Part shown: positions 1 through 48,551 of the stretch, piece after piece
How the letters are laid out: every line of letters starts with the position of its first letter
Position numbering within the stretch: position 1 is the stretch's first letter
DNA from: Sulfurimonas sp. SAG-AH-194-C20
GTDB taxonomy: Bacteria > Campylobacterota > Campylobacteria > Campylobacterales > Sulfurimonadaceae
Direction: 5' to 3'
Assembly: GCF_029215975.1 (NCBI RefSeq)
Contig: NZ_JAEMVD010000008.1
Span: 1-48,551 of the forward strand
DNA length: 48,551 nucleotides
The notes under the pieces: generated by a model
The model's input: only the letters and a program-made list of their open reading frames with translations
The model's database searches: none
What the model was told of the DNA's origin: nothing
Made by a program: the position numbers and the translations under genes

Positions 1-473
<473 letters not shown>

Positions 474-489
474 GCATAAAGATTAACTT

Positions 490-768
490 ATGCAAAATGA
501 AGAACTTTACGGAGGGATTGACACTACTGAGAGTATAACTCAAAAGCATCTAGGTCTTTCTCTTAAAAAGTTCTTTTTTCTTCTTTTCATAGTAGTAATC
601 CTTGGTGTTTACCTTGGAGTACTACTCTATGGAACATCCTCTTTAGAAATTCTTTTTGGTTTACAAGATTATCAAGTATATTTACAAGATGAAGTCTCTA
701 GACTTAAACTTGAGAATGCCGACCTACAACGCGAATACTTTGAACTCAAAGAGATAAGTGCACAATAA
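490..768 (+). CDS. FtsB/DivIC-like septum-formation protein
   Basis: A 92-residue bitopic membrane protein. Residues about 28-48 form one hydrophobic helix, followed by a heptad-like segment (about 60-90, rich in L, E and K) that should form a coiled coil; this is the architecture of FtsB/DivIC divisome proteins. It starts 16 bases after eno and is probably co-transcribed with it. The ribosome-binding site is weak (AAAG, 8 bases before ATG). The assignment rests on topology and on the eno neighbourhood, not on a catalytic motif, so another single-pass coiled-coil protein is possible. Confidence 0.7.
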   Translation: MQNEELYGGIDTTESITQKHLGLSLKKFFFLLFIVVILGVYLGVLLYGTSSLEILFGLQDYQVYLQDEVSRLKLENADLQREYFELKEISAQ

Positions 769-781
769 ATCTTTTAATTTG

Positions 782-787
782 CTATAA
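782..787 (+). promoter_or_regulatory. -10 box before the AMIN gene
   Basis: TATAAT preceded by TTTGC and a T-rich stretch, the usual Campylobacterota sigma-70 pattern without a clear -35. It lies 29 bases before the ATG at 817 and leaves room for the AAAGG ribosome-binding site near 802-806. Confidence 0.55.
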
Positions 788-816
788 TACTTAGAAATAA
801 CAAAAGGCGAATATAT

Positions 817-1458
817 ATGATAAAAATTTTCGTGATTTGTCTTGTATTTATAAGTTCTTTATCTGCTCGCCAAAATCCTTTTTTTCCTTCAAAAAATGAA
901 ACTGACATACCTTTTAGTACAAATAAAGTTCTAATAATCGAGCCACTAAAAAGAGCTACAATTACTCTCCCTTCAACAGCAAGAACCTTAGAAAGTGTAA
1001 CTATCACTTATAAGAATTTAGATGGTTCTCTTGTATCTATAAAAGAGTCACTTGGAAATAGTGTAGATTGGCATTTACCAATTTTTGTTTCTCAAAACAT
1101 TGGTGGAGATGAAAAAAAGCACACGTCCAAGGCAGTCCTCAAAGTAAATAAAAAGATAAGGAAAATTGCTTCACTCCCCTTTATATCTTTGTATGCAAAC
1201 AAAAATCAGATTAAAATAATTACAAAAGATACTCTTCTTCGTAACTTTTTACTTACAAAACCACATAGAATAGTCTGTGATTTTAAACGTGATATAAGCA
1301 TAAGAAGTTATGAAAAAGTGCCAAAAATTGTCTCTGCTGTAAAACGAGTAAGATTTGGAAATCATAAAAATTATTATAGAGTAGTAATTGAATTAGACGG
1401 TCATTACAAATATAAATTAAATAACACTAAAAACACTTACCTTATTAATCTCTTATAG
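817..1458 (+). CDS. AMIN-domain periplasmic protein
   Basis: A 213-residue secreted protein. The N terminus is a signal peptide ending near SLSA. Residues about 120-213 fit an AMIN domain (beta-rich, with the pattern PHRIVCDF followed by RVRFG and YRVVIELDG), the module that targets amidases and secretin-type proteins to peptidoglycan or the outer membrane. No amidase catalytic domain is attached, so it is probably an envelope-targeting or scaffold protein. A good ribosome-binding site (AAAGG) precedes the ATG and it has its own -10 box. It follows the enolase/FtsB-like pair as in other Campylobacterota. Confidence 0.8.
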   Translation: MIKIFVICLVFISSLSARQNPFFPSKNETDIPFSTNKVLIIEPLKRATITLPSTARTLESVTITYKNLDGSLVSIKESLGNSVDWHLPIFVSQNIGGDEKKHTSKAVLKVNKKIRKIASLPFISLYANKNQIKIITKDTLLRNFLLTKPHRIVCDFKRDISIRSYEKVPKIVSAVKRVRFGNHKNYYRVVIELDGHYKYKLNNTKNTYLINLL

Positions 1459-1493
1459 CTATACTGTTACATAGTTTTAACTAGGAGTAAACA

Positions 1494-2231
1494 ATGAAAT
1501 ACCTTTTAATTTTTCTTATCAGCATAAGTAACCTTATTGCACTCACAAACCTTGAAGTCGCACAAAATAGTGAAAATGCTATGAGTGGTTTTGGTGATGC
1601 AACATCAACAATGGATATGACACTTATAAATGCAGCCGGACAGAAAAAAATACGCTCCATGAAGATGCAAGTTCTCGAAGGTGAAGATGAAGATAAGTCT
1701 CTTATGGAGTTCCTTACACCAGCTGATGTAAAAGGAACAAAATTTTTATCTTATGAACATGTACAAAAAGATGATGACCAGTGGTTATATCTCCCCGCTC
1801 TCAAACGTGTAAAGCGAATAGCAAGTAAAAATAAATCGGGTGCATTTATGGGCAGTGAATTCTCATACGAAGACTTGAGTGCATTTAATGTTAAGAAATA
1901 CATTTATAATGAGGGTGATGCACCGTTAAAAGATGGATTATATGTGATACTTAGTAAACCTGTGTCTAAATACTCAGGCTACACCAAATTAATCTCTTAC
2001 ATAGATAAAAAAACATTTTTGGTACAAAAAATGGAATACTTTGATAGGAAAAGAGAGCTATTAAAGATTGCTATTTTTGAAGACTATAAACATTTTTCTG
2101 ATGTGTATAGAATCGGAAAAATTACAATGAAAAATGTACAAAATGATAAAACAACTATTTTAATATGGTCAAATCAAAAAATAAATACTGGCTTAAAGTC
2201 AAAAAACTTTCATAAAAGATACTTGAAATAA
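1494..2231 (+). CDS. LolA-like outer-membrane lipoprotein-sorting protein
   Basis: A 245-residue protein with a signal peptide ending about residue 16 (LIALTN). The body matches the LolA-like family annotated as outer membrane lipoprotein-sorting protein: repeated beta strands and the conserved block DDQWLYLPALKRVKRI followed by GSEFSYEDL (residues about 92-130). Such proteins are soluble periplasmic carriers with a hydrophobic cavity. It overlaps the next gene by one base (TAATG) and sits two genes upstream of an RND/MMPL exporter, an arrangement common for this family, so I infer it receives a lipid-like substrate extracted by the exporter. The AGGAG site lies 8 bases before ATG. Confidence 0.85.
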   Translation: MKYLLIFLISISNLIALTNLEVAQNSENAMSGFGDATSTMDMTLINAAGQKKIRSMKMQVLEGEDEDKSLMEFLTPADVKGTKFLSYEHVQKDDDQWLYLPALKRVKRIASKNKSGAFMGSEFSYEDLSAFNVKKYIYNEGDAPLKDGLYVILSKPVSKYSGYTKLISYIDKKTFLVQKMEYFDRKRELLKIAIFEDYKHFSDVYRIGKITMKNVQNDKTTILIWSNQKINTGLKSKNFHKRYLK

Positions 2232-3487
2232 TGAAAATAATAGTCTCAATCTTAGCTCTAGGGGTCTCATTAATAGCCGATATTGATGTCTCCGGGCATA
2301 TAGATTTTGACTCTCAGTTCTACCTAAAAGCACCAAAAGATAAAAATTCCAACTCATTCACATCAAAACAGATCTTAGAACTAACATATGAAGAAGGTTC
2401 TCTTAGTATTTTTACAAAACTATATGCCCAAGAAGCATACTATGACTTTTACTCAAAAGATAAAAACACGAAGAGAACATTTGCACGAATAGATGAACTC
2501 TATCTCAAGTATGACTTTGATGATGATGCACTTAAAGCTGGAAAAAGCATAGAGTTTTGGGGTTCGTTGGAGTTAAGAAACATTGTAGATGGCTTTAATC
2601 CTGCAGACTTTCGTAATGACCTCTTTAGTAAGGATAAACTCGGTGTCTACAACATAGCATACTCTCACTACTTTGAGAACTCTGAGCTATCTCTTATAAG
2701 CAAACCACAAGAAGAACAACAATTTATGGCAAATCAGCCCTATGTTTACTACTTTTTTCCATCATTTGTAAGTTATGATGGGACTCTAAAAACTCAAGAA
2801 AGTAAAAATCGTCCTTCTTTATACCTCAAGTTTAGTGGCTCAACAGATACTGAGTATGCAATTGACTATGCCTTTATATATGAAAATGGTTATGACTCTC
2901 AACGTTATTTTACTACAAACACGCCCCAGAACTTAATACCTACTTCACCTACATTTGGACAGACAACAAGATTTGAAGAAAATGTCTACCTTGTAAATAA
3001 ATTTATGACTTACAATACATTAGTAGTAGGCAGCACTCTCCTAAAGCTAGAAGGGCTTTATGCACAAGTAGATGGGGACTCTTTTGTTGGAGACTATTCA
3101 CATCTTGCACTTGGTATTGAGCATACATTAGAAAACATCGTTTCAAGTCATTCACTAGGACTCATAGGTGAGTACTATCGTTATGATACATACCAATCAG
3201 ATAAATATGATGACTTAGAACTTTTTGAAACTATGCAAAATGATTTATTTATCGGCATGCGCTACACACTTAACAACACTAACGATAGCTCTTTTGTAGG
3301 TGGCGGTATCTTTGACTTAGATTATGATGAACAAGTTTACTATCTAAAGTTTGAGAGTCGTGTTGAAGATAGTTTTAAAGTAGCACTAGACTACTACTAC
3401 ATAGAGCCATCTACTACAAAAACAACAGCGTATGCACTGTTGGGAGAGCACCAAAAACTAGGTATAAATATCGCATACTATTTTTAG
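2231..3487 (+). CDS. Outer-membrane beta-barrel protein of the exporter operon
   Basis: A 418-residue protein with a signal peptide (cleavage near LIADI) and alternating aromatic/polar strands throughout; it ends GINIAYYF, a terminal phenylalanine typical of BAM-assembled barrels. Between the LolA-like protein and the RND exporter it takes the place where DUF1302-type barrels are often found in similar clusters in other proteobacteria. I cannot assign a family from motifs alone. Start ATG overlaps the upstream stop by one base, which implies translational coupling. Likely role: outer-membrane end of a lipid or hydrophobic-compound export route; the cargo is not evident. Confidence 0.75.
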   Translation: MKIIVSILALGVSLIADIDVSGHIDFDSQFYLKAPKDKNSNSFTSKQILELTYEEGSLSIFTKLYAQEAYYDFYSKDKNTKRTFARIDELYLKYDFDDDALKAGKSIEFWGSLELRNIVDGFNPADFRNDLFSKDKLGVYNIAYSHYFENSELSLISKPQEEQQFMANQPYVYYFFPSFVSYDGTLKTQESKNRPSLYLKFSGSTDTEYAIDYAFIYENGYDSQRYFTTNTPQNLIPTSPTFGQTTRFEENVYLVNKFMTYNTLVVGSTLLKLEGLYAQVDGDSFVGDYSHLALGIEHTLENIVSSHSLGLIGEYYRYDTYQSDKYDDLELFETMQNDLFIGMRYTLNNTNDSSFVGGGIFDLDYDEQVYYLKFESRVEDSFKVALDYYYIEPSTTKTTAYALLGEHQKLGINIAYYF

Positions 3488-3505
3488 AATAGATAAAGGG
3501 AAATA

Positions 3506-5797
3506 ATGGAAAAATTTGTAAATAGAGTTATAAAATTCAGATGGGTAATAGCTGTAATCATTCCTCTCATTACTATCATAATGGCATCATCTTTAAAAAC
3601 CTTAGAGTTTGAAGGAAGTTATAGAATATGGTTTGGAGAAGAGTCTAAAATTCTTAAAAACTATGACAACTTCCGTGCAATATTTGGTAATGATGATACT
3701 GTTACTATAATGTTTACAAGTGAAGATGGTATTTTTACAAAAGAAGCACTTGCTTCCATAGATACCATTACAAAAAAACTATGGCAAACGCAGTATATCG
3801 CTAGAGTTGATTCCATCACTAACTTCCAGTATGTTCACTCTGATGAAGAGTACCCCGACGAAGTTGTTGTTGAGGACTTTATAGAAGACCCTCAATCTTA
3901 CACACTCAAACAACTACTAGCTAAAAAAGAGATAGCACTAAAACAAGACATCATTGTTGGTAAACTCATCTCAAAAGATGCAAGAACGACGATGATTGCT
4001 GGTCGTATGACTCCAAAAGCAGGTGATGACCCACAGGTTAGTTTTAAACTGCGTGATGCTGTTTTAAAAATCATCGCACCAGAAGAGAAAAAGAATGGCT
4101 ATAAGTTCTATCTTGGTGGTGGACCGATTATAAACACCTCTTTTATCGAGATAGCACAACATGATGGAGGAATATTTACTCCCGCTGTTATTCTTATTGC
4201 TATGGTTCTGCTACTGCTTATCTTTAGAAAATTCTCTTCTATGATTGTGAGTATTATCGTGGTTATATTTACATTTTTAATCGTGCTCTCTATACAGGTA
4301 CTTTTAGGCTTTAAACTCAACAACTTTACAGCAAATATCCCTGTTTTTGTTGTCGCTATCGGTATCGCAGATGCTATGCACCTCCTGTGGATTTATACTA
4401 TGGCTCGAAAAAAAGGTATGAGTAACCATGAGTCGATTCATTATAGTGTGAAGAAAAACTTTTTAGCGATATTTCTTACTTCTATTACAACTTCTATTGG
4501 TTTTGCTTCTTTAGGTATTTCTGCTGTTGTCCCCATACAAACCTTAGGGATTGCAACTGCTAGTGCTGCACTTTTGGCATTTGTGCTCACCATACTTTTT
4601 GTTCCAGCAATGTTGGCTATACTTAACCCAAATATCAAAGCAGATAAGAATATTATGGAGGCTAAGCACCATCCTTTTGCAGTTTGGTATACACACTTTT
4701 TAAGTCAAAATGCCAAACTTATTTTAACACTTAGCACTCTACTTTTTATAGGTATAGGAGTAGGAATATTTCAAGCGAATGTTGACTCAAATACGGTAAA
4801 GTATTTTAAAGAAGATTTTCCATTTCGTGTAGCTGTAAAAGAGATGCAAGATAAGCTAACAGGTCCTATGTCTTATGAGATTATTGTTGATTCTAAAGTA
4901 AATGATGGCATAAAAGACCCTAAGTTTTTACATACTGTGGAGAACTTTTACCGTGAGTTATCTAGCAAGTATAGTGATGTAAGACATCTTGACTCTCTAC
5001 TAGACATCATTAAGGTCTTTAATAATGTAATGAATGACTCTAAGACAGTTCCTAAAAACAAAGAACTTGTTGCTCAGTACTTACTACTATATTCTCTTTC
5101 TTTACCCCAAGGTATGGAACTCAATGACAAGATGGATATAAACGAGAGACTACTCCGTGTAAGTGCTTCACTAAACCTAATTGACACATCAAAAGATTTA
5201 GAGATAATCAACTGGATTGAGAACTGGTGGAGTAAAACACCCTACTCAGCAACTGTAAATGGACAGACTGTAATGTTTGCACATATGCAACACGATGTAA
5301 CCGATACTCTTATACAGTCTATCACCCTCGCAGTTGTACTCATCTCAATTATTATGCTTCTTATCTTTAGGAACTGGAGGATGTTACCACTTTTTATCGT
5401 ACCAAATATTTTGCCAATAGCACTTGTAGTTGGTGTTATGGGCTGGTTAGATATTGACATAGATATGGGTGTGGCTATTGCGGGAGCTATCATCATCGGT
5501 GTAGCAGTCGATGATACGATTCACTTTATGGTCAAGTACATAGAAGCTCGTAAACGCGGGGACTCCCTAGAAGAAGCGATGAAATATGTAATGAGCTATG
5601 CCGGTTCAGCGATTATTTTTACAACTATCGTTCTTAGCCTTGCATTTTTAGTGTTTATCTTTAGTGACTTTAACCCAAACTATCATTTTGGTGTAGTAAC
5701 GGCATCTGCTCTCATTATCGCAGTAGTTGTTGACTTAGTTGCCTTACCAGCACTTTTAATGATTATAGACGATAGAGAAGAATCACTTTTAAAGTGA
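3506..5797 (+). CDS. RND superfamily (MMPL/SSD-type) exporter
   Basis: A 763-residue inner-membrane transporter with the duplicated layout of the family: TM1 near residue 15, a periplasmic domain (about 40-220), five or six TM helices (about 220-375), TM7 near 405, a second periplasmic domain (about 430-600) and the last TM bundle (about 605-755). Each half carries the sterol-sensing-like block, for example GIADAMHLLWIY and GVAVDDTIHFMVKY, with charged residues placed for proton relay. It is smaller than AcrB (about 1040) and fits the MMPL-type group that moves lipids. Last gene of the LolA-like/barrel/exporter unit; spacing 18 bases, with an AAGGGAA ribosome-binding site. Confidence 0.9.
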   Translation: MEKFVNRVIKFRWVIAVIIPLITIIMASSLKTLEFEGSYRIWFGEESKILKNYDNFRAIFGNDDTVTIMFTSEDGIFTKEALASIDTITKKLWQTQYIARVDSITNFQYVHSDEEYPDEVVVEDFIEDPQSYTLKQLLAKKEIALKQDIIVGKLISKDARTTMIAGRMTPKAGDDPQVSFKLRDAVLKIIAPEEKKNGYKFYLGGGPIINTSFIEIAQHDGGIFTPAVILIAMVLLLLIFRKFSSMIVSIIVVIFTFLIVLSIQVLLGFKLNNFTANIPVFVVAIGIADAMHLLWIYTMARKKGMSNHESIHYSVKKNFLAIFLTSITTSIGFASLGISAVVPIQTLGIATASAALLAFVLTILFVPAMLAILNPNIKADKNIMEAKHHPFAVWYTHFLSQNAKLILTLSTLLFIGIGVGIFQANVDSNTVKYFKEDFPFRVAVKEMQDKLTGPMSYEIIVDSKVNDGIKDPKFLHTVENFYRELSSKYSDVRHLDSLLDIIKVFNNVMNDSKTVPKNKELVAQYLLLYSLSLPQGMELNDKMDINERLLRVSASLNLIDTSKDLEIINWIENWWSKTPYSATVNGQTVMFAHMQHDVTDTLIQSITLAVVLISIIMLLIFRNWRMLPLFIVPNILPIALVVGVMGWLDIDIDMGVAIAGAIIIGVAVDDTIHFMVKYIEARKRGDSLEEAMKYVMSYAGSAIIFTTIVLSLAFLVFIFSDFNPNYHFGVVTASALIIAVVVDLVALPALLMIIDDREESLLK

Positions 5798-5800
5798 TTC
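5780..5800. terminator. Inverted repeat between convergent genes
   Basis: GAATCACTTT and AAAGTGATTC flank a single T, giving a near-perfect palindrome that includes the exporter stop codon. It lies between convergent genes (stops at 5797 and 5803), so it can serve both transcripts. There is no long T run, so termination strength is uncertain. Confidence 0.5.
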
Positions 5801-5802
5801 AC

Positions 5803-6996
5803 CTAGACTCTTAGTTTATGGACTGCTTTGGCATTATTATCAAGTGAATGCTTATAGTTCCATGTAATTAAATGCTTTAATAGATAACCCAAATATCCTG
5901 AGAATTTATACTTATCAAACAAAACAACCGCTGCATTTTTACTTCCTAATGCTACAAGTACTCCCTCTGCTCTAACATACTGTTTCTTTTGTACTTTACC
6001 CTCTAGCGCAAGTTTTATGTTTGCCGTTGCTATTTCTGCTGATTGTTCAGCTGCATGTGCTGTTGATGGTATAGGATTTCCTTCTTTATCTTTTAAGCAT
6101 GCCACATCACCAATCGCATAAGTATTCTCATGTGCAGGGAGTTGCATCGTATCTGTCACTACTACCTGTCCATTTTTACTCAGTTCACAGCCTGTTAGTT
6201 TTTTTATAAAGTCACTTGTTGTAACACCACCCGTAAAGATTAAGTAGTGACAGTCTAAAGACTCTCCATTATTTAAATGCACTACATGCTCATCCACACT
6301 ATCTATTCGTGTTTTGAGTAAAACATGTACCCCTAGTTTCTGGAGTCGTTCAAGAGACTTTTCTTGTAGGTAAGGATTCATCCCTTTAAGTACAGACTCT
6401 CCTGATGATATAAGATAAATTCTTAGTTTGTACTTGTCTATATGATTTGCATTGATATAGCGGTTTGTTTTTGCAGCCATTTCAGCTGCAATTTCAACAC
6501 CGCTCAGACCAGCACCACCAATCACAATGTTAAAATACCTATCACTACTAGACAAGTTACGTGACATCAAAGCATATAACTGTTTTGAAAATTCTTGCTT
6601 TAGAAAAAAGGCATTATCTAATGACTTGATACCTATACTATTCTCTTTGAGTCCACCTATAGATTTTGGAAAGTTTGTTTTACTTCCAGAGGCGATAATA
6701 AGATAGTCATAAAACAACTGAGTGTCTTCGCATAAAATACTGTTCTCATCAAAGTCAATCCCTGTAACCTTTGAGCGAATGAAGTTTACATTATCATTAA
6801 ACTCACAAATTGATTGTAGGTCAACTGTTACATCTGTAATCCATGCAGTAGTTGCAATGAGTGAATAAACTTCAGTTTGTAGATAATGATAAGGCTGAAT
6901 GTCGATTAAAGTTATATCTAAATTCTCAACACCTTTTAACTTCTGTATTGCTCTAATTCCAGCATATCCTCCACCAATGATTATTAATTTTTTCAT
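5803..6996 (-). CDS. NDH-2-like NAD(P)H/FAD oxidoreductase
   Basis: A 397-residue two-dinucleotide-fold flavoprotein. The N terminus IIIGGGYAGI is the FAD-binding GxGxxG fold; a second GAGLSG motif near residues 161-166 binds NAD(P)H; TYAIGDVACL near residue 295 is the C-terminal FAD-contact motif. Length and motifs fit type II NADH dehydrogenase or AMID-like enzymes, which pass electrons from NADH to quinone at the membrane face. No SQR-type cysteine set is visible. It is the last gene of a three-gene operon (3 bases after the aldehyde dehydrogenase stop), so I infer that it reoxidises NADH made by that enzyme. AAAGG precedes the ATG. Confidence 0.82.
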   Translation of the reverse strand: MKKLIIIGGGYAGIRAIQKLKGVENLDITLIDIQPYHYLQTEVYSLIATTAWITDVTVDLQSICEFNDNVNFIRSKVTGIDFDENSILCEDTQLFYDYLIIASGSKTNFPKSIGGLKENSIGIKSLDNAFFLKQEFSKQLYALMSRNLSSSDRYFNIVIGGAGLSGVEIAAEMAAKTNRYINANHIDKYKLRIYLISSGESVLKGMNPYLQEKSLERLQKLGVHVLLKTRIDSVDEHVVHLNNGESLDCHYLIFTGGVTTSDFIKKLTGCELSKNGQVVVTDTMQLPAHENTYAIGDVACLKDKEGNPIPSTAHAAEQSAEIATANIKLALEGKVQKKQYVRAEGVLVALGSKNAAVVLFDKYKFSGYLGYLLKHLITWNYKHSLDNNAKAVHKLRV

Positions 6997-6999
6997 AAT

Positions 7000-8397
7000 T
7001 TACCTTTGTAAAGAATTTGATTTAAACACCATCAGCTTCTCATTTGTCATCTCTTGCATTGAGTGGTGTATTCCACCCATACCTAAACCACTCTTTTTTG
7101 CCCCACCAAAGGGCATCCAGTCAACCCTAAACGCAGTGTGGTCATTTACCATAACAGCCGTTGCGTTTAACTCTTGTACCACTTTAAACGCAGTGTCTAT
7201 GTTTTTTGTAAAAACGGCTGCTTGAAAAGAGACTTCAAGTGCATTAGCTCTTTTAATAGCCTCATCGATGTTATCATACGAGTAGACACAGACAACTGGA
7301 CCAAAAATTTCTTTTTGAGAGACTAGTGTATCATCACTTGGATTTAGTATAACCGTTGGGGCATAACAAGAGTCCGATAATTTTTCTCCTCCCGTTAATA
7401 TCTCTGCACCTTTTTCCTTGGCTTCAAGTACCCATGAGGCTACCCTATCTACTTCTTTATTATTAATGAGTGGTCCAACCTCAGTTGTCTTATCGAGTTG
7501 ATTACCCACTTTTAAGCTCTTTGCATACTCTGCTAGTTTTGAAGCAACATCATCTACAATAGACTTATGTACATAAACTCTCTGCACCGATACACAAACC
7601 TGACCCGCATGGTAAAAACCACCCTTACCAATAGAGGGTATGAGTTCTTCTATATCTGTATCTGCTTCGACTATAACAGGAGCTACACCACCGTGTTCAA
7701 GTGCCACACGTGTACCTTGTGCCACTTTAGAGTTTAAGTACCAACCAACAGAACCAGAGCCTATAAATGTTAAAAAACTTATCTTAGGGGATGTTGCCAG
7801 TAGTTCACCTGCTTCACGGTCACACACTACAGCGGATGCCCAACCTTCAGGTAAACCAGCTTCTTTGAGAAGTTCACAAAGTCTAAATGCGGAGAGTGGA
7901 GTTTGTGTTGCTGGTTTTATTACCACACTACAGCCAACGGCAATAGCCGGTATAATTTGATGGATTGCAAGATTAAAAGGATGATTAAACGCAGAGATTG
8001 CAGCCACAACTCCTATGGGTTCTTTAAAAGTAAATGCCATGCGGTTTGCGCTACTTTGTGTATGCCCCATTGCTATTTCTTTACCCTCAAGAGAATTCAA
8101 TGCTTCTATCGTTATCTTCACACCATTTATTCCGCGTTCTACCTCAACTTGTGAATCAAGCCATGGTTTTCCACCCTCACTCGCACAAAGTTTTGTTAGC
8201 TCCTCTTTATTCTCAGTAAGAATTTCAACAAGTTTCTCAAGAATTGCAACACGTTTATATTTTGGAAGCGCCTCTTTTCTATTATAAAAAGTTTCATGTG
8301 CCTTATTTATTATCGCTTTTACTTCATCCATATCATAAAAAGGAACACTACCTACTACACTATTATCAAACGGGGAGCATACATCTATTTTTTTCAT
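7000..8397 (-). CDS. NAD(P)-dependent aldehyde dehydrogenase
   Basis: A 465-residue ALDH-superfamily enzyme that oxidises an aldehyde to its acid. Key residues are present: the oxyanion asparagine in FNHPFN (N138), the general base in LEHGG (E234; the family norm is LELGG), GSGSVG for the cofactor, and the nucleophile in GQVC (C268), with EIFGPV near the C terminus. It is slightly shorter than the usual 475-500. It lies between an acetolactate-synthase-like gene (10 bases upstream) and an NDH-2-like gene (3 bases downstream). The substrate cannot be read from sequence; lactaldehyde, succinic semialdehyde and similar short aldehydes are candidates. The AAAGG site is well placed. Confidence 0.9.
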   Translation of the reverse strand: MKKIDVCSPFDNSVVGSVPFYDMDEVKAIINKAHETFYNRKEALPKYKRVAILEKLVEILTENKEELTKLCASEGGKPWLDSQVEVERGINGVKITIEALNSLEGKEIAMGHTQSSANRMAFTFKEPIGVVAAISAFNHPFNLAIHQIIPAIAVGCSVVIKPATQTPLSAFRLCELLKEAGLPEGWASAVVCDREAGELLATSPKISFLTFIGSGSVGWYLNSKVAQGTRVALEHGGVAPVIVEADTDIEELIPSIGKGGFYHAGQVCVSVQRVYVHKSIVDDVASKLAEYAKSLKVGNQLDKTTEVGPLINNKEVDRVASWVLEAKEKGAEILTGGEKLSDSCYAPTVILNPSDDTLVSQKEIFGPVVCVYSYDNIDEAIKRANALEVSFQAAVFTKNIDTAFKVVQELNATAVMVNDHTAFRVDWMPFGGAKKSGLGMGGIHHSMQEMTNEKLMVFKSNSLQR

Positions 8398-8407
8398 ATT
8401 TAAGCCT

Positions 8408-10054
8408 TTATATCATACAAGTCATATTTTTAAGCAGTTCATTTAAAATAGCATGGTTAAGCGAATAATCCACTTCCAAGTCTATCACATGAACACCTTT
8501 TGCATTAACACACTCACGAAGAGTCTGTTGAAAATCTATGTGTGATGTTGGTCGATGCCCTGAAGCTCCATACGAGTTAGCATAAGCAACAAAATCAGGG
8601 TTTTGAAGCTTTAATCCAAAGTCTTCAAAGCCCATTCCTGCCTGTTTCCATCGTATCATTCCATAAGAGTTATCATTTAAGATGATAACCGTCAAGTCAA
8701 GATTCAAGCGCACTGCAGTTTCAAGTTCTTGTGAATTCATCATAAACCCACCATCACCCGCAATTGCTACAACTTTTTTATCTGGATTAACCATTTTTGC
8801 TGCCATTCCAGAGGGAAGTCCCGCTCCCATAGTTGCTAGTGCATTGTCGAGTAACATAGTATTTGGTTTTACACATTTGTAGTTTCTAGCAAACCAGATT
8901 TTATACACACCATTATCAAGAGTAACTATATCTTCATCATCAAGGACATCACGAATAGCCTGTACTGCACTTTGAGGAAGTATAGGAAACCTTGTATCTC
9001 GTGAGTATTTGGAAAGATGAGAATTTATTTCTACAATTGTTCTTTTATAATAATCAAAATCCCAATGTTCTTGAGGATTAATGAGCTCTGTTAATAGTGC
9101 TACACTTGAAGCAATATCTCCAACTATATCTAGTTGTGGAAAATATGTGTCATCCACTTCAGAAGCAAAAAAGTTTATATGTATTACTTTTTGAGCTTCG
9201 GGAGAGTTTTCCATAAAAAATGGTGGTTTTTCAATAACATCATGTCCTATATTTATAATTAAATCTGCTCTTTGTATCGCACAATGTACATAGTCATTTG
9301 CTGAGAGTGCTGCACAACCAAGACAGAGGTCATGGTTTTCATCTACAACACCCTTTCCCATTTGTGTAGTAAAGAAGGGTATTTGAGTATAGTTTATAAA
9401 ATTTTCTAAGGCTTTTCCGATTCTCGTTCTATTTGCTCCTGCTCCGATAAGGACAAGTGGTCTTTTTGCTTTTTCTATCATACTTATTGCATCTTCTAGT
9501 GCACTAGTCGATGCAACAGGGTACTTGAAATGCTGCACAGGGTAAATGTTATCCTTCACATCTTCACTTGCTATATCTTCTGGAAGTTCGATTAAAACTG
9601 CTCCGGGACGTTCTGTTGTAGCTATTTTAAAAGCATCTCGAACCATTGCTGGAATGTTATTTCCATTTGAGACTTGTTTAGCATATTTTGTTACTGGAGC
9701 GAACATACTAACTATGTCTACAATCTGAAAGCGACCCTGCTTGGATTGTTTAATGGGTTTTTGTCCTGTTATCATCATCATAGGCATACCGCCAAGTTGT
9801 GCATAGGCTGCTGACGTAGCAAAGTTTGTAGCTCCTGGTCCTAGAGTTGATAAACATACACCAACTTTTCCTGTAAGTCTTCCATAGGTAGCAGCCATAA
9901 AACCTGCACCCTGTTCATGCCGAGTTAAGATAAGTTTTATACTAGATGTTCTCATTGATTCTAAAAAGTCCAAGTTCTCTTCCCCTGGAATTCCAAATAT
10001 ATATTCAACACCCTCGTTTTCTAATGCTTTAATAAATAAGTCCGAAGCTTTCAT
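8408..10054 (-). CDS. Acetolactate-synthase-like ThDP enzyme
   Basis: A 548-residue thiamine-diphosphate enzyme, with N-terminal PYR domain (catalytic glutamate in TRHEQGAGF, residue 47), a central domain, and a C-terminal PP domain with GDGGFMMNSQE to NDNSYGM binding ThDP and magnesium. It matches the acetolactate synthase large-subunit group that I recall as PRK08322. No ilvN regulatory subunit is adjacent, which argues for a catabolic or non-biosynthetic role. Two Met codons lie in tandem; the second (10054) is chosen because AAGGA sits 7 bases before it and only 4 before the first. First gene of an operon with ALDH and NDH-2-like flavoprotein. A different 2-oxoacid could be the true substrate. 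Confidence 0.85.
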   Translation of the reverse strand: MKASDLFIKALENEGVEYIFGIPGEENLDFLESMRTSSIKLILTRHEQGAGFMAATYGRLTGKVGVCLSTLGPGATNFATSAAYAQLGGMPMMMITGQKPIKQSKQGRFQIVDIVSMFAPVTKYAKQVSNGNNIPAMVRDAFKIATTERPGAVLIELPEDIASEDVKDNIYPVQHFKYPVASTSALEDAISMIEKAKRPLVLIGAGANRTRIGKALENFINYTQIPFFTTQMGKGVVDENHDLCLGCAALSANDYVHCAIQRADLIINIGHDVIEKPPFFMENSPEAQKVIHINFFASEVDDTYFPQLDIVGDIASSVALLTELINPQEHWDFDYYKRTIVEINSHLSKYSRDTRFPILPQSAVQAIRDVLDDEDIVTLDNGVYKIWFARNYKCVKPNTMLLDNALATMGAGLPSGMAAKMVNPDKKVVAIAGDGGFMMNSQELETAVRLNLDLTVIILNDNSYGMIRWKQAGMGFEDFGLKLQNPDFVAYANSYGASGHRPTSHIDFQQTLRECVNAKGVHVIDLEVDYSLNHAILNELLKNMTCMI

Positions 10055-10155
10055 CATATTTTCCTTTTAATTCTAGACAGATGTATTATAGCTACTTATA
10101 TTAGTATTAGTAGTTTTATTTTATTCTTCTTTAGTTTAGAGAGCAATTAATTAGA

Positions 10156-10161
10156 TATAAT
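10156..10161 (+). promoter_or_regulatory. -10 box 7 bases before mgtE (leaderless-type promoter)
   Basis: TATAAT (GATATAATTAGG context) ends 7 bases before the ATG at 10169. Transcription starting the usual 6-7 bases downstream would begin at or one base before the start codon. No usable Shine-Dalgarno lies in between. Confidence 0.6.
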
Positions 10162-10168
10162 TAGGTAT

Positions 10169-11497
10169 ATGAATCAACTACAAGATTATTTAAGTGCACA
10201 TGAAATAGGTGATATGCACCCTACTGATATTGCTAAAATTTTAAAAAGCTTAAGTGATAAAGAATTTTCTGATGCCATTAAACTTGTACCAAAGAATCTT
10301 GTTGGAGATGTAACACTTGCACTTCCTGATAGATATTTTGATGATGTTGTCCAAAACTTTAGTGTAAACGAACTCTCTCATGCAGTCACAGAACTTGAGT
10401 CTGATGATCAAGCAGAGTTTATGCAAGAGCTTGAAGAGCTTGATGAGAATATGGCAAGTCAAGTTTTTAAGGGTCTCCATGAGGATGACCAAGAAGAGAT
10501 TCAAAAGCTTAAAACATATGATGAAGATGAAGCTGGATCACATATGCAACTTGAGCTCTTCACAGCGAACAAAAATGAAATAGTACAAGATGTCATCAAA
10601 CGATTTGCTAAACTTCGTAAAGAAAATGAAGTAGAAAATGTTCAAAATCTTTTTATCACAGATGAGGACAAAAAACTAAAATATGCAGTAGGTTTAGATG
10701 ACTTACTTATTTTTGATTTTTCTAAGTCAGTTATACAGAATATAAACGCAAGCGAAGAGAGTTTTGAACCCATAAAAGCTGTAGATACAGATGCAATAAA
10801 AGAAGTTGTACATATCTTTGAAGAATATGACCTCTCTGTTTTAGCTATAGTAAATGCTTATGGGGTTTTACTTGGTCGTATCACTTCAGATGATATTTAT
10901 GACATCATAAACGAACATGCAACTGAGCAGATGTATAACCTTGCCGGTGTTGATGATGAGGCTGAAGAAGATGAAGAGATACTTCCAGCAGGGCGTAAGC
11001 GTGCTACTTGGCTTGCGTTTAACCTCCTTACAGCAATTGCCGCCTCTTTAGTCATAGGACTTTTTGCAGATACACTCCAAAGCATGGTAGCACTTGCTGT
11101 TTTAATGCCAATAGTCGCTTCTATGGGTGGAAACGCAGGTACTCAAACACTTACAGTTGTTGTGCGACAACTCGCCCTTGGAGACATTTCTAAAGGTGAT
11201 GCAATGCGTATTATAAAAAAAGAGGTAATTATCGCCCTTGTAAATGGTCTCATATTCGCTATAATAATAGGAATTATCGCAGCAATATGGTTTGACACTA
11301 CTATGCTTGGTCTTGTTATAGCACTAAGTATGCTTATAAACCTTTTATTTGCGGGACTTTTTGGGGCAAGTATTCCTCTTCTTTTAAAAAGAATGGATGT
11401 TGATCCTGCTATTGGGAGTACCGTTATTTTAACTACGGTTACCGATGTTGTAGGCTTTTTTAGCTTTTTGGCACTTGCTACATATATATTACTTTAA
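10169..11497 (+). CDS. mgtE: Magnesium transporter MgtE
   Basis: A 442-residue Mg2+ channel/transporter. It has the acidic N-terminal superhelical domain (about 1-125, with repeated LxxLxxxxxxD patterns such as MQELEELDENMASQVF), two CBS domains (about 130-255) that sense magnesium, then five TM helices from residue about 275. The pore signature MPIVASMGGNAGTQTLTVV is intact. The order of domains and length (about 450) match the family. It is followed 14 bases later by a CNNM/CorC-type gene, so magnesium or other divalent-cation handling is a shared theme. Translation probably starts on a leaderless mRNA. Confidence 0.96.
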   Translation: MNQLQDYLSAHEIGDMHPTDIAKILKSLSDKEFSDAIKLVPKNLVGDVTLALPDRYFDDVVQNFSVNELSHAVTELESDDQAEFMQELEELDENMASQVFKGLHEDDQEEIQKLKTYDEDEAGSHMQLELFTANKNEIVQDVIKRFAKLRKENEVENVQNLFITDEDKKLKYAVGLDDLLIFDFSKSVIQNINASEESFEPIKAVDTDAIKEVVHIFEEYDLSVLAIVNAYGVLLGRITSDDIYDIINEHATEQMYNLAGVDDEAEEDEEILPAGRKRATWLAFNLLTAIAASLVIGLFADTLQSMVALAVLMPIVASMGGNAGTQTLTVVVRQLALGDISKGDAMRIIKKEVIIALVNGLIFAIIIGIIAAIWFDTTMLGLVIALSMLINLLFAGLFGASIPLLLKRMDVDPAIGSTVILTTVTDVVGFFSFLALATYILL

Positions 11498-11511
11498 GGA
11501 ATTTGTAAAAT

Positions 11512-12555
11512 TTGGATCTATTAATACTATTTTTTATCCTCTCTGTTGGGGTTTCATTTATCTGCTCTGTTTTAGAGTCAGTACTACTCTCAATCAATAT
11601 GTCTTATGTCGCAGTTTTAGAAAAAGAACGCCCTACTGCTGGAAACCTTCTGCGGGTACAAAAAGAAAACATTAACAAATCTATCGCAGGAATTTTAATA
11701 CTCAACACTATTGCAAATACTTTAGGTGCAGCAGCCGTTGGTGCCCAAGCAGCAATTATCTGGGGAAATGACGCCGTAGTTATTGTTTCCATAGTTTTAA
11801 CTTTTGCTATTCTTTTTTTAAGTGAGATTATCCCTAAAACTATCGGAGCGATGTACTGGAAGACCTTAGCACCACTTGCTTCACAGTTTATCCGTATTTT
11901 TATCTGGATAACATATCCTATCATTCTTATGACTCTTTTTGTAACTAACAAAATTGGTAGAGGTGTAGATGATGCTAACTCGCTTACAAAAGAAGAACTC
12001 CTTGAGTCTATGCTACAAAGTGAAGATGATGGCGTTATAGACGAGAAAGAGTCCGATGTCATTGAAAATATTTTAAACCTTGACAACATTAAAGTAAGTG
12101 AGGTTTTAACTCCACGTTCTGTTGTTTTTGCCCTTGATGAGACTATGACAATCAAAGAGGTTATCGAAACAGAAGAATCTATCTTTAAGTTTTCCCGTAT
12201 TCCTGTTTATAAAGACAGTATTGAAAATGTTACTGGTCTAGTTCTGACAAAAAGAATTTTCAAACAAGCACTTAGCGATGATAGTGTCACCCTAAGGTCA
12301 ATCAAAAAAGAGATGTTTTCCATCAATGAAAATGTTCCTGTGAGTAAAGCACTCGATATGTTTATTACCAAAAAAGATCATATGTTTTTAGTCATGGATA
12401 ATTATGACCAAACTGATGGAATCATTACACTAGAAGATTGTGTTGAAACTATTTTAGGTGTTGAAATAATGGATGAGAGTGATACCACCGAAGATATGCG
12501 CGAATTAGCTAAACGAAAAATGAAATTAAAACGTAAAGCTAAAGAAAACGACTAA
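11512..12555 (+). CDS. CNNM/CorC-family (DUF21 plus CBS) membrane protein
   Basis: A 347-residue protein with a DUF21 transmembrane domain (about 1-165; helices around 1-25, 55-80, 85-105, 120-145) followed by paired CBS domains (about 175-320). A C-terminal CorC_HlyC domain is absent, so the protein is shorter than the roughly 420-residue family members. Homologues take part in Mg2+ or Co2+ efflux. It follows mgtE by 14 bases. The start is TTG at 11512, chosen because AAGGA (11496-11500) lies upstream at an acceptable 11-base spacing; the frame has no earlier suitable ATG after the mgtE stop. Confidence 0.85.
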   Translation: MDLLILFFILSVGVSFICSVLESVLLSINMSYVAVLEKERPTAGNLLRVQKENINKSIAGILILNTIANTLGAAAVGAQAAIIWGNDAVVIVSIVLTFAILFLSEIIPKTIGAMYWKTLAPLASQFIRIFIWITYPIILMTLFVTNKIGRGVDDANSLTKEELLESMLQSEDDGVIDEKESDVIENILNLDNIKVSEVLTPRSVVFALDETMTIKEVIETEESIFKFSRIPVYKDSIENVTGLVLTKRIFKQALSDDSVTLRSIKKEMFSINENVPVSKALDMFITKKDHMFLVMDNYDQTDGIITLEDCVETILGVEIMDESDTTEDMRELAKRKMKLKRKAKEND

Positions 12556-12572
12556 TCTTCTTGAGGTTGAAC

Positions 12573-12663
12573 AAGGAGAGAAAAGATTGGTTTAGTTCCT
12601 TTTCATGTCAGTAGTATATGACACAAATGTAAATAAATTGTGAATGGAACTAATCTCTCTCTT
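12573..12663. terminator. Long imperfect inverted repeat between convergent genes
   Basis: The left arm (AAGGAGAG..GATT..TTAGTTCC, 12573-12599) can pair with the right arm (GGAACTAATCTCTCTCTT, 12646-12663), with an inner GTCA/TGAC pairing. It spans the gap between the CNNM-type gene and the convergent SQR-like gene. Pairing is interrupted and there is no T tail, so the call as a bidirectional terminator is tentative. Confidence 0.35.
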
Positions 12664-13843
12664 ACATTCCAGGAATTCTTGGAATCTTTCCTAATTTAGA
12701 GTTCTTACAGTAAACTCCCCAGCCGCGTTTGAGCCAGTGTCCTATGAAAGGTAAAGGAAGCATAAAAGATCGTTTTGCATCACGGTAAACGAACGAGGCA
12801 CCATCACCACTATCCATAACACAGATAATGTTTATATGCTCGCTGTATCCTTTAAAATCATCTCTATCATTTTCTCTTGCATGAATGTTATATGCTACAT
12901 TTTTAGCCATTAACTCTGCCATATGCCCCTGCTTTGCTCTCCAGTCTTGTCCTTCAAGTGCTGCTGCATCACCTATAGCATAGATGTTTGTTGCAGTTCC
13001 ATCTTCTTCTAGTACATTGGAGTAATCATCTGTTTTTATAAAACCAGCTGCATTTTTAGGTAGGTCAGAGTTTATAACGAGTTCATGTCCATTTCCAGCG
13101 GGGATAAACATAGTAAAGTCAGATTCAAGTAGGGTCTCATCTTCAAAGTTTATGCCCTCTTTACAAAAGCTAGTTATTTTTTTACCAAAATGTTTTTTTA
13201 TCTGGAGTTTATCAAAAAATGTATCCATCATATCGAGTGCTTGTGGTCCCATGCGCTGTCCAGGTTTAGTCATAGGAGCAAAAAAAGTAAGTTCAAACTT
13301 TTCTCTTATGCCTTTTTTCTTGAGCATATTATGAACATTAAAGAGTAACTCAAACGCAGGACCACCACGGACAGCAGAACTATCTTTAGGATTACCTCCA
13401 AAGCCCATTGCAATTTTACCACTTCCCTTAAGAACTAAGGCATCAAGTGCATCACGAATTTTTAATGAATCTTCTGGTTTTCCACAGATTGAAAGAGTAT
13501 TTTCGATGCCTTTATGTTTCATCTTTGCTGCACCTAAACCGATAACTAAATAGTCATAATTATTTATAGTTCCATGTGAAGCTAAAGTAACAGAGTTGTC
13601 TTGTTTTGAGATTGTACTTACACTATCTACTATTAGTTTAAAATGATGTACACCCTCTAGTCGATGCAGATCAACACAAACATCTTTAAACTCACTCGCA
13701 TGAGTAGGCACCCATATAGATGTAGGGTAGATATAAAAGTAGTCTCTCTCGCTTACGAGTGTAACATCATAGTTTAATTTTCTCAAGTGAATGGCTGCAT
13801 CAAGTCCAGCAAAACCACCACCAAGTATTAATATTTTCTTCAT
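12662..13843 (-). CDS. SQR/FCSD-like FAD-dependent oxidoreductase
   Basis: A 393-residue flavoprotein of the sulfide:quinone oxidoreductase/NDH-2 superfamily. It shows the FAD motif ILGGGFAGL (residues 6-14), a dimer-like fold region, and the IYAIGDAAAL motif near 287-296. Aligned by eye to Aquifex SQR, C120 in SICGKPED and C341 in NIICVMD match two redox cysteines, but the position of the third (before GPAxEL, residues 160-165) is serine/arginine/glycine instead of cysteine. An amphipathic aromatic C terminus (FIGHWLKRGWGVYC) suits membrane binding. In a sulfur oxidiser a sulfur-quinone role is plausible, but loss of that cysteine makes canonical sulfide oxidation doubtful. A GGAG site precedes ATG. 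Confidence 0.8.
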   Translation of the reverse strand: MKKILILGGGFAGLDAAIHLRKLNYDVTLVSERDYFYIYPTSIWVPTHASEFKDVCVDLHRLEGVHHFKLIVDSVSTISKQDNSVTLASHGTINNYDYLVIGLGAAKMKHKGIENTLSICGKPEDSLKIRDALDALVLKGSGKIAMGFGGNPKDSSAVRGGPAFELLFNVHNMLKKKGIREKFELTFFAPMTKPGQRMGPQALDMMDTFFDKLQIKKHFGKKITSFCKEGINFEDETLLESDFTMFIPAGNGHELVINSDLPKNAAGFIKTDDYSNVLEEDGTATNIYAIGDAAALEGQDWRAKQGHMAELMAKNVAYNIHARENDRDDFKGYSEHINIICVMDSGDGASFVYRDAKRSFMLPLPFIGHWLKRGWGVYCKNSKLGKIPRIPGM

Positions 13844-13897
13844 TTAAACTCCATTATAAGAATATTATATTTTAATTATAATAAATATCGTATTAAA

Positions 13898-14773
13898 TTA
13901 TTTTTTATTTAAGTAATACACAGCCAACATACTCACAAGTCCACCGATGATAATATGTAGTTCAATTGACTCATCTAAGACTAACCATGCACTAAAAAGT
14001 GCAAAAAGTGGGACAAGAAACATAAACGAGCTTGTAGTCTGACTTCCTAGTTTAGACGAAGCCATAAAAAAGATAGTTGTTGCTACCGCTTGACCAAAAA
14101 CAGCAAGGTAAATCAAAGAAATCCAAAAGTTAAGACCTTCATCAAAAACACTTAGTAAACCTGCATCATATCCATAAATAAAGGCACTAATCGTAGCTAC
14201 AATAGAAATAAAAAAACTATAATGAATTGGATGGATGTGTTTTGCTGAGTGTTGAGAGAGTAGAGTTACTCCTGCCCATACTAAAGCACAGAGTAAAAAG
14301 TAGATGTTTGAGCTGTTTAAAAAGAGTGATATATCATCAAGTTCTAGTAAGACAAAACCACCTACAAGACCTAAAGTAAGTGCGATGTACTGTACTTTAT
14401 TCAAATGCTTTTTATATAAAAATGCAAAGAGTATAAAAGTCAAAATCGGACTAAAAGTAGTGATGATGACACTTCCCGAACCGGCAGAACCAGCAGAAAT
14501 CCCAATAAAAGAAAAAACCATAAACAAAATGTTTAAAACAGAACTGCTTCCAATGTAGACCAATGCACCTCTATTTAAAGTGATAGGTTTGTTAAAAAAA
14601 TAAAGAATAGGGATAAAAGAGAGACTCATCAAAAAGAAACGCCAAAAGACGATGACTTCTATGGTTTGTGTATAAGTAAGAATTTTAAGAGCTGTCCAGC
14701 CCCCACCCCATAGCAGCATTGCTAAGAGCAGTAAATACTTGTAAGTTTTAGCTTCGTTTTTCATATACATCAA
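13898..14773 (-). CDS. EamA/DMT-family transporter
   Basis: A 291-residue inner-membrane protein with ten predicted TM helices in two repeated EamA halves (about 10-140 and 150-285), the standard size and layout of drug/metabolite exporters. Substrate cannot be predicted. Its start overlaps the upstream symporter gene by 26 bases (or 17 if the ATG at 14764 is used), so the two are co-translated. The reading frame has three closely spaced Met codons and no clear ribosome-binding site, so the exact start is uncertain. Confidence 0.88.
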   Translation of the reverse strand: MMYMKNEAKTYKYLLLLAMLLWGGGWTALKILTYTQTIEVIVFWRFFLMSLSFIPILYFFNKPITLNRGALVYIGSSSVLNILFMVFSFIGISAGSAGSGSVIITTFSPILTFILFAFLYKKHLNKVQYIALTLGLVGGFVLLELDDISLFLNSSNIYFLLCALVWAGVTLLSQHSAKHIHPIHYSFFISIVATISAFIYGYDAGLLSVFDEGLNFWISLIYLAVFGQAVATTIFFMASSKLGSQTTSSFMFLVPLFALFSAWLVLDESIELHIIIGGLVSMLAVYYLNKK

Positions 14774-15959
14774 TGATTTTTGTAACGACTAAGTCCGAAG
14801 TAACGTTGAGTGAGGTGCGACACATATCTAAGATTCTATCTACTGCGACGACTACGGCTATGTACTCGACAGGAAGACCTAGTTGGTTTAGTATAACTAC
14901 CATCATTACAAGTGAAGCACTCGGAAGGGCAGCCACTCCGATGCTTAGTGATACAACCGTAACACCTAAAAGTACTTGATCACCAAAACTAAGAACTGTT
15001 CCTGATAAATTTGCTATATATAAAACAGCAACACTTAAATAAGCAGCTGTTCCATCCATAGAAACAGTAGCACCCAAAGGCAGAACAAAAGAGGCAGTTT
15101 TTTTATCCACTCCCCCTATTTCCTCTACTATACGCATACTTACGGGAAGTGTAGCTGCTGAAGAAGCCGTTGAAAATGCCATGATAGATGCTTCTCTTAC
15201 AGAGAGTAAATACTTATATGGATTTATTCTAGCGAAGATTTTTAACACTAAAGGAAGTGTAACAATACCATGAAAGATTATAACGCCAACAACAACTAAG
15301 ATGTACTTGTAAAGACCAAGTATAACTTCTATGCCTTGGTCTGCGATAACATAGGAGATAAGAGAAAAAACACCGATTGGAGTAAGTTTTATAATCCACT
15401 CAGATATTGTAAGCATCGCTTCACTCATAGAACTAAAAAGGTTTACAAGAGGTTCTTGTTGTTTATGGCTAAGATACAAAGATGCAACTCCAAACATCAC
15501 TGCAAAAACTATAATCTGCATCATGGAGCCACTGCTAAGTGAGTGAAAAATATTTGTCGGGATAAAACTCAGTAGCATTGCTTCTATCGAAAAAGGGGCT
15601 ATCGCTTGAGCTTTTGCGAACTCTAAACCCTCACTACTCATATGCTCACCTATATGGAAAATGTTCATAGCAACTATTGCTAAAACTACAGCAAGTGTCG
15701 TTGTAAGCATATAAAGTCCGATAGTACGAATACCAAGGCGTTTGAGATGGTCTATGGAGCCTAGACCAAGGATAGCTACAAAAATACTTGAAAACACTAA
15801 AGGAACTACTATCATTTTAAGAAAGTATATAAATGCAGTACCGATAACCTGCTGTTGGAGTGCTAAGTCTGGAAGAAATGAGCCAAAAAGAACCCCTAGA
15901 ATAATTCCAGCGATTACAAGTGTATTTGTCGTTGTATATTTTTGTATTGTTTTTATCAT
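14748..15959 (-). CDS. Dicarboxylate/amino acid:cation symporter (SDF family)
   Basis: A 403-residue secondary transporter of the DAACS/SDF family (GltP/DctA type), importing C4-dicarboxylates or acidic amino acids with H+ or Na+. The re-entrant hairpin motif STASSAATLPVS (HP1), the TM7 motif GATVSMDGTAAY and the HP2/TM8 segment ending VDRILDMCRTSLNVTSD are all present; the last contains the substrate-binding D, R and N positions. Length matches GltP (about 420). The AAAGGGG site precedes ATG. It is followed by an overlapping DMT exporter. Confidence 0.92.
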   Translation of the reverse strand: MIKTIQKYTTTNTLVIAGIILGVLFGSFLPDLALQQQVIGTAFIYFLKMIVVPLVFSSIFVAILGLGSIDHLKRLGIRTIGLYMLTTTLAVVLAIVAMNIFHIGEHMSSEGLEFAKAQAIAPFSIEAMLLSFIPTNIFHSLSSGSMMQIIVFAVMFGVASLYLSHKQQEPLVNLFSSMSEAMLTISEWIIKLTPIGVFSLISYVIADQGIEVILGLYKYILVVVGVIIFHGIVTLPLVLKIFARINPYKYLLSVREASIMAFSTASSAATLPVSMRIVEEIGGVDKKTASFVLPLGATVSMDGTAAYLSVAVLYIANLSGTVLSFGDQVLLGVTVVSLSIGVAALPSASLVMMVVILNQLGLPVEYIAVVVAVDRILDMCRTSLNVTSDLVVTKIIDVYEKRS

Positions 15960-15991
15960 AACTACCCCTTTAATTACGCAAGTTTAGCATA

Positions 15992-17791
15992 TTAAAGTAG
16001 GTTTTTCTTTATCCAATACGAAAGCACATAAAGTCCCCATATATGCTGTTTAAAAGCACCTCTCGAAGCACCACTTATATACTCATCTAAGACTTTTTCT
16101 CGAAAAAGTCCTGTTTCTTTGTTTACCTCTTTAATCAGGTCAATTTTTTTAGAACTTATGAGATACTCCATATAAGGATTTGCAAAACCTTTTTTCTTGC
16201 GTTTGAGTATCTTCTCATCGAGTTTTCCCTGCATCACATTTTTAAGTAGAGCTTTAGTCACTCCGTCTTCATATCGAAGTTTAGGGTCTATACTAAAAAC
16301 TGTCTCTACTAGTTTATGGTCTAAAAAAGGAGTCCGTGCTTCTATGGAATGAGCCATGCTAACACGGTCTAGTTTTGTCAAAAAGTGTTCGGTTTGAAAG
16401 ATATTTAAGTCTATGTAAGAGTACCAGATAGACTCATCCGTATGCTCAGAGCTTACAAATCTCTCTCTGTACTGCTCAAGATACTTCAAACCAGCATTAT
16501 CTTTTACATTTCTTTTCATTAAAGCATTTTTTTGAAGGTCAGAAAAACTCTCTCCACTTGTACGAAAAAGCAAAGTGTCATCAAAAATGCGTTTGTACCA
16601 TTCCCATTCTCTATTGTTTGAATAATTAGAGCGAAAGTACTTTTTTAACCAGTTTTTATGGAGTAAATTACCCATATTCTCTATATCGAGATACTCAAAG
16701 TACTGTCTATAACCCAAAAAAAGTTCATCACTCCCCTCTCCACTAAGTACAACCTTATGCCCATCAGCTTTTATTTGCTCAAACAATAGATAAAGAGGAA
16801 CTGCCGCAGGATCGTTAAGGGGTTGGTCAAGTGTATCTAATACTCTATCACTTGCTTGTATAAACGCAGCCTCATCTATCTCAACAGCCGTGTTACTTAC
16901 CCCTAAAAAATCAGCCGTGGCCTTTGCATTTTCACGCTCATCATACTTTGCAAACTCTTTATATCCAAGAGTGTAAGTAGGTAGATTTAAGCCTTGTTTC
17001 TTAGCATAGTAGTTTATTGTTGCACTATCAATTCCACCTGAGAGAAGGGATGCTGTTGATGCTTCACTCTGCAAACGCAGAGACATTGACTCCTCTAAGA
17101 CCCGTTCAATGCTTGTAAGTGCCTCATACTTATCTGTAATTATATTTGGTTTAGTAGATAAAATATCATAATATCTTTGAATAATCAAAGTATCGTTTTT
17201 ATACATTCCATACTCACCAGCAGCCAAAGTTTTTATGTTTTTGAAAAAAGTATAGGGTGGTGCTGGAGCTAAAAAAGAGAGGTATGAAAGAAGTGCATCT
17301 TCATCCATCTGTACTTTTTTCAAAAAAGGAACAAGTGCTTTTATCTCTGAGGCAAAAACAAAAGAGTCCCCATGAAGATAATAAAGCGGCTTTTTTCCAA
17401 GTCTATCACGAAAGAGATAAAGTGTTTCACCATCAAGTAAAGCGATTGCAAACATACCTCGAAGATGACTCACAAAGTCTACTCCCCATTTAAGATAAGC
17501 TGCGATGATGACTTCACTGTCACCCTGTGTTTTAAACTCAAAGTCCAACTCTTTTTTCAACTCTTTAAAGTTATAAATCTCCCCGTTAAAGGAGAGTAAA
17601 ACATCTTGATGTTTTAGGGGTTGGTGTGAACGATGATGGGAGTCTTTTATACTAAGGCGTTGATGTGCGAAAAAGAGTCTTTGCTCTTGGATGATGCCAC
17701 AGTGGTCAGGTCCACGATGTGAGAGCTTGGCCAAAGCTTTTTTTGCCATGTTTTCATTATACTCTCCAACTATCCCAAACACTCCACACAT
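15992..17791 (-). CDS. asnB: Asparagine synthase (glutamine-hydrolysing)
   Basis: A 599-residue enzyme that makes asparagine from aspartate, glutamine and ATP. The N-terminal class II glutaminase begins MCGVFGIVG with the nucleophile C2 after Met removal, plus SHRGPDHCG and LSFNGEIYN. The synthetase domain from about residue 215 has the PP-loop LLSGGIDSA, GEGSDELFLGY and SIEARTPFLDHKLVE. Length is typical for the AsnB subgroup of about 600 residues. It stands alone between the symporter and the divergent NifU-domain gene, with AAAGGA 8 bases from ATG. Related proteins can amidate other substrates, but nothing nearby suggests capsule or peptide synthesis. Confidence 0.93.
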   Translation of the reverse strand: MCGVFGIVGEYNENMAKKALAKLSHRGPDHCGIIQEQRLFFAHQRLSIKDSHHRSHQPLKHQDVLLSFNGEIYNFKELKKELDFEFKTQGDSEVIIAAYLKWGVDFVSHLRGMFAIALLDGETLYLFRDRLGKKPLYYLHGDSFVFASEIKALVPFLKKVQMDEDALLSYLSFLAPAPPYTFFKNIKTLAAGEYGMYKNDTLIIQRYYDILSTKPNIITDKYEALTSIERVLEESMSLRLQSEASTASLLSGGIDSATINYYAKKQGLNLPTYTLGYKEFAKYDERENAKATADFLGVSNTAVEIDEAAFIQASDRVLDTLDQPLNDPAAVPLYLLFEQIKADGHKVVLSGEGSDELFLGYRQYFEYLDIENMGNLLHKNWLKKYFRSNYSNNREWEWYKRIFDDTLLFRTSGESFSDLQKNALMKRNVKDNAGLKYLEQYRERFVSSEHTDESIWYSYIDLNIFQTEHFLTKLDRVSMAHSIEARTPFLDHKLVETVFSIDPKLRYEDGVTKALLKNVMQGKLDEKILKRKKKGFANPYMEYLISSKKIDLIKEVNKETGLFREKVLDEYISGASRGAFKQHIWGLYVLSYWIKKNLL

Positions 17792-17913
17792 ATATCAAAT
17801 CCTTTTTTATGAGATACTAACATAAACTTCTAAAATTAACATTTCTAACTTAGTCAAAATATAGCATAAACAGTGTAAAATTCCATAATTAAATTTAACA
17901 TAAAGATATTATT

Positions 17914-18201
17914 ATGAAAACAAAAGAAGCGATAGAAATCGGGTTTGAAAAACTAACTCTTATTCAAAAAATAAATGCTATTGATGTTATCATCGATGAA
18001 AAAATTAGAGAATTTTTACAAGCCGATGATGGAGACTTAGACTTCATCGATGTTAAAGAAACAAATGGACTCACTGATGTTTATATCTCTTATGTAGGTG
18101 CTTGTGGTTCATGTGAAAGTTCTGGTGGAACACTTACTTCTATACAAAGAATCTTAAATGGTCAACTCGAAACAGAAAAAATAAGAGTTTACGCAGTTTA
18201 A
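17914..18201 (+). CDS. NifU C-terminal-domain protein (Fe-S carrier, Nfu type)
   Basis: A 95-residue stand-alone Nfu domain. The diagnostic GACGSCESSGGTL places two cysteines at C64 and C67, which bridge a [4Fe-4S] cluster between two subunits. It would deliver clusters to apoproteins; this genome region encodes several Fe-S enzymes (SdhB, radical SAM protein). The N terminus is an IDEKIREFLQADDGDLDF helix-strand segment normal for the family. A TAAAAT box at 17876-17881 could be its -10, with a short leader. The next gene follows at 18 bases and may be in the same transcript. Confidence 0.9.
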   Translation: MKTKEAIEIGFEKLTLIQKINAIDVIIDEKIREFLQADDGDLDFIDVKETNGLTDVYISYVGACGSCESSGGTLTSIQRILNGQLETEKIRVYAV

Positions 18202-18219
18202 TACATAAAGGTTTAAGGC

Positions 18220-18654
18220 ATGGGTGGTTTTGAAGGTGGTGATGAGGGTGGTTTTTGGGACGAAGATGCAATTGAGCAACTCATAAAGAAACAAGAAAGT
18301 CTTAAAAACCATACAAATAAGCCAAAAAAAATCTCCATTGAGATAAAAGGCTCTGCTTATTTTCTTAGTAGTGATTCGTCTCTAAGCATAGTCCCTACTT
18401 CTTGTGCAAACTTTAGCATAGAAGGATGTGATGATATTCCCCAAGAGTCAAACTCTATCTATAAAATGTACAAAGCACTTCTCTCGCTCACATGTGACTC
18501 AGATATAGAAGAGTTCTTTTATGAGCATAAGGTTGTTGTAAAATGCTACTCACCAACATCAAGTGCTGACAGTTTTCTACTCTTAACAAAAGAACTCTGC
18601 AACTTAGTTCTCAGTGAACGCGAACTCCAAAGTATACAAGAAGATGCTCTTTAA
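18220..18654 (+). CDS. Conserved-looking hypothetical protein
   Basis: A 144-residue soluble protein that I do not recognise. It has a glycine/acid-rich N terminus (MGGFEGGDEGGFWDED), a lysine-rich linker, and an alpha/beta body with a few cysteines (in TSCANF, EGCDD, LTCDSD, VKCYS, KELCNL). No signal peptide or TM. It follows the NifU-domain gene by 18 bases with an AAAGG..AAGG ribosome-binding site, so co-transcription with Fe-S delivery is likely, but no function should be inferred from that alone. It converges on, and overlaps by 4 bases, the next minus-strand gene. Confidence 0.75.
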   Translation: MGGFEGGDEGGFWDEDAIEQLIKKQESLKNHTNKPKKISIEIKGSAYFLSSDSSLSIVPTSCANFSIEGCDDIPQESNSIYKMYKALLSLTCDSDIEEFFYEHKVVVKCYSPTSSADSFLLLTKELCNLVLSERELQSIQEDAL

Positions 18655-19028
18655 AGATCAGGTACCATTTTTTCAAACTCATCTAAAACTTTTTTGAGCT
18701 TATCTCTTTGGCTCAACTCCGATGCACTTGCATATATAGTGTTGCTCTCAACTATAACACCCTTAGAGATAGTTTTCTTTATACTCTTGACATCCCCATA
18801 TGCAAATACATAATCTTCACACTCATAAGTTTCAGAAAACTCTACTATAAGTTCCTCTAAGGATCCTTCATCTATACCATAAGAGCAAATCTGCAATACA
18901 TTCCACATTTTATATTCAAAGTCTTCTAGGTGCATACCTACGTCAGCATAAAGTATCACTATCAAAGGTACAAAGTTTGAAGTTATACCTGCTGGGGTGA
19001 ACTGATAAGAGAATTTTTGTGTTTTCAT
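18651..19028 (-). CDS. Hypothetical protein
   Basis: A 125-residue protein of unknown family. No signal peptide or TM segment is convincing; the middle is acidic (about 70-95) and the C terminus is a charged helix (SQRDKLKKVLDEFEKMV). The start is supported by GAGGA 9-10 bases upstream and by a TATAAT box at 19062-19067 on the minus strand. Its stop overlaps that of the convergent 18220-18654 gene. Codon use looks like that of its neighbours, so I regard it as a real gene without known function. Confidence 0.7.
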   Translation of the reverse strand: MKTQKFSYQFTPAGITSNFVPLIVILYADVGMHLEDFEYKMWNVLQICSYGIDEGSLEELIVEFSETYECEDYVFAYGDVKSIKKTISKGVIVESNTIYASASELSQRDKLKKVLDEFEKMVPDL

Positions 19029-19056
19029 TATCCATATCCTCGTAATAAGTTAAAGT

Positions 19057-19068
19057 GTATAATTATAC
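19057..19068. promoter_or_regulatory. Palindromic GTATAATTATAC (bidirectional -10)
   Basis: The 12-base perfect palindrome contains a TATAAT on each strand: 19058-19063 (plus) and 19062-19067 (minus). The minus copy is well placed for the gene starting at 19028, leaving a leader with a GAGGA site. Confidence 0.5.
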
Positions 19069-19095
19069 CTTTTTCATTGATAAAGTTTAAATCAA

Positions 19096-19127
19096 CTAAC
19101 ACTTTGCTAACACTTTTGTGTGATACT
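19096..19127 (+). promoter_or_regulatory. Tandem CTAACACTTT repeat plus -10 box
   Basis: CTAACACTTT occurs at 19096-19105 and again at 19107-19116, an 11-base period (one helical turn), followed after 5 bases by a GATACT-like -10 (19122-19127) and the gene starting at 19156. Similar paired elements lie directly upstream of -10 boxes at 24751-24780 and 43904-43933. The arrangement resembles OmpR-family response-regulator sites that replace the -35 region. Confidence 0.5.
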
Positions 19128-19155
19128 ACGGCTATCAAAACACAAGGAATACACA

Positions 19156-19581
19156 ATGAAAGCGACAAAAATTATTTTATCACTAGTAGTGATGGGAACA
19201 TTAACTTTAGGTTTTGCACAAACAGATAGTGCAATAAACGAAACACTTACTTCTAACCAAGAGGCTATGCAAAATGCTAAGCCTGAAGATCGTGCAGAAC
19301 TAATGAATCAGTTTAAAGAAAAGATAGCACAAATGTCTCCAGAAGATAAAGCAGCTATGCTAGAACAAATTCAATCAAAAATGCCAACTGGAACTCAAAA
19401 TCAGATGCAAGAACATGCAACTGAGATGCAAATGGAGCATAGCGATGACATGAACAGAGCACAAAATATGAACCAACAACAAGCAGCAAGTCAGTTTGGT
19501 CACGACAATGAAGCAGCAGGTGGCTCTTTTAATAGAGAAAATGTACAAAATGGTGCAGGGACTTGGACAAAAGTCAACTAA
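19156..19581 (+). CDS. Small secreted Met/Gln-rich protein
   Basis: A 141-residue protein with a clear signal peptide (MKATKIILSLVVMGTLTLGFA). The mature part is helical: repeated acidic/amide segments such as DRAELMNQFKEKIAQMSPEDKAAML, then a Met- and Gln-rich C-terminal region with several histidines. This resembles small periplasmic Spy-like or metal-binding proteins, but I cannot name a family. The ATG at 19156 is chosen over an upstream in-frame start at 19120 because AAGGA (19144-19148) sits 7 bases before it and the signal peptide begins there. A tandem regulatory repeat lies upstream and a strong hairpin downstream, so it is a monocistronic, probably stress-regulated gene. Confidence 0.8.
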   Translation: MKATKIILSLVVMGTLTLGFAQTDSAINETLTSNQEAMQNAKPEDRAELMNQFKEKIAQMSPEDKAAMLEQIQSKMPTGTQNQMQEHATEMQMEHSDDMNRAQNMNQQQAASQFGHDNEAAGGSFNRENVQNGAGTWTKVN

Positions 19582-19582
19582 T

Positions 19583-19603
19583 AAGAGAGGTTTTTCCTCT
19601 CTT
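19583..19603 (+). terminator. Rho-independent terminator hairpin
   Basis: AAGAGAGG and CCTCTCTT form a perfect 8-bp stem around a TTTTT loop just after the stop of the 19156 gene, followed by a T/C-rich stretch (CTCCTTTTCT). Confidence 0.7.
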
Positions 19604-19706
19604 CTCCTTTTCTACATATATTTTTTTATTTATCCCCCTATAATTGTAACTATTTATGATATAACTCTACATAATCAATAAATTATTGTTTTTAAAGGAT
19701 ATACAT

Positions 19707-20132
19707 TTGAGTTATACATCATGGTTCAAAGAACATGCACAAAAACACAAGGTCATAGTTACTAAACTCATGGCAGAAAACTACACAAAAACACAAATAA
19801 TAGACTACTTTGATTTTGAAAATATGCTAAACGCAGAGCCTGACTTCTGTCCTCTGTATAAAGACAATAAAAAATGCCACGACATGGAAAAGCTCAACTG
19901 TTACCTCTGTGCCTGTCCAAACTTTCGCTTTGATGATGAGGGCATAAAAAAGGTACAAATAAATACTCAGTACAGCTTTTGTGACATCGAGTCAAAAGAT
20001 GGACGCCAAGGTGTTTATGGAGATAAAATCCACCAAGACTGCTCAAAATGTGGCGTTCCCCATCACCGCTCTTATGTTGAAAAGAACTTTGACCTTGAGT
20101 GGACTAAAGTTATGAAGCAGTGTACACTATAA
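19707..20132 (+). CDS. Cys-rich small-domain protein of the cobamide cluster
   Basis: A 141-residue soluble protein with nine cysteines: C48, C57, C65, C68, C70 (in NCYLCACPNF), C92, C112, C115 (DCSKCG) and C139, plus a HH pair at 119-120. This fits the cysteine-rich small domain (I recall PF04071), a probable metal-binding domain found beside or fused to cobamide-biosynthesis enzymes. The TTG at 19707 is the likely start: AAGGA (19695-19699) lies 7 bases upstream, and an earlier in-frame TTG at 19686 would put the site inside the gene. It begins the block kinase/RHH/cobD/cbiP/cbiB with a 3-base gap to the kinase. Role is probably an Fe-S or zinc accessory to aminopropanol-phosphate synthesis; unproven. 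Confidence 0.75.
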   Translation: MSYTSWFKEHAQKHKVIVTKLMAENYTKTQIIDYFDFENMLNAEPDFCPLYKDNKKCHDMEKLNCYLCACPNFRFDDEGIKKVQINTQYSFCDIESKDGRQGVYGDKIHQDCSKCGVPHHRSYVEKNFDLEWTKVMKQCTL

Positions 20133-20135
20133 TCA

Positions 20136-20915
20136 ATGGGTGTTAAAAGAGCTCTTACACTTTCTCAAGTTAAAACACTTTTTCCCTCTTACACCTTTTC
20201 AAGCCTTATACCAAGTACTAGCGGTGTTATGGACACAACATACATCTCAGATAAGTATGTTATAAAGTTTTATGAACGCGACATAAAAGAGAAAATCTCT
20301 CTTGATGCAATGCTCTTGGAGCATTTATCAGATGGAGGATTAAATGTGCCACAACTTCTTGCCCATACAGATGGATGGTACCTCTATGATAAGCTTAGGG
20401 GTAAAGTTCCTAAAACCATACATCTTTTTCACATTCAAGCACTTGCCCGTTTTATGGCGAGGTTTCATGCCAAAGGGCTTCATTGTAGTGAAGATTTTTT
20501 AAAAAGTTATGCCATAAAAGATACACTTCTAAAGATTAAACGCAGTAACTATCGTTTTTATAAAGAGCTTGAAATTTTGAAAGACTACAAACCTAAGAAT
20601 GATGGTTTTATCCATGGAGACCTCTTTAGAGACAACACTGTTTTTGATGGACAGACAATAGGAGTCTTTGACTTCATAGATGGAGGTAATGGCTCTTATG
20701 TTTTTGACATCGCAGTAGCCCTACTCTCTTTTAACACTTCTAAACGCAAATCCTACATAAGAATTTTTTTAAACACTTATAACCAAACTGCTGCTAAAAA
20801 GATAAGTCAAAAAGAGCTTTTAGATACCATAAAAATTGCCTCCCTTTTTTATGGAATGCTGCGTATTTCTGAACAAAGTGATGTTAAAAGAGCAAAAGAG
20901 TTGATATTTTGGTAA
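20136..20915 (+). CDS. APH-fold small-molecule kinase, candidate L-threonine kinase
   Basis: A 259-residue kinase of the aminoglycoside/choline-kinase fold. It has the ATP-lysine strand VIKFYE (K44), the catalytic loop IHGDLFRDN (H160-N167) and the metal motif DFIDGG (D179, D182). The loop is the one seen in type II homoserine kinase (ThrB2), whose substrate is close to threonine. It lies 3 bases after the Cys-rich gene and upstream of cobD, where threonine-O-phosphate is needed. PduX, the known Salmonella threonine kinase, is a GHMP enzyme and is not seen here. I infer phosphorylation of L-threonine (or serine) for CobD; homoserine kinase remains the main alternative. Short for ThrB2 (about 310). 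Confidence 0.8.
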   Translation: MGVKRALTLSQVKTLFPSYTFSSLIPSTSGVMDTTYISDKYVIKFYERDIKEKISLDAMLLEHLSDGGLNVPQLLAHTDGWYLYDKLRGKVPKTIHLFHIQALARFMARFHAKGLHCSEDFLKSYAIKDTLLKIKRSNYRFYKELEILKDYKPKNDGFIHGDLFRDNTVFDGQTIGVFDFIDGGNGSYVFDIAVALLSFNTSKRKSYIRIFLNTYNQTAAKKISQKELLDTIKIASLFYGMLRISEQSDVKRAKELIFW

Positions 20916-20918
20916 AAT
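20913..20918 (+). promoter_or_regulatory. -10 box 6 bases before the RHH gene (leaderless-type promoter)
   Basis: TAAAAT overlaps the kinase stop codon and ends exactly 6 bases before the ATG at 20925, with no ribosome-binding site in the spacer AACAGC. This would allow a separate leaderless transcript of the RHH gene and the downstream cob genes. Confidence 0.45.
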
Positions 20919-20924
20919 AACAGC

Positions 20925-21131
20925 ATGAATATATCCATAAACCAAGATAATTATGAGAACCTTGAAAACTTTAAAAAGATTCTCAAAAAAGACGAATCAA
21001 GCATAATAAATGAAGCCCTTGAAGTCTACTTTAATGCACAAAACAAAATACTATTAGAAAAAAATCTTGATAACGAAAATGCTATGACAAACTTAGACTT
21101 TGATGAGTTTTGGGATGATGTAGAGATATGA
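20925..21131 (+). CDS. Small ribbon-helix-helix-like protein
   Basis: A 68-residue protein. Residues 2-6 (ISINQ) can form the RHH strand, followed by two helices (about 8-18 and 22-38, DESSIINEALEVYFNAQ), the pattern of CopG-type DNA-binding or antitoxin proteins. The rest is acidic. No toxin gene is adjacent: upstream is the kinase and downstream cobD, which it overlaps by 4 bases (ATGA). It may be an operon regulator or an orphan antitoxin. It has a leaderless-type -10 box of its own. The fold call rests on pattern only. Confidence 0.65.
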   Translation: MNISINQDNYENLENFKKILKKDESSIINEALEVYFNAQNKILLEKNLDNENAMTNLDFDEFWDDVEI

Positions 21132-22129
21132 AACATGGTGCAAACATATATAAATATGCCAAAAGAATTGAGTGTGACCCAGAGGAGATAATAGACTTCT
21201 CTTCAAACATTAATCTCTACCAACCAGATATAAACTTCTCATTCTCAAGTAAAGAAGTAGCACAGTACCCAGATAGTGAGTATAAAGACTTTCGTGAGTT
21301 TTTAGCGCAAAAGTATGCACTTAAAAAGAGTCAAATAGCTCTCTTTGGTGGTGCAACAAGTGCCATCTATGAGCTTTTTGCTTCACTGAAACGAAAAAAT
21401 GTCTTTTTGTATGCACCTCTGTATGGCGAATATGAAAAGGCAGCACTCAAGACAAAAAAGAACATCTATAAAATCAACCGCATAGAAGATGAAACACAGC
21501 CCCCACTTGATGACTCCATAGTAGTTTTTGTCAATCCCTCTACACCAGAAGGCACTTACTATAAAAATATAAAAGAACTTATGACTAAATGGATGGAACT
21601 TGAGTGTACTATCGTGCTTGATGAGAGTTTTTTAGAGTTTGAAGCGCTGGCATCCATGCGTCAAGAGATAAACAACTATAAATGGCTCTATATCATTCAC
21701 TCTTTTTCTAAGTTTTACTCTTGTGCAGGTGTGCGAGTTGGAGCGATTTTTTCACATAAGAAAAACATCCAAAAACTTTCAACCCCACTTTGGCATCTCT
21801 CAAGTCTTGATGTAAACTTTCTCACAAAGCGTTTATCTGATGAGAGTTTTGAGAAAAAAAGTCGAGAACTCCACAAAATACAAAAAGAAGAACTAACAAA
21901 CATACTAACAGAGTCTAAACTCTTTACAGAGATAGTCGAGAGTGATTCTAACTTCATCCTAACATATGCAACTAATGGTGAAGAACTTTGGGGAAAACTT
22001 TTAGAACAAAAAATACTTGTGAGAAAATGTGCAAGTTTTGACTACCTAAACAACAACTGGCTGCGTTTTGCTGTAAAAGATGTAGCATCGCATAATGCAC
22101 TTAAAGAGGCTCTTCTTGCACTCTCTTAG
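21128..22129 (+). CDS. cobD: Threonine-phosphate decarboxylase-like PLP enzyme (CobD)
   Basis: A 333-residue fold-type I PLP enzyme of the CobD/HisC family. CobD decarboxylates L-threonine-O-3-phosphate to (R)-1-amino-2-propanol O-2-phosphate, the linker of the cobamide nucleotide loop. The N-terminal HGANIYKYA..DFSSNIN is typical of CobD; the PLP lysine is K195 in HSFSKFYSCAGVRVG; D165 would contact the pyridine nitrogen. The usual NPNNPTG is NPSTPEG here (136-142), an unusual variant. It overlaps the RHH gene by 4 bases and cbiP by 14. A relative in Sulfurospirillum handles serine phosphate to make nor-cobamides, so linker choice is open. Confidence 0.85.
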   Translation: MKHGANIYKYAKRIECDPEEIIDFSSNINLYQPDINFSFSSKEVAQYPDSEYKDFREFLAQKYALKKSQIALFGGATSAIYELFASLKRKNVFLYAPLYGEYEKAALKTKKNIYKINRIEDETQPPLDDSIVVFVNPSTPEGTYYKNIKELMTKWMELECTIVLDESFLEFEALASMRQEINNYKWLYIIHSFSKFYSCAGVRVGAIFSHKKNIQKLSTPLWHLSSLDVNFLTKRLSDESFEKKSRELHKIQKEELTNILTESKLFTEIVESDSNFILTYATNGEELWGKLLEQKILVRKCASFDYLNNNWLRFAVKDVASHNALKEALLALS

Positions 22130-23504
22130 TATCTTTGGAACAAGTAGCGATGCAGGGAAATCTACTCTCTCTTTTGCTATCACTTATCTGCTTCATAAAC
22201 GCGGCATAAAAGTAGCTCCATTTAAAGCACAAAATGTCTCAAACAACTCCCAAGTGACTGACCTAGATAGTGGTGAGATAGCTATTCCTCAGTTTTTTGC
22301 GGCTGAGGCTATTGGGCTTAAAACTAGGTCTGCGTTTAACCCCATCCTTTTAAAGTCAGGGGGGAAATCACGGGCGCATATGATTGTCAATGGTAAAAGT
22401 GTTGGTAACACTGATGTTTGGGAGTACTATCGTAACATCAAAAAGCTCCAACCTATCGTTAAGACTGCGTTTACTTCTCTCCAATCTGAGTTTGAGTGCA
22501 TAGTTGCAGAGGGTGCAGGTAGTCCAGTTGAGTTAAACCTAATGAGTAAAGACCTCTCAAACATATATGTAGCAGATGAGTTTAACACTAAAATAATTCT
22601 TGTCGCAGACATACAACGAGGTGGTGTTTTTGCTTCTATATATGGCGTTTATAACTTACTTCCTAACAAACTTTGTAAAAACGTTATAGGTGTTGTTATA
22701 AACAAGTTTCAAGGGGATATGTCTCTCTTTGATGAGGGTGTAAAAATCATCCAAAACGAGTTTAAAATTCCTGTTTTAGGAGTTGTCCCTTTTAAGCCTT
22801 TTAATCTTGGATTTGAAGATTCACAGTCTCTTATGAACTACTCTCAAGATACAAGAAATGCCATCATAACTGTGGGTGTCATCAAACTTCCTCATATCTC
22901 AAACTTTACAGACTTTGAGCCTCTTGTAGTAGATGAAGAGATTGAACTGCGTTTCATCACCTCTGTGAGTGAGATGAGTTCATGTGATCTTATAATACTC
23001 CCTGGAAGTAAACGAGTTATAGATGATTTGTCTTGGCTGAGAGAGAGAGGATTTGAGAAAAAACTTAGCTCTAAAAAAACTCTAGTAGTGGCTATATGTG
23101 GTGGTTACGAGATGATGTTTGAGCAGATACTTGATGATGAAAAAGTAGAGTCTGAGTTCAAGGTTGTGACTGGATTTGGACGACTTAAAGGTGCTGTTAC
23201 CTTTGCACAAGAGAAGATTGTCAAAAAAGGCTCTTACAATATATTTGGCATGATGGTCGATGGGTATGAGATACATAATGGCATCACTAAAAAGCGCTGT
23301 AAAGAGGCAAAAAACCTCTATGGAACTTTCATTCATGGACTCTTTGATAATGATGTTATGAGAGAGTATATCTTTAAGCAGATAAATGAAAACTACAAGG
23401 GCTATAACTTCAAAGAGTACAAGAAAAATGCTATCGCTGAGTTTTCTCAACATATAGATAAACACATAGATATGCAAGTCGTCATAGATGCTTTAAATGA
23501 CTAA
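22116..23504 (+). CDS. cbiP: Cobyric acid synthase
   Basis: A 462-residue glutamine- and ATP-dependent amidotransferase that amidates positions b, d, e and g of adenosylcobyrinic acid a,c-diamide. The N-terminal P-loop-like IFGTSSDAGKST and the C-terminal glutaminase with C328 (VAICGGYEM) and H407 (TFIHGLF) are intact. It is a little shorter than the usual 480-510. The start is TTG at 22116: AAGAGG ends 6 bases before it, and translation from it begins MHSLSIFGTSS as expected, whereas an upstream ATG at 22095 lacks a site. It overlaps cobD by 14 bases and cbiB by 8, so all three are coupled. Confidence 0.93.
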   Translation: MHSLSIFGTSSDAGKSTLSFAITYLLHKRGIKVAPFKAQNVSNNSQVTDLDSGEIAIPQFFAAEAIGLKTRSAFNPILLKSGGKSRAHMIVNGKSVGNTDVWEYYRNIKKLQPIVKTAFTSLQSEFECIVAEGAGSPVELNLMSKDLSNIYVADEFNTKIILVADIQRGGVFASIYGVYNLLPNKLCKNVIGVVINKFQGDMSLFDEGVKIIQNEFKIPVLGVVPFKPFNLGFEDSQSLMNYSQDTRNAIITVGVIKLPHISNFTDFEPLVVDEEIELRFITSVSEMSSCDLIILPGSKRVIDDLSWLRERGFEKKLSSKKTLVVAICGGYEMMFEQILDDEKVESEFKVVTGFGRLKGAVTFAQEKIVKKGSYNIFGMMVDGYEIHNGITKKRCKEAKNLYGTFIHGLFDNDVMREYIFKQINENYKGYNFKEYKKNAIAEFSQHIDKHIDMQVVIDALND

Positions 23505-24339
23505 CATTTTCATAACTGTTTTTGCTTACGTTATAGACAGAGTGTTTGGTGAGTTGACTTTTGTAAAGCACCCTGTGATATTTATTGGGGAGCTTATATC
23601 TTACTTTGAGAGAAGGTTTTATAAAGACAGTATTTTTAGGGGTGTCTTACTTTTAGCGTTTGTACTCTCTACTACTTTAGTGTTTTCATTTTTAAGTGTC
23701 TATCTTCTACATCTACTCCCTACTTTTTTAGACATCATCTTTACTTCACTTATTGCCTCGATGTTTATAGCCCATAATATGCTCAGAGATGCCGTTGCTG
23801 GAGTTACAACAGCAGATGACAAACATCATGCCATATCTATGCTTGTAAGTCGAGATACTAAAGACTTGAGTGAGAGTGATATATATAAGGCTACCATTGA
23901 AACTTACGGAGAAAACCTAAGTGATGGAGTTATCGCACCAACTCTTTTTTTACTACTCTTTGGACTTCCCGGCATAGTTTTTTACAAAACAGTAAACACA
24001 CTTGACTCAATGGTAGGCTATAGAAATGAAAAGTATGAGAACTACGGAAAAGCTTCAGCTATCTTAGATGACATACTAAACTACTTTCCCTCGCGTTTAA
24101 CTGCCCTACTCATCATGTTTTTAGGCAAACAAAAAAATCTTTTTGCCTTTTATGAAGACGGTAAAAAACATGACTCTCCAAACGCAGGGCACCCCATAAC
24201 TGCAATGGCATTAGTCCTCGGTGTTAAACTCGGTGGAGACACTTCCTACTTTGGTAAACTCAAGAAAAAAGCGAGTTTTGGAACGGGGAGAACAACTTTA
24301 ACTACTGATGATGTTCAAAAAGCTCTTAATCTTTTGTAG
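23497..24339 (+). CDS. cbiB: Adenosylcobinamide-phosphate synthase
   Basis: A 280-residue inner-membrane enzyme that joins adenosylcobyric acid to aminopropanol phosphate (or aminopropanol). Family hallmarks are DRVFGELTFVKHPVIFIGELI at the start, a DLSESDIYKATIETYGENLSDGVIAP block, FYKTVNTLDSMVGYRN, and SPNAGHPITAMA near the C terminus, with about four TM segments. Length is near the norm of about 300-320. It overlaps cbiP by 8 bases. Its 3' end overlaps the convergent lipoprotein gene by 14 bases. Confidence 0.94.
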   Translation: MTNIFITVFAYVIDRVFGELTFVKHPVIFIGELISYFERRFYKDSIFRGVLLLAFVLSTTLVFSFLSVYLLHLLPTFLDIIFTSLIASMFIAHNMLRDAVAGVTTADDKHHAISMLVSRDTKDLSESDIYKATIETYGENLSDGVIAPTLFLLLFGLPGIVFYKTVNTLDSMVGYRNEKYENYGKASAILDDILNYFPSRLTALLIMFLGKQKNLFAFYEDGKKHDSPNAGHPITAMALVLGVKLGGDTSYFGKLKKKASFGTGRTTLTTDDVQKALNLL

Positions 24340-24703
24340 ACTTATTTTTAAAACCTAAGTCCCCTTCTATTACAAGACAATTTTTGTTATACATCATCAT
24401 TCCCATTGAAGTTATCTCTACTGTTGTGTTTGTTAATGAGTCGCCCTTTAAGCCTTTTTCTTGACCATTTGCTATCGCATTTTTTATGCCAAGATTTACT
24501 CTATCTTCAGAGTCTCCCCATGGAAACATTAAAAATCTATAACGGCAACTTTCGCCTTTGACTCTTTGTGTTGAAGACAGATCTATCTTCTTATCTTGTT
24601 GGATTTGAACTGGTGCCATAATCATTTTTCCTGAATGCGACATACAACCACTAAAACCTACTACTATTACAAGTGTTGTGACACTTAATCTAATTATATT
24701 CAT
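24326..24703 (-). CDS. Small lipoprotein, possibly TRL-like
   Basis: A 125-residue protein with a lipoprotein signal: MNIIRLSVTTLVIVVGFSGC, lipobox FSGC with C20, then SHSGK. The mature part contains ESCRYRFLMFPWGDSEDRVNLGIKNAIANG and NTTVEITSMGMMMYNKNCLVIEGD, which resembles the TRL-like small lipoprotein pattern (Gly-Asp-Ser before a helix, then a cysteine strand). That resemblance is from memory. It is antisense to and overlaps the cbiB 3' end, and separates cbiB from cobT. GGAG/AGG precede ATG. A tandem CTAACACTT-type promoter element lies upstream, shared with the 19156 and YajQ genes. Confidence 0.75.
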   Translation of the reverse strand: MNIIRLSVTTLVIVVGFSGCMSHSGKMIMAPVQIQQDKKIDLSSTQRVKGESCRYRFLMFPWGDSEDRVNLGIKNAIANGQEKGLKGDSLTNTTVEITSMGMMMYNKNCLVIEGDLGFKNKSTKD

Positions 24704-24750
24704 CCTATCTCCGTTTATCTAATTTATATTTTCTTGCTTAAAATCATATT

Positions 24751-24781
24751 ATTATATATAAGTGTTAGTGAAGTGTAAGCA
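24751..24781 (-). promoter_or_regulatory. -10 box plus tandem CTAACACTT-type element
   Basis: On the minus strand CTTACACTTCACTAACACTT (24760-24780) is followed after 3 bases by TATAAT (24751-24756), upstream of the lipoprotein start at 24703. The two half-sites are 11 bases apart, as in the element at 19096. Confidence 0.5.
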
Positions 24782-24803
24782 CATATATTTCTTCAAATTA
24801 GGA

Positions 24804-24809
24804 TAAAAT
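24804..24809 (+). promoter_or_regulatory. -10 box 6 bases before cobT (leaderless-type promoter)
   Basis: TAAAAT in GGATAAAATACTTTT ends exactly 6 bases before the ATG at 24816; the spacer ACTTTT contains no ribosome-binding site. Confidence 0.6.
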
Positions 24810-24815
24810 ACTTTT

Positions 24816-25871
24816 ATGAAAACATATAACATTTTTACAAACCAAGAGACTACACTTCCAGAGGGAAAAGCAGACTTTTTACTCGCTGCCTCAGTGACAA
24901 AAACATGTGAGATAGAGGGTATAACACAAGCGGGAATCCCTGGTAAAATTCCTTATACTCCTACACTTGATGCTGAGTTTATAAGCACACAAAAACTCTT
25001 CTCTATGCCTGAAATTGCTGAGACACCAAGTGGAGTTCCTACTCCTGCGCTTATCACTAGAGCAGTTCACAACCTCCATGAATTTTCTGCCATTGAGATT
25101 CTTGACTTAGGTTTAGAGATAAGACCAGAGCAAACGCAGTTACATAACTTTGACATCAAACCTTCAAACTCCATCGCAACAGGTGCAGGTATAGATGCTG
25201 AGGAAGTTTTTGCAAAAGGTATGGCATTTGGTAGAAGTTACGACCTCAAAGGCTCATACCTTATCTTAGGGGAGTCTACTCCAAGCGGGACAACTACTGC
25301 CACTGCCACTGCTCTTGCCTTAGGCTATGACGTAGCAGATGACTTCTCTTCAAGTTTTTTAAATGTTCCTGATGATGTACGGAGTCAGACTATAAACGCA
25401 GCACTTGCTTTAGTAGATGAGAGTATGACTACCTTCGAGAAACTCTCGCTTGTAAGTGACAATATGCTCATCTTCTGTGCAGGTTTTTTACTCGAAGCGA
25501 GTAGACGTTTTCATGTAGTTCTTGCAGGTGGTACACAGATGGCAGCTTGTCTTCTTGTAGCTGACAAACTCCGTGAAGATATCCTTATGCGTTTAAAGTC
25601 AGAGAATATCACCATCGCCACTACTGCCTGGGTAGCAAACGATACTAACTCAAACATCAAACATATACTAGAACAACTCTCCTACACTCCAAATGCGATA
25701 TATACAGAGTTTTCTTTTGCAAACGCAGAGATACCTGTTCTTAAAAAATATGATGAGGGTGAAGCAAAAGAGGGTGTTGGTGCTGGTGCATGTCTAGCTT
25801 ATGCAAACACTAACTCACTCACTAACAAAGATGTACTAGAAGCCGTTGAGCTTATAATGTACACGATGTAA
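24816..25871 (+). CDS. cobT: CobT-family nicotinate mononucleotide phosphoribosyltransferase, archaeal type
   Basis: A 351-residue protein of the CobT superfamily, closest to the archaeal-type group (TIGR00303-like). The reaction activates the lower base (dimethylbenzimidazole or a purine) to its alpha-ribotide using nicotinate mononucleotide. Seen: AGIPGKIPYTPTLDAE at the N terminus, ATGAGIDAEEVFAKGMAFGR, LGESTPSGTTTATATALALGYD (glycine/threonine phosphate-binding), LAGGTQMAA, and GVGAGACLAYA at the C terminus. It stands alone downstream of the cbiP-cbiB block, on its own probable leaderless promoter. Which base is used cannot be read from sequence. Confidence 0.87.
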   Translation: MKTYNIFTNQETTLPEGKADFLLAASVTKTCEIEGITQAGIPGKIPYTPTLDAEFISTQKLFSMPEIAETPSGVPTPALITRAVHNLHEFSAIEILDLGLEIRPEQTQLHNFDIKPSNSIATGAGIDAEEVFAKGMAFGRSYDLKGSYLILGESTPSGTTTATATALALGYDVADDFSSSFLNVPDDVRSQTINAALALVDESMTTFEKLSLVSDNMLIFCAGFLLEASRRFHVVLAGGTQMAACLLVADKLREDILMRLKSENITIATTAWVANDTNSNIKHILEQLSYTPNAIYTEFSFANAEIPVLKKYDEGEAKEGVGAGACLAYANTNSLTNKDVLEAVELIMYTM

Positions 25872-25915
25872 AGAGTTAAAGATTAATGAATATATGTTTA
25901 GCATCTCATAGTTTA

Positions 25916-27748
25916 TTAAAAATAATACCTTGTCGTAACTCTTAAACTATCCTCATTATAGTAACTATTTTGTACTTTTTTCTCTTTATAATCATACTGG
26001 AATAAAAGTTGAAAATTTTGAGAAAATCGAAACCCTTGAGAAAATTTTACTAAATTTTGTTCTTCTCCGGAGCTATAAAACCGATGTGTTAACTCGATAT
26101 TAGTATTAAAAAATTTATACTTATCAAGACTCATCCCTATGCTACCACCTAGAGCACCAACCACTTCTTTCTCAACATAAAAAAGTGGATCTATCATAAA
26201 ATAGATAAATGCCATTTCATTTCCCCAGCTGTAGCCTCCACCAATACCACCATAAAAATTACTATTCTCATTGAGATAATCATTATCCCATCCAAACTTA
26301 GTACGCCATGAGAAACTCTTAAAAAAAGCACTTCTTTGTGCGAGCGAAACGATAGAAATAATAGTTGCTTTTTCTACATTTATCTCTTTTGCACTAGAGT
26401 ATGATAAGAGAATATTCATAAACTCTATCTGAGTACCTCGTAAAAATCCATAATTTGAATCTTCAAGATCATGATATGCAGGTCGAATACCAATATATGT
26501 TCTCAAACTTTCGCCAACACTTCCCAAACCAAGTTCTGCACGCACAGCTCGATGGCTCATAACTGGATTAGCAGAAGTTTCTATCTCAACATCTTTTCCA
26601 CTACCTAATTCTGCCCTTTTTGTAGTAAAACTATGAAACAGTCTCAAATAATCATCTTTTTTTATCTCCCCTTTACTAAACTGATATTCCAAGTACTCAA
26701 CAGCTACCTCTAAAATATACTGCCGTTGCTCTAATGTAATACTTTCATCTGCTACTATTTGACTCCAAAATATTCTCTCTTGTGTAAGTCCTAAAACTTT
26801 TTGTAAATTATTTTTATTTAGAAGTTTTTCATAATGCAAGAGCTTTGTTCGTTTTGAAGGACGATAGTTAACTTTTTGAATAATCTTTTCTGATGCACAA
26901 GCATGTACAGTCTCAAGTGGAATAACCTGGTAATTAAAATATTCACGCAGATGCAAACTAGGTCTACTTAGCTCTAAAAGCCAAAGCATATTGTAAGAGC
27001 AATTTTCAGTAAAAAAATAGTAGTATGAATGTGTTCCATTGAGCTCCCAAATATGCCGAAACATTTTCATAGTTTCATCTTGTGTAAGGTTTAAATCATA
27101 CTCCCATATATCTCTCTGTTCTGAATCTCTATACTCCTTAAGTTTTTCATAATATGGAAGCAGTGAGTACTTTCCATAATAACCGCCAAAAAGTCCTTTT
27201 ATCGCGAAAACAACGCCATTTTCTGTCTCTGTATTTGCATCTGCAGCATAATTAATGGCATAAGATAGCAGCCGTGAGTTATATGATGAGTTAATACGTA
27301 AAAAAGTATGTCCGAACATGGAAGCAGGTGAGTTTATATGAGCAGAGGGGAAAACTAAAGTAACAGACTTTGGATCAACTCTATGAAACACTTTATTGTA
27401 CTCTCGACACTCTCCTTGTGGAAAATCCTCGGCACCTAGTTTCTCTTTTAGCCACTCATATCTAGCAGGAAATCGACAGACACTAGAGTTGTCATCCTTT
27501 ATTTCATCGCTAAAAAAATGTTCCAATGTTGCATTTAATTCTGCAGAAGAGTCGATTTTCCCATTTGTAGCAAAAAAGAAATTTGGGTCATCTATTTCAC
27601 TCTCTCCATCATGCATATGCAGTAATAGTTTCCAGTATCTTTGCTCAGAAAGCTTTAGTATATTTGCTTTATTTTTATAGTTTTGAGAATTTCCATACAG
27701 AGATACTATATTAAAAGCTATAAAAACAATGATTATAATATATTTTAT
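25916..27748 (-). CDS. DUF4105 envelope protein with a likely ATA start
   Basis: A protein of about 610 residues of the DUF4105 family. The signal-peptide part (KYIIIIVFIAFNIVSLYGNS) and the family N terminus (LSEQRYWKLL..) are encoded upstream of the first in-frame ATG (27614-27616). No ATG, GTG or TTG is available there; the frame opens after a stop at 27758-27760. AAGG (27756-27759) sits 7 bases before an ATA codon at 27746-27748, which gives a perfect signal peptide. The domain follows with SAHINSPASMFGHTFLRIN and CSYNMLWLL; the C-terminal half (about 380-610) is beta-rich and ends TTRYYF, like an outer-membrane barrel. Function unknown; it lies directly downstream of DUF3015. Confidence 0.8.
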   Translation of the reverse strand: MKYIIIIVFIAFNIVSLYGNSQNYKNKANILKLSEQRYWKLLLHMHDGESEIDDPNFFFATNGKIDSSAELNATLEHFFSDEIKDDNSSVCRFPARYEWLKEKLGAEDFPQGECREYNKVFHRVDPKSVTLVFPSAHINSPASMFGHTFLRINSSYNSRLLSYAINYAADANTETENGVVFAIKGLFGGYYGKYSLLPYYEKLKEYRDSEQRDIWEYDLNLTQDETMKMFRHIWELNGTHSYYYFFTENCSYNMLWLLELSRPSLHLREYFNYQVIPLETVHACASEKIIQKVNYRPSKRTKLLHYEKLLNKNNLQKVLGLTQERIFWSQIVADESITLEQRQYILEVAVEYLEYQFSKGEIKKDDYLRLFHSFTTKRAELGSGKDVEIETSANPVMSHRAVRAELGLGSVGESLRTYIGIRPAYHDLEDSNYGFLRGTQIEFMNILLSYSSAKEINVEKATIISIVSLAQRSAFFKSFSWRTKFGWDNDYLNENSNFYGGIGGGYSWGNEMAFIYFMIDPLFYVEKEVVGALGGSIGMSLDKYKFFNTNIELTHRFYSSGEEQNLVKFSQGFRFSQNFQLLFQYDYKEKKVQNSYYNEDSLRVTTRYYF

Positions 27749-27773
27749 GAGGAGACCTTAATTGTAAAGTGGT

Positions 27774-27797
27774 GTCAAATAGGAAACCCTATTTGAC
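27774..27797 (-). terminator. Perfect hairpin between DUF3015 and DUF4105 genes
   Basis: GTCAAATAGG and CCTATTTGAC form a 10-bp perfect stem around a 4-base loop, 9 bases after the DUF3015 stop. No T run follows on the minus strand, so it may attenuate or stabilise the mRNA instead of ending it fully. Confidence 0.55.
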
Positions 27798-27805
27798 AAG
27801 AGCAA

Positions 27806-28252
27806 TTATATTGCTGTAGTAGAGATGTTATCTAACACATCAGCCATTTTAACTGACTGGCTTGCATAGATTTTGTTATAGTTAGACTGTAGTGCTGAAG
27901 CAAAAACTGCTTTATCTTCAACATTTAAAAGTTCAGCTAAAGTATCAACACTTTCGCCATGACCTACAGAAATTTCTTTTGCTAATGTATCCATGTTAGA
28001 TGCAACAAATTCAGCTGCTCTTTCATTCATTACAAGTTTAGTTTTTTTACATCCTGATGTACCAGAAGTGATACCAAAAGTTTGGTTTCCTGAAGTACCA
28101 TTTGTAGTTGCTTGAAGTGCAAGCATAAGTGCAGATGAGTTATCTTTAATAATCATAGAACCTAGACCACAACCTGTTTGAGAGTTACCTCCTGCAACTG
28201 CTAGAGTACTTAATGCAGCTACTGCTGCTAAACTTACTAATAATTTTTTCAT
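27806..28252 (-). CDS. DUF3015 periplasmic protein
   Basis: A 148-residue protein with a signal peptide (MKKLLVSLAAVAALSTLAVA). The mature start GGNSQTGCGLGSMIIKDNS followed by QTFGITSGTSGCKK is the DUF3015 pattern, with two cysteines likely forming a disulfide. Function is unknown. I recall DUF3015 and DUF4105 genes lying together in other proteobacteria, and here they are adjacent and co-directional with a hairpin in between. AAAGGTG precedes the ATG. The short gap up to 28380 has no further gene. Confidence 0.85.
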   Translation of the reverse strand: MKKLLVSLAAVAALSTLAVAGGNSQTGCGLGSMIIKDNSSALMLALQATTNGTSGNQTFGITSGTSGCKKTKLVMNERAAEFVASNMDTLAKEISVGHGESVDTLAELLNVEDKAVFASALQSNYNKIYASQSVKMADVLDNISTTAI

Positions 28253-28379
28253 TTTGACACCTTTATGTTTTAAGATAGTATATTTTATTCCAACTACACT
28301 TAATTTTTCCTTTGTCAGTATTTATTCACAAAAATTAATGATAAACATCTATTCAAAAGAAACGATATCAATAGTCACT

Positions 28380-31166
28380 TTAAGTTCGTCTTCTTCCTCT
28401 TCCGTGAGTATAGTTCTTCTTGAAACATTTCTGACAGATGGCATACTTTGAGTTCATAGGAAGAGGAGCTGAACATAACTTACACATTTGTGCTAGCTGC
28501 GTTTGGTGTAGGGTTTGTTCTATGTAGCGGTTAAGAACTCCTCTGTACTCTCTTGCTTTTCTCTCATCTACAAAAACATCTCCAAACCTATAAGTTAACC
28601 AAAGATAGAGAGAAATCTCTTTAACCATATCTTCAGCACGAAGAAGTTCATCAGTTGTTCTAGCATATTTTCCCATAAGTGTTGGAGGGATATAGTGAAC
28701 ATTTAACTCCTGCTCAAGTGCATAAAGATAAGACTCAAAAGCTTCGATAATGTAAGGCGACTTTAATGTTAGAGGAGCACAAGCTAAATGATACTTCGTT
28801 GCGATGTCTAAATCATAAGCATCAACTATCTTTGAAGCCTCAAGCATATCTTCAAGGGAAGAGGCATAAAAAGGACCATTAAACTCCATGTTTTGTACAA
28901 AAAAGCTCAGTATCACTTCTAAAGAGTTCTCTTCTAAAATTTTCGCTACAAGTTTAATGTGTTCTAAATTTGCCATCACTTTAAAAGGTATGGTTATCTC
29001 TCTTGCCTCTTTATAGAAGTTTTTCTTCACTATCTTTAGGGCTTCAGGGTTGAGTGCTCCGACATGCCCCTCTTCTGTGAGACCATATCTTCCAGCACGA
29101 CCAGAGATTTGATGTACTTCTGAGGGGAAAAGATTTCTCGTTGTTATGCCATCATACTTTTCAGCTTTTGAAAAAAGAATAGTTTTTATAGGCAAGTTCA
29201 TCCCCATAGCGATGGCATCAGTCGCTATCATAATCTCTGTCTCACCCTCACGAAAACGCCGTGCTTCTTCACGTCTCACTTCAGGTGAGAGGTTTCCATA
29301 CACAACACTCACACTAAAGTTTTTGGCAAAGTTTTGTTTTAAACGCAGGACCTCTTTACGGCTAAACGCGATGATAGCTGTTCCGGGTTGAACATCTGCT
29401 ACTTCTGTTGGAACTTCTAGTAGTGTCAAAGGATTCTTACGTTCAAACTCTATGATTTCTAACTCTTCACCAAGGTACTCTGCTAGAGCAATTATTGCCT
29501 CTTTAGAGTTAGTAGAACCTGTCATGATTATCTCTTTTGCAGGGGCTCCGATGATAGCGTTTGCCCATGCCCAACCTCGGTCACGGTCATCTATCATCTG
29601 CACCTCATCAATGACACAAACATCAACATCAACCTCATAATTCATCATCTCTATAGTTGAACTTATATGTGTTGCTTCATCATCAAGTATCTGTTCTTCT
29701 CCTGTTATAAGTGAAGACTCTATTCCATTGGCTTTTAATCCCTCATAACCCTCTAACGCAAGTAAACGCAGGGGTGCAAGGTAGTAACCTGTGTCAGCAC
29801 TTCGGAGTTGTTGCATTGCTGCATAAGTTTTTCCACTATTAGTCGGTCCTATGTGAAGAGTTAGTTTTCTTCGCATCTCTCTCGCCATAGGAAAGAGATT
29901 TTTAAAGTCCCTTATCGTTCGTGCAAGAAGTTCTTGACGCTGTTTTTTTATAAGTAAGTCAGAGATAGAGTGCACAAAACGACGTGTCACTTTTTTCTTT
30001 ATCTTGTGAGTTAAGTTAAGTGAGTGTGGCATCATGTCGAGTAAAAACTCATACACTTTTGCATGGAGTTCTTCATCGCTTAGGTTTAAAAGTATCGCAT
30101 ATTTTTTACACTCGCTTACTAGGTCATCAAGTTCTGTAAAAAAGTCCTCTTCGTACTCTTTTTTAGCCTCTTCTTTTAATGAGTCAAAATTAAAGCGCTC
30201 CGAATTCCATATCTCTTGGAGTAGTCCGTCGAGTTCTATGTGTAGTTCTAAGTTATAGTAGAGTTTAGTCTCTGAGTGTGGCAGAAGACAAGACTCTTCT
30301 AGCTTTATAAAAACCTCTTCATCATGAACTTCTATCTCTGCAAAGTCTATCTTAGAGAGCACTATCTTTTTAAGAATTTTCACCCCAATAAGAGGAAAAT
30401 GAAGCTTTGACTTTGGAGGACTTGCACGAAATGCAGTCACAATCTCATCAGTCGTAAGATAAGCATGGGGTGCTCTTATCGAAGATATAAAACTGTTTAT
30501 CTGTTCTTGTTTTTTAGCGACTGTTGCTAGCTTATCATCACCAATTTTCTTAATTATCTCAACTTGTTCTAAAGAGTCAAGTTCTTCATAAGAGTAAGGC
30601 TTAGTGTTAAGTGTGAGAATTTTATGAAAAGTCTGCCCATACACTGAATAAGATAGAGAAGCATTAAACTCAAAACTCTCATCGATATCAAAATGCCCTT
30701 CAAGTTCTCTCTCAAGAGCCTCGCGTTTAGCCTCATAACGAATGTGACGAAGTTTAGACTCCATCTTCTCAATGCTAATCTTTTTGCTTCGTATAGTAGA
30801 AAAAGCTTCATAAAGAGCAACAGCTTCTTCAGGGCTGGGGTCTAACTCGCCTAACAACATCTCTATCTTATCTTCTCTGTCATAAGAATATACCTCTTTT
30901 TTTTCGCCCCTATATACTTCACTATTATTTTCAAAAAATTTTAAAATATCCCCGCGATAACCACCATCAGGTTCACTCCAAATCATACGAATCGTTTTTA
31001 TCATAAGCTTTTTATTATGCTCTATGTCGTAAAGACCAAGTGCATTAAAGAGTTCACTCAAAACTTCAGAGTCAACTCTCTCGATACCTACATCAAAAGG
31101 GTCGCCATCAAAATATGTACGAATTTTTTGGTTTATTTTAGAATTTTTCTTATTTTTTTTTGCCAT
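28380..31166 (-). CDS. SUV3-like DEAD/DExH RNA helicase with zinc ribbon
   Basis: A 928-residue helicase. The N-terminal about 430 residues are unassigned and acidic; the helicase core starts at LHIGPTNSGKTYAAMQQL (Walker A), then VCVIDEVQMIDD (motif II as DEVQ), GSTNS (motif III), FSRKEVLRLK and QISGRAGRYG (motif VI). A SUV3-type C-terminal region follows, ending with a zinc ribbon (C895, C898, C911, C914) and an RGRRR tail. SUV3 is the RNA-helicase subunit of the mitochondrial degradasome; bacterial relatives probably unwind RNA during decay. The start codon lies 5 bases from a TATAAT box, with no ribosome-binding site. Confidence 0.88.
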   Translation of the reverse strand: MAKKNKKNSKINQKIRTYFDGDPFDVGIERVDSEVLSELFNALGLYDIEHNKKLMIKTIRMIWSEPDGGYRGDILKFFENNSEVYRGEKKEVYSYDREDKIEMLLGELDPSPEEAVALYEAFSTIRSKKISIEKMESKLRHIRYEAKREALERELEGHFDIDESFEFNASLSYSVYGQTFHKILTLNTKPYSYEELDSLEQVEIIKKIGDDKLATVAKKQEQINSFISSIRAPHAYLTTDEIVTAFRASPPKSKLHFPLIGVKILKKIVLSKIDFAEIEVHDEEVFIKLEESCLLPHSETKLYYNLELHIELDGLLQEIWNSERFNFDSLKEEAKKEYEEDFFTELDDLVSECKKYAILLNLSDEELHAKVYEFLLDMMPHSLNLTHKIKKKVTRRFVHSISDLLIKKQRQELLARTIRDFKNLFPMAREMRRKLTLHIGPTNSGKTYAAMQQLRSADTGYYLAPLRLLALEGYEGLKANGIESSLITGEEQILDDEATHISSTIEMMNYEVDVDVCVIDEVQMIDDRDRGWAWANAIIGAPAKEIIMTGSTNSKEAIIALAEYLGEELEIIEFERKNPLTLLEVPTEVADVQPGTAIIAFSRKEVLRLKQNFAKNFSVSVVYGNLSPEVRREEARRFREGETEIMIATDAIAMGMNLPIKTILFSKAEKYDGITTRNLFPSEVHQISGRAGRYGLTEEGHVGALNPEALKIVKKNFYKEAREITIPFKVMANLEHIKLVAKILEENSLEVILSFFVQNMEFNGPFYASSLEDMLEASKIVDAYDLDIATKYHLACAPLTLKSPYIIEAFESYLYALEQELNVHYIPPTLMGKYARTTDELLRAEDMVKEISLYLWLTYRFGDVFVDERKAREYRGVLNRYIEQTLHQTQLAQMCKLCSAPLPMNSKYAICQKCFKKNYTHGRGRRRT

Positions 31167-31171
31167 GTCTA

Positions 31172-31177
31172 ATTATA
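31172..31177 (-). promoter_or_regulatory. -10 box 5 bases before the helicase gene (leaderless-type promoter)
   Basis: On the minus strand GGTTATAATTAGACATGG places TATAAT 5 bases before the ATG (31164-31166), leaving no space for a leader. Confidence 0.55.
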
Positions 31178-31268
31178 ACCATTCCTCTCTTAGCTTTTGT
31201 ATACTTTAACTCCATATTAATCTCTCCATCTTTTTCTAAAATTAATTGTAGCAACATTGAATTTAATA

Positions 31269-31274
31269 TATAAT
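31269..31274 (+). promoter_or_regulatory. -10 box 6 bases before the rhodanese-like gene (leaderless-type promoter)
   Basis: TATAAT followed by the 6-base spacer AGTAAC and the ATG at 31281. No ribosome-binding site is present. Divergent from the helicase promoter 92 bases away. Confidence 0.6.
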
Positions 31275-31280
31275 AGTAAC

Positions 31281-31601
31281 ATGAATTACCCAGATGAATG
31301 GACTCAAAAAGAGTTTTTAGAGAACAAGTTTAGACTTATGAAAGAAGGTATTGCCGTTGTCCTAATCGACACTATACTCTCTCCAATCGACAAAGCTGAT
31401 AGCCTTGTTTACAATCCTCATGAATTAAAAAACTATGCAGATGGTTCTGTCTTTGTCTTTTACTGTGACAGTGGAAAAGCAACATCAAACCGCTTAGAAG
31501 AATACAAAAAAAAGTTCCCTACGATGCACTGTATATCGCTAAAAGGCGGGAGAGGCTACTGGCGAAAAAATATGCAACTTTTAGAGGATACCCCACAATG
31601 A
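31281..31601 (+). CDS. Rhodanese-like small protein
   Basis: A 106-residue protein with the rhodanese layout: a strand IAVVLIDT, a NPHELKN helix (like the substrate-domain PEE helix), the strand VFVFYCDSG with a candidate active-site cysteine C62 (YCDSGKATSNRL), and LKGGRGYWR like the usual LxGGxxxW. Rhodaneses carry sulfane sulfur as a cysteine persulfide, fitting a sulfur-oxidising lifestyle. The ATG at 31281 is preferred to an in-frame TTG at 31257 because a -10 box ends 6 bases before the ATG. Its stop overlaps the DUF309 start (ATGA). Confidence 0.78.
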   Translation: MNYPDEWTQKEFLENKFRLMKEGIAVVLIDTILSPIDKADSLVYNPHELKNYADGSVFVFYCDSGKATSNRLEEYKKKFPTMHCISLKGGRGYWRKNMQLLEDTPQ

Positions 31602-31912
31602 TACTAGAAAAAATACAAGAGTTCAAAGTCTGCCTAAACGAGCAGAGATACTACGATGCACACGAAGCACTTGAAGAGATATGGTTTCCACGGCGTTTTG
31701 ATAAAACTGACAATGAAGTACTACTACTTAAAGGTTTTATAAACGCAGCGGTAAGTTTTGAGCTTCATAAACTTGGCAAGATAAAACAGGGTAAAAAAAT
31801 ATGGATGACTTACCTTAAGTACAGACAACTCATTTTCAAAGTAGATTCACCCTATCTAAATGAGTACTATCAACTCTCTAGATTTATAGAAGAAAAAAAT
31901 AAAATACTTTAA
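31598..31912 (+). CDS. DUF309 protein
   Basis: A 104-residue all-helical protein with the DUF309 signature YYDAHEALEEIWFPRR near residues 18-33 and LLLKGFINAAVSFELHKLG. The conserved H and E residues suggest a metal or ligand site; the family function is unknown. It overlaps the rhodanese-like gene by 4 bases (ATGA) and is translationally coupled to it. No signal peptide. Confidence 0.88.
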   Translation: MILEKIQEFKVCLNEQRYYDAHEALEEIWFPRRFDKTDNEVLLLKGFINAAVSFELHKLGKIKQGKKIWMTYLKYRQLIFKVDSPYLNEYYQLSRFIEEKNKIL

Positions 31913-31940
31913 AAGTAACTATTTTCTCAGCACTTTTTGC

Positions 31941-31946
31941 TATAAT
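31941..31946 (+). promoter_or_regulatory. -10 box of the MscS gene
   Basis: TTTTTGCTATAATTTCG; the TATAAT lies 27 bases before the ATG at 31974, leaving a leader that contains GGAGAGA. Confidence 0.6.
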
Positions 31947-31973
31947 TTCGCCAAATAAAATTGGAGAGAATTT

Positions 31974-32795
31974 ATGGAAACAGAAGTTACAAAATATAGC
32001 GACTTAGCTATCACTTATGCGAGTCAATATGGTCTCAAAATTATTGCTGCAATTCTTATATTTATTATCGGAAAATGGGCTGTCAATAAAATAACTGCAC
32101 TTACAAAAAGTTTAATGATTAAAGCAAAAATAGATACTACTCTTGTAGAATTTGCAGAGAGCCTCATCTACTTTGTACTTTTACTCATGGTTATGCTTGC
32201 ATCTCTAAATGCACTTGGCATCAATACTACATCTTTCTTGGCAGTTTTTGGAGCAGCCTCTTTAGCTATAGGTCTTGCACTTCAAGGCTCACTTGCAAAT
32301 GTTGGAGCAGCGGTACTTATCATCATCTTTCGTCCATTTAAAGTGGGTGATTATATTCAAGCGGGTGGAGCTACTGGTACGGTTGAAGATATAAACCTCT
32401 TCTCTACTATCATAGCACCCCTAGATAACAGAACTATCATAGTTCCAAATGCTTCTATTATTAATGGAAACATTACAAACTTTTCTAAGAAACCGCAACG
32501 TCGTGTTGACCATGTTTTTGGCATAGGTTATGGGGATGACTTAAAACTTGCCAAAGATACACTTATGGAAATTTTAGAAAATAATCCTAGGGTTCTTAAA
32601 GACCCTGCACCTTTTGTAGCTGTAAGTGAACTTGGTGATAGTTCTGTTAACTTCACAACTCGTTCTTGGGTTGAGACAGCTGACTACTGGGATGTTTACT
32701 TCTCTCAGATAGAAACAGTCAAGCTCACATTTGATGAAAAAGGGATTAGTATTCCTTTTCCTCAAATGGATGTTCATGTTCAAAAAGAAAACTAA
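31974..32795 (+). CDS. Small-conductance mechanosensitive channel (MscS)
   Basis: A 273-residue inner-membrane channel that opens on hypo-osmotic shock. Three TM helices (about 18-40, 60-82, 88-115); TM3 is the glycine/alanine-rich pore helix AVFGAASLAIGLALQGSLANVGAAV. Then the beta domain with FRPFKVGDYI, GTVEDINLFSTII and NRTIIVPNASIINGNITNFS, and an alpha/beta C-terminal domain. Length is close to E. coli MscS (286). GGAGAGA precedes the ATG at good spacing. A DUF481 gene follows 20 bases later. Confidence 0.94.
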   Translation: METEVTKYSDLAITYASQYGLKIIAAILIFIIGKWAVNKITALTKSLMIKAKIDTTLVEFAESLIYFVLLLMVMLASLNALGINTTSFLAVFGAASLAIGLALQGSLANVGAAVLIIIFRPFKVGDYIQAGGATGTVEDINLFSTIIAPLDNRTIIVPNASIINGNITNFSKKPQRRVDHVFGIGYGDDLKLAKDTLMEILENNPRVLKDPAPFVAVSELGDSSVNFTTRSWVETADYWDVYFSQIETVKLTFDEKGISIPFPQMDVHVQKEN

Positions 32796-32815
32796 AAACA
32801 AAGGAATAAAAAACA

Positions 32816-33649
32816 ATGACAAAAATTACACTTAGTCTACTTCTAGCTTCTTCACTAATGATAGCAGCAGAAGTAGCACAAGATCAAGAAAAATTAGCAG
32901 CAGATATCACTGTAGCAAAAGCACAAAAAAGTGCTGCTGAAGCGAAATTAAAATCACTCGAAGCGCAGCTTCCACAAAATCAAGAGATTATTACACATGT
33001 AAAACTTGGTTATATTAAAACAGATGGAAATGCAAATACTGAGACATTTTCACTTGATGGGTCTTTTAAAAAGGCATGGGAGAAAAATAGTGCTACTATC
33101 ATTTTTGATTCTCAATATGGTGAAGCAGAAAATGTCGAGAATAAGAACAAGTACTTTTTTGAATTACAATATGCATATGCATTTTCAGATAAATTTTCTT
33201 TTACTTATATGCTCGGTTACAAAAATGATAAGTTTTCATCATTTAATTATCAAGCATATACTGGTCCTGGTGCAAAATACCTTGCATATAAATCTGATAA
33301 ACAGAAACTAGATTTAGAGGGAAGTATCCTTTACTCTCAAGATGAACTTCAAGCTCAAAATGTTATAGCACCAAACAATGCGATAACGACCTACGGTTCT
33401 TATCAAGCAAAACTAGCTTATGAGTTACAGATACTTTCTAACTTGAAATTTAATCAAGACCTTTCATATAGAGCATCTGTTGAGGAATCTGATAAATACT
33501 TCTTTCTCTCAACTTCAGCACTATCAAGCAAAATTTCAGATATATTTTCTGCAGGTGTAAGCTACAAAGTAGACTACACAAATAAAGTTGCAACAGGCAT
33601 ACAACAACGAGACAACACACTCAGTGCTTTTCTCAGTTTAGACTACTAA
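32816..33649 (+). CDS. DUF481 outer-membrane protein
   Basis: A 277-residue protein with a signal peptide (TKITLSLLLASSLMIAAEVA), a short coiled coil (about 22-52, QEKLAADITVAKAQKSAAEAKLKSLEAQL) and a beta-barrel matching DUF481/YdiY: LGYIKTDGNANTETFSLDGSF at the start and LSAFLSLDY at the end. Function unknown; family members are porin-like or salt-stress induced. It is 20 bases downstream of mscS with AAAGGA, so the pair may respond to osmotic stress together. Confidence 0.85.
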   Translation: MTKITLSLLLASSLMIAAEVAQDQEKLAADITVAKAQKSAAEAKLKSLEAQLPQNQEIITHVKLGYIKTDGNANTETFSLDGSFKKAWEKNSATIIFDSQYGEAENVENKNKYFFELQYAYAFSDKFSFTYMLGYKNDKFSSFNYQAYTGPGAKYLAYKSDKQKLDLEGSILYSQDELQAQNVIAPNNAITTYGSYQAKLAYELQILSNLKFNQDLSYRASVEESDKYFFLSTSALSSKISDIFSAGVSYKVDYTNKVATGIQQRDNTLSAFLSLDY

Positions 33650-33654
33650 AATCT

Positions 33655-33674
33655 CTTTAGGCTTTTGCCTGAAG
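33655..33674. terminator. Bidirectional terminator between convergent genes
   Basis: CTTTAGGC and GCCTGAAG pair over 8 bp (one U-G) around a TTTT loop, between the DUF481 stop (33649) and the last codons of the convergent MFS gene. Confidence 0.6.
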
Positions 33675-34772
33675 CGATGCTTTTTTACCCCACAACACTA
33701 TAAAATAAAATGACATAAATGCTACGAATGAAGAACTCAAAAATAGATACTCTGGATACTGCTCGTAAATAACTCCTGAGAGAAGTGCCCCTAAAAATCC
33801 ACCTAAACCATAGGTAATACCTGAAAAGAACTGCTGTGCTAAAGCCTTGTGTTTATAAAGCTGATGCAAATAAGCGATAGCACTAGAGTGAAACAGTGCA
33901 AAACTAAAAGCATGTAAGCTTTGTGAGAAGTAAAGAACATAGATATTTTGGGGATAGACAAAAACTAAGAACCAACGAAAAGCTGTTAGTAGCGTAGTTA
34001 TTTGTAAAAGAACTAGTAGTTTACTACGTAAAAATCGTGCTTGGTATTGAAACATAACTATCTCAGCTGCAATACCAAAACTCCACAGATAAATAGTTGT
34101 CTCAAGCGAAATTCCATTATCTGTTGAGTATATAGTAAAAAAGTTATAAAAAGCACCAAAGCTTAACTGCATCAGAGTTAAACCAAGCCATAGTTTCCAG
34201 TCTTTAAAAAGGTTAATATCGTTTACAACAGCTTCTTTGTTGCCCTTTTTATTTTTATATAACTCATGCACTATAATGAAAGCAAAAATAGCTGTTGCGA
34301 AGCTAAGTACGACTAGAAATTCTAGTGCAACGATAGGACTTGATAAAAGTCTCACCAGAATCAAGGCAACTAAAACAAAACCTAAAGAGCCAAAAAGACG
34401 GACCTTGCCGTAGTTCTCGCGTCCTAACTTTTCCAAGGCTATCACTTCTATGTAGGGAAGCGTGACTCCCAAGCCTACACCTAAAAATATGTTCGAGAGT
34501 AGTAATAGGTAAAAGTCCTCTATAAAAGTGTAAAAAGATAAAGAACTTAAAATCATAATGACGAGTGAAATGTTAAAGGCTTTCCTTTCTAACTTGAGAC
34601 CTTTTATAAAAAGCATTGGTAAGATAAAACGCACCAATGGACCCGCAGCAAAGATGATGCCTATCTCTTGAGGGGAGTACTCAAAAGAAGTTAATACTTT
34701 TGGGATGAAGATAATATATACACCAACAACACTAAAATAAAAAAAATAAAAAGAAGATAATAAGATGTTCAT
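33657..34772 (-). CDS. MFS transporter (PPP/MFS_1-like family)
   Basis: A 371-residue inner-membrane carrier with 12 hydrophobic segments. It resembles the 3-phenylpropionate-transporter-like group: GVYIIFIPKVLTSFEYSPQEIGIIFAAGPLVRF at the N terminus and GLGGFLGALLSGVIYE near the end. Substrate unknown. The ATG at 34772 is preferred to an in-frame TTG at 34778 because a TATAAT box (34778-34783) ends 5 bases before it, implying a leaderless mRNA; the TTG itself overlaps the -10 box and cannot be transcribed from it. Confidence 0.85.
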   Translation of the reverse strand: MNILLSSFYFFYFSVVGVYIIFIPKVLTSFEYSPQEIGIIFAAGPLVRFILPMLFIKGLKLERKAFNISLVIMILSSLSFYTFIEDFYLLLLSNIFLGVGLGVTLPYIEVIALEKLGRENYGKVRLFGSLGFVLVALILVRLLSSPIVALEFLVVLSFATAIFAFIIVHELYKNKKGNKEAVVNDINLFKDWKLWLGLTLMQLSFGAFYNFFTIYSTDNGISLETTIYLWSFGIAAEIVMFQYQARFLRSKLLVLLQITTLLTAFRWFLVFVYPQNIYVLYFSQSLHAFSFALFHSSAIAYLHQLYKHKALAQQFFSGITYGLGGFLGALLSGVIYEQYPEYLFLSSSFVAFMSFYFIVLWGKKASLQAKA

Positions 34773-34777
34773 ATACA

Positions 34778-34783
34778 ATTATA
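34778..34783 (-). promoter_or_regulatory. -10 box 5 bases before the MFS gene (leaderless-type promoter)
   Basis: Minus strand: TTAGATATAATTGTATATG. TATAAT, a 5-base spacer, then the ATG at 34770-34772. Confidence 0.5.
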
Positions 34784-34858
34784 TCTAATCACTGACTTGA
34801 AGTGTTCTTAAATGCTTAGATTACTTTATATGTTTACGAGGCATTAACCTATTTCGCA

Positions 34859-34962
34859 TATAATTAGCCCATCTCGATTATGTTTCCCCTTTCATAATTA
34901 GAGAATATACTAACAATTTTTAAACATACAGGGTTCCCCCTTTTATACCCTGTATGTTTTCT
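34859..34962 (+). ncRNA. Candidate small RNA: -10 box to perfect hairpin
   Basis: In the 207-base gap between divergent genes, TATAAT (34859-34864) would start a transcript near 34871, which could end at a perfect 12-bp hairpin (AAACATACAGGG, 34922-34933, and CCCTGTATGTTT, 34948-34959) followed by TTTT-CTCC. No open frame of note lies in between. Alternatively the inverted repeat is an operator: its right arm covers the -35 region of the radical SAM promoter (-10 at 34974). Confidence 0.35.
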
Positions 34963-34973
34963 CCTATTTTAGA

Positions 34974-34979
34974 TAAAAT
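34974..34979 (+). promoter_or_regulatory. -10 box 6 bases before the radical SAM gene (leaderless-type promoter)
   Basis: TAAAAT in AGATAAAATTCCCTT ends exactly 6 bases before the ATG at 34986; the spacer lacks a ribosome-binding site. Confidence 0.6.
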
Positions 34980-34985
34980 TCCCTT

Positions 34986-36482
34986 ATGAAAATTATTTTA
35001 ACCACTTTAAATTCTCGTTTTACTCATAGTGCTATCGGCCTTCGCTATCTCTATGCAAATATGTCTTCTCTTAGGGAATATACTCAGATTTTAGAGTTTA
35101 GTATAAATGATGCCATTCAAACTATAGCAGAAAAACTTCTTTTTGATAGTCCTAGTATTATAGGTATTGGTGTTTATATCTGGAATGTCAGCCAAGTTGC
35201 AGAACTTATTCACATCATCAAAAAAGTATCTCCACAAACAAAGATAGTTTTAGGTGGTCCAGAAGTCACTTATGAGCCTTTTCGTGTAAATTTAGATGAT
35301 GCTGACTATATCATCCAAGGCGAGGGCGACATTGCCTTTTATGAACTCTGTCTAGCCATTGAAAATAAAACTGCAAATGAACGTATCATCAAAATGACAC
35401 TACCAAAACTCAAAGAGCTAAAACTTCCTTACGAGTACTACACAGACGATGACATAAAGAACCGCTATATCTATGTAGAAATCTCTCGAGGTTGTCCCTT
35501 TGAGTGTGAGTTTTGTCTCTCTTCCATGGACGAAAAAGTAAGAGCCTTTAATCTCGAGGAGATTTTAGAAGAGTTTGAAAAACTTTGGGCAAGAGGGGCT
35601 AGAAACTTTAAGTTTGTTGATAGAACTTTTAATCTCAACATGAAAGCAGCCAATGCCATACTCGACTTCTTTTTAAGTAAAGAAGCTCCTTATTTCGCCC
35701 ACTTTGAAGTTATACCCGACCACTTTCCAGAGTCACTGCGTTCTAAAATAAAGCTTTTCCCAGATGGAGCACTGCAACTAGAAATCGGAATCCAAACACT
35801 CAACCTAGAAGTCGCAAAAAATGTCTCTCGAATCCTCAAACTAGACAAGATAAAGGAAAATGTAGCCTTTTTAGAGAACCAAACGACTGCTCATATACAC
35901 CTTGACCTTATCGTTGGACTTCCGGGAGAATCACTAAAGAGTTTTGGAGCTAATCTTGATGCACTTATGGCTATGAGTTCTTGCGAGATACAAATAGGCA
36001 TACTCAAAAAGCTATCAGGAACTTACATCAAACGCCATGATGAAGACTTTTCTATGGTTTATAGCAACATTCCTCCTTATGACATTTTAAAAAATAGCGA
36101 ACTCTCTTTTAATGACATACAGATTATGAAACGTTTTGCTCGTTTTTGGGACTTAACTTACAACAGTGGAAACTTTAAAAAGTCTATGCATCTTTTATGG
36201 AAAAATGAGTCCGTATATGAAAACTTCTATGCTTTTGGTATTTGGATATACGAGCAAACAGACTCAACTTGGAAAATCTCTCTGCAGCGCTTAGGTGAAC
36301 TTCTTTTTGACTATCTAACAGAGGTAAAAAGTTTGGATAAGCAGAGTGTTGCTGATTCTATGCTAGAAGATATGATGAAGTTAAAAGGAAGGGCTATCCC
36401 TCTTTATCTCAAACCCTTTTCACAAAGTTTTGTAACTAATGCTAAGAGTGGAACATCTGGTTTTAATAAACGCCAGGCTTAA
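34986..36482 (+). CDS. B12-binding-domain radical SAM protein (DUF4080 type)
   Basis: A 498-residue enzyme. Residues about 1-130 form the Rossmann-like cobalamin-binding domain (GIGVYIWN, LGGPEVTYEP, IIQGEGD; no DxHxxG motif, as usual for radical SAM members). The radical SAM domain has the cluster motif C170-C174-C177 in SRGCPFECEFC, then FVDRTFN and IQLEIGIQT-like strands and HLDLIVGLPGES. The C-terminal region (about 380-490) fits DUF4080. Substrate unknown; relatives do methylations or ring rearrangements. It is a likely user of the cobamide made by the cob genes on both sides. Its stop overlaps that of the convergent 36479-36919 gene. Confidence 0.87.
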   Translation: MKIILTTLNSRFTHSAIGLRYLYANMSSLREYTQILEFSINDAIQTIAEKLLFDSPSIIGIGVYIWNVSQVAELIHIIKKVSPQTKIVLGGPEVTYEPFRVNLDDADYIIQGEGDIAFYELCLAIENKTANERIIKMTLPKLKELKLPYEYYTDDDIKNRYIYVEISRGCPFECEFCLSSMDEKVRAFNLEEILEEFEKLWARGARNFKFVDRTFNLNMKAANAILDFFLSKEAPYFAHFEVIPDHFPESLRSKIKLFPDGALQLEIGIQTLNLEVAKNVSRILKLDKIKENVAFLENQTTAHIHLDLIVGLPGESLKSFGANLDALMAMSSCEIQIGILKKLSGTYIKRHDEDFSMVYSNIPPYDILKNSELSFNDIQIMKRFARFWDLTYNSGNFKKSMHLLWKNESVYENFYAFGIWIYEQTDSTWKISLQRLGELLFDYLTEVKSLDKQSVADSMLEDMMKLKGRAIPLYLKPFSQSFVTNAKSGTSGFNKRQA

Positions 36483-36919
36483 AATCCTCGAGAATCCAAT
36501 CCCTTTGTTACAAAATCGTTTATCTCTCTCTTGTACTCAGGATTTTTTTTCTCTAACTCTCTGTTAAACTTTAAGATAATATCTTTACTCGTGTTAGGAT
36601 GACGGCAAATTCTCAGTAACATTTCACCGTAAATATTAAAATCTGGATGCGACCGTATACCAAGTTTTGGGTGTATACTGCTGTAATATTTTAAAACAGT
36701 ATCAACAGCGAAAGCAAGCTCTTTTGTAGTTGATTTTTTGTTTTTAATTATCTCTAAGAGTTCTTGTAAGTTTGGATGCTCAGTCTTTGGGGCTCTATGT
36801 TTTTGCTTAGCTTTTATTATGGCATTGTTTTTTTTAGGCATATACAATAGAAAAAAAACTAATATCCCCAGTATGGCGATAAGTCCTAAAAATGATTTAA
36901 CTAATAGTGTAATTTCCAT
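36479..36919 (-). CDS. Hypothetical single-pass membrane protein
   Basis: A 146-residue protein with one N-terminal TM helix (about 6-27), then a basic segment (KKNNAIIKAKQKHRAPKTEHP) and a helical cytoplasmic domain with the phrases LAFAVDTVLKYYSSIHPKLGIRSHPDFNIYGEMLLRICRHPNTSKDIILKFNRELEKKNPEYK split over residues 65-130. I do not know the family; it looks conserved rather than spurious. GGAG lies 9 bases upstream of ATG. It converges with the radical SAM gene. Confidence 0.7.
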   Translation of the reverse strand: MEITLLVKSFLGLIAILGILVFFLLYMPKKNNAIIKAKQKHRAPKTEHPNLQELLEIIKNKKSTTKELAFAVDTVLKYYSSIHPKLGIRSHPDFNIYGEMLLRICRHPNTSKDIILKFNRELEKKNPEYKREINDFVTKGLDSRGF

Positions 36920-37061
36920 TTCGTAAGTACTCCAGCATTATCTTGTTTAGTTTATAATATTCATAGTATCTTTATCTCGCTTAAGTACACTTTTACCTTA
37001 CTATCACCCAATAAAAGTAAAAGCAAAACTATCAATAGCGGGTCTAATCACTTCATAATAC
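36920..37061. other. Gap with a weak inverted repeat only
   Basis: This 142-base gap holds no gene. CTTTTAC and GTAAAAG (around 36990-37023) can pair with a 20-base loop downstream of the methyltransferase gene on the minus strand; it is weak as a terminator. Confidence 0.3.
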
Positions 37062-37496
37062 CTAAAAAATAAAAGGTACTAAACGTTTTGTACCTCGCAT
37101 ATAATCTTCATACTCACTACTTTGTGCTTTCCATAAAGACTCTTCGTAAAAAAGTTTTGTAAAAAGAGTGAGTACAAGTAAGGCATAGCAAATAAATACA
37201 TATGTCACAGGATACAAAAGAGTAACACCAAACATCATCGTTAAAACAGCTGTGTACATGGGATGCCTAATGTAAGAGTATACACCAGTAGTAACCAAAG
37301 AAGCATCTTCTTTGATATCTGGTCGGATGTTGAAAAAACGGTTGCAATAGAGGGCTAATATACCTACACCCCCACCAAATATTATAATAATAAGAGCTAA
37401 TAATAAGTTCTGTGGTTCAGTCCCTAAAGGTAATAACATAATAAGAATAAGGAAAAATTGAGAAAAAACAAGACTATAGCCTTTAAACTTTTGCAT
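37062..37496 (-). CDS. Isoprenylcysteine methyltransferase-like membrane protein
   Basis: A 144-residue protein with four hydrophobic segments. The C-terminal half has the ICMT/PEMT-type motif TTGVYSYIRHPMYTAVL (residues about 87-103) with RHP for SAM binding, then EESLWKAQSSEYEDYM and PFIF. Such proteins methylate lipids or small hydrophobic substrates at the membrane; the substrate is unknown. AAAGG sits upstream of the ATG. It follows, on the same strand, the tRNA-Ser gene 36 bases away. Confidence 0.83.
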   Translation of the reverse strand: MQKFKGYSLVFSQFFLILIMLLPLGTEPQNLLLALIIIIFGGGVGILALYCNRFFNIRPDIKEDASLVTTGVYSYIRHPMYTAVLTMMFGVTLLYPVTYVFICYALLVLTLFTKLFYEESLWKAQSSEYEDYMRGTKRLVPFIF

Positions 37497-37531
37497 ACAA
37501 AAACCTTTTGTTTAATTTGTTTAAGTTAAGG

Positions 37532-37619
37532 TGGTGGTCCCGGTGAGATTCGAACTCACGGTAGATTGCTCTACACAACCTTTCCAAGGTTGCACCATCG
37601 GCCACTCGGACACGGAACC
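37532..37619 (-). tRNA. tRNA-Ser (anticodon GGA)
   Basis: 88 bases including an encoded CCA. The acceptor arms GGTTCCG and CGGGACC pair (one G-U), the D arm has GTCCGAGTGGCCGA, the anticodon stem CAACC/GGTTG encloses TTGGAAA with anticodon GGA, a long variable arm follows (typical of class II tRNA-Ser), and the T arm is GTGAG TTCGAAT CTCAC. The discriminator base is A, where many bacterial serine tRNAs have G. Confidence 0.96.
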
Positions 37620-37648
37620 ATTATACGAAGAGTGACATTTTAGCCAAG

Positions 37649-38215
37649 CTAATATTTAACCTCGCTAAAAGTCATACTATTTGTATCTAAAATTAGATAG
37701 GCACCATAAGCAACATCGACAGAGAAGGCTTCTTCAAGGCTTATTTTATTTACAAGTGAGATAAGAACTCTTATCACTCCCCCGTGAGTTACTACTAAGA
37801 TATCTTCACCTTTTTTTGAAACTAAAAACTCTAAAAAGAACTCTTTTATCCTTTTTACATATACTTCGTAATCCTCTCCATCAAGAGCATTTATCCATTG
37901 TAAAAAGTTTTCATATTCTATTTCATCTTCTTGTATGATAGCATCAAAGGTCATACCTTCATGTTTTCCCCATGACTTTTCTCTCAGTGCTTGTGTGTAA
38001 ATAGCTTGTCTGTTTTGAGTAAAAGGAGAAAGAGTGTCTCTTGTGCGTTTTAAATCAGAACAATAGACTAAAGCAAAAGATTTTTTTTTAAACTCTTGGG
38101 CTAGGGCTTGGGCTTGTTTTTCTCCTTTTGAAGAGAGCCCTATATTTATATGCCCGTTGTAACACTTATGATAAGCAACATCTACTTCAGTATGTCTAAT
38201 GAGTGTTATTTTCAA
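37649..38215 (-). CDS. cobC: Alpha-ribazole phosphatase (histidine phosphatase family)
   Basis: A 188-residue phosphatase that removes the 5' phosphate from alpha-ribazole phosphate or adenosylcobalamin phosphate in the last steps of the nucleotide loop. Catalytic motifs: LIRHTEVD (R7, H8), the CSDLKRTRDTL arginine, and VTHGGVIRVL (second histidine). Length (about 190-200) fits CobC. It overlaps cobS by 4 bases and is the last gene of cobU-cobS-cobC. The name depends on context; other histidine phosphatases share these motifs. Confidence 0.88.
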   Translation of the reverse strand: MKITLIRHTEVDVAYHKCYNGHINIGLSSKGEKQAQALAQEFKKKSFALVYCSDLKRTRDTLSPFTQNRQAIYTQALREKSWGKHEGMTFDAIIQEDEIEYENFLQWINALDGEDYEVYVKRIKEFFLEFLVSKKGEDILVVTHGGVIRVLISLVNKISLEEAFSVDVAYGAYLILDTNSMTFSEVKY

Positions 38216-38937
38216 ACAGATCCAATAATGGCTATATTTAAAAGTATGAGTTCTATGATTTCTATACTAAAACCGTAAATATCACCTGTAAATCCACCAT
38301 AGCGTTTAATAAAAAAACTTTTTATAACTAACGTTAAGAGAAGTGTTACTAACAAAAGAAACCAGGCTTTAAAGTATACAACTACAACTAAAGTATAAAC
38401 GAGAGCCACAAGAACTTGCCAGCCTTGAAGTTCTTCTTTTGCCAAAGTACTCATGCCTGATTTACTCACATAAGGATAAGCATATATCATAAAGACAACG
38501 GCTAAACGCGGTAACATTAAGATAATAGGCAATAGGTATAGAAGCTCAAACGCAGCTAATGAAGAGGCTTTAAGTATAAAAAAAACACCGCCAAATATCA
38601 TTCCCATACCACCATTATGTGGATCTTTCATAACTTCAAGTGACCTACTTTTATCTACAAACAGCCCATCAACAGTATCGCAGTATCCATCAAGGTGTAA
38701 ACCCCCTGTAAAAAGTGCCCATAAAGAAAAAAGTATAATACCTATGTGAAAAGAGGGCATATAAAGGGATAAACCTAGAGAGATAAAATACAAAATAAAG
38801 CCTAATAAAAGTCCAACTAAAGGATAAAACATAACACTGTAACCATTTATACCCTTATAAAACTCATGGACTCTAAAAAATGGTAAAGTTGTGAGCATAG
38901 AGATACTAAGTGCGAAACCTTTGAGTATGTTTTTCAT
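38212..38937 (-). CDS. cobS: Adenosylcobinamide-GDP ribazoletransferase (cobamide synthase)
   Basis: A 241-residue polytopic inner-membrane enzyme that attaches the activated alpha-ribotide to adenosylcobinamide-GDP. The magnesium-binding signature GGLHLDGYCDTVDGLFV (residues about 82-98), KDPHNGGMGMIFGG and YGGFTGDIYGF are present, with hydrophobic helices in between. Length is typical (about 245). It overlaps cobU and cobC by 4 bases each, so the operon is tightly coupled. Confidence 0.95.
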   Translation of the reverse strand: MKNILKGFALSISMLTTLPFFRVHEFYKGINGYSVMFYPLVGLLLGFILYFISLGLSLYMPSFHIGIILFSLWALFTGGLHLDGYCDTVDGLFVDKSRSLEVMKDPHNGGMGMIFGGVFFILKASSLAAFELLYLLPIILMLPRLAVVFMIYAYPYVSKSGMSTLAKEELQGWQVLVALVYTLVVVVYFKAWFLLLVTLLLTLVIKSFFIKRYGGFTGDIYGFSIEIIELILLNIAIIGSV

Positions 38938-39428
38938 TTTATTTTACTGCTTATTCCAGCTACTGTATGAAACACATTTTCGCATTCATTTGCTATGAAT
39001 TGTGAAAGCATTCCATTAATGTTTACAAACTCGCGCACCATTTTATTTTGCGAAACAACACTTGAACTAACATCATTTATAACAAATACTATATCTTGCT
39101 TGAGTGTTAGTAGTTTTGTTATCTCTTCTTGCATCTTTACATAACTTTTTTTATGGTACATCATATTATTTATCCACATTGAAATACACTCTATTAAAAC
39201 TGGTTTTGTTTGTGAGTCTAAAGCTTCATAAAGAGCTAATGGCTCTTCGAGTGTGATAAAGTCATCGCCCCGAAGTTTCTGATGGTGCAGGACTTTCTCT
39301 TTCATCTCATCATCAAAAAATTCTGTTGTTGCTAAGTATATTGGTTGCTCATTCGTTTGATTTAGTATAAACTTTTCGGCATTTAAAGACTTACCACTCT
39401 TTATACCACCTATAAATAATGTTTTCAT
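38934..39428 (-). CDS. cobU: Adenosylcobinamide kinase/guanylyltransferase
   Basis: A 164-residue bifunctional enzyme: phosphorylates adenosylcobinamide and transfers GMP. P-loop FIGGIKSGKS (residues 5-14) and the guanylylated histidine in LHHQKLRGDDF (about 48-50) are present; the usual NExGxGxVP motif reads NDVSSSVVSQ here. Length fits CobU (about 170-180). The ATG at 39428 is preferred to TTG at 39434: TATAAT (39435-39440) ends 6 bases before this ATG, and no ribosome-binding site is visible. First gene of cobU-cobS-cobC. Confidence 0.92.
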   Translation of the reverse strand: MKTLFIGGIKSGKSLNAEKFILNQTNEQPIYLATTEFFDDEMKEKVLHHQKLRGDDFITLEEPLALYEALDSQTKPVLIECISMWINNMMYHKKSYVKMQEEITKLLTLKQDIVFVINDVSSSVVSQNKMVREFVNINGMLSQFIANECENVFHTVAGISSKIK

Positions 39429-39434
39429 AGTCAA

Positions 39435-39440
39435 ATTATA
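39435..39440 (-). promoter_or_regulatory. -10 box 6 bases before cobU (leaderless-type promoter)
   Basis: Minus strand TTGCTATAATTTGACTATG: TATAAT, 6-base spacer TTGACT, then the cobU ATG. The TGC before TATAAT is the usual strong context. Confidence 0.65.
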
Positions 39441-39495
39441 GCAACTATCCTCTCTTTTTTGCTATTATTACATCATAATTTATAAAAGGTACTAT

Positions 39496-41436
39496 ATGTT
39501 AAGTATTTCCTCATTTTTACAACTTTTAAAAGAGTCTTTTCGTGACCTTTTGCCTATCATTCTTGTTATCATGTTTTTTCAACTTGCCATCATTCAAACA
39601 GTACCTGAGAACTGGCTCTCCACAACCATAGGACTAGCAATAGTTGGTGTTGGGCTAGCTGTGTTTTTACTTGGTCTTGAAGTGGGAATCTTTCCTGTTG
39701 GAGAGGGTTTAGCATCTGACTTTGCTAAAAAAGGCTCAACAAAATGGATAGTCATTTTCGCTTTTATGATTGGTTTTGGAACAACTGTCGCTGAGCCTGC
39801 TCTTATAGTTATCGCTCAAAAAGCAGCAGGTATTAGTGCAGGACGAATAGATGCAACTACTCTTAGAATGGTTGTCGCGTTTAGTGTTGGTTTTGCCATC
39901 GTTCTTGGTGTTTGGCGTATAATCAAAGGGCACCCTATCCACTACTATATCATCACGGGTTACATCATGGTAGTAAGTGCTACTATGTTTGCTCCAAAAG
40001 AGATAGTAGGTCTTGCTTATGATCTTGGTGGTGTTACAACCTCAACCGTAACAGTGCCTCTAGTCGCTGCGCTTGGTATCGGTCTTGCTTCAAACATCAA
40101 AGGGAGAAATCCTGTCTTAGATGGTTTTGGTCTTATCGCATTTGCTTCACTTACTCCTATGATATTTGTACAGTTTTACGGTATTTTTGTATATGAATAT
40201 GTTGATGCTGTCGCTACAGTTGCTGTCGCTGATTTAGCTCCTGTTGCACAAGAGTTAAGCACAACTGCCGTAGAGTTTGACTTTAATATACTCGAAATTT
40301 TAAAAGGTCTTGGTGGGGTAATCGTAGATGTTGTTCCTATTCTCGCTGTTATTCTTTTCTTTCAGTATGTGATACTTAAAAAGCCCATAGATAACCTGAA
40401 GCATGTCATTATCGGTTTTGGTCTTGTTATACTTGGTCTTGATGCTTTTATAGTTGGTTTAGAGATGGGGCTTTTCTCTGTTGGTGAAACGATGGCTTAT
40501 GAGCTGACTCGTTATGACAACAACATCATAATATATTCTTTTGGATTCCTGATAGGTTTCTCAACAACCATGGCAGAGCCTTCACTCACAGCCATTGCAA
40601 GAAAAGCAAAAGAGATAAGCGATGGAAAGATAAACGACTTTGTTCTGCGTCTGTTCGTTGCACTTGGTGTTGCTATTGGTATCTCTCTTGGTGCTTATCG
40701 TATCGTCGTTGGTGGTGAGATAGTTTACTACATCATGGCTGGATATATGTTTGTAATCGCGCTTACATTTATGGCACCAAAGTACATCATCCCTATCGCT
40801 TATGATAGTGGTGGGGTTACAACTTCTACTGTAACTGTCCCTTTAGTTGCGGCTCTTGGTCTTGGACTTGCAACAAACATCCCAGGACGAGATCCACTCA
40901 TCGATGGTTTTGGTCTTATTGCGTTTGCTTCACTTTTTCCTATGATAACGGTTATGTTATACGGTATCATCACAGAGAAGATTGGTGTTAAAGGTGAACA
41001 TGAAAAAGAGCAACTTCACATCGATGGCCTGCGTCATGCACTTGAAGATGTTCACAACATGAACCTCTCAACTATTAACATTCAAGGAACTGACAAACGC
41101 CACTCTTACGATATGCCATTTTCAGCAGTTCATGTCATAGTTCCAATTGAGAAAGAAGAGCAAGCAATTTTAGCCGCTCGTAATGCTGGTGCTCGTGGAG
41201 TAACTATAACAAAAGCAAGAGGAATGGGTTTAGAGAAGATAGACAACTTCTTTAATCGTTTACACGAGGGTGAGTCCGACTCCAACTTAATGTTTATCAC
41301 ACAGAGTAAACAAGTTGATGCTATAATTAAAGCAGTAGTTGATGAGCTAGACTTAACTGGAAAAGGTCAAGGAATAGCATACTCACATCAAATCTCACAT
41401 CTTAAGGGACTTACTCTTAAACTTACTGATTTGTAA
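39496..41436 (+). CDS. Tandem DUF1538 membrane transporter with PII-like C-terminal domain
   Basis: A 646-residue protein. Two homologous DUF1538 membrane halves (about 5-245 and 270-495) each contain [11 protein letters not shown]- or [11 protein letters not shown]-type, GFGTTVAEP or [26 protein letters not shown] and [11 protein letters not shown] blocks. Residues about 546-646 form a GlnK/PII-like ferredoxin fold ([25 protein letters not shown]). I recall DUF1538 pairs (UmpAB in Halomonas) reported as Na+(K+)/H+ antiporters; here both parts and a putative sensor are fused in one chain. It is followed at 13 bases by a diguanylate cyclase. AAAAGG precedes ATG. Confidence 0.87.
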
Positions 41437-41449
41437 CTAAAGGCAACTA

Positions 41450-42733
41450 ATGAAATATAACTTTTCAAGTATTTTACAAGAAAACGATATTAGTATTAAT
41501 GAATTTATAGATACCTACACAAGTTGTATTGATTTAAAAGGCGAAGAACAAAACTTACCTTCAAAAAGGTACTATACTGCCATTTTTACAATTTTCACTA
41601 GAGAATTTCATGAAGAGGAGTTGTTACTACTTTTTGAAGACCTTGCTCAGTTTAAACTTTCTCAAGAAGTCCCATATATTGTTGTCTCGAATGAAATATA
41701 TAGTTTAGAAAATTTTATCATTGCAAATATAAGTTCCAGTAAAATCAGCTCCGATGAAATAATCAGATCTATGCAACTTTTTAAACACATTAACAATAGA
41801 ATTGCCCAAATTTATTTGATTAAATATATTGATTCACTTATGAGTAGAAATAGCATACGACAAAGTTCTTTGAGTGAATTAGTAGAAAAAAATATTATAC
41901 AGCACTATGAATCTCATCTAATTTGGCTCACAAGTCTTGCTAAACATATTAAAAATAATGATACATTAAACTTTCCAGAACTTAACCCTAGTTGCTGTAA
42001 ATTTGGTCTATGGCTCAAAGGTGATGCAAAAAAAATAATTCAGAATAATTCTAAATACAAATCTATTGTGAATATACATAAAAACCTGCATACATTTGCA
42101 GATAAAATTTACAATATTTTGAGAAGTGGTGAATATCACATACTCATCACTTATTTAGAAAAATGTGAACTTATGTCTTTAAGCATAGGGACTGAGCTTG
42201 CTTTACTAGATCAAATACTAATGAACAAAGCGATAAGTAAAGATACTTTAACTGGATCACTTAATCGAAATGCACTCAAATCTGTTTTTGAAAGCCAATA
42301 TGAACTTTCATTAGCCACAAGTAATCCTTTCGTTCTTGCAATGTGTGATTTAGACTTTTTTAAAATTATAAATGATAAATATGGACATATCGCAGGAGAT
42401 AAGATGTTAAAACTTTTTGTACAAACTGTCAAAAAAAATATACGGAACTCTGATATTATTTTACGTTATGGTGGAGAAGAGTTTGTTATTCTTCTTCCTA
42501 CTTTAACAAAAGACAAAGGTTATCAAGTTTTAAATAACCTAAGGGAAAGTTTTTCACAAGTCCTACTCGATTATGAAGGCAATTCAATTTCTGCAACTGT
42601 CAGTATTGGTATGATAGAAATTAGACCTACTGAGGTCTTTAAAAGTAGCTTTATTGATGAATATGTAATGATTGCAGATAAAAACTTATACATTGCAAAA
42701 GAAGAGGGGCGAAATAGAGTCCACTCTTACTAA
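41450..42733 (+). CDS. Diguanylate cyclase with CZB-like zinc-binding domain
   Basis: A 427-residue cytoplasmic protein. Residues 1-145 are unassigned. Residues about 150-225 fit a CZB domain: H156, W159, C182/C183 in CCKFGLWLKGD, H210 and H214, the H-x2-W...C-x-FG-x-W...H-x3-H zinc pattern seen in E. coli DgcZ. The GGDEF domain (about 262-427) has GGEEF (341-345) and DFFKIINDKYGH, so it should make c-di-GMP. The inhibitory I-site RNSD (332-335) lies exactly five residues before GGEEF, so feedback inhibition is likely. It is coupled to the DUF1538 gene by 13 bases (AAAGG site) and converges on an HTH gene, with yajQ beyond. Confidence 0.9.
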   Translation: MKYNFSSILQENDISINEFIDTYTSCIDLKGEEQNLPSKRYYTAIFTIFTREFHEEELLLLFEDLAQFKLSQEVPYIVVSNEIYSLENFIIANISSSKISSDEIIRSMQLFKHINNRIAQIYLIKYIDSLMSRNSIRQSSLSELVEKNIIQHYESHLIWLTSLAKHIKNNDTLNFPELNPSCCKFGLWLKGDAKKIIQNNSKYKSIVNIHKNLHTFADKIYNILRSGEYHILITYLEKCELMSLSIGTELALLDQILMNKAISKDTLTGSLNRNALKSVFESQYELSLATSNPFVLAMCDLDFFKIINDKYGHIAGDKMLKLFVQTVKKNIRNSDIILRYGGEEFVILLPTLTKDKGYQVLNNLRESFSQVLLDYEGNSISATVSIGMIEIRPTEVFKSSFIDEYVMIADKNLYIAKEEGRNRVHSY

Positions 42734-43380
42734 AACAGTAAATCTAAATAATCATACTTGGTAAAGTCAAGATAAATTTTACCATTTATGAGAGTAATTC
42801 TTTCATCTTTCTTAGCTTTTTTAATAAAAGCTTTCTTTATCCTCTTTGATTTTTTTTCTGAATACTTTTTTAATTTTAAATACTTTTTTAAAGAGACAAT
42901 TGACTTCTCTTTAATACTTTTTGAGTCTTGTATCTCAACTTCAAGTGTTTCACTTTCATCTTCAGGTGAAGAAGGCTTTTCTCTAAGTTGCATGAACTGT
43001 GAAGACAAGGTACTCAAAATATTTTTAAGTTGTTCATCTTTTTCTTTATAAATTGCCTCAATTTTCTCTCTCTCATTTATGAGCATTAGTTCTTTTTGGT
43101 CTCGGAGTGTTCTTGTTTCACCCTCAAGCTTTTCAATTCTCCATTGCAGTTTTTCATTTTGTTCTTGCAAGAGTTTATAGTATCGTTCATCATTTTGTGT
43201 AGATGTAAGTTTCTGTGTAGTTTTTCTTGTTTGTTTAATAATTTTATCTGGGTTAAGCAGTACCATTTTAATGCCATTTTCAATTATAACTTCTAAAGAC
43301 CCACGGCGAATACGGTTATGAATTGCCTCTTTTGAAACACCGAAATACTCAGCCGCTTGTGCCACACTTAACTTTTTCAT
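42730..43380 (-). CDS. HTH DNA-binding protein with coiled coil
   Basis: A 216-residue protein. Residues 2-45 form an excisionase/MerR-like winged helix (LSVAQAAEYFGVSKEAIHNRIRRGSLEVII), followed by a long heptad-rich helix (about 62-135) and an acidic then lysine-rich C terminus (KKYLKLKKYSEKKSKRIKKAFIKKAKKD). This suggests a chromosome- or plasmid-associated DNA binder that oligomerises, KfrA-like in layout but without clear homology. Its start touches the stop of yajQ (1-base overlap), so both are in one transcript. It overlaps the diguanylate cyclase stop by 4 bases. Confidence 0.75.
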   Translation of the reverse strand: MKKLSVAQAAEYFGVSKEAIHNRIRRGSLEVIIENGIKMVLLNPDKIIKQTRKTTQKLTSTQNDERYYKLLQEQNEKLQWRIEKLEGETRTLRDQKELMLINEREKIEAIYKEKDEQLKNILSTLSSQFMQLREKPSSPEDESETLEVEIQDSKSIKEKSIVSLKKYLKLKKYSEKKSKRIKKAFIKKAKKDERITLINGKIYLDFTKYDYLDLLF

Positions 43381-43877
43381 TATCTCATGTTCTCAAAAAC
43401 TAAAGGAGCTTCCCACTCGCCCTCTCTTACCATCTTCATAACCTTTTGTAGCTCATCGAGTTTAGCCCCTTTAATACGAATAGAATCACCCTCGATATTT
43501 GCAGTAACTTTTAGCTTCATCTTCTTAATATCCGCACAGATTTTTTTCGCTTCTTTAGACTCGATGTAATCAACAACCTTAAAAGTCATCTTTCTATTTC
43601 CACCACTAGAATCTTCAACTTTTAACTCATCTAGCACTTTTGAGGAGAGGTCTTGTTTTAAAAATTTCGCAATTACGATGTCTTTGAGTGCATCAAGTTT
43701 GTTATCAGATGAAGCGATAAGCACTAAAGTTTTTGCTTTTTCATTATAAGTTACTTCAAAAGTTGTCCCTTTAAAGTCGTAACGATTTGAAACTTCTCTA
43801 TCTACTAGGTTTATCGCGTTTTTAAAGTTTTGCATATCTATCTTTGCAGTTATATCAAATGAGTGTTCTTTTGCCAT
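43380..43877 (-). CDS. YajQ-family c-di-GMP-binding protein
   Basis: A 165-residue cytoplasmic protein of the YajQ/UPF0234 family (length about 163). Seen: HSFDITAKIDMQNFKNAINLVDREVSNRYDFKGT at the start, KSKVLDEL-like middle, and GDSIRIKGAKLDELQKVM near the C terminus, forming two ferredoxin-like domains. YajQ proteins bind c-di-GMP or nucleotides and can act as transcription co-regulators. It lies on the opposite strand from, and 650 bases beyond, a diguanylate cyclase, and shares a transcript with an HTH protein, so a local c-di-GMP circuit is plausible. AAGG precedes ATG; a tandem CTAACACTT-type element and TATAAT lie upstream. Confidence 0.92.
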   Translation of the reverse strand: MAKEHSFDITAKIDMQNFKNAINLVDREVSNRYDFKGTTFEVTYNEKAKTLVLIASSDNKLDALKDIVIAKFLKQDLSSKVLDELKVEDSSGGNRKMTFKVVDYIESKEAKKICADIKKMKLKVTANIEGDSIRIKGAKLDELQKVMKMVREGEWEAPLVFENMR

Positions 43878-43903
43878 TTTTTAGCCTTATAAAAATTTTA
43901 GTT

Positions 43904-43933
43904 ATTATAACATAAGTGTTAGTTAGGTGTTTG
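43904..43933 (-). promoter_or_regulatory. -10 box plus tandem CTAACACTT-type element
   Basis: Minus strand: AACACCTAACTAACACTT (43914-43931) then a 4-base gap and TATAAT (43904-43909), upstream of yajQ. The half-sites have the same 11-base period and orientation as those at 19096 and 24760. Confidence 0.5.
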
Positions 43934-43968
43934 TTTTGTTTTAACTTTAAGGACTTTGTGTCCCTGCC

Positions 43969-43995
43969 ATAAAAATGGGCTTTGCTCATTTTTAT
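43969..43995 (-). terminator. Terminator after sdhB
   Basis: ATAAAAATGGGC and GCTCATTTTTAT pair over 12 bp (one G-U) around TTT, starting 7 bases after the sdhB stop. On the minus strand the stem ends in a CATTTTTAT tract, the form of an intrinsic terminator. Confidence 0.65.
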
Positions 43996-44001
43996 GAATA
44001 A

Positions 44002-44706
44002 TTAGAAGCTCGGACTTCCATCAAAGCCAAAGCCACCATCAAATGAACCAAAATTTGGATCCATTAAACCATACTGTGCTGACTTCATTCTCAGCATTTC
44101 TATGTCTGCCTTACTAGAGATATTTTGAGGACATACTACAGTACAGTTACCACAAAGTGTACAGTCCCAGATACCGTTAGTCTGCACATCATTCATTTTT
44201 TGCTCTACATCAACTTCACGTTTATCACTCGCATATTTCCAAACACGAGTCAGAGAAAATGGACCTATAAATTCGCCATTGACAGCATAAACGGGACAAG
44301 CGCTATAACAAGAGCCACAAAGTATACAGTCGCTTTGGACTTCATTTGTTTTAGCATCTTGTGAATCTAACTGAATTTCTGATGAAATTTTAGAAAGCCA
44401 TGCTTTTGCTTTTATGTTAAAACTATAAGCCTTATCCATGTCAACAACTAAATCACGAATCACAGGAACATTTTTAAGTGGCTCAACTATGTCACCCTCT
44501 TGAATCTTGTACGAACAAGCAAGAACTTCTACTTCATTTACTCTCATCGAGCAAGAGCCACACACACTACTACGACAGCCACTACTAAACGCAAGAGTGT
44601 TATCTTTAGTTTGTTTTATGTCATTTAAGAGTTCTAAAAGTGTCGCATCTTCTAACGCGGACTCATACGAAACAAATCCATCATCTTTTTTTATACTTAT
44701 TTTCAT
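44002..44706 (-). CDS. sdhB: Succinate dehydrogenase/fumarate reductase Fe-S subunit
   Basis: A 234-residue electron-transfer subunit. Plant-type [2Fe-2S] ligands C44, C49, C52, C64 (SGCRSSVCGSC..LAC); [4Fe-4S] region C127, C130, C133, C137 (CILCGSCYSACP); and a third motif C182, C185, C188, C192 (CTLCGNCTVVCP). In ordinary SdhB the third cluster is [3Fe-4S] with a non-cysteine at the second position; the extra C185 allows a second [4Fe-4S], as in Sulfolobus-type enzymes. The tail is Gly/Phe-rich. It is 17 bases downstream of sdhA; a terminator follows and no membrane subunit is encoded here. Confidence 0.93.
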   Translation of the reverse strand: MKISIKKDDGFVSYESALEDATLLELLNDIKQTKDNTLAFSSGCRSSVCGSCSMRVNEVEVLACSYKIQEGDIVEPLKNVPVIRDLVVDMDKAYSFNIKAKAWLSKISSEIQLDSQDAKTNEVQSDCILCGSCYSACPVYAVNGEFIGPFSLTRVWKYASDKREVDVEQKMNDVQTNGIWDCTLCGNCTVVCPQNISSKADIEMLRMKSAQYGLMDPNFGSFDGGFGFDGSPSF

Positions 44707-44723
44707 TTCACATCCACCATATA

Positions 44724-46241
44724 CTAAACTATATAGTGAGCACCACAGCTCACTTCTCTTTTTAATGCACTACTCACAACTACTTCACAAACATCCAAAG
44801 AGTTTTTAAACTCTATAAACTCTACTAGGTTAGTATTGTACTTTTTAGAGCTATCACTAACGCCAAGTTTTGAGATGTTAGCTTTGATGGCTTGAACTTC
44901 ACCAAGTGCGACTTGAAGTTCCTCTTTTGTTCTAACTATCCCTACATTTGTATAAAATAGATTTCCAAGATGTTCGCGTTTAGCATAAAAATCGAGTATA
45001 TTTTCATACTCTTTTATCTCATCTATTACAGAGTTTGTATCTGTTTTCACTGAAGTAGTTCTCGCATTTTCTTTCGCATAAAGGGCTGCATTTACACCTG
45101 CCTCTTTTCCAAATACAACTATCTCTAAGAGTGAGTTACCACCTAAACGATTTGCCCCATGGACTCTATGGTTTGCACACTCTCCACAAGCGAAAAGTCC
45201 TTTGAGAGTAGTAGCAGATTTACGGTCAACTAAGATACCACCCATTGTGTAGTGAGCCACTGGTCGGATAGGCATAAGTTCATGAACAGGGTCTACATTT
45301 TCATAGAGTTTTGCTAGTTTTCTCTCTTGCGGTAGTCCTTCGTCTATGAGTTTTTCACCTAAGTGTCTTATGTCTAAAAAGACACTCTCCCCTTTTTTTA
45401 TCTCTGCATCAATTGCCCGACTTAAAACATCACGAGGAGCTAACTCTTTAGTAAATCTCTCACCCTTAGAGTTGACAACATAACCACCTTCACCACGTGC
45501 TGACTCACTTATGAGTATGCTTGAGTTTTTAAGACCCGTTGGATGAAACTGTACAAACTCCATGTCTATGAGCTCCGCACCTGCTCTTAAAGCAGTAGCA
45601 ATTCCATCACCTGTTGAAGCTGTTGAGTTAGTAGAGTTTTTATCGTAAATACGGCTATAACCACCACTTGCAATTATGACTGCGTTTGCCTCGTAAATCT
45701 CTACTTCACCACTTCGTATGTCTAAAACTTTAGCACCACAAACTACATCTTCTTCATCTTTTAAAATCTCTAGTAAGTATTTTTCGTTTTGTATCTCTAT
45801 GTCTGCCTCTAAACATCTGTCATAAATAGTATGAAGTATTTTAAGCCCTGTATAATCTTGTGCATAACAAGCCCTAGAAGCACTCGCACCACCCAAAGCT
45901 CGTTGTGCAATACTCGATGCTTCAGTGCGAGAGAAACAAACGCCAATGCTGTCTAACCACTCTATAGCTTTAGGAGCCTCACTACACATAAACTTTATAG
46001 CTTCTTCATCAGCTTGACCATGTGCAGACTTTAGTGTGTTAGCGATGTGATCTTCTACACTATCTTCACCAGCATTTCCAAGGGCTGCGTTTATGCCCCC
46101 TTGTGCCATACAAGTTTGACTTCGAGTGGGGTACTCTTTTGTAAGAACGATTACATTAGCCCCACTCTCCTTTGCTGTTAGGGCAGCTGTTAGTCCTGCT
46201 CCCCCTGCTCCGATTATTAAAACATCACATTTTTTATTCAT
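44724..46241 (-). CDS. sdhA: Succinate dehydrogenase/fumarate reductase flavoprotein subunit
   Basis: A 505-residue flavoprotein interconverting succinate and fumarate. Seen: FAD fold VLIIGAGGAGL, AQGGINAAL, VQFHPTGL, ESARGEGGYVVN, RPVAHYTMGGI and VHGANRLGGNSLLE, i.e. the substrate His/Arg set is intact. At the covalent-FAD site, usually TRSHT, the sequence is TRSQT (Q42), so FAD may be bound non-covalently. It is shorter than E. coli SdhA (588). Start at ATG 46241 (MNKKCDVLIIG) is chosen because a GGA site lies upstream; an in-frame TTG at 46280 is unlikely, since the TATAAT of the probable promoter (46265 region) overlaps that stretch. The order sdhA-sdhB resembles Mfr-type (SdhABE) operons but SdhE is missing. 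Confidence 0.92.
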   Translation of the reverse strand: MNKKCDVLIIGAGGAGLTAALTAKESGANVIVLTKEYPTRSQTCMAQGGINAALGNAGEDSVEDHIANTLKSAHGQADEEAIKFMCSEAPKAIEWLDSIGVCFSRTEASSIAQRALGGASASRACYAQDYTGLKILHTIYDRCLEADIEIQNEKYLLEILKDEEDVVCGAKVLDIRSGEVEIYEANAVIIASGGYSRIYDKNSTNSTASTGDGIATALRAGAELIDMEFVQFHPTGLKNSSILISESARGEGGYVVNSKGERFTKELAPRDVLSRAIDAEIKKGESVFLDIRHLGEKLIDEGLPQERKLAKLYENVDPVHELMPIRPVAHYTMGGILVDRKSATTLKGLFACGECANHRVHGANRLGGNSLLEIVVFGKEAGVNAALYAKENARTTSVKTDTNSVIDEIKEYENILDFYAKREHLGNLFYTNVGIVRTKEELQVALGEVQAIKANISKLGVSDSSKKYNTNLVEFIEFKNSLDVCEVVVSSALKREVSCGAHYIV

Positions 46242-46269
46242 ATTTTTTCCATTTTTATTATTAAGTAAA

Positions 46270-46674
46270 TTATAGCACAAGTGTTAAGACATAGTAACGA
46301 AGTACTCTTAGTGAGCCAGCGATAATAACAAACCAAACAAACTTCAACCTAACAAGACCAGCTACGAGCGTTAGTGGGTCACCGATAATTGGTAGCCAAG
46401 ATAGAAGTAGAGCTAAGTAGCCATACTTATGTCCTAAGGTGTACATTTTTTTACCAGTTTTTGATTTGAGTAATTTAGTTTTTGTTTTTTCGTATAAAAA
46501 GTATCCTAGGTAGTAGTTGAGGATTATGGCTAAAACATTACCACTTGAGGCACTTAGCATGGCGTTTAAAGTAGGCATCTCATTTGTTATGGCTAAGTAA
46601 AACGCAGCTTCAGAAGAAAAAGGGAGGATAGTCGCTGCAAGAAACGCAGAGAAAAAAAGAGCGAGTTCAGCCAT
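46270..46674 (-). CDS. YqaA-like (SNARE-associated/DedA-related) membrane protein
   Basis: A 134-residue inner-membrane protein with about four hydrophobic helices. It resembles the YqaA family: ALFFSAFLAATILPFSSEAAFYLAI near the start, a GN(V)LAIILNYYLGYFL segment, and WLPIIGDPLTLVAGLVRLKFVWF near the C terminus, which is the DedA/SNARE-associated motif with the GDP-type turn. Role unknown; relatives affect membrane homeostasis. It begins 7 bases after the hydroxyacid dehydrogenase stop with no clear ribosome-binding site, and ends 28 bases before sdhA. The sdhA promoter probably lies inside its 3' end. Confidence 0.82.
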   Translation of the reverse strand: MAELALFFSAFLAATILPFSSEAAFYLAITNEMPTLNAMLSASSGNVLAIILNYYLGYFLYEKTKTKLLKSKTGKKMYTLGHKYGYLALLLSWLPIIGDPLTLVAGLVRLKFVWFVIIAGSLRVLRYYVLTLVL

Positions 46675-46680
46675 AAAAGG

Positions 46681-47604
46681 CTAAAAACTCTCTTTAATAT
46701 TTTGCACTACACCTGCTATAAGTTTTTCTCTTGCCTCAACAGAAGTCCAAGCTATGTGTGGTGTTATGTAGAGCTTATCGCTGTTTTTCACATTAAGGAG
46801 AGGATGGTTTTCTCTTATAGGCTCCGCAGTCAAAACATCTAAACCAAAAGAGATATTTTTCTCATCTATTATCTTAGCTACGGCATCTTCGTTGATGATA
46901 CCACCACGTCCAAGGTTCAAGATAATCGTTCCCTCCTTACAAGTTAACAACTGTTCATAGTCTAAAAGATTGTTTGTTTTGTCATTTAGAGGTGCATGGA
47001 TAGTGATAATGTCACAAGTTTTTAGCATATCTTCAAGCGAGCTTCTTTGGAAGTCTTCGGTACGGTTTACTCCACTTGTAGAGTAGTAAGAAACATCTGC
47101 TCCAAAGACTCGCGCAATGTTTGCAACGCCACGACCAATACTTCCAAGACCTATGATTCCCCATTTTTTACCTTTTATCTCAAAAAATGGACGACTAACA
47201 TCTGTAAATATTGGGCTTTTTGAGTAAGAGCCATCTTTCACACTTTCATCGTAATAACGCGAACTTCCAAGAAGATAAAAAAGCATTGAAAAAGTGTGTT
47301 GGATAACTGAGTCAGTTGAGTAACCCGCTACATTTTTCACTTCTATGTTTAACTCCGCAGCGGCTCCAAGGTCTACATTATTCATCCCTGTTGCTGCAAT
47401 ACAGATGAGTTTTAAACTCTTAGCACCAAGCATATTCTCTTTAGTGATAACAACCTTGTTAGTAACTATAACCTCTGCGTTTGTTATTCTTTGCTGCGTT
47501 TGTTCTACTGAAGTAGTAGCGAACACTTCTACACTACCAAGAGTATCAAACGCAGAGAGGTCAGTTCCCTCAAATGTTAAAGCATCAAGTAAAACTATAT
47601 TCAT
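46681..47604 (-). CDS. D-2-hydroxyacid dehydrogenase (glycerate dehydrogenase-like)
   Basis: A 307-residue NAD-dependent enzyme. The N- and C-terminal catalytic segments flank a Rossmann domain with GLGSIGRGV (about 154-162), the catalytic arginine in NLGRGGIINEDAV, the glutamate in LTAEPIRENHPLL and the histidine in PHIAWTSVEARE. Layout and length (about 310-320) fit hydroxypyruvate/glycerate dehydrogenase or a related 2-ketoacid reductase. It begins near the stop of purT (1-base-scale gap) and carries a good AGGAT site, so it is probably in one transcript with purT. The true substrate is unproven. Confidence 0.9.
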   Translation of the reverse strand: MNIVLLDALTFEGTDLSAFDTLGSVEVFATTSVEQTQQRITNAEVIVTNKVVITKENMLGAKSLKLICIAATGMNNVDLGAAAELNIEVKNVAGYSTDSVIQHTFSMLFYLLGSSRYYDESVKDGSYSKSPIFTDVSRPFFEIKGKKWGIIGLGSIGRGVANIARVFGADVSYYSTSGVNRTEDFQRSSLEDMLKTCDIITIHAPLNDKTNNLLDYEQLLTCKEGTIILNLGRGGIINEDAVAKIIDEKNISFGLDVLTAEPIRENHPLLNVKNSDKLYITPHIAWTSVEAREKLIAGVVQNIKESF

Positions 47605-47605
47605 A

Positions 47606-48551
47606 CTAGTTATCCTGAATTTTTTGGATTAACTCACGAGCTTGTTCTAATGCAGACTCAACTTCATCATAAACAAGTGCAACAGCTAAACGGCGTCCCT
47701 CATGTGCTTCTGGTTTAGAGAAAACTCTTACAAAAGAGTTGTCTGAGAAGAGAGAATCATCTACGTTTATAACAGGAGCGTTTGAGTGTTTTATGCTTGT
47801 TTTATATGCAGCACTCGCACCATCACCATAAAAAGTAAACCCTAAAGGAAGACCAAGAACGGCACGAAGATGTAGTGCAAACTCACTTTGTGATTGAGTA
47901 ATGAGAGTCACCATTCCTGTGTCGTGTGGACGAGGGCTTACTTCACTAAAATAAACTTCATCACCTTTGATAAAAAGCTCAACACCAAAAAGACCACGAC
48001 CACCTAAACCATCAGTAATAGTCTTTGCCATAGCCTCTGCTTTTTGTTTTGCCACTTCACTCATCTGCATTGGTTGCCATGAAAAAACATAGTCCCCGTC
48101 TTTCTGCTCATGCCCAATAGGCTCACAAAAAACAGTCTCACTACCATTACGCGCTGTAAGCATAGTAATCTCATAGTCAAAATCAACAAAAGCCTCAACG
48201 ATTAACTCACTTGCATCACCACGAGCCTCTTTTGCTATCTCCCATGAAGATGGAACATCTTCTTCGCTACGACAGATACTCTGACCATGACCAGATGAAG
48301 ACATAACTGGTTTAATCACACACGGATAACCCATGCGTTTACTAGCCTCGAGAAGTCCTTCTTGTGTTGTAACAAACTCATAAGGACCCGTTTTAAGGTC
48401 TAAAGTCTCTGCTGCAAAAGTACGAATGTTCTTTCTATTCATAGTCTTACTCACTGCGTTTGCATTAGGAATAACGTTATAGCCCTTATCTTCAGCTTCA
48501 AAAAGAGCATCGATGCTTATAGCTTCAATCTCAGGTAGTATGAAGTCTGGT
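47606..48551 (-). CDS. purT: Formate-dependent GAR transformylase, N terminus cut by window end
   Basis: The C-terminal about 315 residues of PurT, which uses formate and ATP to formylate glycinamide ribonucleotide in purine synthesis. The frame is open to the right edge: the segment before an internal GTG at 48454 reads [21 protein letters not shown].. and continues as [14 protein letters not shown], matching PurT (usual length about 390). ATP-grasp features: [15 protein letters not shown], the [15 protein letters not shown] strand, [29 protein letters not shown] split over residues with the metal-binding E and N/D. A start at 48454 would cut the domain, so it is rejected. Followed by a hydroxyacid dehydrogenase. 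Confidence 0.95.

Follow-up and report, generated by a model that had tools for sequence, protein, structure and literature searches.

An APH-fold kinase in cobamide gene clusters of Campylobacterota as a probable L-threonine kinase

Gene content of the cob locus

The window analyzed here, i.e., the whole stretch of 48,551 nucleotides, comes from Sulfurimonas sp. SAG-AH-194-C20, whose genome (1.63 Mb) is 66% complete. A set of cobamide-related genes follows one another on the forward strand, with one opposite-strand gene between cbiB and cobT:

19707..20132, forward strand, Cys-rich cob-locus protein (141 aa, TTG start; the ORF call starts at 19686)
20136..20915, forward strand, APH-fold kinase, proposed L-threonine kinase (intact ORF, ATG start, 259 aa)
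20925..21131, forward strand, reading frame of 68 aa with no Pfam match
21128..22129, forward strand, cobD, L-threonine-O-3-phosphate decarboxylase-like aminotransferase (333 aa; TIGR01140, 218.5 bits)
22095..23504, forward strand, cobQ/cbiP, cobyric acid synthase (NF001989, 464.7 bits, cut-off 273)
23497..24339, forward strand, cbiB, adenosylcobinamide-phosphate synthase (TIGR00380, 215.8 bits, cut-off 165.9)
24816..25871, forward strand, cobT-like phosphoribosyltransferase (TIGR00303, 240.5 bits, cut-off 240; NF003372, 347.3 bits, cut-off 306)

The Cys-rich gene is the first upstream neighbor of the kinase gene and ends 3 bp before it, the 68-aa frame follows after a gap of 9 bp and shares 4 bp (ATGA) with the start of cobD, and this tight spacing around the kinase marks a single operon. 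The original prediction had placed the kinase between a Cys-rich gene and cobD, which is correct on the upstream side; downstream, the 68-aa frame lies in between, so that the window kinase does not adjoin cobD directly. Direct adjacency to cobD was found in loci L006, L012, L119, L120, and L122. The predicted motifs HGDLFRDN (residues 160-167) and DFIDG (residues 179-183) are indeed present in the intact frame of the kinase. The 68-aa product is acidic and, by its appearance only, may be a small antitoxin-like protein. No cobalamin riboswitch was detected in the window at the Rfam gathering threshold, and the sole Rfam match is one tRNA gene (37535-37619, reverse strand).

The best family for the window CobD was TIGR01140, with a score under the cut-off of 290.55. 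This cut-off was reached by no CobD of 64 Campylobacterales genomes (best score 259), suggesting that automatic annotation may miss or misname CobD in this order. The presence of cbiC elsewhere in the source genome (G000:C45) indicates de novo cobamide synthesis.

Family and predicted structure of the kinase

The window kinase matched the Pfam APH family (PF01636) with 63.6 bits (cut-off 23.2) and carries the APH catalytic motifs HGD(x4)N and DFx, in which H160, D162, N167, and D179 are invariant. HGDLFRDN and DFIDG had been taken as a signature of the APH-type homoserine kinase ThrB2, a reading that has to be given up: they are a general APH catalytic signature, and the protein scored 54.2 and 77.1 bits on the homoserine-kinase models TIGR00938 and NF003558, whose cut-offs are 255.9 and 271. 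Four other kinases from cob loci scored 38-86 bits on the same models, whereas five proteobacterial ThrB2 controls reached 284-421 bits and a sixth, divergent control 202-206 bits.

Residue conservation separates the two groups further. N33, N35, N197, R219, E224, and R238 (window numbering) are 89-99% conserved in 73 ThrB2 sequences and less than 20% conserved in 35 cob kinases, while all 35 cob kinases have Lys44, the lysine by which APH enzymes are expected to hold ATP, at a position where 66 of the 73 ThrB2 sequences have Thr. H160, D162, D166, N167, D179, Y215, and R243 are conserved in both groups. Because N197 and R238, which may contact the amino-acid backbone, have been lost, binding of an alpha-amino acid by the kinase is not guaranteed. 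A quick tree separated the 73 ThrB2 proteins from 37 cob-type kinases, which grouped as a single clade (SH-aLRT 100, stem length 1.43); this clade belongs to Campylobacterota and is placed beside ThrB2, and the Sulfurimonas record L122 groups among the kinases of the window's genus. Relatives outside Campylobacterota, among the matches listed, were of ThrB2 level only. Judged from its sequence, the window kinase falls outside the homoserine kinases as they are usually defined.

The AlphaFold2 model of the window kinase (pLDDT 89.5, pTM 0.87) was closest to the solved homoserine kinase 2ppq from Agrobacterium (Z 23.6, rmsd 2.5, 249 residues). The next structure had a Z of 20.2, and N-acetylhexosamine kinase, APH, and choline kinase were at about 20 or below. 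As far as the predicted structure goes, the common fold does not fix the substrate, but the closest structure is that of an enzyme acting on a small amino acid.

Linkage to cobamide genes

A profile built from 14 sequences was searched against 299 genomes of the order, and 39 of them contained a match that reached 150 bits and counted as strong. CbiB was encoded in 62 of the 299 genomes, namely 37 of the 39 with the kinase versus 25 of the 260 without it (Fisher p = 3e-28), and, within the genus of the window, in 10/10 versus 2/14 (p = 7e-5), this within-genus comparison being the one exception among Fisher tests that ignore shared ancestry. The kinase gene lay no more than 12 kb from cbiB in 27 of the 39 cases, and six more were located in cbi clusters or beside cobD or cobT. 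The comparison of cob-locus neighborhoods in Campylobacterota that had been suggested as a check thus supported the predicted association, as 33 of 39 kinase genes have cob/cbi neighbors. The other six had no cob neighbor within the stretch examined, some of them being near contig ends, and one kinase-bearing genome (G163) has no recognizable CobD and a weak CbiB match.

The kinase gene adjoins cobT in L007 and L009-L011 and cbiB in L004 and L013, and in L014 it lies beside a corrin methylase gene and cbiK. Such variation in gene order implies that the link between kinase and cob genes has been kept through rearrangement. The linkage is not due to chance, and the kinase is assigned to the cobamide pathway. 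No fusion of kinase and cobD was seen among long open frames.

Homoserine kinases and other candidate kinases

A second, APH-type homoserine kinase (ThrB2) could also lie in cob operons by coincidence, and ThrB2 is in fact the nearest group by HMM, by solved sequence and fold (2ppq), and by tree position. A search for another thrB, proposed together with the original prediction, had a mixed outcome: none was found in the 66%-complete source genome, but 294 of the 295 good genomes of the order do carry a separate GHMP-type thrB, which argues against a homoserine kinase. On this distribution, the low scores of the cob kinases on ThrB2 models, and the replacement of six ThrB2-conserved residues, the explanation was rejected; the occurrence of the kinase also tracks cob genes, not threonine synthesis, and coincidence appears very unlikely.

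PduX of Salmonella (EC 2.7.1.177) shares the proposed reaction and the pathway position upstream of CobD. It is a GHMP kinase, and the Pfam search of the window kinase returned the APH domain and no GHMP domain (PF00288); given the different folds, the two proteins are not homologous. In 35 cobamide genomes, PF00288 matches nearly always numbered two and had the positions and lengths expected for ThrB and IspE, so that no clear PduX candidate shows among them. Two genomes (G004 and G070) have a third GHMP kinase besides ThrB and IspE. Nor did a PduX-type substitute turn up among these matches in kinase-free cobamide genomes. The cob loci also encode CobU (PF02283), CobS, CobC, and, in some cases, a BluB-like protein, which fills these particular steps of the pathway.

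Threonine phosphate requirement and CobD types

The 64 genomes with CbiB or the kinase were divided by the presence of CbiC, taken as de novo capacity, and by CobD type. Among de novo producers (with CbiC) whose CobD is of the Thr type, 20 of 22 have the kinase, compared with 19 of 37 among the genomes that lack CbiC (p = 0.002). The latter genomes, presumed salvagers, could speak for an alternative cobinamide or alpha-ribazole kinase that serves corrinoid or lower-ligand salvage. Many of the loci with the kinase nevertheless encode CobU, a cobinamide kinase/guanylyltransferase; the kinase occurs most consistently among de novo producers rather than salvagers, and its nearest relative (2ppq) acts on a small amino acid, all of which makes a salvage role scarcely credible.

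The kinase was found in none of five genomes of genus g24, which are de novo producers with a divergent, SMUL_1544-type CobD (174 bits; 392 aa in L098), whereas G191 of the same genus has both an ordinary CobD and the kinase. The gene order in L098 (reductive dehalogenases, cbiB, SMUL_1544-like CobD, cobU, cbiP, cobT, and cobS) equals that of the published norcobamide cluster of Sulfurospirillum multivorans. The cobamide linker of S. multivorans is described as being without the threonine-derived methyl group, with SMUL_1544 held responsible (PMC4585668). Threonine phosphate would accordingly be unneeded in that organism. SMUL_1544 is reportedly fed by serine phosphate from primary metabolism. 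Of all the arguments for threonine as the substrate, the contrast within g24 is the strongest.

The same contrast bears on the proposal that the enzyme is a linker-arm kinase with another substrate, such as L-serine (yielding ethanolamine phosphate and norcobamide), ethanolamine, or free (R)-1-amino-2-propanol. The genomic evidence indicates the linker-arm step equally in that case, choline/ethanolamine kinases are among the APH relatives (Z about 19-20), and the pocket is unlike that of ThrB2. Against it, the kinase is missing exactly in the genomes with SMUL_1544-type CobD, where a route from serine or through ethanolamine phosphate would be expected, and it accompanies ordinary CobD, which needs threonine phosphate. 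Moreover, an aminopropanol kinase would make CobD redundant, and ThrB2 rather than choline kinase is the group nearest to the window kinase in both sequence and fold. Another linker-arm substrate is therefore considered unlikely, and L-threonine is preferred.

Cobamide producers without the kinase

Two de novo producers, G217 (locus L199) and G277 (L198), of a family (f9) that we take to be Arcobacteraceae, have an ordinary CobD and a cbi cluster and no kinase in the profile search. Searches of their cob and cbi loci by tblastn and hmmsearch for an overlooked or degenerate kinase gave none, and neither genome has a PduX candidate. The cluster order in G277 is the same as in the kinase-bearing genome G132, the kinase alone being missing. 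These genomes imply that another source of threonine phosphate exists or that the kinase is not always needed. In addition, roughly one in two genomes that encode CbiB but not CbiC has no kinase. Kinase-free genomes may use a bifunctional CobD, another kinase, or imported precursors. Reading frames near cobD in such genomes resemble, by eye, metallophosphatase, MarC-, transglutaminase-, and SDR-like proteins and are not kinases.

The Cys-rich protein

Homologs of the Cys-rich protein are 57-71% identical and share many invariant Cys and His residues; the match to PF04071 was sub-threshold (14.3 bits versus 27). The locus had been suggested to be a split version of the methanogen CobD, in which the kinase would be a subunit of a complex with CobD and the Cys-rich protein. 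The three genes lie side by side, or almost, in the window, L003, and L006, and the Cys-rich gene is highly conserved. However, it is retained in many cob loci that have no kinase and is often separated from the kinase where both occur, which led to the rejection of a kinase-specific trio. In genome G035, the Cys-rich protein and a CobT-like phosphoribosyltransferase form a single-frame fusion (L110:13380-14861, also L015), hinting that the Cys-rich protein is active near the lower-ligand step and not with CobD. CobD of Methanosarcina mazei (MM2060) is reportedly a single PLP-fold protein with a metal-binding Cys-rich tail, and its kinase activity is said to reside within the CobD protein itself, leaving no APH domain to split off. 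The split-enzyme idea thus found no support, and such a complex is highly improbable. The Cys-rich protein is a general cob-locus protein rather than a specific partner of the kinase. The S. multivorans cluster is likewise described as encoding a "cysteine-rich domain protein" (SMUL_1548), for which redox activity has been suggested.

Proposed function and comparison with known systems

The window gene is proposed to encode an ATP-dependent APH-fold L-threonine kinase of the cobamide pathway, a reading to which a probability of roughly 0.73 is assigned, in which operon, clade, and co-occurrence are observed, the fold is predicted, and substrate and reaction are inferred. The core of the original prediction, an alternative L-threonine kinase, is borne out by the phylogenetic profile, the linkage analysis, the absence of a PduX candidate, the presence of a separate thrB, the loss of ThrB2 residues, and the Sulfurospirillum contrast.

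The enzyme would come from a stock shared with the ThrB2 (APH-type) homoserine kinases, with a changed substrate pocket and the canonical APH core retained (Lys44, Asp162 of the HGDxFxDN motif as the catalytic residue, and Asp179). By analogy with APH enzymes, Lys44 may bind ATP, Asn167 and Asp179 may bind Mg, and Asp162 may act as the base. The side-chain hydroxyl of L-threonine would then attack the gamma phosphate to give L-threonine-O-3-phosphate, which CobD would decarboxylate to (R)-1-aminopropan-2-ol phosphate, and CbiB would join this product to adenosylcobyric acid. The pathway steps downstream of threonine phosphate are established (reviewed in PMC7242693).

Known threonine kinases of cobamide synthesis comprise PduX, BluE, and the bifunctional methanogen CobD. 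BluE, described as an L-threonine kinase of Rhodobacterales that is non-orthologous to PduX (PMC8123684), is set beside the present kinase by description only; the proposed reaction is the same and the taxonomic range differs. CobD of M. mazei also provides threonine phosphate; by contrast, the kinase of Campylobacterota is a separate protein, and the Cys-rich gene is independent of it. ThrB2 (2ppq) is similar in fold, in APH catalytic motifs, in being the source of the closest sequences, and in acting on an amino-acid side-chain hydroxyl. Unlike ThrB2, the cob kinases (about 18-26% identical to it and some 60 residues shorter) fall far under the curated cut-offs, have the invariant Lys44 and the six replaced residues, and are encoded in cob loci of genomes with a separate thrB. 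No report of an APH-type threonine kinase of cobamide synthesis was found in a search outside which many subscription papers lay, and such a report is not proven to be absent.

It seems fairly probable that a further, independently evolved family of APH-fold L-threonine kinases, derived from ThrB2-like stock, fills the aminopropanol-arm step across Campylobacterota, and that presence or absence of the kinase, together with CobD type, predicts cobamide versus norcobamide in de novo producers. The kinase step that feeds CobD is a long-standing gap in reconstructions of the B12 pathway. A survey of 11,000 bacterial species omitted pduX and cobD from its prediction rules because they are unannotated in most verified producers, and it described signature genes for telling cobamide from norcobamide producers as absent (PMC6461909). 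If the proposal is true, the gap would be filled for a phylum frequently encountered at vents and in sediments, a homoserine-kinase stock would have been recruited for a new amino acid, and a genomic marker would help to tell the two types of producers apart.

APH-fold kinases of another kind were also observed in two genomes of the order (L018 and L019), where they lie beside a membrane protein that looks like a vitamin transporter of the PnuC/PnuT type. These kinases are probably thiamine-kinase-like and unrelated to the cob genes.
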